From Planctomycetota bacterium (GTDB taxonomy: Bacteria > Planctomycetota > Phycisphaerae > WQYP01): a stretch of DNA of 48,425 nucleotides. Numbering within the stretch: the first letter of the stretch is position 1; each line of letters opens with the position of its first letter. Location of the stretch: contig JAKBMM010000016.1 of assembly GCA_021831565.1 (NCBI GenBank), forward strand, positions 1 to 48,425. The letters are read 5' to 3'. Under the pieces are notes generated by a model that was not told the origin of the DNA, ran no database searches, and saw only the letters and a program-made list of their open reading frames with translations. The position numbers and the translations under genes are program-made. Positions 1 through 48,425 of the stretch are shown here, piece by piece.

Positions 1-1207
1 TCGACATGCCGGGAGGAAAAGCCCGGCGCAGAATGGCGCCGGTGGCGGCGTCGCGTAACACGAAGAGGGTTTGGTTAGCGGGAATCTTGCCGCCGGGAAA
101 CTGCCGGGTTGCATTCGCATATACCCAAAAGTCCATACCAGAGTAATTAAAGGTGATGACGCGATCCGTCACGGTAAAAGGCTCGCTGCGCAGCGCGCCG
201 CGGACTCCCCGCGGATGGGTGGCGTAGACGCCTGTCTTCGGTTGGTGGGCCAACGACCAGCCCGGCCCCGCCTTCCAGGGCCGCAGGCTATGACCCTGAA
301 AAGGAAATATCGGAATCGCGGGTCCGTTCACAATCGGCGCACGATCAACCCAGCTCCAGGCGCCGCCCGGGTTCAGGGTGATTTCATGGAACGCGCTGAC
401 AAAACGCACGGTGAAATGGGGATTGGAATAGGCCGGCGGCGCGCCGAATGACGCGCCGGTGAAAATGTTTAACAACGGCTTGCCATCGAAATGCTGCCAG
501 AGGCGGGCGTATTCAGGCTTGGCCAGGATTTCCCGCTCGATGCGTTGAATCTGCGCGTAAAATTGGGGCGTGGAAACGCTGCCGTTATCCAGCCCCAGCA
601 GCAGCGCGAATTTCGGACGGCGCTTTAGATGCGTATATTCCGCCAGCAGACGCATCGTGGCGCCGATAATTCCGTCGGCGACGCCATTGGTCCAATTGCC
701 CCCGAGATTGTTCGACCAGTCGATCAGAATGAAATCGAACCCGGCGTCGTGAATCCAACGGGCATGTTGACGGATTACCTTCGGATCCAAAGACGAATAA
801 TGACCCAACACCGGCCTGGCTTCCGCATTGCCCCACCCACCACCGCCAACCGCGGGAACGAACCAGGTTTCATAGCCGATGCCAAAGAGAGTTTTTTTCC
901 GCGCTCCTAGCGCGGCGCCGGACAACGGCGGCAAAGATGCCGGCGAGTCATCGGGTGGGGACGAATGGAGCTTTCGCGGGGTCAGCCCCGCCGCCCTGGC
1001 GTTGGCGCCGCGCGCCGACGCCGCGGCGATGCCGGCGGCGGCCAGGCCGGCGCGTTGCAGAAAGGTCCGCCGCGCCATGGCGCCCGGCACGGGTGGAGCG
1101 ACGGTCGCTGTATCACCAAGACGATTCTGCTCGTCATGAATTATCTCCGCGGATATTTCATCCGGCGAACCGGCCGGCTCATGGGGATTCTGAATATTTT
1201 CTGACAT
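1..1207 (-). CDS. Tat-exported glycoside-hydrolase-like protein (3' end off the window)
   Basis: The frame is open from ATG at 1207 to the left edge, giving about 402 residues without a stop. A second in-frame ATG at 1078 begins a twin-arginine signal, MARRTFLQRAGLAAAGIAAA, so residues 1-43 form an unusually long n-region if the upstream start is used. The upstream ATG follows AGGAGAATATGAC, which favours it. The mature part has a GYETWF / WGNAEARPVLGHYSS segment and then IHDAGFDFILIDWSNN. This pattern resembles TIM-barrel glycoside hydrolases of the GH71/GH99-like group, which suggests a role in polysaccharide breakdown outside the cytoplasm. The family call comes from recognition only. It lies 21 nt after the GH42-like gene and is probably the last gene of the lgt-led operon. 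Substrate is unknown. Confidence 0.7.
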   Translation of the reverse strand, partial: MSENIQNPHEPAGSPDEISAEIIHDEQNRLGDTATVAPPVPGAMARRTFLQRAGLAAAGIAAASARGANARAAGLTPRKLHSSPPDDSPASLPPLSGAALGARKKTLFGIGYETWFVPAVGGGGWGNAEARPVLGHYSSLDPKVIRQHARWIHDAGFDFILIDWSNNLGGNWTNGVADGIIGATMRLLAEYTHLKRRPKFALLLGLDNGSVSTPQFYAQIQRIEREILAKPEYARLWQHFDGKPLLNIFTGASFGAPPAYSNPHFTVRFVSAFHEITLNPGGAWSWVDRAPIVNGPAIPIFPFQGHSLRPWKAGPGWSLAHQPKTGVYATHPRGVRGALRSEPFTVTDRVITFNYSGMDFWVYANATRQFPGGKIPANQTLFVLRDAATGAILRRAFPPGMS

Positions 1208-1228
1208 GTCATATTCTCCTGAAAAAAT

Positions 1229-3469
1229 TTATTTTTCCCCGGCGGGAACAATGCGCAACAGTTTGGTCTCATACCGGCCAAGACGCAACCGGTAATGGCG
1301 GACGTTGGCGGCCAGTTTTTTCCCATTAAGAATATCGTAAATGGAGCTGCGCTGCGGCAAGGTAAGCAGTCGCGGACCCGCCACGCCATCGCTGCTGATC
1401 ATCAGCAGCCGGCCATCGGTCTGGAAGGCGTCATTGGTGTCAAGATATACCGGCACGCCCAAATGCGGGAACAGCGCGCGCCAGAAGGCGGCGGAAGGTC
1501 TGGGATCACCAATAAACAGTGACTGATACCCCTGGAATCGTTGCAGGGCCATGGAAACCTCAGGCGTGTTCCGATAGCGGGCCAGAGGCATGACGGAGGG
1601 ATCGGCAACCATCCAACTTGGCGCATCGGCTCCTTTCAGGCCGGCGATATTTTCCGCCGGCAGGTGAAGCGCATTGCCCGCCATGATCGCGCTGGCGGCC
1701 AGATTGCCGGCGGAGGCGCGGAGGCGCAAACGCATACCGATCAGACGGCTGGCCGCCGCCGTATTGACTTTGCCATTTCTGATGAAACCGCCGCCATAGA
1801 TCCAAATCAGGGTGCGGCCGTCGCGTTCCAACTTCCGGCGAATCACTTTACGGGTGGCGGCGTTCACCCGCCAGGCGTTGAGGAAGATAATGACTTTGGC
1901 GTGCGGAAAGTTGTTCTGCTTAATGTCGGAGAGCAGATAAAAGCCGACGCTGGCCCCACAGTGAAAAAACTGCGTCGGAACATTCACCAGAGCTGGCAAC
2001 AGCGGGAGCACGCGGTGCGGTTCAACTCGTGCGTAAGACGGTGATCGCTCGTCATAAATGACCGCCACATCCGGCTCGAACTGACCCTCTGGTGCATATT
2101 GGGAGTAGGCTGCCCGGAGCCGGCCGAGGTCCTTCCAAATACCGGCATTATTCAGCCAGCCGGTTCCCCGGGGGTCCATCCACATCATGGGATCCATCCA
2201 CCAAGTTCCGAGTCGATGGATCATCATCTGACCGAAGTTGCGGTCATGAACCACCACCGTCTGGGCGAGATTGGCACAGTAGGCGACCGCGTCCCGCGGT
2301 CCCAAAAAAGTGGTCGTGTCATCTTCTATCATCCACAGTTTTCCGTGCAGGGTGGCGCTGTCCACCGGACCCATAAAAGCGGGAGAGCCACCCGGCTGGC
2401 GGTCGGCGTAAGATACCGGCGAAGCGATGGCGTCAATATACGGAGAACTTAACAGGCGGCTTAAGGCACGGTCCGATGTATCGGATGTCGGAAGCTCAAA
2501 ATCGTAGCCATAAAATGTCACAACCAGCGAACGATCGGCGGTGACGCGTTTGACGAGAGCGGCCAGTTGCGCGATACGCTTGGCTGTGATATCACTCTGA
2601 TAAGTCAGGTAATCCACATAGCGACGTTCGTTTGGTCTGTAAAAGGGATAAGCCATAGCAGGTTCCGCCGGCGGTATGGCAACCGTTTGGAAGGTGACCG
2701 TGGGATCATGCCAGGCCGCCCGCAGGGCGGTATCGGTTTGGTAATGCCGCTTAAGCCAACGTATGAAGCCCAGGCGATTGGGCACCGAATAATCGAAACC
2801 GGGATGTTGCCAGTAATCAGGTGTAAACCACTCGTCGGTGTTGCCGTGGCACAGATGATAACCGATCACCCGGTCCGCGTAGTTTGATCGCTCTATGTGC
2901 CGTATGAACGCGGTCAATGCCCGCACCGTGGTGAGATACCATACACGCGAAGCGACCGAACACATCGGATAAGGACCGCTGGCATAAACGATTTCTTGCG
3001 ACGGATGAATCGGATACGAATCCACCGTTCGCCTGTGGGCGTACGTATATTGCATCGGCGATGGATGTTTGGCCGGGTCAACTCCGCACCAAACCCGGGG
3101 AAGAAGCCAGGCCTTCGGATCGTTTTTCAAAATGAAAGCGCACTGGCGGTCTAACAACCGGTATCCCCCCTGCGGGTGGCGCGGGTCCGGCAAAGGTCCA
3201 ACCGGGAACGTGATGATATGGATTCCCCGGGCGGCGGCGAGGCGGATTTCAGCGGCGGATTGGGGGAGTGTGTTGTTGTGCGGTGAAAACGAAAACTGCA
3301 CGAAAATAGCCAATGGAAGCGTTCGCTTACCGTTAATAAAGAGTTGGGGACGCCCGTGAACCATTCGCACCCGCGCATCGGCCAAATCACCGCGGGTCGC
3401 TCTGACCGTCACCCCCAAACCCAACAAAAGACCCAAACCCAGAATCAAGTTGCGAATCGGGTACGACAT
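1229..3469 (-). CDS. Exported beta-galactosidase-like glycoside hydrolase (GH42/GH5-like clan A)
   Basis: This encodes 746 aa starting at ATG 3469, preceded by AGGAGATTCCCC, an excellent ribosome-binding site. An in-frame ATG 21 nt upstream has no comparable site. A signal peptide (SYPIRNLILGLGLLLGLG) is followed by a segment typical of planctomycete beta-galactosidases. The segment GYHLCHGNTDEWF (Glu near residue 211) fits the clan A acid/base position after strand 4. WMIEDDTTTF (Glu near 383) fits the nucleophile region. A C-terminal glutamine-amidotransferase-like/trimerisation domain, as in GH42, is plausible (residues ~450-650). The predicted activity is hydrolysis of beta-linked sugars outside the cytoplasm. 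It sits between the rhomboid gene (42 nt upstream) and another glycosidase-like gene (21 nt downstream). The family assignment is by motif reading and the substrate cannot be stated. Confidence 0.7.
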   Translation of the reverse strand: MSYPIRNLILGLGLLLGLGVTVRATRGDLADARVRMVHGRPQLFINGKRTLPLAIFVQFSFSPHNNTLPQSAAEIRLAAARGIHIITFPVGPLPDPRHPQGGYRLLDRQCAFILKNDPKAWLLPRVWCGVDPAKHPSPMQYTYAHRRTVDSYPIHPSQEIVYASGPYPMCSVASRVWYLTTVRALTAFIRHIERSNYADRVIGYHLCHGNTDEWFTPDYWQHPGFDYSVPNRLGFIRWLKRHYQTDTALRAAWHDPTVTFQTVAIPPAEPAMAYPFYRPNERRYVDYLTYQSDITAKRIAQLAALVKRVTADRSLVVTFYGYDFELPTSDTSDRALSRLLSSPYIDAIASPVSYADRQPGGSPAFMGPVDSATLHGKLWMIEDDTTTFLGPRDAVAYCANLAQTVVVHDRNFGQMMIHRLGTWWMDPMMWMDPRGTGWLNNAGIWKDLGRLRAAYSQYAPEGQFEPDVAVIYDERSPSYARVEPHRVLPLLPALVNVPTQFFHCGASVGFYLLSDIKQNNFPHAKVIIFLNAWRVNAATRKVIRRKLERDGRTLIWIYGGGFIRNGKVNTAAASRLIGMRLRLRASAGNLAASAIMAGNALHLPAENIAGLKGADAPSWMVADPSVMPLARYRNTPEVSMALQRFQGYQSLFIGDPRPSAAFWRALFPHLGVPVYLDTNDAFQTDGRLLMISSDGVAGPRLLTLPQRSSIYDILNGKKLAANVRHYRLRLGRYETKLLRIVPAGEK

Positions 3470-3511
3470 GGGGAATCTCCTAAGACTCATGCACTGCGTT
3501 CCCCCGCTTCG

Positions 3512-4714
3512 TTACGCCGTATCAGAGTCGGATGCGCCGGGCGACGATCCCGTCGCCTGAAGATGTTCCAACTCCTGCTGCGCCAAATCTCGCTGCCGGG
3601 GATCGTGCAGGCGCGTGAGCACTTTTTGCAGCAGCTCAATCGCCCGTTGCGGCCGGCTGTGGTAGCGAGCGTAGATCAGCGCCAGAATGAGATGAACCTG
3701 ATCGGCATCCGAGCCGGTGGGATACCGCGCCAGGTAATCTTCATAGCCGTCGGCCGCCTCACGATAAAGACCGTCGGCCATAAACTGATTGCTGATATCC
3801 AGTTGCGCCTCGGCGGGCAGCACGAATCGCGGGTCGATTTGCCGCAGTTCCAGGTATCGCCTGGAGGCTTCGGAGAGTTGATGCCCGCGGCGCAATTGTA
3901 AAACCGCGTCGCGCAACTGGATCACGCGCGGGTCGGGCGGCGGCATGACTTTTACCACCTGCGGCTGAGCGGCCGCGGTCACGGAGGCGGCGCTGGGAGG
4001 CGGCGCGCTGGAAAAAGGATTGTATCCCCGGGCAATCAGTCTCTTATAGGTCCGCCGCCGCCGCCAGCGGTTAAGCAAGGCCAAAATATCGTAATGATCC
4101 CGCTCGACCAGACCGGCTGTCAGCAGGATCACACCCACAATAAGTCCGGTGGCGTAGCCGGTCAGGTGGGCGTAATGAGCCACGTCGCTGGGATGCAACG
4201 TGCCCAGGACGTCGAAGAACACTATCTGGAAAGCCACAAAAAAAATGCTTGGAATATCGAAAATAAAAAAAAACCATACGCGAATGTTGACCAGCGGCGC
4301 CAGCACGAGAAACAGTCCCACGACGGCGGCGATGGAGCCGGAAGCGCCCAGGGTGGGAGCCGACGAAGTCAGCGCTTGACCGCAGCCAGCCAGGATGCCG
4401 CCGGCAAGGTAAAACAGCAGGTATGGCAGGTGGCCGAGTTTTTCGTTCATCATATTGCCGAACACCCATAAGAACAGCATGTTCCCGCCAATGTGCAGCA
4501 GGTCGGCGTGCAGAAACTGATAGGTGATGAACTGATAAATCCGCAAATTCAGCGGCTGAAGCATAAAACGATTCCAGCCGGGCGATAGTGCCGTGGGTTG
4601 AAGCGAGAAGGGATTTCGATTGCTGATAAAATAGATAAGAAAACAGGTGGCGATGATGGCCCAGTTCATCCAGGGAGTGCGTCGCTGCGGGACATCGGTT
4701 CCAAGGGGAATCAT
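3512..4714 (-). CDS. Rhomboid-family intramembrane serine protease with C-terminal repeat region
   Basis: 400 aa from ATG 4714, which follows GAGGCGCCA. The 10-codon-longer start at 4744 lacks a ribosome-binding site, and MIPLGTDVP is the usual rhomboid N terminus. There are six or seven membrane segments in residues 1-215. The conserved loop HADLLHIGGNMLFLWVFG comes near 69-86, the catalytic serine lies in GASGS (Ser125), and the partner His is in AHLTGYATG (His183). Both catalytic residues are present, so the protease is expected to be active, cleaving substrates within the membrane. Residues ~280-390 are soluble and helical with TPR-like spacing (LRRGHQLSEASRRYLELRQ; YLARYPTGSDADQVHLILAL), probably for partner binding. 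It lies 54 nt downstream of lgt. Confidence 0.88.
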   Translation of the reverse strand: MIPLGTDVPQRRTPWMNWAIIATCFLIYFISNRNPFSLQPTALSPGWNRFMLQPLNLRIYQFITYQFLHADLLHIGGNMLFLWVFGNMMNEKLGHLPYLLFYLAGGILAGCGQALTSSAPTLGASGSIAAVVGLFLVLAPLVNIRVWFFFIFDIPSIFFVAFQIVFFDVLGTLHPSDVAHYAHLTGYATGLIVGVILLTAGLVERDHYDILALLNRWRRRRTYKRLIARGYNPFSSAPPPSAASVTAAAQPQVVKVMPPPDPRVIQLRDAVLQLRRGHQLSEASRRYLELRQIDPRFVLPAEAQLDISNQFMADGLYREAADGYEDYLARYPTGSDADQVHLILALIYARYHSRPQRAIELLQKVLTRLHDPRQRDLAQQELEHLQATGSSPGASDSDTA

Positions 4715-4768
4715 TGGCGCCTCAAAATAAACAACCCCGACCACTCTCGGGAGTAAAAAACAACCTTC

Positions 4769-5854
4769 TTATTTGGAAATATTCCTGCTTGGCGTCCCGG
4801 ATCCGACAGGATCCGGTGGCGAGGCCCGAGCGCCGGGCCGCGAAAGTTCCGCTGTCGCCGGCTGCACTTTACGACGAATCACCCATATCCAGAAAATCAG
4901 GCCGACCATAAGCAACGGAACGCTGTAGATAACTCCCAGGCTGATCCAGTGGCCGAAGATGAGCTTGGGTTGATCGCCATCGCGGAACTGCTCGCCGATG
5001 ATGCGCATGATGGGGTAAAGCGTGGCGAAGGCCCCGGCGGCGACCCCTTCCTTCCACCACCGCCGGCCGATGAAATAACAGAGTAGAAACAGCAGCAGCC
5101 CCTCCAGCAAGGCCTCGATAAGCTGGGAGGGAATGCGGGGCGGAAGAATTTCGCGAAGCCGGGCGATTACAAACGGATGTCCTTCGCGCGCCAGATTCAC
5201 AATGGTCAGGCGCGGGTTTACCGCCATGGCATGCGCCAGGCTCGGATGGCGTACAACGATTTGTTCTTCCAGATGATGCACCGCACCAGGGCTGACCCTT
5301 CGGTACTCTTTGAGCTGGGGTGGAAAAATAAGTTCCGTGGGAAACTGCACCGCCAGCGGGCTATGCCACACATGCCCGTAGAGTTCGCCGTTGATAAAAT
5401 TGGCGATGCGGCCGAAAAAAATACCGATGGGCGCCACCATGGCCGCACAATCCAGCAAGTTTAAAAAACGGTAACCGTTGCGGCGCGCGAAAATCCACAC
5501 CGCGACCAGCACTCCCACGATTCCACCGTGCGCCGCCATGCCGCCGTCTTGAACTTTCAGCAACCCCCAATAGGGAAAAGGCGGCGAAAAATTGGTGAAC
5601 ATGTGGGGGCGATAGAGTATGGCCTCGCCGAGCCGGCCGCCGACAAGCACGCCAAAAATGGCCACAAACAACACAAAATCGGGAAGTTTCTCGCGTGGAA
5701 GCCGCATCCGGCCGGTTTTGATGAATCGCTTCATGAGCAGATAGGCGATGATGAAGCCCATTAAGTACGCCGTTCCATACCAGCGAATGCCGAAATTGGA
5801 ATGCCCCCATTGCCAGATGAACGGGTTGAGCGTTTGAATGTAATAGGCCAGCAT
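4769..5854 (-). CDS. lgt: Prolipoprotein diacylglyceryl transferase
   Basis: 361 aa, an inner-membrane enzyme that moves diacylglycerol from phosphatidylglycerol to the lipobox cysteine of prolipoproteins, the first step of lipoprotein maturation. The signature GRIANFINGELYG (residues ~149-161), the HGGIVG motif (~109-114) and the arginine in GEQFRDGD all match Lgt, and there are about seven membrane segments. It is longer than the E. coli enzyme (291 aa). The extra length is a loop of about 65 residues after the GELYG motif and a soluble Pro/Gly-rich tail of ~30 residues. The usual HPSQLYE motif appears as IPSQLIEAL. ATG 5854 follows GAGGAG at a rather long spacing. It is divergent from dapL and heads the minus-strand group running to the left edge. 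Confidence 0.93.
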   Translation of the reverse strand: MLAYYIQTLNPFIWQWGHSNFGIRWYGTAYLMGFIIAYLLMKRFIKTGRMRLPREKLPDFVLFVAIFGVLVGGRLGEAILYRPHMFTNFSPPFPYWGLLKVQDGGMAAHGGIVGVLVAVWIFARRNGYRFLNLLDCAAMVAPIGIFFGRIANFINGELYGHVWHSPLAVQFPTELIFPPQLKEYRRVSPGAVHHLEEQIVVRHPSLAHAMAVNPRLTIVNLAREGHPFVIARLREILPPRIPSQLIEALLEGLLLFLLCYFIGRRWWKEGVAAGAFATLYPIMRIIGEQFRDGDQPKLIFGHWISLGVIYSVPLLMVGLIFWIWVIRRKVQPATAELSRPGARASPPDPVGSGTPSRNISK

Positions 5855-6075
5855 CAGGTTGGGTTACTCCTCTAATTCGGACCATAATCCCGGCATCTCT
5901 CGGGATACCCCGCCGCGGCGGAGGCAAAGTATAGGCCCGTTCTTTGATTACTTTACCCCATTTGAAAACTTTCTTACACTGCCACCTTGTTTGCCAGCTC
6001 TTGCCGGGCGCCAAACAATTGCGCAAAACGATCCAGAGCAACCGTGTTCTACGCCAAACGTGTGAAGGAACGTCG

Positions 6076-7242
6076 ATGAACTTTAACGAATCTCGGCGAT
6101 TGCAGACGCTGGAGCCTTATCTGTTTGTCCAGATCGACAGGAGAAAGCGGGAACTTCTCGCCGCCGGCAAGGATGTGATCAATCTCGGCGTGGGGGATCC
6201 GGACCGACCGACGCATCGTTTCATCATCGATGAAATGGCCAAGGCTATTTACGAACCGAAGAATCATCGTTATCCCTTTGACGAAGGCGTACCGGCCTTT
6301 CGCCAGGCGGCCGGGGCGTTCATGCAGCGCCGGTTTGGCGTAAAGGTGGACCCGGACCGGCAACTGATTACAACCATCGGGTCTAAAGACGGCATCGCCC
6401 ATTTGCCGCTGGCCGTAGTCAATCCCGGCGATCTGGTGCTGGTTCCTCAGCCGGGCTATCCGGTATACGTTGGCGGGGCGACATTCGCCGACGGCCGGGT
6501 ATATATCATGCCGTTGCTGGAAAAAAACGGCTTTTTACCCGATTTCGACGCCATCCCGCAAGACATCCGCCGGCAGGTGCGACTGCTCTGGCTGAATTAC
6601 CCAAACAATCCGACTGCGGCCACAGCTCCACTATCTTTTTACGAAAAAGCGGTGGCGCTGGCTCACCAATACGGCTGGATCATCGCCAGCGACCTGGCCT
6701 ACGGCGAGGTGTATTTTGAGGAAGCGCCCCATAGTATTTTGGAGGTTCCCGGGGCAATGGACGTGGCCATCGAATTTCACTCGTTGTCCAAGAGTTTCAA
6801 TATGACGGGGTGGAGAATCGGCTGGGCGACGGGCCATCCGCCGGTGGTGGCGGCGCTGGCGCGGGTGAAGGGAAATGTCGACAGCGGCCAGTTCAACGCC
6901 ATCCAGGCGGCCGGAACGGTCGCGCTGGAACAGTACGATCACCCGGAGGTAAAACAGCAGATGCGGATATACCGCGACCGCCGCGATATTCTACATGCGG
7001 GGCTGACCGCACGGGGATGGACCTTTCGCAAGCCCACCGCGGGCTTTTTTTGCTGGGTTCCTACGCCGAAAGGTATACCTTCCATGGATCTATGCGCGCG
7101 GCTGCTGGAAGAAGCGCACGTGGTGACGGTTCCGGGCGCCGGCTTCGGTCCCGCCGGCGAAGGTTACCTGCGCATGGCCTTGACCGTGGATGAACAGCGC
7201 ATCCGCGAGGCGGTGGAGCGCATTGGCCGAATCAGACTATGA
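6076..7242 (+). CDS. dapL: LL-diaminopimelate aminotransferase (DapL-type, PLP-dependent)
   Basis: 388 aa from ATG 6076 (GAAGGAACGTCG upstream). The frame is open 132 nt further up, but without family-like sequence. It is a fold-type I aminotransferase. VINLGVGDPDRPTH and HRYPFDEGVPAFRQA form the substrate end, GSKDGIAHLPLA the phosphate-binding region, and LNYPNNPTAA and ASDLAYGEVYF the cofactor face. The PLP lysine sits in SLSKSFNMTGWRIGW. DapL converts tetrahydrodipicolinate directly to LL-diaminopimelate, bypassing the succinylase route for lysine and peptidoglycan. The asd gene at 40545-41561 supplies the upstream aspartate semialdehyde. Related aminotransferases (alanine or aspartate) look similar, so the exact substrate is inferred. 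Its stop overlaps the next reading frame (ATGA at 7239). Confidence 0.85.
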   Translation: MNFNESRRLQTLEPYLFVQIDRRKRELLAAGKDVINLGVGDPDRPTHRFIIDEMAKAIYEPKNHRYPFDEGVPAFRQAAGAFMQRRFGVKVDPDRQLITTIGSKDGIAHLPLAVVNPGDLVLVPQPGYPVYVGGATFADGRVYIMPLLEKNGFLPDFDAIPQDIRRQVRLLWLNYPNNPTAATAPLSFYEKAVALAHQYGWIIASDLAYGEVYFEEAPHSILEVPGAMDVAIEFHSLSKSFNMTGWRIGWATGHPPVVAALARVKGNVDSGQFNAIQAAGTVALEQYDHPEVKQQMRIYRDRRDILHAGLTARGWTFRKPTAGFFCWVPTPKGIPSMDLCARLLEEAHVVTVPGAGFGPAGEGYLRMALTVDEQRIREAVERIGRIRL

Positions 7243-7271
7243 TCTTCTTTCAACCCTCGGAGGTTCTCCGC

Positions 7272-8636
7272 GTGCCGGAGCAATCCATAAAAAACCAGAA
7301 CCGGCTTATGGTGATCGGTGTGCTGATCGCGGCGGTGATCCTTACACTCGCCGTCGCCTTTCAGGCCCGGCAACGCATGATAAAAAAGGAGCAAACCCAC
7401 AGCACCGCCCAGGTCAATGATTTCGACCGCTGGATGGTGGTAGTACCGGAATTTCTTCACCAGCGAATCAATTATACCAGCGACAGTTTTCCAACACCGC
7501 CGATCACGCTCCTGCTGTTTGCCCCATTGACGTTTCTTTCGCCGGCCAACGCCCAGTTTGTCTGGGTTTGCTGCAAACTGCCTTTTTGCCTGGTCATTTT
7601 CGGAGCCCTCTGGAAGCTGGTGGATCGTGCCGGGGTGCGGCTCGGGACGGTCTCTCTGCTGCTGGTCCTGGCGGTCTGGCTCTGGCCCGTGCTCGGCGAC
7701 ATGCAGGAGGGACAGACCAACCTGGCGATGCTTCTGCCGCTGGCGACGGGATTATCCCTGGCCCAACTGGAGGGAGTAACGTGGCAATGGCTGGCGGGAA
7801 TTCTTATAGCTCTTGCTATATGTATAAAAGTAACACCGTTGATTTTTCTGATCTATTTTCTCTGGAAACGCCGCGGGCATATTTCCGCCGCCATTTTCGC
7901 CGGCCTGGGACTGTGGCTTTTCCTTGTGCCGGCCCTGGCCTTCGGCTGGCGCCAGAACATGCTCTGGCTGACGCAGTGGACGCACATCATGATTTTGCCC
8001 TATCTGACACAGGGCCGCGTGGAGTATTTTGTCGGTCAATCGGTTCCAAGTTTCCTTTCCCGTCTTCTGCGGCACGTACCGGCGTTTCATTACCATGCAT
8101 CGGGATCACGGCGCTGGCATTACATGTACGTCAATATTTTCAATCTTCCCGCGGCGGTCAGCGACTGGATTATTCGTGGATTCCTGGCGGCCATTGGCGT
8201 CCTGGGACTCTGGTGGTCGAGGAACAAGCTGCCGAGCCTGAAAACACGGCGGTATGTGCTGGAAATCGGCGCCGTGGCCGTATTTGAGTTATGGGCTTCC
8301 CCGCGCACCTGGGTACCGCATTATGTAACGCTCGCGATGACCCTATTTGCGACGGCGATGATTTTGTGCGATTCCGCCGCACCGGAAAAACTTCGCCGAC
8401 GGGCGTTTGGGGCGCTGACGCTGGCGGCGCTGCTGATGTTCCTGACCAGCGACGTAGGCAAAATTTTCGGCCATAACGGCCATCGCTGGCTGCTGACCAT
8501 CGGAGTGTCGCTCTGGGCAACGGTGCTTCTAGTCTGGACCATCTTCACAGCCGGTATGGCGCTGGAACCGGCTGGAGAGGACGGCCATCCTGGACCGCAA
8601 AACCTTTCCACCGGCCAGGACGCACGGGCGGCATAA
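7272..8636 (+). CDS. GT87-like (DUF2029) polytopic membrane glycosyltransferase
   Basis: 454 aa from GTG 7272, which follows GGAGG at 7259-7263 with 8-nt spacing. An in-frame ATG at 7239 would overlap the dapL stop but has no separate ribosome-binding site. There are about ten hydrophobic segments. The first periplasmic loop contains VVPEFLHQRINYTSDSFPTP, followed by ITLLLFAPLTFL, an arrangement typical of polyprenyl-phosphate-dependent mannosyltransferases (GT-C fold, DUF2029). Such enzymes add sugars to lipid-linked or surface glycans on the outer face of the inner membrane. The acceptor is unknown. The gene is coupled to dapL by position, but this does not indicate a shared pathway. Confidence 0.75.
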   Translation: MPEQSIKNQNRLMVIGVLIAAVILTLAVAFQARQRMIKKEQTHSTAQVNDFDRWMVVVPEFLHQRINYTSDSFPTPPITLLLFAPLTFLSPANAQFVWVCCKLPFCLVIFGALWKLVDRAGVRLGTVSLLLVLAVWLWPVLGDMQEGQTNLAMLLPLATGLSLAQLEGVTWQWLAGILIALAICIKVTPLIFLIYFLWKRRGHISAAIFAGLGLWLFLVPALAFGWRQNMLWLTQWTHIMILPYLTQGRVEYFVGQSVPSFLSRLLRHVPAFHYHASGSRRWHYMYVNIFNLPAAVSDWIIRGFLAAIGVLGLWWSRNKLPSLKTRRYVLEIGAVAVFELWASPRTWVPHYVTLAMTLFATAMILCDSAAPEKLRRRAFGALTLAALLMFLTSDVGKIFGHNGHRWLLTIGVSLWATVLLVWTIFTAGMALEPAGEDGHPGPQNLSTGQDARAA

Positions 8637-8780
8637 GGCGCTTGCGTGCAACCGGAAGAAGAAGAACAGTCCCTTCGACCAGAGAAGGCCCCCCGCGCCT
8701 TGCCTAATCGTTGATTTGCCACGCCGGCCCGTGCGAATACAATGTCCGCTTCGGTTGGTACAGGCGCACAGAGGTTCACT

Positions 8781-10172
8781 ATGGCGCGGGACAAGTTTGA
8801 TCTGATCATTATTGGTTCCGGACCGGGCGGCTACGTCGCGGCGGTCCGGGCGGCCCAGCTCGGGAAAAAAACAGCTTGTGTGGAACGAAGCGAGCTTGGC
8901 GGAATATGCCTGAACTGGGGCTGCATTCCCACCAAGGCGCTCATTCAAGACGCCCATCTACGGACCGAGATGACGCACGCCGCCGCCAGTTACGGCTGGG
9001 AATTCGACCAGAGCAAACTGCCCTGGGATAAAGTCGTCGCCCGCAGCCGGAGGGCCGCCCAAACGCTCAGTCAGGGCATTGAATTTCTTTTCAAGAAAAA
9101 CAAGGTTGCCCGCTTTACCGGCACGGGCCTGGTCGCCGCCCGCGACCTTGTGGAAGTTCGCAATGCGCAGGGGGCAATCACCGATTCGCTGGTCACCGAG
9201 AAAATTCTGATCTGCACCGGTGCGCGAAGCAAGGAATTGCCCGGCATCCAGCCCGATGGCCGGCGTATAATCACCAGCCGCGAAGCGATGGTTCTCCCTC
9301 GTATACCCGCCCGCATGGTTATCATCGGCGCGGGCGCAATAGGGGTGGAATTCGCCTATATTTACAACGCCTTCGGATCGAAAATCACGCTGGTGGAAAT
9401 GCTGCCGACCATTCTGCCCCTGGAAGACACCGATGTCAGCTCGCGTCTGGCGGATATTTTCACAAAACGCGGCATCGACGTTCGCACCAATACCCGCATC
9501 GACAAAGTCCAAACGACCGCCCAGGGGGCGACGGTAACGCTGCGGGAGGCGCAAACCGGCGCCAGTGGAGTCGTCGAGGCTGACGTTGTTCTTCTGGCGG
9601 TGGGCGTAACCGGCAACGTGGAGAATCTTTTCGCGCCATCCGTTACCCCGAAAATCAACCGTGGGGCGATTCAAGTTGATAAGACATTTCAGACATCCAT
9701 TGGCGGTATTTACGCCGCCGGCGACGTCATCGGTCCTCCCTGGCTGGCCCATGTGGCCAGCATAGAAGCCACCATCGCGGTGGAATGTATGTTCGGGTCC
9801 GGCCGGCGTGAAATGGATTATTCACTCACGCCCGGCTGCACCTACTGCCAACCGCAGGTGGCCAGCGTGGGCCTGACCGAAAAACAGTGCCGGGAAAAAG
9901 GTCTGGCTTACGAAGTTGGCAAATACAATTTCGCCAACAACGGCAAGGCGCAGGCTATCGGCCAGACGGATGGCTTCGTGAAACTCATTTTCGATTCGCG
10001 GTACGGTGAACTGCTCGGCGCCCATATTCTCGGTCCCGAGGCCACGGAGATGATCGCCGAACTGGTCCTGGCCAAGCGGCTGGAGGCGACGAAAACGGAA
10101 ATTTTCACCACCATACACGCCCATCCGACGCTTTCGGAAGCGATTATGGATGCCGCCGCGGCCACAAAATAA
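8781..10172 (+). CDS. lpdA: Dihydrolipoyl dehydrogenase (E3)
   Basis: 463 aa from ATG 8781 (AGAGGTTCACT upstream). An in-frame upstream ATG at 8742 adds a 13-residue tail not expected in the family. The N terminus has the FAD-binding IIIGSGPGGYVAAVRAAQLG. The redox-active disulfide is in GGICLNWGCIPTKAL, the NAD-binding GxGxxG in VIIGAGAIGVEFA, the second FAD motif in GIYAAGDVIG, and the active-site His-Glu region is HAHPTLSEA near the C terminus. The enzyme reoxidises dihydrolipoamide in the 2-oxoacid dehydrogenase and glycine cleavage complexes, in the cytoplasm. No E1, E2 or glycine-cleavage gene lies nearby, so it probably serves complexes encoded elsewhere. Confidence 0.95.
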   Translation: MARDKFDLIIIGSGPGGYVAAVRAAQLGKKTACVERSELGGICLNWGCIPTKALIQDAHLRTEMTHAAASYGWEFDQSKLPWDKVVARSRRAAQTLSQGIEFLFKKNKVARFTGTGLVAARDLVEVRNAQGAITDSLVTEKILICTGARSKELPGIQPDGRRIITSREAMVLPRIPARMVIIGAGAIGVEFAYIYNAFGSKITLVEMLPTILPLEDTDVSSRLADIFTKRGIDVRTNTRIDKVQTTAQGATVTLREAQTGASGVVEADVVLLAVGVTGNVENLFAPSVTPKINRGAIQVDKTFQTSIGGIYAAGDVIGPPWLAHVASIEATIAVECMFGSGRREMDYSLTPGCTYCQPQVASVGLTEKQCREKGLAYEVGKYNFANNGKAQAIGQTDGFVKLIFDSRYGELLGAHILGPEATEMIAELVLAKRLEATKTEIFTTIHAHPTLSEAIMDAAAATK

Positions 10173-10282
10173 AAATGCTTGCCCCGCGGAGGCGCGAGAT
10201 ACGCAGAGGGGGAACGGAGCTGAAGTAGAAACGGCAAGAAATATAGCGCCGCGGACCCTTCCGCGGTGCGAAAGGAAGCAGA

Positions 10283-12076
10283 TTGAATCCGGATGATAAT
10301 CCATTTCTGAACCGGCCGCAGGCGGCGCCGCCCGCAGCGCCGCCGGAGACCGCGGCGCCGGTCACATCGTTTTTGCCGGGGTCTGCCGCACCGCTTGCGG
10401 CCGGCACACCGCCCGGCCGGGGGGCCGACGCGCACGCCACCGGGATTCGCGATACCATCGAAACGGTTCTCCTGGCGCTGATTCTTGCCTTCACGTTTCG
10501 TACTTTCTGCGTGGAAGCGTTCGTCATTCCCACCGGCTCCATGGCCCCCACGCTTAACGGCGCCCACTTCCGGGTGGTGTGCCCTCAGTGTGGTTATCGT
10601 TTCAACATCAACGCCGACGTTGACGTGCAATGGATCCCCGGACAAGGGTTGCGCCGCCTGCGCAACGGCGAAGCGACCAATCCCTTCCGCATCCGCGCGC
10701 CGGCCTACATTCAATGCCCCAACTGCCACTACGAGATTCCGGTCGGCGACCTGCCCGACCAACCGATCGTCTATCGGACGCAAACGCTGCGCAGCGGCGG
10801 GGCGAATTATTCGAAAACCTTCGCCTTCCCCTACGTTCACAACGGCGATAGAATTCTCGTAATGAAATATCTTTATTGGTTTACAAAACCGCGGCGCTGG
10901 GACGTGGTGGTTTTCCGCGAGCCGATGCGCGGCAAGCAGAATTTCATCAAACGACTCATCGGTCTGCCGGGAGACACGGTGGAAATCGCCAATGGCGACG
11001 TGTTCATCAACGGCCAGGTCGCGCGCCCGCCGCCCGTTGTGGAACGGGCCATGCTGCAGCTTGTTTACGACAACGACTACTATCCCCATGACGCCGGGCA
11101 GTTGCGCCGCAACGGGCGGATATGGACCAACCCGTGGACGGCGGTGTACAAGCCGCGCTTCACGGGACGATGGTTCACCGGCGGGCCGGTGATCCGATTC
11201 TCCGCGCGGCGGCCGACGGCGCGGGGAAGGCTTTCCTTTCTCCGCCGGCATGGCAGTTATCTCTACAACGATATCGGCTATAACACCAACCGCCTCCTCC
11301 GCGGCCACCACTTGGTGAGCGATCTGTTTGTACACACGGTCTGGCTTTCGAAATCACCCGCTTCGGCCATTCGCATCACCATCGGCCAGCGAAGCAATCG
11401 CTACCAGGTGCGCCTGGCGCACAACGGCTCTGTTTTTCTATATCGCTGGAACCCGGCGCTACACGCGTGGGAGCGAATCGCTTCGCCGAAAATACCACTT
11501 CTACGCCGTCTGCCGCCCCTGCAACCGGGCGTGCCGTACCGCTTGAGCATGAGCAATATCGATCACCAGATACGTTTCTGGTTCAATGGCCGGCTGGTTC
11601 TGCAGTATTCGGCCCCCTGGACTATTCAACAAGCGATCGCCTTTGTACGCATGCAAAGGCATTCCGGTCAGGAAACCCCGCGGGTGTTTATCGACGTCAC
11701 CGGCCCGTGTGTGCTGCGGCACCTGCTTCTGATGCGCAACATCTATTACACCCAGATGCAGCGCCAGCCCCGTTCCACCGGTCCGACCGCCGGCGAACGT
11801 TTTCCCGGAACCGGCACGCGGGGTCATCCCATTACGCTCCGGGCCGGAGAGTATTTCGTTCTCGGCGATAACTCCAATGACAGCGCCGACAGTCGCGCCT
11901 GGAACCGTGTCGAACGCGTGCTCCGCAGGAATTTGCACCTGCCGCTGGGAGTTGTTCCGCAAAGATATATGCTCGGCCGCGCGTTCATGGTCTATTGGCC
12001 GTCGGGTTTTCGCCCCTTCGACTCATTGGATTGGCCGATTATTCCCAATGTCGGGAAAATGCGGTTTATCCGCTGA
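10283..12076 (+). CDS. lepB: Signal peptidase I with zinc-ribbon and long periplasmic insertion
   Basis: 597 aa from TTG 10283, preceded by AAGGAAGCAGA. It cleaves signal peptides from exported proteins at the outer face of the inner membrane. A Pro/Ala-rich cytoplasmic start is followed by one membrane segment (~residues 55-75). The catalytic serine is in FVIPTGSMAPTL (near residue 85) and the lysine in FIKRLIGLPGD (near 222). The C-terminal box is FVLGDNSNDSADSR (near 527-540). Two features are unusual: a four-cysteine zinc-ribbon-like insertion (CPQC near 100, CPNC near 145) just after the serine box, and an insertion of nearly 290 residues between the lysine box and the C-terminal box, whose later part looks like a beta-sandwich (LamG/concanavalin-like). 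Ordinary bacterial enzymes are 180-330 aa. Confidence 0.9.
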   Translation: MNPDDNPFLNRPQAAPPAAPPETAAPVTSFLPGSAAPLAAGTPPGRGADAHATGIRDTIETVLLALILAFTFRTFCVEAFVIPTGSMAPTLNGAHFRVVCPQCGYRFNINADVDVQWIPGQGLRRLRNGEATNPFRIRAPAYIQCPNCHYEIPVGDLPDQPIVYRTQTLRSGGANYSKTFAFPYVHNGDRILVMKYLYWFTKPRRWDVVVFREPMRGKQNFIKRLIGLPGDTVEIANGDVFINGQVARPPPVVERAMLQLVYDNDYYPHDAGQLRRNGRIWTNPWTAVYKPRFTGRWFTGGPVIRFSARRPTARGRLSFLRRHGSYLYNDIGYNTNRLLRGHHLVSDLFVHTVWLSKSPASAIRITIGQRSNRYQVRLAHNGSVFLYRWNPALHAWERIASPKIPLLRRLPPLQPGVPYRLSMSNIDHQIRFWFNGRLVLQYSAPWTIQQAIAFVRMQRHSGQETPRVFIDVTGPCVLRHLLLMRNIYYTQMQRQPRSTGPTAGERFPGTGTRGHPITLRAGEYFVLGDNSNDSADSRAWNRVERVLRRNLHLPLGVVPQRYMLGRAFMVYWPSGFRPFDSLDWPIIPNVGKMRFIR

Positions 12077-12138
12077 TGGTATAGCAATATTCCAGTTGCC
12101 CAACCATTGAGAATGTTGTCTACTATCTAATTATTTAT

Positions 12139-13308
12139 GTGGAGTCGGTTATCGACACCCCGGTTTTCTTTCTTTCCGCCGCCGAACACAGCGGCGACAC
12201 CCTGGGAGCGTCGCTGATCGCGGCGCTGCGCGACGAGTTTCCCGCGGCAAGATTTGTCGGCATCGGCGGCCGGAAAATGGCCGCCGCCGGCTGCCGCCTT
12301 CTTGCCGATCCAACGGCCAATTCCGCCATGCTTTTGGTTGCCCCGGCGCAAGTTGGATACTGGATTAAACTTCTTCAATCGGTGCAACGGGAGTTTTCCT
12401 GCAACCGGCCGAGTGTGGTAATTCCCATCGATTCTCCCCCCGTCAACATTCGCGTGGGGAGACGCGCCCGGCAGCTGAAAATTCCCGTCTGCTATTATGT
12501 GGCGCCCCAACTATGGGCCTGGGCGCCGTGGCGAATAAAAAAATTCGCCGCCGCGGTCAATACCGTCTGTTGCGTGCTTCCTTTTGAGGAGGCTTACTTT
12601 CGCCAACAAGGGGTCAATGCCGTGTATGTGGGGCATCCGCTGTTCGATTCCCCCGCCGAAAGCCCCGCCTTTGATCCCGCCAGCCTGAAACCGCCGCTTC
12701 CCGCCGCGCCGGTGCGTGTGACACTTCTGCCCGGTTCGCGGCAAGCGGAAATCGACGCCAACCTACCGCCGATGCTCGACACGGTTCGCGCCCTCCGCGC
12801 GCGTTTTACCAACAGCGCGTTCGCCGCCGCCGCCGCCGACGATTCCCGTGCTTGGCAGATACGCGCCTGCCTGCGCCGCCATGGCGAAAGTGTGGACGTG
12901 CGAACCGGCGCCGCCGACGCTCTGATTCGTTGGGCCGATCTGGTGCTCACATGCAGCGGCACCGCCACTTTGCAGGTAGCCCGCCACCACAAGCCTATGA
13001 TTGTGATGTATGCGCTAGCATGGTGGAAATGGAATCTGGTCGGGCGGTTCCTTGTCCAGAGCCGCTACCTGTCGCTGGTTAATATTCTTGCCGACCGGGA
13101 ATTGGTTCCGGAGTTCATGCCCTTGTACGGTTCGACGCAACCGTTGATCCGCCGCGCAATCGATCTTCTGGCATACCCCGAACGAATGGCCGAAATGTCC
13201 GGTCAACTGCAAAATCTCGTCGCGCCACTGGAACAGTTCTCACGGGAAATGCCCGCCGGGCGGCGCGTAGCCCTGCAAGTGGCGCACTTGCTCAGAGCCG
13301 CGGGATAA
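12139..13308 (+). CDS. lpxB: Lipid-A-disaccharide synthase
   Basis: 389 aa from GTG 12139; no clear ribosome-binding site is visible and no better start exists in frame. It joins UDP-diacylglucosamine and lipid X to make the lipid A disaccharide. The family motifs are SAAEHSGDTLGASLI at the N terminus (SAGExSGD type), GIGGRKMAAAG, YYVAPQLWAW, YVGHPLFDS and the sugar-nucleotide region LLPGSRQAEI. The length matches the family (~380 aa). It is the main evidence in this window that the organism makes lipid A, together with the partial lptB at the right edge. It lies 62 nt after lepB and 26 nt before hisA, all on the plus strand. Confidence 0.93.
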   Translation: MESVIDTPVFFLSAAEHSGDTLGASLIAALRDEFPAARFVGIGGRKMAAAGCRLLADPTANSAMLLVAPAQVGYWIKLLQSVQREFSCNRPSVVIPIDSPPVNIRVGRRARQLKIPVCYYVAPQLWAWAPWRIKKFAAAVNTVCCVLPFEEAYFRQQGVNAVYVGHPLFDSPAESPAFDPASLKPPLPAAPVRVTLLPGSRQAEIDANLPPMLDTVRALRARFTNSAFAAAAADDSRAWQIRACLRRHGESVDVRTGAADALIRWADLVLTCSGTATLQVARHHKPMIVMYALAWWKWNLVGRFLVQSRYLSLVNILADRELVPEFMPLYGSTQPLIRRAIDLLAYPERMAEMSGQLQNLVAPLEQFSREMPAGRRVALQVAHLLRAAG

Positions 13309-13334
13309 GCGCGGGGAAAATAAGAAGGCGCCTG

Positions 13335-14090
13335 ATGTCCATTGAACTATTACCGGCGATTGATCTGCGAAATGGTAAAGTCGTCCGTCTGTGGCGCGGC
13401 GACTACAACCGGCAAACAACTTATTCGGTCGATCCGGTGGATACCGCCCGGCGTTTTGCGGACGCCGGTTGCCGATGGTTGCACCTGGTTGATCTGGAGG
13501 GAGCCAAAGATGGAAAACCGGCTAATCTGGAAATTATTGAGAAGATCATCCGATCCGCGCCATTGCAGGTGCAAGTTGGCGGAGGAATCCGCGATGAAGA
13601 GGTCATGGAACACCTCTTGACCGTCGGCGCCCGACGATTGGTGCTCGGAACGCGAGCCATTTCCGACCGCGACTGGTTTCGAGCAATGGTTCATGACGAG
13701 CGATTCCGCGGCCGCCTCGCCCTGGCTCTTGATGCGCGCGATGGGCGAGTGGCCACGCATGGCTGGACCACTCTTGGTCGGGACAGTCCCACCGCCGCCG
13801 AGGTGGCGCGAAGCATCGCCGCCTGGCCGCTGGCGGCGATCATTTATACGGACATAAGCCGTGATGGAACGCTCCGAGGTCCGAACATCCCGGCGACCGA
13901 GAATCTGCAACGGCAGGTTCCGGATATTCCGATCATCCATAGCGGCGGAGTGGCGTCGCTGGAGCACATCGTGGAGCTCAAGCGCCTGCCTCTGGCCGGA
14001 ATTATAGTCGGAAGAGCCATTTACGAAGGTACGCTCGACGTGGGTCAGGCGGTGGCGGAACTCGCCAAGGTGGCGTATACCAGTACCTGA
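13335..14090 (+). CDS. hisA: Phosphoribosylformimino-5-aminoimidazole carboxamide ribotide isomerase
   Basis: 251 aa from ATG 13335 (AAGGCGCCTG upstream). It catalyses the fourth step of histidine synthesis, a half-barrel-duplicated TIM-barrel Amadori isomerase. The two catalytic aspartates are visible in PAIDLRNGKVVRL (Asp10) and ALALDARDGRVATHGW (Asp near 130). The phosphate-binding loops are VQVGGGIRDEE and IHSGGVASLEHI. The Ser/Gly pattern and the tryptophan in ATHGW point to HisA rather than HisF. No other his gene is present, so the pathway is scattered in this genome. Confidence 0.93.
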   Translation: MSIELLPAIDLRNGKVVRLWRGDYNRQTTYSVDPVDTARRFADAGCRWLHLVDLEGAKDGKPANLEIIEKIIRSAPLQVQVGGGIRDEEVMEHLLTVGARRLVLGTRAISDRDWFRAMVHDERFRGRLALALDARDGRVATHGWTTLGRDSPTAAEVARSIAAWPLAAIIYTDISRDGTLRGPNIPATENLQRQVPDIPIIHSGGVASLEHIVELKRLPLAGIIVGRAIYEGTLDVGQAVAELAKVAYTST

Positions 14091-14134
14091 AAATAACTCT
14101 CGCGGCGGGAATAAACCTATTGGGAGGCGCCAAC

Positions 14135-15085
14135 TTGAGCAACACCGGCAACAGGCAGGATTTGGCCCGGCTCACCGATGAGATCATCGACAGCTACCGC
14201 CGGCATCCCGCCACACAATACATCGGTTCAACCTATTTACCGAACCGCGAGACCATTATTTCTCTGGTGAATACGATTCGCGAAGTGCTGTTTCCCGGTT
14301 TCTTTGGACGCCAGAATATTGTTGAAAGCGATCTGCCTTTTCATATCAGCTCGATGCTCGGAACGGTGCGGGATATGCTTTTTGACCAGGTGCGGCGGTC
14401 CCTGCGCCACCGGCACCAGCGCACGGGTAAGGGAGAATGCCCCGATTGCGACGCGACGGCGGCCGCGATCACGGACGAGTTTCTCGGTTCGATTCCCCGA
14501 TTGCGCGGGATTCTGGCGACGGACGCCCAGGCGGCGTTCGACGGCGATCCCGCCGCCGGCAGCATCGATGAGATCATTTTCTGCTATCCCGGCTACCTGG
14601 CCGTCACCATCTACCGCATCGCGCACGAGCTGCAGCGGCTGGGGGTTCCACTGATACCAAGAATTATGACCGAATACGCCCATAGCCTCACGGGCATAGA
14701 CATTCATCCGGGGGCCGAGATCGGCGAATATTTCTTTATCGATCACGGCACAGGCGTGGTGGTGGGCGAAACCACCGTCATCGGTACGAATGTACGTATC
14801 TATCAGGGCGTGACACTGGGAGCGCTTTCGACGCGCGGCGGCCAGAGCCTGCGCGGCACCAAGCGCCATCCAACCATCCAGGACGGCGTGCTGATCTATC
14901 CGAACGCCAGCATTCTCGGCGGCGACACGGTGATCGGACAAGGCGCGACGATCAATGGCAACGTCTTTATCACGCAATCCGTTCCACCGCACACGCGGGT
15001 GAGCGTCAAGCATCCGGAATTGCAGTACCGCAACCGCCGGCCGCGCGAATTCGTGCAGGAGGCTCCACCCGATTTCCAGATATAA
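14135..15085 (+). CDS. cysE: Serine O-acetyltransferase (EpsC/CysE type)
   Basis: 316 aa from TTG 14135, preceded by GGGAGG at 14122-14127. The frame also allows TTG 14120, but that would put the ribosome-binding site inside the gene. Residues 1-180 are the helical N-terminal domain of the EpsC class (TRRHP-like RRHPATQYIGSTYLPNRE). Residues ~185-280 form the left-handed beta-helix hexapeptide domain, with GIDIHPGAEIGEYFFIDHGT carrying the catalytic His/Asp and GVVVGETTVIG. It makes O-acetylserine for cysteine synthesis. No cysK lies beside it. It is convergent with ribD across a 37-nt AT-rich spacer that shows no hairpin terminator. Confidence 0.9.
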   Translation: MSNTGNRQDLARLTDEIIDSYRRHPATQYIGSTYLPNRETIISLVNTIREVLFPGFFGRQNIVESDLPFHISSMLGTVRDMLFDQVRRSLRHRHQRTGKGECPDCDATAAAITDEFLGSIPRLRGILATDAQAAFDGDPAAGSIDEIIFCYPGYLAVTIYRIAHELQRLGVPLIPRIMTEYAHSLTGIDIHPGAEIGEYFFIDHGTGVVVGETTVIGTNVRIYQGVTLGALSTRGGQSLRGTKRHPTIQDGVLIYPNASILGGDTVIGQGATINGNVFITQSVPPHTRVSVKHPELQYRNRRPREFVQEAPPDFQI

Positions 15086-15122
15086 TGATACATTTAAATA
15101 TACATATTTCTAATATTATTTT

Positions 15123-16280
15123 TTATTTCAGTCCCATTGGCTTGGCGCCGCCCGCCGCCAAGCGCAAACGCAACAGAATGTCCTTTCCGATTCTCCGGAC
15201 TTGTTCAATCTCGGCGCTGCGGATCCCGGCAACGACTCCCGGCGCGATTCCCTCGACCGGGCGCCGACCCCCGGCGTCGCCGTAGAGATGCGGCGCGATA
15301 AACACCCAGGCCTCATCCGCCAGACGAGCCTGGAAAAACGCGCCGAGCACTTTCGGCCCCCCTTCCACGAGCAGATTCGTGCAGCCCATGCCGCCGAGTC
15401 GTTGAAGAACTTGGCGGATATCCAATCCGCCTTCCGAAGCAGGCGCAACAGCCAGGCATTGGACGCCATGCGATTCCAGCCGCTTTCGCCGCAAGACCGC
15501 CGCGCGGCCGGATCCTCGACGATAAAATACGCTCACCGGAACACTCCGTGCACTTCTTGCCAGACGGCTGGTTAAAGGCAGGCGGCAATCACTGTCCAGG
15601 ATTACGCGCCGCGGAATCCGCCGCAGATCCGCCGCCTTTTTCGGACGCGCGGTCAGCCGCGGATCATCTTGCAGCACGGTTCCTATGCCCACCATGACGG
15701 CATCGACATGACCACGCAACCGATGCACCAACCCCCGGGAAGCCGCCGAACTGATCCATTGCGATTTTCCCCGGCTCTCGACGCAACCATCGATGGTCTG
15801 CGCCCATTTGAGAATAACATAGGGGCGTCCGGTGGTAATCCATTTCACAAAGGGCCGGTTGAGCCGCTGCGCTTCGACCTGGCAGACACCTGTGCACACT
15901 TCCATGCCGGCATTTCGTAGCCGGCGGATGCCTCGACCGCAAACCAGGGGATTGGGATCCACCATCGCGACCACCACCCGCTGGAGGGAGGCGGCCAGGA
16001 TGGCTTCGGTGCACGGGCCGGTTTTCCCATGATGACCGCACGGCTCGAGCGTTACGTAGAGCGTGCCGCCACGGGCTTTCCCGCCCGCCATTCGTAAGGC
16101 GTTTATTTCCGCATGTGGTCCGCCAAATTCGCCATGCCACCCCCGCCCGACGATGCGCCGCCCCCGGCAAAGCACGGCGCCGACCAAGGGGTTCGGTTCG
16201 ACACGACCCCGGCCGCGCCGGGCCAGTTGAAGGGCCAACCTCATCATTTTCTGGTCAAACTCTCGGCTATTTTGGGACAT
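15123..16280 (-). CDS. ribD: Bifunctional riboflavin biosynthesis deaminase/reductase
   Basis: 385 aa from ATG 16280; a TTG four codons upstream is possible, and neither has a strong ribosome-binding site. The deaminase half (residues 1-150) has the zinc motif GGPHAEINAL and LEPCGHHGKTGPC. The reductase half follows from GRPYVILKWAQTIDGCVES to LLVEGGPKVLGAF. It deaminates and then reduces the pyrimidine intermediate from GTP in riboflavin synthesis. Other rib genes are not in the window. The gene ends 37 nt from the cysE stop (convergent). Confidence 0.93.
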   Translation of the reverse strand: MSQNSREFDQKMMRLALQLARRGRGRVEPNPLVGAVLCRGRRIVGRGWHGEFGGPHAEINALRMAGGKARGGTLYVTLEPCGHHGKTGPCTEAILAASLQRVVVAMVDPNPLVCGRGIRRLRNAGMEVCTGVCQVEAQRLNRPFVKWITTGRPYVILKWAQTIDGCVESRGKSQWISSAASRGLVHRLRGHVDAVMVGIGTVLQDDPRLTARPKKAADLRRIPRRVILDSDCRLPLTSRLARSARSVPVSVFYRRGSGRAAVLRRKRLESHGVQCLAVAPASEGGLDIRQVLQRLGGMGCTNLLVEGGPKVLGAFFQARLADEAWVFIAPHLYGDAGGRRPVEGIAPGVVAGIRSAEIEQVRRIGKDILLRLRLAAGGAKPMGLK

Positions 16281-16404
16281 GCGGCGGCCCAATCAAACGG
16301 CGTGAGATTATTTCAGGAAGGCCGAGGTGGAACCGGCAATTCCGGCGCGCCGGGATTGCCGCCAAGACGACCCGTCGGACACATCGTCGCTTCTCCGGCT
16401 GCTC

Positions 16405-16424
16405 CCTGCCCACCGGCAGGCAGG
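16405..16424. repeat. Dispersed 20-nt palindromic repeat, copy 1
   Basis: CCTGCCCACCGGCAGGCAGG can fold as CCTGCC/GGCAGG with a 4-nt loop. A copy differing at two positions lies at 42421-42440. Both are intergenic. Short GC-rich palindromes of this kind are often scattered in many copies through metagenomic and planctomycete genomes. The function is not known. Confidence 0.6.
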
Positions 16425-16552
16425 CCGAAAAAAATGCCCCAACGCTCCAATCAAAATATTCCTGCAATTTCAATTTTTTTTCTTTCCAGACCTTCCGCCG
16501 GCTACAATGAAACAGGTAGGCCTGCCGGATCCCTTATACAGGAGGCTCAAGC

Positions 16553-17323
16553 ATGCGCCCGTTTCTCCCTAACCGAAAGATTTTACAAGCGGCCGTTCTG
16601 GCGATGGTCTTTGCCGGCCTTGTGTGGTCCGCACCCGGGCGCGCCGCCGGCGCTAACGGGATGGTTTCCAGCGCTCGCACCCTGAACGAAGTCCTCCCGG
16701 CCACTCAAATGCACAACATTCCCCTGCGCGACGCCATCGCGTACCTGCGTAATACAACCAACGCGAACATTTTCGTCAACTGGAACGCTCTGCAAGCCGC
16801 CGGTGTTTCGCGCATGGCGCCGGTGAGTCTGGACGTGCGTAATGTTACTGTTCGCAAGGTTCTTTCCCTGATCCTGGCCGAAGCCTCGCCGCAAACACCG
16901 CTGGTTTTCTTTATCAGCAGCAATGTTCTGACGATCACCACGCGGTCGGAAGCGAACCGCCACCTGGTCACGCGCGTGTATCCGGTGGGCGATCTGATTA
17001 TGAGCGTTCCCAATTTCAACAACGCGCCGTCGTTCAACCTGCAATCGGCCACGCAGAATACCAGTTCCTCGGTCAGCTCCCAGGGCGGAGGCGGCGCGAT
17101 GGGTGCCGCCGGCGGCGGTCTTTTCACAGGCGCCACCGCCACCACCAGCAATACCCAAACGTCCGCCAAGCGCAAAAAAGAACTGGTCAAGCTCATTGAA
17201 ACTGTTATTTCGCCGCGCATCTGGAGCGTCAACGGCGGACCAGCCAACATTATTTATTTCAACCGACAACTGGTAGTGACGGCTCCTGTCTACATCCAGG
17301 AGCTTATAGGCGGCCCGGGTTGA
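16553..17323 (+). CDS. Exported secretin-N (STN)-like protein, tandem copy 1
   Basis: 256 aa from ATG 16553, preceded by CAGGAGGCTCAAGC, a strong ribosome-binding site. A Sec signal peptide (AAVLAMVFAGLVWSAPGRAAG) ends near residue 33. Residues ~50-150 look like the short N-domains of secretins and TonB receptors: a helix-strand pattern IPLRDAIAYLRNTTNANIFV, then VSLDVRNVTVRKVLSLILAE, then FFISSNVLTITT. A Gly/Ser/Thr-rich linker (residues ~180-215) is followed by VKLIETVISPRIWSVNGG, also seen at the end of the secretin N-terminal region. No secretin pore domain follows, so it is not a channel by itself. It may be a periplasmic accessory factor; function unassigned. The next gene is a paralogue 24 nt away. 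Confidence 0.65.
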   Translation: MRPFLPNRKILQAAVLAMVFAGLVWSAPGRAAGANGMVSSARTLNEVLPATQMHNIPLRDAIAYLRNTTNANIFVNWNALQAAGVSRMAPVSLDVRNVTVRKVLSLILAEASPQTPLVFFISSNVLTITTRSEANRHLVTRVYPVGDLIMSVPNFNNAPSFNLQSATQNTSSSVSSQGGGGAMGAAGGGLFTGATATTSNTQTSAKRKKELVKLIETVISPRIWSVNGGPANIIYFNRQLVVTAPVYIQELIGGPG

Positions 17324-17347
17324 CCGTTCGTACGCGGCGCATGGCTC

Positions 17348-18232
17348 ATGATAAAGCGACAATTGGCCCGTCTGATCCTGCTAATTTTAGCAGTGTGCGT
17401 TGGGTTGCGATCCCGTGAAATTCTTGTGGCGGCGACACGGGCGACCGCCCCTGTCACCCCGGCCACGCGCCGCGCCAATTCATCGCAAGCCGCCCATGCA
17501 CGAGGGAAAAACCGGACAACAACGGTTGTACCTCCTCCGGCTTGTTTTCCACACGATTCCAACTTTCGCCCGGCCGAGATCGGATGCGTCATCTTTGTGC
17601 AAAAGCAACCCGCGCTCCTGGCGCCCCTGTTGCCCCGTTTGCAATTCAACCAGATATCGCTCAATGGATCACTATCTCGTCTGGCCGATCGAACCGGAAC
17701 CAATCTTGTCGTCGGGTGGCAGGCGCTGCGCGCCGCCGGAGTCAACACCAAGGTAAAAAAGACGTTTACCATCCCGGCGCAACCGTACCGACTGGATATT
17801 GTCGATGTACTGAAAATATTTGCGCCACGCGTACGCATGGTGGTCACCGCCTCTGAAAATGTCATCTTTCTGACAACCGAAGCGCAGGACGATACGCACC
17901 TGGTGATGCGCCGCTACTGGCTGGCGGATTTGGTGGCGAATTTGCCGCGTATCATCCGCCCGGGATCAAACCTGCAAGCCGCCCGAAGGCGAAAGGGCCG
18001 TGGCGCCGCAACGCGCCCGGCGAAACCCATGGCATATCGCACGAACATTGTCAAGCTTATCACCGATCACGTGCGGCCCGGGGTATGGCTTAATCACGGT
18101 GGAAAGGCCACCATTACACAGATCGGCGACAAGGTGATCGTGGTGGCGCCGGCAAGTGTGCAGGCGCTGTTGCAAGGACCGTCCCATTACAACCCCAATC
18201 GGGTACCGCTATACCTTATGTTCAGTTATTGA
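17348..18232 (+). CDS. Exported secretin-N (STN)-like protein, tandem copy 2
   Basis: 294 aa from ATG 17348; an N-terminal hydrophobic segment (RLILLILAVCVG) serves as a signal peptide. Like its neighbour it contains the pattern of a short N-domain (ISLNGSLSRLADRTGTNLVVGWQALRAAGV), then TIPAQPYRLDIVDVLKIFAP and VIFLTTEAQDDTHLVMRRYW. It ends with IVKLITDHVRPGVWLNHGGK, matching the ETVISPRIWSVNGG region of copy 1. The two proteins are therefore paralogues from an old duplication, with different linkers. The pore domain is again absent. Its stop overlaps the convergent O-antigen-ligase-like gene by 7 nt, so the two transcripts must run into each other. Confidence 0.65.
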   Translation: MIKRQLARLILLILAVCVGLRSREILVAATRATAPVTPATRRANSSQAAHARGKNRTTTVVPPPACFPHDSNFRPAEIGCVIFVQKQPALLAPLLPRLQFNQISLNGSLSRLADRTGTNLVVGWQALRAAGVNTKVKKTFTIPAQPYRLDIVDVLKIFAPRVRMVVTASENVIFLTTEAQDDTHLVMRRYWLADLVANLPRIIRPGSNLQAARRRKGRGAATRPAKPMAYRTNIVKLITDHVRPGVWLNHGGKATITQIGDKVIVVAPASVQALLQGPSHYNPNRVPLYLMFSY

Positions 18233-20634
18233 TGCAATCGCCGCTGGAGGCGTTGAATGATTTGTCGAATCCGGGCGATCTGATCTGGCGTCAGTCGCGT
18301 CAGCTCGCGGCGCGGCAGACGGTGGTTCAGCGCCAGAGCCAGTTTCAATTGGTGGATTCGCTCGGTCGGGGTCAGGCCGCAGCGCGCCGTCCGGGCCAGG
18401 GGAATTCGCACACGGGCGTCGGTACGATTAATCCGCAAAAGCGCCAGCACGTCCGCGCGCGGGTTGATTCCCATGCGAACCTTAAGCCAGATTCGGCGAA
18501 GCAGCCACGCCTGGGAACGACGATCCCGCCGCAAAATGCGATTGAGCGCGTGGAGCGCACCCGGCCAGTTATGCTCTCGCACCGCCGCCTGGTAAGCCTT
18601 TTGTTCGCGCACCGGATCCCAGGCAAAAGCGCGTTGCTGTACGGCCGGCAAGAGGAATCCGCCCAACAGCGCCGCCCCGATCATCAGCAACGCCGCCAAT
18701 AGTACGACCGGGCTGGACCGCCGCCGCCAGGACTTGGCGGGGCCGGAATGGGCTTTTTCTGAAAATTTCGCCCGCGGCGGCACCGGAACCGGGAGGTCAG
18801 GCGGCAACTGCGGCCGCGCCTTGATCGGTGGGAGCCGCACGTTGAATCGGTGGCCGAGGCGAGACAATATTTTTTTGAATCCCGGCGCGCCGGTATCCTG
18901 GCAAATATCCGACTCCGTGGCATGAACCAGCCCCTGGGGACGGGCCTCAAACGCACCCAAAACAACCCAGAACAGCATGGCCGCGCCGCCGGTGACCAGG
19001 GCCATGTTGATCTGGTCGTAAACGCACATACCCGCAGCGCCGAGAACCGCCGCCAGAGCGACGATCCGCCGCTTCTGCGGAGAGAGGATACCCCAGGCGC
19101 GATCGGCGATGAGCATGCCGGCAAAAGCGGCCATGGCATAAAAGATGGACATGAAAACAATAAAGAGAACTATCATCGCGTGACTGGTTTTCGGCCCGGT
19201 GAAAAGGAATCTCCCCCCCCACCAGCAGAGCACAAAGACGGCAAACCACCACGGCGGGATCGAACCATCGTTTTTCGGATCGGCATCGGTATGATCGCGC
19301 CGCAGGGTGCGCAGCAGCGCCAGGGACAACAGGACCGCCCACAGCCCCGCCGCCGGAAGCCCCGTCTCGGCGGCCAGACACACAAACGGATTATGGGGGT
19401 CCTGAACATCTTCCGGAGCGCCGCGCGGTTTGTATGTTGTATAGTAATAACCGAAGTTATACAGACCCACGCCCAGCAGCGGATGCCGCCGGATAATCCG
19501 AGCCGCCCCCGTCCAGTATTGCCAGCGAAAACGCAGATCGCGCGTGGGCAGGGTATGCCGGATCAGACCGTAGGTCAGCACGCCGGAAACAATCACGGCA
19601 ATGCCGGCAAATACCACTCCGACGGTTTGCCAGCGATGCCCGGCAATCCACCGGCGCGCCCACCAGGCGAAAAAGAGCGCCGGCAGGCAAAGCGCCAACG
19701 TGGCGATGGAGCCTTTGCTGCGCGTGAAAATCAGCACAACCGCGCCAAGAACAAACAAAACCAGTAATAAGGCGCCAAGAAGAATCGGAAGCGGAATTTC
19801 CCGCCCGATCAGGAAACGATCCCGGGCTGTCCTGACTCGCTCGGAACCCCGTTGACCATGGGGACCAGGATTCCCTTCCGGGCGCCCCACTGACCGATTT
19901 CTGGCGACGGGATTGGGGATACTTCTCCCGGCCGTCATTAGAACCGCCACCCCCAGCGCGCAAGCCGCCAGCAGCAGCGGCAGCAGAGCCTCGGCGAACA
20001 CGTCGCTTAGCGACTGGAAACCGCTGACCTCGCGCGAATTGAGCCGGGAGACAAACAACTTCAGTTCCGTGCTGTGCGCGTCCAGCCCCGCGTGCGCCAG
20101 CCAGGCCGCCTCTTTCTGGTGAAAGTAATGAATGGTCGCCGGAATTTCATAGAACCGCTGGTAAAAACCCTTGGCGCACAGGACGGCCAGCAGGCCGACC
20201 AGAACCGCGGTGACGAATCGCCTTCTTTGGTCGGTAGCACACAACAGGGCCGCCGTCCATCCGCCCAGCAGCGCCATGGCCAGATCAAAGCAACCGACCA
20301 ACGCCGCGAAACGATTAGCGGCTCGAAAGCACGAAGCCAGAGCCAGTCCCACAATGCCGGCGATGATGAATAGAGACAGCGCCCGGCCGACGGCCAGTCG
20401 TCCCCATCCGAGCAATCCTATCCCCGCCAGCGCCAGGACGAGAATGGAAAGCCCGACGATTTCCGAAGGACCGGGGAACCGATAAGCTCCGGCATACAGG
20501 CTGGAAAACGCACCTATCGAATTGCTCGCGGCCCCTCCGTTGACTGGTTCGTTCACCGTCATCCGCAGGCAAACCACCAGCAGCAGTCCCCCCAGCGCCA
20601 ACCATTGGAGAATTCGGCGTGTGGACCGGCTCAT
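18226..20634 (-). CDS. O-antigen ligase/polymerase-like membrane protein (Wzy_C) with soluble C-terminal part
   Basis: 802 aa from ATG 20634, which overlaps the stop of the WecA-like gene as ATGA; a longer frame to 20691 is therefore unlikely. It has a dozen or more membrane segments. The large periplasmic loop carries RDLRFRWQYWTGAARIIRRHPLLGVG and DPHNPFVCLAAETGLPAAG, characteristic of the Wzy_C family (O-antigen ligase WaaL and polymerases). After residue ~600 there is a basic linker, one more hydrophobic segment and a helical region with TPR-like spacing at the C terminus (YQAAVREHNWPGALHALNRIL). It most likely transfers or polymerises undecaprenyl-linked glycan on the periplasmic side. 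The operon with a WecA-like transferase supports this. Confidence 0.8.
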   Translation of the reverse strand: MSRSTRRILQWLALGGLLLVVCLRMTVNEPVNGGAASNSIGAFSSLYAGAYRFPGPSEIVGLSILVLALAGIGLLGWGRLAVGRALSLFIIAGIVGLALASCFRAANRFAALVGCFDLAMALLGGWTAALLCATDQRRRFVTAVLVGLLAVLCAKGFYQRFYEIPATIHYFHQKEAAWLAHAGLDAHSTELKLFVSRLNSREVSGFQSLSDVFAEALLPLLLAACALGVAVLMTAGRSIPNPVARNRSVGRPEGNPGPHGQRGSERVRTARDRFLIGREIPLPILLGALLLVLFVLGAVVLIFTRSKGSIATLALCLPALFFAWWARRWIAGHRWQTVGVVFAGIAVIVSGVLTYGLIRHTLPTRDLRFRWQYWTGAARIIRRHPLLGVGLYNFGYYYTTYKPRGAPEDVQDPHNPFVCLAAETGLPAAGLWAVLLSLALLRTLRRDHTDADPKNDGSIPPWWFAVFVLCWWGGRFLFTGPKTSHAMIVLFIVFMSIFYAMAAFAGMLIADRAWGILSPQKRRIVALAAVLGAAGMCVYDQINMALVTGGAAMLFWVVLGAFEARPQGLVHATESDICQDTGAPGFKKILSRLGHRFNVRLPPIKARPQLPPDLPVPVPPRAKFSEKAHSGPAKSWRRRSSPVVLLAALLMIGAALLGGFLLPAVQQRAFAWDPVREQKAYQAAVREHNWPGALHALNRILRRDRRSQAWLLRRIWLKVRMGINPRADVLALLRINRTDARVRIPLARTARCGLTPTERIHQLKLALALNHRLPRRELTRLTPDQIARIRQIIQRLQRRLHQ

Positions 20635-21770
20635 CGGGTGTGCTCCCCCACTCGCTCCAGCACGCCTACGATTGTTAAAATGGCCAGACATTGAATGGCG
20701 ATCAAAACGGCGCTGACCCCGCCGGCCCGAGCCAGCAATGGCGCGGAAAGACCGCAGGCCAGCGTCACCGCATAGATCACCAGCACCGCCCCGCGCTGGG
20801 AAAAACCGTGTCGCGTCAGGCGATGGGAAAAATGATTGGTATCGCCGACCATGGGGCTGCGCCCGCGCCGCCAGCGGACAAAACTCACTACGACCAGGTC
20901 ATACAGCGGAACAGCGGTAACCACCAGCGGCATCAAGATGCTGTACCAGCGTCCCTGGCCCGAATAGAAAGTGGTGCGAATGGTCAGCGCGGCGAGAAAA
21001 AAACCAAGCACCATGCTGCCGCCATCACCCATAAAAATGCCCGCCGGTGGAAAGTTGTACACGAGAAATCCCGCTACCGCGCCGAGATACAGCAGCAGGA
21101 GACCGCAGATGAACCATTGACCGCTATGCAGCGCGGCAATGAAAAACATTAGCGCGCAGATGCCGGCAACTCCGGCGGAAAGCCCATCCATGTTGTCCAT
21201 GAAATTGAAAGCATTGGTCAACACGACAAGCCACAACACGCTTAGCGCGCCGGAGATAAATATCCCGCCCGGAACCACATGGTCCAGAAACGTAAGACTG
21301 CGAAAACCGCCCTTCTGGAGCCACTCGCCACCGGCTACCAGCGCCACGGCGATGGCCAACTGCCAGAAAAGTTTTACCGGTGCGGAAAGGGCGTGGCGAT
21401 CGTCCCACAAGCCCACGAGATGAATGGCCAGCGTGCAAAAGATCAGCAGCAGCGCCAATCCGCGATGAGCGAGCAATCCCGGTACATAGGCGCGAACCGA
21501 CACCGGAAGATAGTTGGCCCACGGCGGCCGCACGAAAAAACCGGCCGCGGCCAGGCCGGCCAGCAGCGGCAGCGCGATGCTCCAGAAGATCGCCATGCCG
21601 CCGTTGCGCGGTTTGGGGACATCGTGGACTTTCCGCGCGCCGGGCTGATCGATCATCCCGAGCTTGCCGGCAAAACGGCGGGCCAGGCCGGTGCCGACGA
21701 GGCTCAACACCAGCGAAGATAAAAACAGGGCCGCCCCGAGTAAAAGCATGAAGGCTCCCGTCTTTTTCAT
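20631..21770 (-). CDS. wecA: WecA/MraY-family undecaprenyl-phosphate sugar-1-phosphate transferase
   Basis: 379 aa from ATG 21770, which overlaps the stop of the upstream gene as ATGA; the GTG at 21827 is discounted. A polytopic membrane enzyme that starts lipid-linked glycan synthesis by moving a HexNAc-1-phosphate from a UDP-sugar to undecaprenyl phosphate. Signatures in order: KVHDVPKPRNGGMAIF, LVGLWDDRHAL (acidic pair), NAFNFMDNMDGLSAGV, FMGDGGSMVLGFF and the cytoplasmic loop GDTNHFSHRLTRHGFS (His-x-x-x-His/Arg motif). The sequence fits the WecA/TagO branch rather than MraY. The symbol indicates the family; the donor sugar is not certain. It is the middle gene of a three-gene polysaccharide operon. 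Confidence 0.85.
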   Translation of the reverse strand: MKKTGAFMLLLGAALFLSSLVLSLVGTGLARRFAGKLGMIDQPGARKVHDVPKPRNGGMAIFWSIALPLLAGLAAAGFFVRPPWANYLPVSVRAYVPGLLAHRGLALLLIFCTLAIHLVGLWDDRHALSAPVKLFWQLAIAVALVAGGEWLQKGGFRSLTFLDHVVPGGIFISGALSVLWLVVLTNAFNFMDNMDGLSAGVAGICALMFFIAALHSGQWFICGLLLLYLGAVAGFLVYNFPPAGIFMGDGGSMVLGFFLAALTIRTTFYSGQGRWYSILMPLVVTAVPLYDLVVVSFVRWRRGRSPMVGDTNHFSHRLTRHGFSQRGAVLVIYAVTLACGLSAPLLARAGGVSAVLIAIQCLAILTIVGVLERVGEHTR

Positions 21771-22327
21771 TCCAAGCCCGGCGAACCAATTGTTTTTTGA
21801 ATCTGCCGAAAATAAAAATCCCGGCACTTTTCAAAAAAACGCGACGCCGTTTGAGTCTTGTAATCCGCGTAAGTCCAAGGCCAGGCGGTCCAGCAATTGG
21901 CGCTCCAGTGGAGAGTGACTTCGGCGTAAATGCCTTCGGTGAGATACACGCGGTGGCTGTGATCCTTGGTGGTCGCCAGCACCACTTTGTATCGGCTCAC
22001 GTAACCGGGGTCCATATTTACCGGCCGCAGGACATTTTGCGGAAATTGCCGGGCCAGCAACACCTCGGCCATGTTGGTTTCCAACTTGCACTTGGCCAGT
22101 TGCTCCGGGGCGAAAAGAGTGGAAAACCGCGCCCATTGTCGCAGCAGTTGGTTGCCCATCTGCGCCTGATAGTAATCGGTAAAAGTGAAAGGAATGATTT
22201 CGGAAATGTCGTCGATGGCGCCGTACCATTGGGAAAGCTCCCGCCGCGCCGCAGCCAGCATCTCTTCATTGGCCGCCAGCAGGCCAACAAACCGCAGGAC
22301 GGGCAACGGTGGATTGGGAACGGCCAT
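21767..22327 (-). CDS. DUF4416-like conserved hypothetical protein
   Basis: 186 aa from ATG 22327 (AAGGAATACTCC upstream). The upstream extension to 22414 has no ribosome-binding site and no conserved character. The start (LPVLRFVGLLAANEEMLAAA), the ISEIIPFTFTDYYQAQMG segment and the NMDPGYVSRYKVVLATTKDH segment are the pattern I associate with DUF4416, a family of unknown function. It appears cytoplasmic, with no signal or membrane segments. It is translationally coupled (ATGA) to the WecA-like gene, so a role in surface glycan synthesis is possible but unproven. Confidence 0.7.
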   Translation of the reverse strand: MAVPNPPLPVLRFVGLLAANEEMLAAARRELSQWYGAIDDISEIIPFTFTDYYQAQMGNQLLRQWARFSTLFAPEQLAKCKLETNMAEVLLARQFPQNVLRPVNMDPGYVSRYKVVLATTKDHSHRVYLTEGIYAEVTLHWSANCWTAWPWTYADYKTQTASRFFEKCRDFYFRQIQKTIGSPGLE

Positions 22328-22491
22328 GGAGTATTCCTTCTGCCTGCTCCGGCCGCAAGAATCGGTCGCGACCAGCGTGAATGGAAAGTTAACTCCCCGC
22401 TGCGCCGGCGGCAAGCGAGCTTGGGGAATCTGTTTTTGCTCCGCAGCTTGTTCCCGGCCGGCGAATTTATTAGGATGCGCTCGATCCCTTT

Positions 22492-22562
22492 TGGGGGATG
22501 GTGTAACGGTAGCACAGCAGACTCTGAATCTGTTTGTCTAGGTTCGAATCCTAGTCCCCCAG
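22492..22562 (+). tRNA. tRNA-Gln (anticodon CTG)
   Basis: A 71-nt cloverleaf. The acceptor stem TGGGGGA pairs with TCCCCCA, followed by discriminator G. The anticodon stem GCAGA/TCTGT encloses the loop CTCTGAA, with anticodon CTG reading CAG. The T arm CTAGG-TTCGAAT-CCTAG is perfect. U1-A72 with G73 is the typical glutamine identity pattern. CCA is not encoded. The region downstream (22563-36690) is accessory DNA, so this tRNA may mark an integration site, although no duplicated 3' end was found. Confidence 0.95.
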
Positions 22563-22684
22563 TTTTGGCCAAAGGCCAAAACAGAGCAGGTGAAATTTGA
22601 ACAGGTGAACATCAGTAGAGCACATCGCACCGCTGCTGAATGCGACGATACGGTACAATCCGACCGATGCAATGCGGCTGGTTC
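22563..22684. other. Intergenic segment after tRNA-Gln
   Basis: No gene or clear structure is visible between the tRNA and the target duplication of the MITE at 22685. It starts the accessory block. Confidence 0.5.
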
Positions 22685-22692
22685 GTTCTATG

Positions 22693-22845
22693 GTAACCGT
22701 TCACGGGCCAAAACTGGCGTTTTTTTCAAAAAAACGCGGTTTTATTCTGGTTTTGGCACTGCGGATGGCAATTTTACGGTGCTTTGAGCCATTAAATATC
22801 GAAAAATACCTTGTTTTTCGATGTTTCTGGCCCGTGAACGGTTAC
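22693..22845. mobile_element. 153-bp MITE with 18-bp terminal inverted repeats and 8-bp target duplication
   Basis: The ends are perfect 18-bp inverted repeats: GTAACCGTTCACGGGCCA at 22693-22710 and its reverse complement at 22828-22845. Directly outside both ends lies the same octamer GTTCTATG (22685-22692 and 22846-22853), an exact target-site duplication. The interior has no coding sequence. It holds three perfect inverted repeats: GCCAAAAC/GTTTTGGC (22707-22714, 22750-22757), a T7/A7 hairpin (22718-22736), and ATCGAAAAA/TTTTTCGAT (22798-22806, 22814-22822). IS66-family elements are known for ends starting GTAA and 8-bp duplications, so an IS66-type transposase may have mobilised it; none is in the window. 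The intact duplication implies recent insertion. Confidence 0.85.
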
Positions 22846-22853
22846 GTTCTATG

Positions 22854-23051
22854 TTAATCGACCACCTTCCCGGGGAGCCATGGCGCCAAGCGGCCGCTGT
22901 ATGATACCGGGGGTAAGGAGCCTTAGCTCGGCTTTTGCCGTTTTTCCGAGCCTCATGCAGCCCGGCGGCAAGCTGGCATCACGGCGCCAATACGCCAGAA
23001 CCCGGAAAAAAGATTATCTCACGCAACGAAGTACCGGGGATGAAACGAACT
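22854..23051. other. Intergenic segment between MITE and remnant genes
   Basis: No convincing gene. A CTCGG/CCGAG inverted repeat occurs around 22927-22949, without the following T-run of an intrinsic terminator. Nothing else is recognised. Confidence 0.4.
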
Positions 23052-23183
23052 AATGATACAGCAGCAGGGCGTGGATCCCGCCATTACCGCGCTGGTGGTT
23101 ACTTATAAGCCGCGAGGCCAGCCGGAACAGCGTTTTGATATGAAATTACAGGAAGTCCAAGAATCAATCACCCATGGCGATGA
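23052..23183 (+). CDS. Short unrecognised open frame (44 codons including stop), possibly a remnant
   Basis: The frame from ATG 23052 ends at TGA 23181-23183 and is in the same frame as the DUF59 remnant that follows directly. The sequence (MIQQQGVDPAITALVVTYKP) matches no family I can name. It could be the degraded or recombined front of the DUF59 gene or of a neighbour. It has no strong ribosome-binding site. It may not be a gene. Confidence 0.25.
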
Positions 23184-23324
23184 ATGATCCTGGCTGATGT
23201 GGAAGCCGCCATCCGAGTGGCTGGGAAGGGCATAGCTGATGTGCGGATTGAACTGGTGTGGGATCCACCCTGGACGCGCGACATGATTTCCGAGCAGGGT
23301 CGCCAGCAGATGGGTTGGAAATAG
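23184..23324 (+). pseudogene. C-terminal remnant of a DUF59/MIP18 (PaaD/SufT-like) metal-sulfur cluster assembly factor
   Basis: Forty-six codons from ATG 23184, right after an in-frame TGA, to TAG at 23322. The segments ILADVEAAIRVAG, DVRIELVWDPPWTRDMIS and the end RQQMGW match the C-terminal half of DUF59 proteins, whose hallmark is (V/L)VWDPPWxxDM near the end. The N-terminal half, including the usual DPE motif and the conserved cysteine region, is not present upstream. The gene is therefore truncated. DUF59 genes commonly sit beside NnrS-like and nitric-oxide-related genes, as here (23341). Confidence 0.6.
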
Positions 23325-23340
23325 TATTGCGAGGTCAACC

Positions 23341-24501
23341 GTGCACAACGCTTCCGCCGCACAACCACGCACCAGAAAACCAGCGAGATTCCCTTTACTG
23401 GCAATGGGCATATTCTTGTTGCTTGCTGGCATCTGGGGCGGGCTTCTGCGTCTTGGTTGGACCTGGCCACAGATCATGCCAAACGTCGTCGCAAACCATG
23501 GGGCCATCATGATCGGCGGATTTCTGGGTACGCTTTTGACGCTGGAACGCGCCGTCGCCATCCGCAGGTGGTGGTGCTATCTGGGGCCGCTGGCCAGCGG
23601 CATGGGCGGCATTTTATTGGCGTCTGGCGGTCCGGTGCGTCTTGGTGCGGGGCTGATTGTCGTGTCCAGCATCATCATGACGGCGGACTTCGGGGTGATT
23701 CTCCGGCGGCAAGTCTCGATCTTCACCGCCACGATGGCCCTGGGCGCCGCGGCTTGGCTGGTTGGCAATGCGCTTTGGTTTTCCGGATGGGGCATTAGCG
23801 ACATAGTTCTTTGGTGGATGGCCTTCTTGATCTTGACCATCGTCGGGGAGCGGTTGGAGCTCAGCCGGCTGATGCCGCCGGCGCCACTACGCCACCGCAT
23901 GTTCGTGGTGGCCGCGGCCATGTTGGTGGCGGGATTACTGTTGGCCTTGATAGCTCCGGGGGCCGGCGGCGCCTTGGCCGGGCTGGGGATGGTCGCTCTG
24001 GCGGTCTGGTTGGCGGTTTACGACGTGGCGCGGCATACCATTCGTAGCCATGGTTTGACACGCTTTGTCGCTGCGTGCTTGCTACCCGGCTATTTCTGGC
24101 TGGCCACTGGTGGCGTGATGGCCTGCTGGTGGCTGTGGCTGCAGCCCGTCTTGGACGGCGGTGGATTGGCCGGTACAGCTCTATATGCAGGCTTTCACTA
24201 TGATGCGATTTTGCACGCGATCTTCCTTGGCTTTGTATTCGGGATGATCTTCGGCCACGCCCCGATTATCTTTCCCGCTGTTCTGGGTGTCCGCATGCGC
24301 TTCAGCCGTATCGCCTATGTTCCATTAATTTTGCTGGAATTCTCAGTATTTTGGCGCGTGTTGGCGGATATAGCCCAATCCTGGCCGCAGCGCAAATGGG
24401 CCGGCTTGCTCAATGCCGCGGCCATTGTGCTTTTTCTAATCAATACAGGCCGCCTGTCACTACCGGCGCTGTCGGTAAGGAAAATCTTGCGAGGTGTCTG
24501 A
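23341..24501 (+). CDS. NnrS-like polytopic membrane protein
   Basis: 386 aa from GTG 23341 (GAGGTCAACC upstream). It has about twelve hydrophobic segments and little else. Conserved-looking polar residues in the membrane part are NHGAIMIGGFLGTLLTLERAVAI (histidine and Glu/Arg), VGERLELSRL, and FHYDAILHAIFLGFVFGMIFGHAP (four histidines), which could bind haem or copper. The pattern recalls NnrS, a haem- and copper-containing protein linked to nitric oxide stress, but the match is remote. The DUF59 remnant 16 nt upstream is the usual kind of neighbour. It is intact in frame, while its neighbours look decayed. Confidence 0.55.
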   Translation: MHNASAAQPRTRKPARFPLLAMGIFLLLAGIWGGLLRLGWTWPQIMPNVVANHGAIMIGGFLGTLLTLERAVAIRRWWCYLGPLASGMGGILLASGGPVRLGAGLIVVSSIIMTADFGVILRRQVSIFTATMALGAAAWLVGNALWFSGWGISDIVLWWMAFLILTIVGERLELSRLMPPAPLRHRMFVVAAAMLVAGLLLALIAPGAGGALAGLGMVALAVWLAVYDVARHTIRSHGLTRFVAACLLPGYFWLATGGVMACWWLWLQPVLDGGGLAGTALYAGFHYDAILHAIFLGFVFGMIFGHAPIIFPAVLGVRMRFSRIAYVPLILLEFSVFWRVLADIAQSWPQRKWAGLLNAAAIVLFLINTGRLSLPALSVRKILRGV

Positions 24502-24521
24502 ACCGATTTGCAAGAACAAGC

Positions 24522-24674
24522 ATGGTCGTCTTTATGGGCAATGCCGACATGGATTATCTACCGCTATTGACCAATGTCAAAACCGCCAGCCTGATATGGC
24601 CAGGCAATGAAGGCCAATACGCTGGAGACCGGTATGAATTTTGGGCACGACGAATTGACGCCAACGGCAAATAA
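24522..24674 (+). CDS. Unrecognised 50-aa open frame, possible gene fragment
   Basis: ATG 24522 to TAA 24672-24674, coding for a peptide containing MGNADMDYLPLLTNVKTASL and then WPGNEGQYAGDRYEFWARR. Its composition looks protein-like rather than random, but I recognise no family. It has no clear ribosome-binding site and lies between the NnrS-like gene and the defence operon. It may be the 3' end of a gene lost when the island assembled. Confidence 0.3.
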   Translation: MVVFMGNADMDYLPLLTNVKTASLIWPGNEGQYAGDRYEFWARRIDANGK

Positions 24675-24749
24675 CTGTGAAATTATGGCTGGCTGCCTGC
24701 AAGCGAGGCAGCGAGGTTTGCCCCTTCACCGGATGCGAAAGGAACATAG

Positions 24750-24938
24750 ATGGCCAAACAGACACACGATACGGTGATGACCATCGTCGATTTAGCAAAA
24801 TATCTCAAGCTTTCGACATCCACGCTATACAAGCTGTGCGCCGAAGGAAAAGTGCCCGGCACTAAGGTTGGTCGGCACTGGCGGTTTCATCGGACGGTCA
24901 TTGACCAGTGGCTATGCAGCAACGGGAGCAAGAAGTGA
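24750..24938 (+). CDS. Excisionase-family helix-turn-helix protein (MerR-like HTH_17)
   Basis: 62 aa from ATG 24750, preceded by GAAAGGAACATAG. The whole protein is one winged-helix motif: MTIVDLAKYLKLSTSTLYKL, then GKVPGTKVGRHWRFHRTVID. It is the pattern of the short DNA-binding domain found in excisionases and in plasmid or defence regulators. Its stop overlaps the GTG start of the SNF2 helicase (GTGA), so it is the first gene of the restriction-type operon. It probably either regulates the operon or targets the complex to DNA. No integrase is near, so true excisionase activity is unlikely. Confidence 0.8.
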   Translation: MAKQTHDTVMTIVDLAKYLKLSTSTLYKLCAEGKVPGTKVGRHWRFHRTVIDQWLCSNGSKK

Positions 24939-27814
24939 TCCAGATCGTTCCGCACCAAGCCTGCTACTTCGCCCACGACCTGACCCGCCTGGGCGCGATC
25001 GGCGAGTTGGACCGCCTGAGTACTACCCTATTTGACTCTAAGGTGGACCTGAACCCGCACCAGGTCGACGCGGCGCTGTTCGCCATTTCTAACCCGCTGC
25101 AGAAGGGCATCATCCTTGCTGATGAAGTTGGCCTCGGCAAAACCATCGAAGCCGGACTGGTGCTCTGCCAGAAATGGGCCGAACGACGCCGAAAGCTCCT
25201 GGTGGTGGTTCCCGCGCACATCCGCAAGCAATGGCAGAGCGAACTTGTCGAGAAATTCAACCTGCCCGCCATCGTCATCGACCGAAAAGTATGGGCCACT
25301 CTTCGCCGGGAAGACAACCCGAATCCGTTCGATTGTGACAAGATCGTGGTTATCTCCTATGGCTTGGCGGTTCGGATGAAGGACGACTTGCGTGCCATCC
25401 CCTTTGATCTCGTTGTTCTGGATGAAGCCCACAAGCTCCGCAACGCCTACCAACCCAGCCGCAAGGGTGGCCAAGCCGTACGCTGGGCATTCGAGCTGCG
25501 CCAGAAACTATTGCTGACGGCCACGCCGCTGCAAAATAGCCTGCTGGAGCTTTATGGCCTGGGATGGCTCATTGATGACCACCTTTTCGGCGACAAGAGT
25601 GCCTTCCAAAGCCGATATTGCAACGCCGGCGGTGATTTGGCCGAGCTTCGCGCCCGCTTGAGCGAGGTCTGCAAGCGCACGCTGCGTAAGGATTGCCCCT
25701 ACGTGAACTACCGGGAGCGTCACGCGATGACGCACCCGTTCGCTCAAACCGACGAGGAGAAGTCCCTACACCAGGACGTTATGGACTTCATGACGCGGGA
25801 GATCAGCTTCGCTTTTCCCCAACGGCAGCGACAACTGATCGAAATGATCCTCTTCAAGACGCTCGCCTCCTCGCCGCAGGCGCTCGCCAGCACGCTGCGG
25901 ACGATGCGGCAGCGTCTGATCACGCTCCGAGACGGATTGCCCGCCGGAGAAGAAGAGCTGTTGGAACAACTCGGTGCGGATGACGATTTGGACCTTGATG
26001 ACCTTGTCGAACAGATCGACGCCATCGATGGTGACGCGGACGACTCGCATCCCCCGGTACAGGGGAGACTTCTGGCCGCCGAACTGGCCCAGATCGACTC
26101 GCTGATTGCCCGCGCCGAGAAGATCGGCAGCGATAGCAAATCGCAGGCGCTGCTCAAGGCGCTGGACGCGGCATTCGCCCGCATGGCATCTCTGGGTGCG
26201 GCGCGTAAGGCGCTGATCTTCACTGAGAGCCGCAAGACGCAGACCTTCCTGGCCGGCTACTTGGAGGCCAACGGCTACGCCGGGCGGGTTGTCACTTTCA
26301 ATGGCTCCAATACCCACCCCAGCGCCAAGCAGGCGTATGACCGATTCATGGCTCGCCACGCCGGCACCGACAAACTCACCGGCTCCAAGGCCGTGGATAT
26401 TCGGTCGGCCCTGATCGAGGAATTTCGCGAGCACGCCGACATCTTGTTGGCGACCGAGGCTGCCGCCGAGGGCGTAAACCTTCAGTTTTGCTCCCTGGTT
26501 GTAAACTACGATCTGCCCTGGAACCCACAGCGGATTGAGCAGCGCATCGGACGCTGCCATCGCTATGGCCAGCAACATGATGTGGTGGTCGTCAACTTTC
26601 TCTCCCAGGACAACATCGCCGATCGTCGCGTTCAGGATCTACTCCAACAGAAATTCAACCTTTTCGACGGCCTGTTCGGGGCCAGCGACGAAGTGCTCGG
26701 CGCGATCGAGGAAGGCGTTGATTTCGAGAAGCGCGTCCTGGCCATCCTTAAGACGTGCCGAACCGATCAGGAAATCGAAGCGGCGTTCGATGCCCTTCAA
26801 CGCGAGTTGGAAACCACCATCTCACAGAAGATGACGGCAGCCCGGCAGCAGCTCTTCGAGCACTTTGATGCCGATGTTCATGAGCGCCTTCGCATTCGCG
26901 GACAGAACGCGCAGCTCGCACTCGACCGGGTCGGTGAGCGCTTCTGGACACTGGCCCATTGGGGCCTCGAAGGCGTAGCGGCATTCGACGACCAGACGTA
27001 TTCTCTTGAACTTCCCGATCCACCCGATTCGGCTATCCCCAGCGGGCGCTACCGCCTGATCTCCGCGGCCCGCAGCGACGCCGACTATGCCGTCACGGAA
27101 GCGCACCTGCTCCGCCTTTCCAGCCCGCTAGGCCAGTGGTTGCTTAACAAGGCCAAAGTCGTGGCGCTTCCCGTGGTGACGGTGCGCTTCGACGTCTCCA
27201 ATCATGGGCGGAAAATCAGCATGCTGCAGTCTCTGGTCGGCCAGCGCGGCTGGCTGCGCCTCGAAAAGCTCATCCTCGACAGTGACAGCCGCCAGGAGTT
27301 TCTACTGCTGACCGCCATCACCGACGCGGGCGAAAACATTGATCAAGAACGGTCCCAACGCCTGCTCGATGTCTCCGGAACCGTTGTCGGCGAAGCGGCT
27401 ATCGACGCCGCGCCCGCCGCACGGTTGGATATGGATGCCCAACGCCTGACCAGCGCCAGCCTCGCACGCGCCAGCGAAGCCGGCAATGCGCGCTTTCGCC
27501 AGGTACACAATCAGGTTAATCAATGGGCCGACGACAAGATCGACGCCGCTGAGCAGGAATTGGACTCGTTACGCCGCTCGCTACGGGCCGCCCGTCGCCA
27601 AGCTGACCTGGCCGAGACGGTCCAGGCTCAGCAGGCCGCGCTGGAGCAGATCAACCAGTTGGAAGCCCAGCGCCGCCGCGCCCGGCGCAACATTGATGAC
27701 GTCGAGGAGAAGGTTGAGCAGGAGCGGCAGGCGCTGCTTCGCCAACTGCAGGCGCGGTGCCAGCAGCGGCACTCACGGGAAACGCTTTTCACCATCCGCT
27801 TTGAGGCGGTCTGA
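24935..27814 (+). CDS. SNF2-family DEAH helicase/translocase of a defence operon
   Basis: 959 aa from GTG 24935, which overlaps the HTH stop as GTGA and follows GGGAGCAAGAA. An in-frame GTG at 24908 gives 9 more residues but lacks this coupling. Walker A is ADEVGLGKT (residues 62-70), DEAH is at 163-166, motif III is LLLTATPLQNS (193-202), and motif VI IEQRIGRCHRYGQ lies near 532-544, so the motor looks complete. An acidic insert (DDDLDLDDLVEQ) separates the RecA lobes. The last ~150 residues are coiled coil (LDSLRRSLRAARRQADLAET; QQAALEQINQLEAQRRRARR). SNF2 motors of this RapA-like type move along duplex DNA. The neighbours suggest it works with the downstream methyltransferase and nuclease. 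Confidence 0.9.
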   Translation: MIQIVPHQACYFAHDLTRLGAIGELDRLSTTLFDSKVDLNPHQVDAALFAISNPLQKGIILADEVGLGKTIEAGLVLCQKWAERRRKLLVVVPAHIRKQWQSELVEKFNLPAIVIDRKVWATLRREDNPNPFDCDKIVVISYGLAVRMKDDLRAIPFDLVVLDEAHKLRNAYQPSRKGGQAVRWAFELRQKLLLTATPLQNSLLELYGLGWLIDDHLFGDKSAFQSRYCNAGGDLAELRARLSEVCKRTLRKDCPYVNYRERHAMTHPFAQTDEEKSLHQDVMDFMTREISFAFPQRQRQLIEMILFKTLASSPQALASTLRTMRQRLITLRDGLPAGEEELLEQLGADDDLDLDDLVEQIDAIDGDADDSHPPVQGRLLAAELAQIDSLIARAEKIGSDSKSQALLKALDAAFARMASLGAARKALIFTESRKTQTFLAGYLEANGYAGRVVTFNGSNTHPSAKQAYDRFMARHAGTDKLTGSKAVDIRSALIEEFREHADILLATEAAAEGVNLQFCSLVVNYDLPWNPQRIEQRIGRCHRYGQQHDVVVVNFLSQDNIADRRVQDLLQQKFNLFDGLFGASDEVLGAIEEGVDFEKRVLAILKTCRTDQEIEAAFDALQRELETTISQKMTAARQQLFEHFDADVHERLRIRGQNAQLALDRVGERFWTLAHWGLEGVAAFDDQTYSLELPDPPDSAIPSGRYRLISAARSDADYAVTEAHLLRLSSPLGQWLLNKAKVVALPVVTVRFDVSNHGRKISMLQSLVGQRGWLRLEKLILDSDSRQEFLLLTAITDAGENIDQERSQRLLDVSGTVVGEAAIDAAPAARLDMDAQRLTSASLARASEAGNARFRQVHNQVNQWADDKIDAAEQELDSLRRSLRAARRQADLAETVQAQQAALEQINQLEAQRRRARRNIDDVEEKVEQERQALLRQLQARCQQRHSRETLFTIRFEAV

Positions 27815-27837
27815 TTCGTTTGAGGATTACAAGTACA

Positions 27838-30800
27838 ATGTCCACAACCATTACCGACAGCAAGTTCGCCGACCTGAAAGCCAAGCTCCGCGAGCTTTTT
27901 GAATTGGACAAGTCCGACTTAGACTTCGGCATTTACCGCATCATAGCGGCCAAGAATAAGGAAGTGAATGAATTCCTGGATCGGCAGCTTAAAGACGTGG
28001 TGCGGCAGACACTTGCCGCCCACGGCGCCGGCGCGAGCGATCAGGTGCAGGCTGAACTCGACAAAGCCATCCAGCAGGCCCAGGCGCTCGGGGCCGATCC
28101 GGATGCGCTGCCCAAGGTCCAGGAACTGAAAACGAAACTCGCCGCCGCTGGGGGGGCTTCGGCCGCCGAGCTGGAGGCCGACATCTACAACCACCTGTTG
28201 GCCTTCTTTGGTCGCTACTACGACGAAGGCGATTTTATCTCCAAGCGCCGTTACAAGGGCGACGTTTACGCCATCCCCTACGGCGGCGAGGAGGTCACCC
28301 TCCATTGGGCCAACAAGGACCAGTACTACATCAAGAGCGGCGAGTGGCACAAAGATTACCGCTTCAAGGTCAGCGGCAAGACCGTCCGCTTCAAGCTCGT
28401 CGAGGCCACGCAGGAAACGAACAACAACAAGGAACCCGACGACGCCAAACGACGTTATATCCTCGACAGCGAAAAGCCAGTCGAAGAGACCGACGGCGAG
28501 TTGACCCTGCGCTTCCAGTTCCGCCACCCCACCGAGGCCGAGAAACAGGCCGCGGTCGAGACCACCCGCATTTTCGGCGGCAAATACTCCGCCGCGTCCG
28601 GCCGGACAAAAGGTGATGAGCGCGAACAGTTCTGCGCCGACGCCGAGCAGCGCGCCCTGGCGGCTACGCCGGAAGCGTGCAAGCCGTTGGTCAGTGTGCT
28701 TTCAGCCACTGAAACTAAGCCGGGCCGCACCATTCTGGGCAAGCATCTGGACCATTTCACCGCCCGCAACACCTTTGACTATTTCATCCACAAGGACCTT
28801 GGCGGCTTTCTGAAGCGCGAGCTGGATTTTTACATCAAGAACGAGGTCGTGCGTCTCGACGACTTGGAAACACTACCTCCCGACCACTTGGCAAAGGTAC
28901 AGGGGAAAGTTAAGGCCCTCCGCGCCGTCGCCTTGCCGGTCATCAACTTCCTGGCAGCCGTCGAGAACTTTCAGAAGAAGATGTGGTTGAAGAAAAAGCT
29001 GGTGCTGGAAACCAACTGGCTCGTGACAATAGACCGCATCCCAGCCATCCTGCGCGATGTTGTGGCGGCCAACCCCAAGCAGTGGACCGAGTGGGAATCT
29101 CTCGGCTTCAAGCCAGCCGACGGCGATCCGACGCTCCTCAGCAATCCGAAGTGGCAGACGCGAGAATATCTCGACGCCAATGACAAGCTGGTGGTGGATA
29201 CGTATCTCTTCCCTGGCGACTTCACGGCGGAGCTTCTAGCGAGCGAGGAGATTATTGCTGGGCAGGATTCCATCGCTTCTGCCACGTCGGGCCTGCTAAT
29301 CCACTCAGAGAACTTCCAAGCGCTGAGCTTCCTACAGGAAAGATACCGTCGGCAGATCGCGTGCATTTACACTGACCCGCCCTACAACACAGATGCGATC
29401 TCAATCATCTACAAGAACGGCTACAAGGAATCATCCTGGGATTGTCTCATTACCGATCGGCTGGGTGCGATCCGGGCTCTGACAGATGATTCCGTACCGA
29501 TTTGCCAAGCAATCGACGACACCGAGCTGGATTACCTCTGTCAGATCACGCGGCTCATGCTTCCTCGGCATGAACTGCACAAATGCATCGTCGAGCACTA
29601 TCCGGGCTCGGGGACTGGTCGATCGAACGTCTCGCGGACGCACGAGTACGCACTGTTTTCCGTTCCCATTGGCAGCGACATCTTGCGCGGTAATGTGCTT
29701 GACTCCGCCGAGCGAGTTCGCGGCTTTCGGCGCAGCGGCACCGGTAGCAACAACTTCCGCACGGGTAGGCCAAACAGCTTCTACGCTGTTCTGGTCGACC
29801 CCGCCACCCGGCAGATTAGGGGCTTCGAGCGGCCGCCTGCTCTTGGCGAGAAGTATTTGACGGGGCCCACAGAGCAGGGATGGCTGAGGGTGTATCCCCT
29901 GGGCGAGCGAGCCGTAGGCGACCAAGAAAATCCCGAACGAGTCTGGTCCTTGTCCTACGAGTCGGCTCCCAAGGCTCTGGAGAATGGCCGCCTTCAATGC
30001 ACCGAGGATCTAGTGATCCAGCGTCTCTATACCGACTCGGAGCGGAGAGAACTGCTCCCCAGCATTTGGCAGGGGGCACAGTTCAGCGCTGTATCGTGGG
30101 GAACAAATGTCATTCAGTCGCTGTTCAGAGATGCTTCCGCATTCTCCTATCCCAAGTCGGTAAATACAGTGAGACGCTCCATCGACAGCATGATTCACGG
30201 CCAGTCCGATGCATGGGTCCTCGACTATTTCGCAGGCTCCGGAACGACCGGACATGCGGTGATCAATCTGAACCGAGAGGACGATGGCGACCGACGGTTT
30301 ATGCTAATTGAGATGGGTGCATACTTTGACACGGTCCTCAAACCCCGCATCGTTAAGGTGCTGTATTCGCCAGAGTGGAAGGACGGTAAGGCCCAGGTTC
30401 ACGGCAAGGGGGCGAGCGCTCTGGTGAAGTACTTCACCCTGGAGAGCTACGAGGACGCCCTGAACAACCTGCCCGCGCCGACGGGCGAGTTCCTGCCCAG
30501 CGCCGACCCGGCCACAAAGGATGCCCTGATCACCTATTCGCTCGATCTGGAGATGGGGCCAAACCTGCTGAATCTCGACGCATTCAAAGACCCGTGGGGA
30601 TACACAATCAATGCCCAGCCGGCCGGGGAGGCGGAGATCAAGCCACATCGGGTGGACCTGGTGGAGACGTTCAACTACCTGCTCGGGATCAAGGTCAAGG
30701 CCTATGGGCAGATCGAGCGCTACGCGGCCGACTTCGAGCGGGCCAAGCACGCCGACGGCCTGGGTCGATTGAAGGTTGCCGGGCGGATGCGGCGCGACAA

Positions 30801-31092
30801 GGCGGGGCCATTTGTGTTCCAGCGCGTGGAGGGAGAGTTGCTGGACGGCACACGGGTGCTGGTGGTGTGGCGGAAACTCACCGGCGACGCCGAGCGGGAC
30901 GCTGCGGCGCTGGAGGCATGGATGAATCGGCACCGCGAGGAAACCAAGGAGCGCAGTGAGCACCGAGAATATCACCTGATCTACATCAATGGCCCGGTGA
31001 CGTTGCCGCAACCAACGGCGGAAATTCGCACTGTGCTGCCCATCGAGCAGACGTTTAAGGACCGGATGTTCGCCGATGGAGGTGTGGCATGA
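27838..31092 (+). CDS. Type III-like site-specific adenine DNA methyltransferase (Mod) with long N-terminal domain
   Basis: 1084 aa from ATG 27838 (GAGGATTACAAGTACA upstream, spacing long). The first ~480 residues are an added domain (LFELDKSDLDFGIYRIIAAK; KKMWLKKKLVLETNWLVTID) seen in large Mod proteins of composite systems. The catalytic motif DPPYN is near residues 513-517, in IYTDPPYNTDAISIIYKNGY. The SAM motif FAGSGTT is near 797-803, so the order is that of beta-class N6-adenine enzymes. The stretch between them (540-790) would hold the target recognition region. A further ~250 residues at the C terminus are basic and may bind Res. No catalytic residue is missing. It starts 24 nt after the helicase and overlaps rhuM (ATGA). 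Confidence 0.9.
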   Translation: MSTTITDSKFADLKAKLRELFELDKSDLDFGIYRIIAAKNKEVNEFLDRQLKDVVRQTLAAHGAGASDQVQAELDKAIQQAQALGADPDALPKVQELKTKLAAAGGASAAELEADIYNHLLAFFGRYYDEGDFISKRRYKGDVYAIPYGGEEVTLHWANKDQYYIKSGEWHKDYRFKVSGKTVRFKLVEATQETNNNKEPDDAKRRYILDSEKPVEETDGELTLRFQFRHPTEAEKQAAVETTRIFGGKYSAASGRTKGDEREQFCADAEQRALAATPEACKPLVSVLSATETKPGRTILGKHLDHFTARNTFDYFIHKDLGGFLKRELDFYIKNEVVRLDDLETLPPDHLAKVQGKVKALRAVALPVINFLAAVENFQKKMWLKKKLVLETNWLVTIDRIPAILRDVVAANPKQWTEWESLGFKPADGDPTLLSNPKWQTREYLDANDKLVVDTYLFPGDFTAELLASEEIIAGQDSIASATSGLLIHSENFQALSFLQERYRRQIACIYTDPPYNTDAISIIYKNGYKESSWDCLITDRLGAIRALTDDSVPICQAIDDTELDYLCQITRLMLPRHELHKCIVEHYPGSGTGRSNVSRTHEYALFSVPIGSDILRGNVLDSAERVRGFRRSGTGSNNFRTGRPNSFYAVLVDPATRQIRGFERPPALGEKYLTGPTEQGWLRVYPLGERAVGDQENPERVWSLSYESAPKALENGRLQCTEDLVIQRLYTDSERRELLPSIWQGAQFSAVSWGTNVIQSLFRDASAFSYPKSVNTVRRSIDSMIHGQSDAWVLDYFAGSGTTGHAVINLNREDDGDRRFMLIEMGAYFDTVLKPRIVKVLYSPEWKDGKAQVHGKGASALVKYFTLESYEDALNNLPAPTGEFLPSADPATKDALITYSLDLEMGPNLLNLDAFKDPWGYTINAQPAGEAEIKPHRVDLVETFNYLLGIKVKAYGQIERYAADFERAKHADGLGRLKVAGRMRRDKAGPFVFQRVEGELLDGTRVLVVWRKLTGDAERDAAALEAWMNRHREETKERSEHREYHLIYINGPVTLPQPTAEIRTVLPIEQTFKDRMFADGGVA

Positions 31093-32165
31093 GTGGCGAG
31101 ATAGTGCCGGCCGGGCCGGATGATTTTATATTCTATGAATCCTCTGACGGGCGAAGTCGGATTGAAGTCCGTATAAAAGGTGAGACCGTCTGGCTGTCCC
31201 TGAACCAGATGACTGACCTGTTCGGGCGTGATAAGTCCGTGATTTCACGGCACATAGCAAACATCTTCGAGGAGGGGGAACTGGTCCGGGCGGCAACTGT
31301 TGCAAATTTTGCAACAGCTCAAAAAGAGGGTGACCGGACCGTCAGCCGTCATGTTGAATTTTTCAACTTGGACGTGATTATTTCGGTCGGATACCGCGTC
31401 AAGTCGTTGCGCGGCACCCAGTTCCGCATCTGGGCGACGCAGCGCTTGCGGGAGTACATCGTCAAGGGCTTTGCGATGGACGATGAGCGGCTCAAGCGGG
31501 CCGGCGGGGGCAGGTATTTCGAGGAACTGCTGGCGCGTATCCGCGACATTCGTTCCTCGGAACGGGTGTTCTGGCGGAAAGTGCTGGACATTTACGCAAC
31601 CAGCACTGACTACGACGCCAAGGCGGAGGCGTCGCTGCGTTTCTTTCAGACGGTACAGAACAAAATGCACTGGGCGATCCACGGGCAGACGGCGGCGGAG
31701 GTGATCCATCGTCGCGCCGACGCCAGCAAGCCACAGATGGGGCTGACGGCTTGGATGGGCGACCGCCCCCGTAAATCGGATGTGGGGGTGGCAAAAAACT
31801 ATCTGACCGAAGAAGAAATCAAGGCATTGAACTTGATTGTGTCGGCATATCTGGACTTCGCCGAGCTTCAGGCGATGAATCGCAAGCCGATGACGATGCG
31901 GGACTGGATCAAGAAACTGGATGACTTTCTGCGGCTATCCGAACGGGAGATTCTGACGCATGCCGGGAAGATTTCCCACGAGCAGGCCCTCGCCAAAGCC
32001 AATGCCGAATTCGAGACATTCCATCAGTTGCAGGCCGGGCTTCCAGAACCGGTGGACCATCACTTTGACGAAGCTGTGAATGAAGTGAAGAGACTGGCGA
32101 AACCTAAGCCCTCGACTTCTCCGGCCAAACGACCGAAGCCCAGGAAGGATGAAGGCGAGAAATGA
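31089..32165 (+). CDS. rhuM: RhuM-family protein
   Basis: 358 aa from ATG 31089; GGAGGTGTGGC is a perfect ribosome-binding site and the start overlaps the Mod stop (ATGA). The N-terminal half has the RhuM signature: WLSLNQMTDLFGRDKSVISR, then REGDRTVSRHVEFFNLDVII-type sequence and ISVGYRVKSLRGTQFRIWAT. RhuM proteins often sit within restriction-modification loci and are also found in pathogenicity islands. Their biochemical role is not established. The HTH-like WLSLNQMTDLFGRDKSVISR region suggests DNA binding. The C-terminal part is helical and ends in a Pro/Lys-rich tail. It lies between mod and res, which suggests a function in the system. Confidence 0.88.
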   Translation: MSGEIVPAGPDDFIFYESSDGRSRIEVRIKGETVWLSLNQMTDLFGRDKSVISRHIANIFEEGELVRAATVANFATAQKEGDRTVSRHVEFFNLDVIISVGYRVKSLRGTQFRIWATQRLREYIVKGFAMDDERLKRAGGGRYFEELLARIRDIRSSERVFWRKVLDIYATSTDYDAKAEASLRFFQTVQNKMHWAIHGQTAAEVIHRRADASKPQMGLTAWMGDRPRKSDVGVAKNYLTEEEIKALNLIVSAYLDFAELQAMNRKPMTMRDWIKKLDDFLRLSEREILTHAGKISHEQALAKANAEFETFHQLQAGLPEPVDHHFDEAVNEVKRLAKPKPSTSPAKRPKPRKDEGEK

Positions 32166-35100
32166 GTAAGGCCGCAACCAGCAAGCCGCGCCAACGCGCC
32201 AAGGGGCAGCCGAAGCCAGATTTTCACCGCCAGACAGTGCTCTTTCAATGGGCGCTGTCGAAACTGGGTGTCCGCGGTCTGCATGATTTCCGCGACCGGT
32301 TCCAGCTCTCGCCGGACAGCGCGGAAGGCCTGGACGAACGAACCGGGATGCATCGGTTCTTCGAGGCCATCGCCGGGGCATTACCCACCGTCGCCGACGG
32401 AAATGTAATCCCGCTGGAGCGCCTGCAAAGCTACGAGCAGAACATCCTGGAACATACGCAGGCGATCAATGCCGCCCGGCTGCACCACGGCCAGCCAAAA
32501 ATCGACTGGAAGTACCACCAATATCTGGCGCTGCTGTTCACCGAGCTTTTCCTGGACCGGTATTTCGACGATCCCGAGGCGCTGCGCGGAGAGATCAATG
32601 AGCGGATTGCCCAGCATAACACCGAAGCACTGGAGGTGGACCGGGTCGAACCGTTCACGATTGAGGATGCGCGAGAGCAGTTGGCCCGGCTGGCGTTCTG
32701 GTGTGCCACCGGCAGCGGCAAGACGCTACTGATGCACGTCCACGTGCGGCAGTTTCGCTACTACCAGCAGATGGCCTACAGAGCCGGCAAGCGGCCAAAG
32801 CTAGACCAGATCATCCTGGTGACGCCCAACGACGGTCTGAGTGCCCAGCATGCGACGGAGTTCACCCAGTCTGGTTTTGATGTGGTGACGGTGGGCGAGC
32901 AAGGCGTGGACGGTCTGTTCGCGGGACTGACGAAGAATGCGATCAAGATCCTCTCAATCCACAAGTTGCAGGAGGACCACGGCCCAACAACAGTGGCCAC
33001 CGAAGCGTTCGAGGGGTGCAACCTTGTGCTGGTGGACGAGGGGCATCGCGGCGCGGGCCGGGGCGAGGAAGGCAAGTGGATGCTTCGCCGCGACCAACTG
33101 GCCAAGGGCGGATTCTGCATCGAATACTCGGCCACGTTCAAAGAAGCGATCGGCAATGAAGAGACCATGCGCAACCGTTATGCGCGGTGCATCCTCTTCG
33201 ATTATGCCTACCGCGGCTTCTACCGCGACGGGTATGGCAAAGACTTTACGATACTGAATCTGGAAGATGACGAAAAGCAGAAACGCTATTTGACGGCGGC
33301 GTTGCTGCTGTTTTACCAACAGATTCGGGTATGGAGAGACGGCGGCGACGCGATCAAGCCGTTTCAGGTGGACAAGCCACTATGGGTGTTCGTCGGGCAC
33401 ACGGTGGTCGGCAAGGCGTCCACGACGGACGATACAGTGTCGATTTCCGATGTGGTCGAAGTGCTGCTGTTCATGAAGGGTTTCCTTTCCCATCCGGCCG
33501 GCTCCATCGGGCTGATCCAGAGCTTGCTCGAGGAGGGCTTCAAGGATCAGAACGGCCGGGACCTGCTGGCCCACCGCCTCCCGCATGTGGATACGTCTGG
33601 TGACAAGCCCGCGCTGGCACACGAGCTGTACGCAAACATTCTGCGCGATGTGTTCAATGCGCCGGGGGGCGGGGTGTTGACGGTGCAAATACTCAAGAGC
33701 GCGATGGGCGAACTGGCGCTCAAGGTCGGCGAAGGCGAGCCGTTCGGCGTCGTGAATGTCGGTGATCCTGTGGCTGTGGCTGACGCATGCGCTGAGCACG
33801 GCGTAGTTCGGCTGGAGGATGATCTGGGACGGGACTCGCTGTTCAAAGGCATCAGCCGGGACGACAGCCCGGTCAATCTGCTGGTGGGATCGCGCAAGTT
33901 TACGGAAGGTTGGAACTCGTGGCGCGTCTCTTCGATCGGCTTGATGCGGATGGGCAAGAGCGAAGGAACGCAGATCATCCAGCTATTCGGGCGTGGCGTG
34001 CGGCTGCGAGGTTATCGCATGAGCCTGCGCAGGTCGTCTGTCCTGGCGGAAAAGCCGACGCCGCCGAAGAACCTGCGCCAGGTCGAAACGCTGCAGGTGT
34101 TCGGCGTCAAAGCCAGCTACATGAACACGTTCCGCGACTGGATCTTCAGCGAATTGCCCGAAGCGATGGAGAAACAGATTTGGGATCTACCCGTCGTGAA
34201 GACGTTGCCCGAGCGAAAGCTCAAGACGCTGCGGCTCAAGGACGTGATCGATGGAGTGCAGGTCGAGCGCGGCAGCGCTTTCCGTAAGCTCGGCCCCTTG
34301 GTGCGACTGCGCCCACCGCAGGATGCGACCCCGGAAGACGCGTGGCTGCGCGGCCACAAGACGCGCCTGAACTGGCTGCCGCGCATCCGGGGCATCACCG
34401 GCGCGGATCGACAGATCACGGCCGCCATTGGCGAGGCTGGGGATGCCCCGCACCAGAATCTGACGCCGATCCACGCGGCGCTGCTGGACATTGACGATTT
34501 GCTGTTTGGCTTGGAGGCGTTCAAAGCGACGCGCGGGCTGGATCGGCTGCATGCCGACAAGACGGCGATTCTCAGCATGTTGCAAGCGAACGGTTGGTAT
34601 GAGCTGTCGGCGACCGCCGATGACATGCGGACCGACCGATATGAGAACCGCCCGCAGTGGCAGCGGATGGCCCAGCAATTGATTAACGCCTATGCCGAAC
34701 GGTTTTACCGGTTCATGAGGGGCCGGTGGGAGGCACCCTACATCGAGGTTGCCGAGGTTGGGGATGTTGACTTGGAAGGCCAGGACTACACCATTGAGAC
34801 GACGGACTTGGTTCAATCAGCGGAAGAAATCGAGCGGATTGCCGAGTTCGTCCAAGACCTTCGCTCCGCCTTGGAAACCAACCCACTTGCCACATGGAGT
34901 CAATGGGGCGGGCGTTGGCGCACGGTTCCGTTCGTGGGACATCTCTACCAGCCAATTCTGTACGTCGGCAAGAACGCCCAGATCAAGATCAGCCCGATCC
35001 CGTTGGATCGGCACGAAGCCCAATTTGTGCAGGATCTGGCTGTTTGGTGCAGCGACAATGCGGGACGGGAAGTCTACCTGCTTCGCAACCAGGCCGTGAC

Positions 35101-35488
35101 GGGCCTTGGTTTCTTTCAGGCATCCAACTTCTTCCCTGATTTCCTCCTGTGGGTGCAGGAGGGGCAGCGACAACATCTGGTGTTTGTTGACCCCAAGGGC
35201 CTGCTTCACTTCGATCCGGCCGATCCAAAGATCCAGTTCTCCACGCAAGACATCCCGCGTCTCCAGCAAATCATCGATGCGCAGGTGGCTGGCTTGAAAC
35301 TCCATTCCTTTATTCTCTCGAACACGCCGTTTGCGAGCCTGGGGTGGTCGAAAGGCAGTGGAAATCTCATGTCCAAGTCGGACATTGAGGAGCTTGGCGT
35401 TTTGTTCCAAGCCGATGATGCCACGACCTACATCAATTCACTCATGCAGCGAATCGTAATTACTACGACTTCACCGGAACAAGTATAA
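32162..35488 (+). CDS. Type III restriction enzyme Res-like helicase-nuclease
   Basis: 1108 aa from ATG 32162 (ATGA overlap with rhuM). After ~180 N-terminal residues comes a superfamily 2 helicase: CATGSGKTLLMH (near 178-189), LVDEGHRGAG as motif II (DEGH, near 290, instead of DEAH), SATF as motif III, and QLFGRGVRLRGY as motif VI. A PD-(D/E)xK nuclease lies at the C-terminal end: SNFFPDFLLWV (Asp near 991) and VFVDPKGL (Asp-x-Lys near 1009-1011). Res subunits use ATP to communicate between sites and cut unmethylated DNA. All catalytic residues are visible, so it appears functional. Mod, RhuM and Res together resemble a type III restriction-modification system, but the extra SNF2 helicase makes this an unusual composite. 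Confidence 0.9.
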   Translation: MSKAATSKPRQRAKGQPKPDFHRQTVLFQWALSKLGVRGLHDFRDRFQLSPDSAEGLDERTGMHRFFEAIAGALPTVADGNVIPLERLQSYEQNILEHTQAINAARLHHGQPKIDWKYHQYLALLFTELFLDRYFDDPEALRGEINERIAQHNTEALEVDRVEPFTIEDAREQLARLAFWCATGSGKTLLMHVHVRQFRYYQQMAYRAGKRPKLDQIILVTPNDGLSAQHATEFTQSGFDVVTVGEQGVDGLFAGLTKNAIKILSIHKLQEDHGPTTVATEAFEGCNLVLVDEGHRGAGRGEEGKWMLRRDQLAKGGFCIEYSATFKEAIGNEETMRNRYARCILFDYAYRGFYRDGYGKDFTILNLEDDEKQKRYLTAALLLFYQQIRVWRDGGDAIKPFQVDKPLWVFVGHTVVGKASTTDDTVSISDVVEVLLFMKGFLSHPAGSIGLIQSLLEEGFKDQNGRDLLAHRLPHVDTSGDKPALAHELYANILRDVFNAPGGGVLTVQILKSAMGELALKVGEGEPFGVVNVGDPVAVADACAEHGVVRLEDDLGRDSLFKGISRDDSPVNLLVGSRKFTEGWNSWRVSSIGLMRMGKSEGTQIIQLFGRGVRLRGYRMSLRRSSVLAEKPTPPKNLRQVETLQVFGVKASYMNTFRDWIFSELPEAMEKQIWDLPVVKTLPERKLKTLRLKDVIDGVQVERGSAFRKLGPLVRLRPPQDATPEDAWLRGHKTRLNWLPRIRGITGADRQITAAIGEAGDAPHQNLTPIHAALLDIDDLLFGLEAFKATRGLDRLHADKTAILSMLQANGWYELSATADDMRTDRYENRPQWQRMAQQLINAYAERFYRFMRGRWEAPYIEVAEVGDVDLEGQDYTIETTDLVQSAEEIERIAEFVQDLRSALETNPLATWSQWGGRWRTVPFVGHLYQPILYVGKNAQIKISPIPLDRHEAQFVQDLAVWCSDNAGREVYLLRNQAVTGLGFFQASNFFPDFLLWVQEGQRQHLVFVDPKGLLHFDPADPKIQFSTQDIPRLQQIIDAQVAGLKLHSFILSNTPFASLGWSKGSGNLMSKSDIEELGVLFQADDATTYINSLMQRIVITTTSPEQV

Positions 35489-35500
35489 ATCGGCCGGGCC

Positions 35501-35899
35501 GTGGCCTACATCAATCTTCTGCTTCATACCTGGGGCAAAGTCGTGCTTCGGGATGCCCTTGAGGCGGGGCTGGTATTCATGCTCAACGACGCGATCCGCC
35601 AGAGAGTCTTGCGCGGCACTCGTCCCACCCAAGCGGCGTCAGCCAATGGCCGAGGTCCGATCGTCGTCGGAATGAATTCTGTCCTTACCAGCATGAAGGC
35701 CAACGGCGCGATCGACACCAAGACTGACAAGGGCAGGATGTTCGTATCCGTCGGTGGTCATCCGGCATCGGTTGCTAATGCGCCGGCGGCGGATATTGCC
35801 AAGGCAAAGGAAGCGATTCAGGCAGTCCAGAAACTGGGCGAAAGTCGAACCACGGCAGAATACACAGAGGTGCTCGATGTCGAATATGAACTTGTTTGA
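35501..35899 (+). CDS. Unrecognised 132-aa protein of the defence operon
   Basis: 132 aa from GTG 35501, 12 nt after the res stop and overlapping the next frame by 23 nt. I do not recognise the family. It begins with a mixed hydrophobic helix (MAYINLLLHTWGKVVLRDAL), has a basic middle (IRQRVLRGTRPTQA) and GRGPIVVGMNSVLTSMKANG, and ends in a charged helix (ADIAKAKEAIQAVQKLGE). There is no signal peptide or clear membrane segment. The ribosome-binding site is weak, so translation may depend on the upstream gene. The position suggests it is a subunit of the RM-like system, perhaps the partner of the protein whose gene is cut off after it. Confidence 0.65.
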   Translation: MAYINLLLHTWGKVVLRDALEAGLVFMLNDAIRQRVLRGTRPTQAASANGRGPIVVGMNSVLTSMKANGAIDTKTDKGRMFVSVGGHPASVANAPAADIAKAKEAIQAVQKLGESRTTAEYTEVLDVEYELV

Positions 35900-36005
35900 G
35901 GACAAGCTGTACGAGATCAAGCCGGCGGAAGGTCGGACGGAGCCGAGGGTGTGTGTTCGGCGTCTGCGACTGGTGGAAATCGGGTCACATTCGGGTCATG
36001 GCTGA
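35877..36005 (+). pseudogene. 5' fragment of the last defence-operon gene (possible ATPase), truncated by IS21-like remnant
   Basis: ATG 35877 overlaps the 132-aa gene and follows GAGGTGCTCG. The first ~34 residues (NLFEDKLYEIKPAEGRTEPR, then VRRLRLVE) read as genuine protein. They resemble the N-terminal front of P-loop ATPases found in defence operons, where such a basic Val-Arg-Arg-Leu strand precedes the Walker A motif; the Walker A itself is missing. The remaining eight codons to TGA (IGSHSGHG) come from the IS-like sequence that begins near 35972. The rest of the gene is not found downstream. The ATPase identity is a guess from a short stretch. Confidence 0.5.
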
Positions 36006-36362
36006 CCCGAATCGAATCTGCCGGGATTGTTGTCCATGCCGGCGTGTCTGACGCTTTGTCTTTTGGCGTTACGCCGCGGCTGGTCGGCCCGGCGAATTGC
36101 CCGGGAACTGGGGATTCACCGGGAGACGGTCAGCCGGCATTTGGCCCTGGCGGCAAAACCGGCCACGAACCCGCCCCCCGGCTCAGAGGCCGCATCGGCG
36201 GGCCTTTGGCGAGGTGATCCTCCGGCGCAAACGCAAGCGTTGCGCCAGCAGCTTGAGCTATCTGTTCAAAACGCTGCTCGCTTGATTCTACATGCGATTG
36301 CCCTGACCGGAAGATGGAGTTGCCCGCGAGGTGCGCGCCGGAGGCGAATTTTTGTAGTATAA
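35972..36362 (+). mobile_element. Degenerate IS21-like insertion sequence remnant
   Basis: The segment begins with repeated ATCGGGTCA/TTCGGGTCA units and a perfect 10-bp inverted repeat ATTCGGGTCA/TGACCCGAAT (35989-35998, 36003-36012), like the multiple end repeats of IS21 elements. It then carries the N-terminal part of an IstA-like transposase. No matching right end, IstB or rest of IstA is present, so it is a truncated relic. It interrupts the last gene of the defence operon. Exact boundaries cannot be set without a relative for comparison. Confidence 0.55.
36036..36290 (+). pseudogene. istA: IS21-family transposase (IstA) N-terminal fragment, frameshifted
   Basis: From ATG 36036 the frame encodes a helix-turn-helix (GWSARRIARELGIHRETVSR) followed by KPATNPPPGSEA, the usual front of IS21-like IstA proteins. 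After about 55 codons the IstA-like reading continues in another frame (FGEVILRRKRKRCASSL around 36205-36260), pointing to a frameshift. The catalytic DDE domain is absent. It is inactive. Confidence 0.55.
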
Positions 36363-36363
36363 T
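36358..36363 (+). promoter_or_regulatory. Possible -10 element for the small-protein/nucleotidyltransferase pair
   Basis: A perfect TATAAT lies 6 nt before ATG 36370. If used, transcription would start at or next to the start codon, giving a leaderless mRNA. No convincing -35 box is at the right distance. Low certainty. Confidence 0.3.
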
Positions 36364-36369
36364 TGCGTT

Positions 36370-36561
36370 ATGGAGCCGATGGTGCGGAAATTCAACTCGC
36401 ATGCCGCGGCGGACGAAGCGGACCGGATGTGGCGCCGGCGACTGACACCGCCGCAGCGGCTGGACATTTTGCTGGACCTGCTGGCCGCACAGAGGGGAAC
36501 AGATGAAGCTGCCAACCGATTTGCGCGCGTTTATCGAATCGTTAAACGCGGCCGGCGTTAA
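36370..36561 (+). CDS. Small antitoxin-like protein paired with a nucleotidyltransferase
   Basis: 63 aa from ATG 36370 (a second ATG at 36379 is possible). The segment ADRMWRRRLTPPQRLDILLD, a C-terminal VYRIVKRGRR, and a downstream nucleotidyltransferase overlapping it by 59 nt are the pattern of a common two-gene module. In this module a short protein of form ...W..(T/S)PEERL..L..L... precedes an AbiEii/MNT-like nucleotidyltransferase. Such pairs are treated as toxin-antitoxin or phage-defence modules, but the role of the small protein is not established. Here it may be all that remains functional. Confidence 0.55.
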   Translation: MEPMVRKFNSHAAADEADRMWRRRLTPPQRLDILLDLLAAQRGTDEAANRFARVYRIVKRGRR

Positions 36562-36690
36562 GTACCTGATCGTGGGCGGTTATGCGGTTGGATTCCACGG
36601 CTGGCCGCGGTTCACCGGCGACATTGACTTCTTCGTTGATCCCTGTGAAGAAAACGCCCAGCAAATCATTGAGGCCTTGGAACGTCGGGC
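36503..36690 (+). pseudogene. Nucleotidyltransferase (AbiEii/MNT-like) toxin, 3'-truncated
   Basis: ATG 36503 follows GAGGGGAACAG. The start (MKLPTDLRAFIESLNAAGVK, YLIVGGYAVGFHGWPRFTGD, then DIDFFVD) carries the nucleotidyltransferase signature GG-x9-D-x-D. After about residue 60 the family pattern stops. The open frame continues to 36853 only as antisense of the transglutaminase-like gene, which ends at 36690. About two thirds of the usual protein is missing. A deletion or recombination junction near 36690 therefore joins the accessory block to the core genes. Confidence 0.6.
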
Positions 36691-38639
36691 TAATTTTGCG
36701 TCAAGGGATGCTGGGCGAGAGCCAGTTCCCGCGCCACTTTACGGGCCAGAGAGCCTTTCCCCATCGCCCGCAGTTCCTCTTCGAGCATCCGGCCGACTTG
36801 ATACCAGTTGCTTTCATGGACAAAGACGGCCGACCAGCGCGGCGGCGGAATAATTTTCGCCCAGGTCCGCTCGTACAATTGGGGGATAAGATTGTTGCGT
36901 TTCTGATCCCGTAGAATTTGCACCGCTTTTTGCAGGGCCGTTATCACGAAAGGGCCGGCGTTGGCGTAATGATTGATTACGTAAAGATAGCATGCACCGG
37001 CGCGGTTTTCATGGCCCGCCTTCTTCCACATGGCCGCCTGGAACATTCGCACCCGCGCCGCCAGAGCGAATTGTCGCGTCGCAAACATGGCGAAAAGCCG
37101 GTTCCAGAGCAGATTCTGTTCCCGTACGTTACGGATTGACGAAGCCATCGGCGCCAGGACCGCCAGGGTAAAATCAGGATAGCGCCGCCCACACAACCGC
37201 AGCAGATGATTGGACCAGTCCTTTTTTTCAGCCAGTGTAAGTTTGCCCTTGTCCGCCAGGTATCCCACGGCGAACCACGCCAGCGTCAGACCACTGCACT
37301 GATCCACGGCACGGTGTAAAAATTTCAGTTGTGTCTGAATGTTATCAGCCCGGGGACGCTTGCGGTCGTCGTATACGCCATCCGGCGGGTGGACCGGGTT
37401 AAAACGCTCGCCGGCCTGCTTCATACCGATCAGTCGCAGCGCCGCGTCGGTCAGCGCGACCGCATTCCACCTCTGTCGCTGCGTTGTTCCGATGAGCTGC
37501 GCGGAAAGCGACAGGAAAGAATCCGGCTCCAGGCGTCGTGTCTGCGGATTGAGCACCATTCCCACCACGCCCTGATATTCCGAATACCGCCCCACGTTGA
37601 AATTCCACCATCCCCGCCGGCCCGCAGTCTGCAGAAAACCGACCCAGGCGTGTCCGACCACGCTGGAACGACCCGTGTCATAAGCCGTTGGTGCTCCGAT
37701 GGCCTTGCCCGCCTGGGCGGCGAAAAAGGCCTGATCCGCGCAAACTCCGCCGTACCGCAGAATATCCGGCAGATTGAAACCATGCCGGTCCAGCGCCACG
37801 GTGTCGCCGGAGATATTCCGCAGCGTCGAATAGTCGTAGCGGATCTTGAAAAACAGTCGGCCGACCATCGGATCTCCATGAAATTTTGCCAACGCCCATT
37901 TCATGTCCCGTATGCTCGAATCCGAATCCACCACATGAATCAGCAGCCGCGCCGGAACGTGGCGAATTCCGAAAAGCATCTCGCGCCGATACTTGACGTA
38001 ATACTGGAACAGCGCGACAGGATCCGGCGACCGCGCCGTGTTTTCGTTGATGTGCATAACCAGCGGCCGATAGAGCACGGCGCAAATCGCCGCGGTCAGG
38101 TTCGGGTACGCCGCCGCCTGTCGGCCAATCTTCTTGTGTATCTGGTAAAGCAGATTGTATACCGCCGGTATATTTTGCTGGTGCGGTTTGACCAGGAACA
38201 CCAAAGTGCCGGCCAGGGCATGGTTGGCCAGCAGCCATCGCAACAGCGTCCGCCGCTTGTTGGTGTTCTTGACTTTGGCGAGCTGGTTGACCAGCCGCCG
38301 TGCGAAATCCGCTTGCCGGATGACTTGCAAATGGGTTATGTGGTCATAACCGATCACGGTATCGAAAAGGTTATCCAGCGACCGGCGGGCGGCGGTGAAA
38401 TTGTCGCTATGGTTTAACGTGTGGAACACAGCGCGAATTTTCCCGCTTGCGTAAGACTGGAACTTTTGCCTTTGCGGAGGGTTCATGGTCGCGGCTTGGA
38501 TTGACGGCGATACGCCCAACAGGGGTAGTAGAATGGCAAGAGCCGTTAACGGGCACGGCAACTGCAGCATGGCCCGCTTCCCGGCAGTACCTGCTTTAGC
38601 GGGGTTCCTCTGGGGAAAATTTTGCATGGAGTTTTTCAT
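36690..38639 (-). CDS. Exported transglutaminase-like protein of unknown function
   Basis: 649 aa from ATG 38639, with GGAGACTCTTT upstream; the start lies 44 nt inside the 3' end of the glycosyltransferase gene. A signal peptide (LTALAILLPLLGVSPSIQA) ends near residue 49. In the middle (about residues 300-370) YGGVCADQAFFAAQAGKA, then SSVVGHAWVGFL and WWNFNVGRY give the Cys-His-Asp order of the transglutaminase-like (papain-fold) superfamily. The C-terminal 200 residues are helical, with repeat-like spacing. It is probably a periplasmic protease, peptidoglycan or peptide-linkage enzyme, but no substrate can be named. It is the last gene of the cupin-asd-truA-GT4 group. Confidence 0.65.
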   Translation of the reverse strand: MKNSMQNFPQRNPAKAGTAGKRAMLQLPCPLTALAILLPLLGVSPSIQAATMNPPQRQKFQSYASGKIRAVFHTLNHSDNFTAARRSLDNLFDTVIGYDHITHLQVIRQADFARRLVNQLAKVKNTNKRRTLLRWLLANHALAGTLVFLVKPHQQNIPAVYNLLYQIHKKIGRQAAAYPNLTAAICAVLYRPLVMHINENTARSPDPVALFQYYVKYRREMLFGIRHVPARLLIHVVDSDSSIRDMKWALAKFHGDPMVGRLFFKIRYDYSTLRNISGDTVALDRHGFNLPDILRYGGVCADQAFFAAQAGKAIGAPTAYDTGRSSVVGHAWVGFLQTAGRRGWWNFNVGRYSEYQGVVGMVLNPQTRRLEPDSFLSLSAQLIGTTQRQRWNAVALTDAALRLIGMKQAGERFNPVHPPDGVYDDRKRPRADNIQTQLKFLHRAVDQCSGLTLAWFAVGYLADKGKLTLAEKKDWSNHLLRLCGRRYPDFTLAVLAPMASSIRNVREQNLLWNRLFAMFATRQFALAARVRMFQAAMWKKAGHENRAGACYLYVINHYANAGPFVITALQKAVQILRDQKRNNLIPQLYERTWAKIIPPPRWSAVFVHESNWYQVGRMLEEELRAMGKGSLARKVARELALAQHPLTQN

Positions 38640-39771
38640 AAAGAGTCTCCAGTTTGGCCACCATGATATCGGCGTCGAACAGGCTTGCCGCTAACTCCCG
38701 GCCCGCCTGGCCCAGGCGGCGGCGTTTGTCGGCGTCGCCGGTGAGTTCCAGAACGGCATCGCCCATGGTGGCGATGTCGCCCGGCTGGATCAAGACTCCG
38801 GTACGGGAATGGAGGCAGATTTCCGCCGCGCCATCGCAGTCGTATACAATGACCGGAACGCCCGCCAGCAGCGCCTGCGGGACCGCGCGGGGAAGCCCCT
38901 CGCGGTAACTGGGATGTAAAAGTATATCCATCGCCGGGATCAGTTCCGCCACCTGTTCCGGCGAGACAAGTCCGGTAAGTGTGAATCGGTCCGACCAGTT
39001 GCGGCTGCGTATTTCGCTCTGAAAACGGTCATTAAATACGCCATCGCCGATCCATAGAAAATGCAAATTCGGTTCGCACGCCAGCACACGGGGGGCGATT
39101 TTCAGAATATCGTCGTGCCCCTTTAGCGGTTGCAGACGGGCAATGGTGCCGATGACGATCTTCTCGGGACCGATGCCCAATTTTCTCCGGGCCAGTTGCC
39201 GCGCCTCCGGCCGCGGTGTGAATTTGTCAATCTCCATGCCGCTATAAATAGTGGTAAACTGTTCCGGACGACCGATACCTTCCCGCAGCGCCTGGCGGGT
39301 CATGGCGTCGGCCACCGCCACAATCGCATGACAGCGACGCGCCGCCCAGCGTTCCAGAAGAATCCAACCCATATTGATGAGGCGCCCCTGGTACGGATGA
39401 AATGCCAGACCGTGCATGGTATGGACGATAACCGGTACGCGCTGCTTCCAGGCAGCGGCCCGGCCAAGAATGCCGGCCTTGCTGGAATGGGTGTGCACCA
39501 CGTCCGGTTGGAACCGGGCGAAAATCCGCCGCAGTTCGCCATACGCCGAGAAGTCGGCCGCGGGGTGGGGATTACGCCGCAGCGCCGGCAGTTCCATCAC
39601 CTCATATCCGCCGGATCTGGCCCGCGGCAGCAGCGATCCTTCCGGTCCCCTGCTCGGGCCCGTAATCAGAATCACCTCTTGACCGCGGCGCCGCAGACCT
39701 TCGCAGGTTAGAAGGGTGTTCTCCTGCGCTCCGCCGACGATCAATCGCGTAATCACGTGGACTATTTTCAA
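38596..39771 (-). CDS. GT4-family glycosyltransferase
   Basis: 391 aa from TTG 39771, which overlaps the truA stop (TTGA) and follows GGAAGGGTCCAA; ATG starts further upstream lie inside truA. The start KIVHVITRLIVGGAQENTLL is typical of GT-B GT4 enzymes, with HTHSSKAGILGRAAA and VHTMHGLAFHPYQG in the N-lobe. The C-lobe has GTIARLQPLKGHDDIL and the nucleotide-sugar motif HPSYREGLPRAVPQALLAGVPV (E-x7-E pattern). It is cytoplasmic and likely acts in LPS or exopolysaccharide assembly. Acceptor and donor are unknown. Confidence 0.88.
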   Translation of the reverse strand: MKIVHVITRLIVGGAQENTLLTCEGLRRRGQEVILITGPSRGPEGSLLPRARSGGYEVMELPALRRNPHPAADFSAYGELRRIFARFQPDVVHTHSSKAGILGRAAAWKQRVPVIVHTMHGLAFHPYQGRLINMGWILLERWAARRCHAIVAVADAMTRQALREGIGRPEQFTTIYSGMEIDKFTPRPEARQLARRKLGIGPEKIVIGTIARLQPLKGHDDILKIAPRVLACEPNLHFLWIGDGVFNDRFQSEIRSRNWSDRFTLTGLVSPEQVAELIPAMDILLHPSYREGLPRAVPQALLAGVPVIVYDCDGAAEICLHSRTGVLIQPGDIATMGDAVLELTGDADKRRRLGQAGRELAASLFDADIMVAKLETLYEKLHAKFSPEEPR

Positions 39772-40538
39772 TTGGACCCTTCCGGAGCGGCGAAGCGAAT
39801 CCATTGCAGGCACAGACCGCTTGCCGGGGCGCAGGGACCCGCCTGCGAGCGATCAGCGGATTCCAGTATCCGGGTGATTTGCTCCGGCTTCCAGCGAGCG
39901 CGTCCCACCTCCAGGACGGTTCCCACCATCGTGCGTACCATGTGATAAAGGAATCCGTTACCTTCGACGCTGAAAATAATCATGGGGCCGCGGCTGTGAA
40001 TTCCACAGTGGGTGATGGTTCGGACGGTGCTGCGAACCCGATCGCCATCGGGACTCCGGCTGCAAAAGGCGGCGAAATCATGTTCGCCTTCTAATCGCCG
40101 GCAAGCTTCTCCCATGGCCGCCAGATCCACCTTGCGCCAATGGTGGTATACAAAATGTCGATAGAACAGGGGCCGCTCGCGATTGCACCATATCAAGTAA
40201 CGATACCGCTTGCGCCAAGCCCGCGCCACATCAAAACCGGGCGGGGCGGGAATCAGTTCCCGGATCAGGATGTCGGGGGGCAGGCGGCTGTTGATCGCCA
40301 GGCGCATTCGCTGAGGCGCCAGGCGGCACTCGGTATCCATCTGCGCCACCTGGCCGCAGGCATGCACGCCCGTATCCGTCCGTGAAGAACCGGCGATTAC
40401 CACGGGATGATTCACAATTTGGCCGGCGGCTATCTCCACGGCGCGCTGCACGGTGGGGAGCGGATCGGGCTGCCTCTGCCAGCCGCAATACGCCGTGCCG
40501 TCATAGGCGAGGGTGAGTTTATAACGAACCAACGACAT
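39768..40538 (-). CDS. truA: tRNA pseudouridine(38-40) synthase
   Basis: 256 aa from ATG 40538. It converts uridines 38-40 in the anticodon arm to pseudouridine. The start LTLAYDGTAYCGWQRQP and the catalytic region SSRTDTGVHACGQVAQ (Asp in RTDxGVHA) are diagnostic, as are RYRYLIWCNRERPLF and FLYHMVRTMVGTVLEVG near the end. Length is normal. It begins 6 nt after asd and overlaps the glycosyltransferase start. Confidence 0.94.
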   Translation of the reverse strand: MSLVRYKLTLAYDGTAYCGWQRQPDPLPTVQRAVEIAAGQIVNHPVVIAGSSRTDTGVHACGQVAQMDTECRLAPQRMRLAINSRLPPDILIRELIPAPPGFDVARAWRKRYRYLIWCNRERPLFYRHFVYHHWRKVDLAAMGEACRRLEGEHDFAAFCSRSPDGDRVRSTVRTITHCGIHSRGPMIIFSVEGNGFLYHMVRTMVGTVLEVGRARWKPEQITRILESADRSQAGPCAPASGLCLQWIRFAAPEGSN

Positions 40539-40544
40539 TGCGCT

Positions 40545-41561
40545 TTACGCCAGCAGCCTCTGTGCAATTTGTACGGCATTGAGCGCGGCGCCCTTGAGAA
40601 GCTGATCTCCGGCCACGAACATGGCGATCGACCGGCCGGAGGGATCGCTGATATCCTGGCGGATTCTGCCCACCAGAACGTCGCCCTGGCCGGAAGCGTC
40701 GCGGGGCATGGGAAAATAATTTCGATCACGATCGTCGACCACCTTTACGCCCGCGGCGCCGCTTAGCAGTTCGCGAACCCGCCCGGAGTCGATCGGATCG
40801 GTACACTCTATATGCAACGCTTCGCAATGCGCCCTTAACACCGGCACGCGAACACAGGTGGCGGAGATGCGGATGTCCGGATCATTGAATATCTTGCGCG
40901 TCTCCCGGACCATTTTAAGCTCTTCCTCGTTATAACCGGTTTGCGGATCCACGGCCGCATTGTGGCTGAACACATTAAAAGCATAAGGGTGCGGCAGCAC
41001 CGTGGGGATGTGGTCGCGCCCTTCCAACGCCGCTTGCGTGGCGCGAAGCAATTCCTGCATGGCCGCGGCGCCGGCGCCGCTGGCGGCCTGGTAGGTCGCC
41101 ACGATCAGCCGGCGAATCCGGTTCACCCGGTGGATCGGCCACAATGGCACCAGCGCGATAATTGTCGAACAGTTGGGATTGGCGATAATACCCCGATTTC
41201 GGCCTATCATTTCAGGATTGATCTCCGGAATCACCAGCGGCACTTCCGGATCCATGCGGAACGCCGAGCTGTTGTCCACCACCACGGCGCCAGCCGCCAC
41301 GGCCAGAGGCGCGAACTTTCTGCTGATTGCTCCACCAGCGGAAAACAGCGCCATATCCACGCCGTGGAAACTCTGGTCCGTAAGTTCGCGAACCGTCAGC
41401 AAGGCGCCCCGGAACGGCATGGTCTTGCCGGCGGATTTCGCCGAGGCGAAAAGCCGCAGTTCCGCCAGGGGAAATTTTCGCTGTTCCAGAGAGTTCAGAA
41501 ATTCCACGCCCACCGCGCCGGTCGCGCCGACAACAGCCATTACAGGATTCGTTTTCATCAT
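40545..41561 (-). CDS. asd: Aspartate-semialdehyde dehydrogenase
   Basis: 338 aa from ATG 41561 (ATGATG; 41558 is equally possible, and a weak AGG lies upstream). The upstream extension to 41618 overlaps the cupin gene and is unlikely. NADP-binding VVGATGAVGVEFLNSL is at the N terminus, the catalytic cysteine is in ANPNCSTIIALVPL, and ATYQAASGAGAAAMQEL and the substrate-binding/His region follow. It reduces aspartyl phosphate to the semialdehyde, feeding lysine/diaminopimelate (see dapL at 6076), threonine and methionine. Confidence 0.94.
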   Translation of the reverse strand: MMKTNPVMAVVGATGAVGVEFLNSLEQRKFPLAELRLFASAKSAGKTMPFRGALLTVRELTDQSFHGVDMALFSAGGAISRKFAPLAVAAGAVVVDNSSAFRMDPEVPLVIPEINPEMIGRNRGIIANPNCSTIIALVPLWPIHRVNRIRRLIVATYQAASGAGAAAMQELLRATQAALEGRDHIPTVLPHPYAFNVFSHNAAVDPQTGYNEEELKMVRETRKIFNDPDIRISATCVRVPVLRAHCEALHIECTDPIDSGRVRELLSGAAGVKVVDDRDRNYFPMPRDASGQGDVLVGRIRQDISDPSGRSIAMFVAGDQLLKGAALNAVQIAQRLLA

Positions 41562-41571
41562 GTAATCAAAC

Positions 41572-42321
41572 CTACGCCACGCGCAAGCCTTCGGCCAGAA
41601 ATTCTTCATCCACCGCATAGGGGCGAAGGTCGCCGCACAGGCCGGGCTTGGGGGAATCGTTCATCGGATATATTTGAGACCACCGCGATTTTTCCAGGTA
41701 TTCCAGGCGTCCGTCGCGGATGAAATCAACCGCATCCTGACTTTCTTTCAAGTCCCATAGCGCGCCGCTTTTGAGGACCCATTCAAAACTGGCCGCTTTG
41801 GGCGTGAGAATCCGCCGGGCGTGCCGGTAAAGCCGCCGAAGCATTTCCCGGCCCTGTTCCGGCGCGTCGAGCATCGCCCGGCGCAGCGGAAGAAAACCCT
41901 CGACCGCCAAATTCCGCCGCTCGATGGCGTCCGCATGGCTGCTTACCCTGATCGCGGCGGCATAGGCGTTGTCATCAGTCATGATTTTCTCGGAGAAAGT
42001 TAAAATGAAGTCGCCGCGCTCCGCCAATCCGCCGTTTTGCATGATAATCAGAATTTCCAGATTCTTTCCCGGATTATGCAGGCGGTGAATCATTCCCGGC
42101 CAAAAAAAAACCACTCGCCCGGGCGCCAAGGCGATATGTTCGTAGCCGTTCGCACAAAGCAGTTCGAGGGCGCCTTCGCCGCTGAGTACGTAATACATCT
42201 CGGAACAAACCGTATGAAAATGCGGGCTGCCGCCGCAGACTCCGTCCGGTCCGGGTTCCGTATAAACCCGCAAATGAGAAAGACCTACGCCCGCCGGCAG
42301 AATCAATTGCCGAATGTCCAT
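41572..42321 (-). CDS. Cupin-domain protein
   Basis: 249 aa from ATG 42321. Residues ~30-105 form a cupin: SPHFHTVCSEMYYVLSGEGA has the HxH-x4-E metal site, and PGMIHRLHNPGKN carries the second histidine. The C-terminal 140 residues are helical and not recognised. Small cupins of this type bind sugars or metals or act as isomerases. The reaction cannot be given. It is the first gene of a minus-strand group, 10 nt upstream of asd. Confidence 0.75.
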   Translation of the reverse strand: MDIRQLILPAGVGLSHLRVYTEPGPDGVCGGSPHFHTVCSEMYYVLSGEGALELLCANGYEHIALAPGRVVFFWPGMIHRLHNPGKNLEILIIMQNGGLAERGDFILTFSEKIMTDDNAYAAAIRVSSHADAIERRNLAVEGFLPLRRAMLDAPEQGREMLRRLYRHARRILTPKAASFEWVLKSGALWDLKESQDAVDFIRDGRLEYLEKSRWSQIYPMNDSPKPGLCGDLRPYAVDEEFLAEGLRVA

Positions 42322-42420
42322 TGCTTACCAAATCCAGCACACGCGCTTTGTCAAATTAGGATGGTAACAGATCAAGTAAGCGGTCACAATGCCGAATTTC
42401 AGCGTAAGTGGGAGGCGGGT

Positions 42421-42440
42421 CCTGCCTACCGACAGGCAGG
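42421..42440. repeat. Dispersed 20-nt palindromic repeat, copy 2
   Basis: CCTGCCTACCGACAGGCAGG forms a 7-bp stem (CCTGCCT/AGGCAGG) with a 6-nt loop. It matches 18 of 20 positions of the copy at 16405-16424. Confidence 0.6.
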
Positions 42441-42495
42441 CATCTTGTTGTCCGACATGAACCTATAAGTGCTCTGTCACACCCCGGTGGCGCAT

Positions 42496-42521
42496 CTATG
42501 TTTGCCCGCGGGCTAACATAG
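42496..42521. repeat. 26-nt palindrome (possible operator or terminator stem)
   Basis: CTATGTT at 42496-42502 pairs with AACATAG at 42515-42521, around the perfect palindrome GCCCGCGGGC (42504-42513), with one T-T mismatch on each side. It has no following T-run. It could be a dimer-bound operator or a bidirectional hairpin. Confidence 0.5.
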
Positions 42522-42625
42522 AGCAGTGGAATTTGGATCATTAATTAGTTTTTTCAAAAATTATAAAATTATGGCTTTACCCCTCGTTTGCCCGGAGAGC
42601 TGATCAATCCTGTACAATTCTCCGG

Positions 42626-44314
42626 ATGATTTCTCTCAGGCAACGATGCTGGCCGCGGGTTGGCGGCGGGGATCGCCGGCGATGGCCGTCCCGCCGCACT
42701 CTGTGGCTTTTCTTAAGTGCGGCCATAGCCGCACTGCTTGTGCTGCTGATGCTCGCCGAGCTTCCCGTGATCGCGGACTGGTCCTTTTTCAGCTTTTATG
42801 ATCCCGGCTCCGTGCTCAAGGGCGACGAGCTGATCTCGTTGGGTATGAAGCCGGCGATCGACTTCGGCTACACACACGGCCTGGCTTCCCTGGCGTTGGC
42901 GCACTGGGGCTTCGTTCTGCTGGGACGAACGCCGGCGGCCTTTCTGATCATGATGGGAATCCTCAAGTTGTTCATGGCGCTGGCGATCGCCCGCTTCGCC
43001 ATGGCCATGCGATTCCGGGGCTGGGCCATCGCTTTTCTGCTCTGCGCCCTGCCCGTGGCCATTATGCCCTGCTATCTCACGCTTACTCATCCGTTGGAGG
43101 CCTTGCTGTTGCTCTGGGCGATCGCCGAAGAAGCGGCGGGCCGCCGCGAATGGTCTCTGGCTATTTGCACCGCGTGCCTGTTTGTCAAGCCGAGCATGGC
43201 GTATGTGTACGGTCTGGTGCTGGTACTATGGACACTCTGGGACTGGCGCAGACGCGGCGCAGGGTGGTTGGACCTGTTGCGCCGCACCGGGCCGGCGATG
43301 GCGACGGGCGCGATCATGATCGCGGCCATGACTTGGTGGTTCGGTCTGAAGTCCCTGATGCTGACCATCGTACCGTTGACCGGTTTGCGAACCTATCAGG
43401 ACACACACTTCGGTTTTTTCCGCAACAGTGGGCTGAAGTTCTGGTCGCCGCTACGGCACTCTTTCGTTTATTACCTGGTGACGCCCGCCGGTTTATGGCT
43501 TTTGTGCATGGCCTTATTGATATGGTTCGGTGCGGGCCTGATCCGCCGGCTCAGGCGGGGAATGCCCCCGCGCGGCGCCGAGACGCTCATTTCCATCGCC
43601 GTTATGCAGGTAACATTCGTGCTTGGATTTTATGGCTGGACCAACTCCTGGCAGTATTATTCATATCTGCCGGTCCTTTTCGTCGCGGCCCTGTTGATTC
43701 CCCTGCGGCACCGCCAGCCGGGTTGGCGCTGGTATGCCAATTTTTCGGGAGCGTCTGGGAGCGCGGATATTCCCGTCCGCATGGGTCAGGGGCGCGGAAC
43801 CCGCGATACAGCCGAATACCGTCCCTATAGCGGAAATTGTACCACCCCAAAAAATTGTCACACCCGTTGGCGCTGGGCGATGGCTCTATGTTTGCTGGCG
43901 CTGCTAAGCCAGGCGAGGCACGCGATGACGGCGATCAATGGATGGCAAACAAAAGTCCGTAGCCGGCAAACCGGCGGTTTGTGGGCCTACCGGGGGCAGG
44001 CGGCCGAATGGAACCACGTGGTGACTATGATTTCTGGTCGTCCTACCCTGGCGTTTTTCAATGGCTATCTCCCGTGGATGCCCCCCGGAATGATTATGCC
44101 GCTGAGTTGGTTTCCCGAACCGGGCATACCCACGCCGCTTGAACTGGCACGCGTAAAACGCCAGGTGGCCGGGGTGGATTACGTTCTCACGTGCAACGAA
44201 TATGGCAAGTTGGGACTATGGAATCAGAAGGATTTTGCCTCCGTCCGCCGGCGATTTCGGCGCATCTGGCGGGGAAACTGGATGTCCCTCTGGAAACGCC
44301 GCCGGGAACGGTAA
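42626..44314 (+). CDS. Polytopic membrane protein, GT-C glycosyltransferase-like
   Basis: 562 aa from ATG 42626. About eleven hydrophobic segments. The first periplasmic loop contains FYDPGSVLKGDELISLGMKP and FGYTHGLASLAL, the position at which GT-C enzymes keep their catalytic acidic residue. The last ~130 residues are soluble. The sugar and acceptor are not known; GT39/GT87-like families are alternatives. An odd stretch of about 40 residues (nt 43750-43865) between the last membrane segments is rich in Gly, Arg and Thr with two cysteines and breaks the style of the protein. It may be an in-frame insertion of a short repeat. Confidence 0.6.
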   Translation: MISLRQRCWPRVGGGDRRRWPSRRTLWLFLSAAIAALLVLLMLAELPVIADWSFFSFYDPGSVLKGDELISLGMKPAIDFGYTHGLASLALAHWGFVLLGRTPAAFLIMMGILKLFMALAIARFAMAMRFRGWAIAFLLCALPVAIMPCYLTLTHPLEALLLLWAIAEEAAGRREWSLAICTACLFVKPSMAYVYGLVLVLWTLWDWRRRGAGWLDLLRRTGPAMATGAIMIAAMTWWFGLKSLMLTIVPLTGLRTYQDTHFGFFRNSGLKFWSPLRHSFVYYLVTPAGLWLLCMALLIWFGAGLIRRLRRGMPPRGAETLISIAVMQVTFVLGFYGWTNSWQYYSYLPVLFVAALLIPLRHRQPGWRWYANFSGASGSADIPVRMGQGRGTRDTAEYRPYSGNCTTPKNCHTRWRWAMALCLLALLSQARHAMTAINGWQTKVRSRQTGGLWAYRGQAAEWNHVVTMISGRPTLAFFNGYLPWMPPGMIMPLSWFPEPGIPTPLELARVKRQVAGVDYVLTCNEYGKLGLWNQKDFASVRRRFRRIWRGNWMSLWKRRRER

Positions 44315-44358
44315 CAGGAAAATTTTCTTCGGCAGACCCGTCCGGTTGGTCGCAAAGA

Positions 44359-45576
44359 TCAATATTCAACATTCCCTGCTTGTTGCGTCAGACGCTGGTG
44401 CGCTTCGCGAACCTTTTCGATCGCCTTTTCCGGCGTCTGAGCCAACGCCGAAAGATGCCCCATTTTTCGACGCGGGCGCGGTATCTGTTTGTCGTACAGG
44501 TGCAAACGTACTCCCGGCAAATCCAGCGCCGCGGAGAATTGGGGCGGCCCGTTGTGGTCCCACAAGTCGCCGAGCAAGTTGACGATTGCCGCCGGCCGAA
44601 CAACTTCCACCGATCCGAGCGGAAGATCGCAAATAACCCTCAGAGCCTGTTCAAACTGGCTGGTGGCACAAGCCTGTTCGCTGGCGTGATAGGAATTGTG
44701 GGGGCGCGGCGCGAGTTCGTTTACCAATAACCGTTCGCCATGAACCAGGAACATCTCGACGGTCAGCAGACCTTCGAGAGCAAGTGCTTCGGCGATGCCG
44801 CGCGCAATATCCTGGGCTTGCACGAGAATCCCTTGCGGCAGCGGCGCCGGAATCACCGCCCAGCGCAAGATGCCTTCCACATGGTGGTTCAGAGCGGGTG
44901 GGTAAATTGCGATCTGACCCATCGACCGGCGGGCGACCAATACCGAGAGTTCGGCCGTTATTTCGAGAGCCTTTTCGACCACAACCGGTCGATCTCCCAT
45001 GGTGCTCCCGGCCGCTCCCGCGTCGGCTTGCGAACGAATCCGGAACTGGCAGCGCCCATCATATCCATCCTGGCAAGACTTCACATAGCAATCGAAGCCG
45101 AAGGCCGCGGCCGCACCGCGCAAAGTCTCGGGCGATTCGGCCGCTTTCCAGTCGCCGAGCGGAAAGGCATGGCGTGCCAGCCAATCTTTCTGCCGCGCGC
45201 GATCCTGCACTACGAAAAGAACCTCTACACCCGGCCGTACGGGTGCGTATTGAGCCGCCTGGGCGAGACTGCTTGTCGCGATCTTTTCGATCTCGATAGT
45301 TACCGCCGCACATTCTTGCGCGAACCGGCCCGCGGCCTGGCTATCGGTGAAAGAGGCCGTAACCAGCCTGTCGACCAATGCGCGGATGGGGCAGTGCGGA
45401 TCCGGATCAAGCGAATGAACTCTGTAGCCCATCGAACGGGCGGCCAGCGCCATCATCCGTCCGAGTTGGCCGCCGCCGAGAATTCCGAGCGTCGAGCCGG
45501 GAAGAATCGGATTGCCGTGGCGCGGCTTGAATCGTTGCGGTCCCGGCGTCATGGCTACCCGACTCCCAGGCGGCAA
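44359..45576 (-). CDS. purK: 5-(carboxyamino)imidazole ribonucleotide synthase
   Basis: 405 aa from TTG 45576, preceded by AAAGGAG at good spacing; ATG 45552 (eight codons in) is the alternative. An ATP-grasp enzyme that carboxylates AIR in purine synthesis. The start TLGILGGGQLGRMMALAARS is diagnostic, as are EKIATSSL (EIE motif), the ATP-grasp region YVKSCQDGYDGRCQFRI, and LVNELAPRPHNSYHASEQAC followed by QFEQALRVICDLPLGS. No purE is beside it. It is 16 nt downstream of the isocitrate dehydrogenase gene, so the two may be co-transcribed. Confidence 0.94.
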   Translation of the reverse strand: MPPGSRVAMTPGPQRFKPRHGNPILPGSTLGILGGGQLGRMMALAARSMGYRVHSLDPDPHCPIRALVDRLVTASFTDSQAAGRFAQECAAVTIEIEKIATSSLAQAAQYAPVRPGVEVLFVVQDRARQKDWLARHAFPLGDWKAAESPETLRGAAAAFGFDCYVKSCQDGYDGRCQFRIRSQADAGAAGSTMGDRPVVVEKALEITAELSVLVARRSMGQIAIYPPALNHHVEGILRWAVIPAPLPQGILVQAQDIARGIAEALALEGLLTVEMFLVHGERLLVNELAPRPHNSYHASEQACATSQFEQALRVICDLPLGSVEVVRPAAIVNLLGDLWDHNGPPQFSAALDLPGVRLHLYDKQIPRPRRKMGHLSALAQTPEKAIEKVREAHQRLTQQAGNVEY

Positions 45577-45592
45577 AGAGTCGCTCCTTTAA

Positions 45593-47059
45593 TTATTGTC
45601 CCTGACCGAGCGAATAGCCCGGCTCTGCGTCGAATGTGCATAGATTTTCGATCTTGATGAAGTCGATGCCCGTGGCGGCTATCCGCTGGAGCAGATTCGT
45701 GATCTGCGCGTGCCCCATCGGTCCGCGGCCCTGGCCGGTTCTCTGCATGTAGCGGCAGCGCCAGTGATCGGTGCAAAAGGTCTCCGGAATCCCTTGCGGC
45801 CAAACCTTGGTGCCACGATTGGTGATCATCGTCAACTCCAGTCCGTCGCCGTTCGCCCGGATCAATTCCCGCGCCAGCAACTCGGGATCGCGATTCAAAC
45901 CATTCCAGTCCACAAACACATCGACACCCACGATCTCCTTTTTTTTCTGAGGCGCCGACGGCGGCGGCGGAAGCGGGAGCGTTGCTTCCACGGCGGAGGC
46001 GTAGTGCGCCGGCGCCAGCCGCGCGGGACTTTTGCCGATGCGTGCGATCACGGCGTCGGCAAATTGCGCAGTCCCGACTTTCTCGCGGCTGACGTTTTCC
46101 TGGAAGATGTCGTAGGTGTGGACGCCTTCTTCGATGGTGCGCAACCAGGCATTGTGGACGGTTTCGGCGACTTGCGGCTGCTGGATGTGAACCAGCATCA
46201 TGACGGCGGCCAGCAGCAATCCCGAGGGGTTGGCCAGATTTTGACCCGCACGGCGCGGCGCGCTACCGTGGATGGCCTCAAACATCGCGGCATGTTCTCC
46301 GATGTTGGCGGAGCCGGCGAGTCCGATCGATCCGGCAATCTGAGCGGCCACATCGGAAAGGATGTCGCCATAGAGATTGGGCATCACGATCACATCGAAA
46401 GCTTCCGGCGTGTCGGTCAACTTGGCCGCGCCGATATCGACGATCCAATGCTCATGTTCAAGATCGGGATATTCCGCCGCAATTTTCTCGAATACCTTGT
46501 GAAACAACCCGTCGGTCATTTTCATGATGTTGTCTTTGGTGAAACATGAGACTTTGCGGCGGCCATGTTTACGGGCGTACTCAAAAGCGTAGCGGACGAC
46601 CTTCCGGCAGCCCGGCTCTGTAATCAGCTTGAGGCATTGCACGACCTCCTGGGTCTGGCGGTGCTCAATTCCGCCGTAGGTATCCTCTTCATTTTCGCGC
46701 ACAATCACGACATCCATCCCCGCGTGGCGGGTGCGCACGAACGGATGGTACGCGGTGCATGGCCGGACGTTGGCGAACAGCCCCAGGGTCTTGCGCACCG
46801 TGACATTCAGGCTCTTGAAACCGCCGCCTTGCGGCGTGGTAATGGGCGCCTTGAGAAAGACGCGCGTGCGGCGCAGCGACTCCCAGGCCGCCGGCTCAAT
46901 GCCCGCGCTGCAGCCGCGCTGGTAGACACTCATACCGATCGGAATGGTTTCGATTCGGAGTCGCGCTCCGGCGGCCTGGATGATGCGCAGAACGGCCTGC
47001 ATGATTTCCGGTCCGATGCCGTCGCCCGCGGCCACGGTGATGGGGGTTGCCTGCGTCAT
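45593..47059 (-). CDS. icd: Isocitrate dehydrogenase, Thermus/Rickettsia-type with C-terminal extension
   Basis: 488 aa from ATG 47059. The frame continues 34 codons upstream through the regulatory region, but the family start (TPITVAAGDGIGPEIMQAVL) lies just after this ATG. Signatures: KAPITTPQGGGFKSLNVTVR (substrate arginines), VVIVRENEEDTYGGIEH, FTKDNIMKMTDGLF, the Asp pair in MPNLYGDILSDVAAQ and FEAIHGSAPRRAGQ. A C-terminal domain of about 150 residues (from PPSAPQKKKEIVGVDVFVDW) is the extension of the ~480-500-aa isocitrate dehydrogenases. It oxidises isocitrate to 2-oxoglutarate in the TCA cycle. NADP versus NAD cannot be settled by eye. Confidence 0.88.
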   Translation of the reverse strand: MTQATPITVAAGDGIGPEIMQAVLRIIQAAGARLRIETIPIGMSVYQRGCSAGIEPAAWESLRRTRVFLKAPITTPQGGGFKSLNVTVRKTLGLFANVRPCTAYHPFVRTRHAGMDVVIVRENEEDTYGGIEHRQTQEVVQCLKLITEPGCRKVVRYAFEYARKHGRRKVSCFTKDNIMKMTDGLFHKVFEKIAAEYPDLEHEHWIVDIGAAKLTDTPEAFDVIVMPNLYGDILSDVAAQIAGSIGLAGSANIGEHAAMFEAIHGSAPRRAGQNLANPSGLLLAAVMMLVHIQQPQVAETVHNAWLRTIEEGVHTYDIFQENVSREKVGTAQFADAVIARIGKSPARLAPAHYASAVEATLPLPPPPSAPQKKKEIVGVDVFVDWNGLNRDPELLARELIRANGDGLELTMITNRGTKVWPQGIPETFCTDHWRCRYMQRTGQGRGPMGHAQITNLLQRIAATGIDFIKIENLCTFDAEPGYSLGQGQ

Positions 47060-47101
47060 TCGCGTTCTTCTTTCTCCGGCGGATTTGCCAGCGTTCTCAA
47101 T

Positions 47102-47155
47102 TATACGATATTTAATACGCGAAACAAATCTCGTATATTTTGTCTTTATATACGA
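47102..47155. promoter_or_regulatory. Operator-like repeats between icd and the divergent regulator
   Basis: A perfect inverted repeat TCGTATAT (47131-47138) / ATATACGA (47148-47155) with a 9-nt spacer lies in the AT-rich gap between the two starts. A further half-site TATACGATAT is at 47102-47111. The winged-helix protein encoded at 47204 is an obvious candidate to bind here and control icd and itself. Confidence 0.55.
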
Positions 47156-47203
47156 CATCAATTTCGCGTTGTCAAGCGCGTATGTCGCGGTTAAGATTTT
47201 TTT

Positions 47204-47623
47204 ATGAAAAAATCAGCTTCGCAGCCCGCCCCGCCGCCGGCCTGGACGTTTCTGAGCAATCACGGGCACGTCCTGCTATGCCTGGCCGGTAAACCCGCGA
47301 TGCGGCTGCGCGACGTGGCCGCACAAGTCTGCATCACCGAGCGCGCCGTCCAGCGCATCGTCGCCGATCTCGAAGAGGTTGGCTATCTGCGGCGCCGGCG
47401 CTGCGGCCGCCGCAATCGCTATGAATTCCACGGCGGCATGCATCTGCGCCACCCGGTCGAGGGGCATCGAACCGTGGGCGAACTTATGGAGTTTGTCCTC
47501 GGCGCGCTGGCGGCGGATCGGCCTGCCCGGCAGAGGCGTCGCGCCCCGCATTGCCCTCCCGCCGCCGCGCCGGATCACACGCGCGGGAAGCAACCGCGCC
47601 GGCGCGGTGTACCGGCGATGTAA
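47204..47623 (+). CDS. Winged-helix transcriptional regulator (MarR/ArsR-like)
   Basis: 139 aa from ATG 47204. Residues 14-80 form a winged helix: WTFLSNHGHVLLCLAGKPAM, LRDVAAQVCITERAVQRIVA and DLEEVGYLRRRRCGRRNRYE, then LRHPVEGHRTVGELMEF. This is a well-known single-domain family found mainly in actinobacteria and planctomycetes. The last 40 residues are basic and Pro/Arg-rich, probably disordered. It is divergent from icd with palindromic repeats between them. Its ligand, if any, is unknown. Confidence 0.8.
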   Translation: MKKSASQPAPPPAWTFLSNHGHVLLCLAGKPAMRLRDVAAQVCITERAVQRIVADLEEVGYLRRRRCGRRNRYEFHGGMHLRHPVEGHRTVGELMEFVLGALAADRPARQRRRAPHCPPAAAPDHTRGKQPRRRGVPAM

Positions 47624-47759
47624 ATATCGCCGCTAGGACCGCTTTTTTCCGTTTTTTCGAAGATGTCGGAAATTTGACGGACCTGCGGCCGGGACATAAC
47701 AATTTTCTCAAAGAGCAAAGAGCCTGTTTGATTTGGAAAGGCCCAAGCGTTGCGCCAGG

Positions 47760-48312
47760 TCAGGCGCGGTGTGGCGGGAATATGGAACGGGCCGCCGGCG
47801 GATTGGTTTGGTTCGTTGCGCGCGGGCGCCACGATTCACCGAGATAGGCGCTGCGCACGTCCGGGTGGGAAGCGATCTGCCACGGATCACCCTCGGCCAA
47901 TACATGGCCTTCATGCACAATGGTGGCACGATCGCATACGCGCAAGGTCTGATCCACATCGTGATCCGTCAGGAGCACCGCTTTGGAAAACTGATCGCGC
48001 AGTCGCAGCACCTCCCGGCGGAGTTCCTCGGCGGCCAGGGGATCCACGCCACTGAAAGGCTCGTCGAGCAGCAATAATTGGGGGTCTCCGGTCAGAGCAC
48101 GGGCGATTTCCATTCGCCGGCGTTCTCCCCCGCTGAGTCTCTCGGCACGCTGATTGCGCACGTGGCATAACTCAAATTGCGCCAGTAGTTCCTCGGCCCG
48201 GGCGATGCGGTTTCGCCGCGGCATGTTGAAAAGTTCAAGAACGACCTGCAGATTTTCCCAAACGGTAAGGGTGCGAAAATCGGTACGTTCCTGGGGCAGA
48301 TAAGGCGTCGTT
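47760..48312 (-). pseudogene. lptB: LPS-export ABC transporter ATPase, 5' part replaced by an insertion sequence
   Basis: The frame runs from the stop at 47760 up to about 48312 and encodes the C-terminal ~180 residues. These include YLPQERTDFRTLTVWENLQV (Q-loop and LptB-specific region), RLSGGERRRMEIARAL (signature), LLLLDEPFSGVDPLAAEE (Walker B), and TDHDVDQTLRVCDRATIV (H-loop). LptB powers transport of LPS from the inner membrane. The Walker A part should lie next, but the sequence from ~48312 to the window edge looks like an insertion sequence (a new ORF on the plus strand). Either an IS interrupts lptB, another intact copy exists, or the assembly is joined wrongly. Confidence 0.75.
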
Positions 48313-48425
48313 AATAAATAAAGGTAGCAAGTAGGTCCAGGAGTGAGTATGCTGTGGGGGCATGAGAACCTTCAGCCAACTCCAGGAGAAATTTGCCTCA
48401 GTCTGGACGCTGCTGGACGAGCGGA
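48313..48425 (+). mobile_element. Left part of a probable insertion sequence with transposase start
   Basis: From ATG 48362 the frame MRTFSQLQEKFASVWTLLDE runs to the window edge. A phrase of type ...LLDER is typical of the start of ISAzo13-like transposases, which is my best family guess. The end of the element should be between 48301 and 48330; its terminal repeat cannot be checked because only one end is visible. A ribosome-binding site is doubtful. Confidence 0.45.

Follow-up and report, generated by a model that had tools for sequence, protein, structure and literature searches.

The element and its genomic setting

The window (the whole stretch of 48,425 nucleotides that was analysed) is contig C63 of a draft metagenome bin, hereafter G000, of 2.81 Mb in 86 contigs. 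An intergenic element was found 129 bp beyond the 3' end of a tRNA-Gln(CTG) gene, well within the contig and with ordinary genes on either side (Table 1). Its two ends were identical over exactly 18 bp (GTAACCGTTCACGGGCCA) and an exact 8-bp duplication, GTTCTATG, was present outside each of them. Perfect ends, length and duplication had all been described in a reading made from the DNA letters alone (the sequence-only reading) and were confirmed at exactly the positions of Table 1. The same is true for the absence of coding capacity: the longest stop-free frame covered 51 codons on the + strand, nothing else appeared to be coding, and no PF03050 match was obtained in the contig, i.e. the element carries no transposase.

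When the whole 48-kb window was scanned, these ends formed the sole inverted repeat with arms of at least 14 bp within 500 bp. Forty first-order Markov windows, for which the flanking 8-mer was not yet required, displayed 0.075 such repeats per window, the longest arm being 14 bp. The 18-bp ends together with the 8-bp duplication are thus far beyond chance and, since both are perfect, the insertion was probably recent.

The joined flanks were searched in 60 relatives for an exact empty site; none was found and only the tRNA-proximal 64 bp aligned, because the flanks of relatives are too diverged. The element was absent from the tRNA-Gln(CTG) loci of two of them (G025 and G027), where the alignment reached only 64 bp past the tRNA. 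The plasmid and phage collections searched gave no match. Directly 3' of the tRNA gene (22562-22625) lies a palindrome, GTTTTGGCCAAAGGCCAAAAC, and after it a set of GAGCAGGTGA-like repeats; this arrangement was conserved after the tRNA-Gln genes of relatives and was also observed at one tRNA-less place (L229).

Table 1. Features of the window and related elements of G000 (window positions unless a contig or locus is named)
Feature	Position	Strand	Remarks
tRNA-Gln (CTG)	22491..22563	+	upstream of element
Left target-site duplication	22685..22692	none	GTTCTATG
Whole non-autonomous element (MITE)	22693..22845	none	153 bp, non-coding
Left terminal inverted repeat	22693..22710	+	GTAACCGTTCACGGGCCA; 18 bp, perfect
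8-bp inverted repeat	22707..22757		GCCAAAAC/GTTTTGGC; weaker; encloses hairpin 1, overlaps terminal repeat
Internal hairpin 1	22717..22737		9-bp arms GCGTTTTTT/AAAAAACGC; DNA z -2.5, moderate
Internal hairpin 3	22798..22822		9-bp arms ATCGAAAAA/TTTTTCGAT; DNA z -5.8, strong alone
Right terminal inverted repeat	22828..22845	-	18 bp, perfect
Right target-site duplication	22846..22853	none	GTTCTATG
Second copy of the window family, two pieces	C22:144-199 and C85:1313-1400		~95% identical
Sister family B	C79, C37, C23, C32		152 bp
Family D	C3, C43, C50, C61, C55 (L145-L153)		GC-rich, 154 bp; longer versions 294-321 bp
IS66 element of C14	L144 66-4374		both ends, 7/8-bp duplication
Composite element, complete (L263-L275)	C4:9994-10187, C9:4508-4701, C16:26921-27114, C62:39126-39319, C67:43981-44174		194 bp

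Copies and sister families in the same genome

A search for further copies, suggested by the sequence-only reading, revealed more end repeats in G000 and in relatives. With up to 2 mismatches, the 16-bp end occurred 133 times in G000, against 2 occurrences for a reversed-pattern control. Many of these ends stood in inverted pairs forming several MITE families, and many were bordered by exact 8-bp duplications. This clan of elements with the same ends comprised dozens of copies in G000, among which the family of the window element was represented by one intact copy and one split, partly lost copy. Both pieces of the latter adjoined the IS end CACTACTGTCCGGTTAA, and the splitting IS was identified on C85 as a member of the IS4 family (401-aa transposase; NF033592, 264 bits). 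The pieces overlapped by an apparent 9-bp duplication, ACTGCG[G/T]AT, and the left end of the copy was lost; we infer that they are halves of one copy.

Family B resembled the window element in its ends, its length, its 8-bp duplications and a hairpin beside one end (AAAAGTGGCG...CGCCACTTTT) that is related to internal hairpin 1. It differed in its weaker folding and in most of its interior: alignment was confined to one end (about 45 bp) and the opposite terminus. The same likenesses and differences were recorded for related elements of 151-154 bp (L061, L082, L115 and L183-L217). Family D was the commonest MITE family sampled in G000; its long and short versions had both ends in common, all displaying GTAACCGTTCACG.

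Family B was also encountered inside a composite element of 194 bp, complete at five places (Table 1) and present at the contig ends of C13, C15 and C74. The composite enclosed a family B body of which one GTAACCG end was intact and the other cut off, while its own ends, GGGCCTGTGACAGTTTCTGCA, resembled those of a second multi-copy IS and were flanked by 9-bp duplications (8 bp in C4). On these sequence grounds the MITE body has in all likelihood changed transposase. The multi-copy IS, with ends GGGCCTGTGACAGTTTATGCAGC and GGGCCTGTGACAGTTTCTGTCCG, breaks the assembly (L276-L291, mostly G000 contig ends), and contig ends could be paired through its 9-bp duplications (e.g. C9/C60, C51/C45 and C64/C33).

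Distribution in relatives and other Planctomycetota

Among the 60 related genomes, 8 besides G000 displayed matches, mostly at the ends. Many elements of 151-154 bp bearing these ends were extracted from the relatives, and the majority were related to family B (GGGCAAAAGTGGCGAAAT.. beside one end). Of 294 genomes from the phylum, 22 contained the 14-mer core of the end, GTAACCGTTCACGG, with between one and 107 sites each. A scan of the genome collection returned mostly Planctomycetota. Shorter elements (122-135 bp) with the same ends and the same duplications were found in Pirellulales and Planctomycetaceae. In all, elements of 122-154 bp sharing these ends and exact 8-bp duplications were present in G000, its relatives and other Planctomycetota, and the architecture was repeated in independent assemblies from several studies. 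The window element is one of a large, apparently undescribed set in planctomycete bacteria. Two elements of 124 bp (L085 7026-7149 and L125 3899-4022), also with these ends and exact 8-bp duplications, contained a long, almost perfect hairpin (over 20 bp), either strand of which gave z-scores of about -8 to -10.

End pairs less than 330 bp apart were collected from many genomes and reduced to 95 distinct pairs. Exact 8-bp duplications bordered 33 of these, and the other lengths (3 bp in three pairs, 5 bp in one, 9 bp in two) remained at background. The stagger across the set is thus 8, matching that published for an IS66 element of the ISBst12 group (PMC12898284).

Internal hairpins and folding

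Three internal hairpins had been announced for the element. Three perfect inverted repeats were indeed present (arms of 9, 9 and 8 bp), but the central stretch (22746-22790) formed no DNA hairpin alone (z -0.16) and paired only as RNA through G-U pairs. With RNA energies, the whole interior reached a z-score of -5.6 when the + strand was folded, against -1.6 for the - strand; the + strand folds better as RNA because its imperfect pairs are G-U.

This asymmetry, and the position of the element 129 bp after the tRNA-Gln gene and on its strand, would fit an interior kept as a + strand structured RNA or terminator, with three hairpins closed by a terminal stem, selected for its fold and spread by the element as a regulatory or terminator RNA module. 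We consider such a role improbable. DNA energies made the two strands nearly equal (z -4.3 and -3.7), and the Rfam search of the window retained only the tRNA above threshold. Folding of 32 related elements gave z below -4 for just two, the window element and L212, whose folds differed; sisters with perfect duplications often folded no better than shuffles. The second copy had lost two pairs of hairpin 3 with no compensation, and no covariation support was obtained for the + strand fold. Conservation of one fold across the clan could be discarded, since folds differed and many z-scores were near 0.

The hairpins had also been proposed as transposase sites. This suggestion did not hold: sisters with the same ends and the same length mostly lack them, which is why they probably do not serve as such, and a general role was ruled out by hairpin-less elements with exact duplications (e.g. 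L202 and L081). The interior is probably passenger sequence. Since interiors vary between families and the ends stay constant, it is probably the ends that the enzyme requires.

Relationship to IS66 elements

IS66 transposase genes were found on three contigs of G000 (C16, C47 and C14), with TnpC profile scores of 131 bits (PF03050) and 291 bits (NF033517, NCBIfam). The IS66 element on C16 begins with GTAACCGTTCACGGGCC on its tnpC side (longer start, GTAACCGTTCACGGGCCTGAAGG), and this end, at C16:111884, was identical to the end of the window element at 17 of 18 bp; the last tnpC codons and the stop (GGC CCG TGA) fall inside the repeat. A second insertion of the C16-type end, with a different flank, was observed on C5 and displayed the same 17/18 match. 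Residues D231, D281 and E403, which we take to be the catalytic triad by analogy with DDE transposases, were invariant in four TnpC homologues, as were two CxxC pairs. Related IS66 elements of about 1.5 kb (L236 and L096) contained tnpC alone and are therefore ISBst12-like.

A search for a full IS66 element with these ends had also been suggested. Elements carrying tnpC and bearing the same end were recovered, but an intact full-length copy was not seen in G000. On C16, the other end was not in the contig and the tnpC start was replaced by another repeat. The C14 element had both its ends, but roughly 2.7 kb with a 644-aa ORF stood between its two tnpC halves; this stretch may be cargo or a later insertion. 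A 300-bp element in L102 kept 40 bp of the C16-type IS66 end (92.5% identical), was bordered by an exact 8-bp duplication and forms an intermediate between IS66 and MITE, for which an origin by plain internal deletion is plausible. Past the 17-18 bp of the end, nothing common to the window element and the IS66 found was seen, so that the window element is not just the C16 element with its interior deleted.

The known systems closest to the window element include the ISBst12 group of IS66 (single-ORF elements such as ISDge4 and ISBst12). For ISDge4, the published ends are GTGACT../GTAACT.. and the duplication is 8 bp long (PMC12898284), and ends of Pseudomonas IS66 elements read GTAACCGTCCGGGCA (PMC12888890). 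The window element has in common with this group the GTAA-start ends, the 8-bp duplication and a TnpC (DDE_Tnp_IS66) relative in the genome with a matching end; it differs in lacking a transposase and in having just 17-18 bp in common with the IS66 detected. IS-derived MITEs are known in bacteria, such as MITECca01, derived from IS982 in Cardinium (PMC9769881), and MITEPsy1 (PMC3189936). Like these, the window element is short, non-coding and bounded by inverted repeats, and its genome carries a likely parent IS. Unlike them, it would have an IS66 as parent, and its own family counts few copies within the large clan that shares its ends. No IS66-driven MITE was described in the open-access literature searched.

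Mobilisation and implications

Taken together, the window element is very probably a non-autonomous MITE of family IS66, of the single-transposase (ISBst12-like) type, moved by TnpC in trans. The MITE nature and IS66-type mobilisation put forward in the sequence-only reading gain support from the further copies of the ends, from the GTAA ends shared with the TnpC-bearing element of G000 and from the 8-bp duplication observed set-wide. TnpC would come from IS66 elements at other sites in G000; it would recognise the GTAACCGTTCACGG ends and insert the element at a target whose strands are cut 8 bases apart, and repair of the resulting gaps would generate the 8-bp duplication.

Duplications of 8 bp are, as is generally known, not unique to IS66, and G000 also carries IS4-family and other ISs. 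Another transposase family producing this length could thus move the element, the likeness to IS66 ends then reflecting coincidence or common descent only. We judge this very unlikely, given 17 bases identical to the IS66 end, the restriction of the 14-mer core to so few genomes of the phylum, and the different ends and apparent 9-bp duplications of the two other IS types encountered here. A chance inverted repeat, a tRNA-associated palindrome or an artefact of a draft metagenome assembly, two of whose contigs (C47 and C23) have practically identical counterparts in another bin, is hardly conceivable in view of the Markov controls, the recurrence of the architecture in independent assemblies and the position of the element well within its contig between ordinary genes. 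The contig identities themselves extended over 3-3.8 kb (C47 with G012 C146, L249 and L250; C23 with G012 C59, L006 and L182) and, the two genomes belonging to different genera, may reflect cross-binning or very recent transfer.

As an IS66-type MITE, the window element is of an ordinary kind and well-formed. Within the same clan, family B would clearly illustrate how a MITE body is mobilised anew by a transposase of a second type. Transposition of IS66 has been called poorly characterised (PMC12898284), and the clan as a whole (about 120-155 bp, same ends and 8-bp duplication, across Planctomycetota) would give minimal natural substrates defining IS66 ends.
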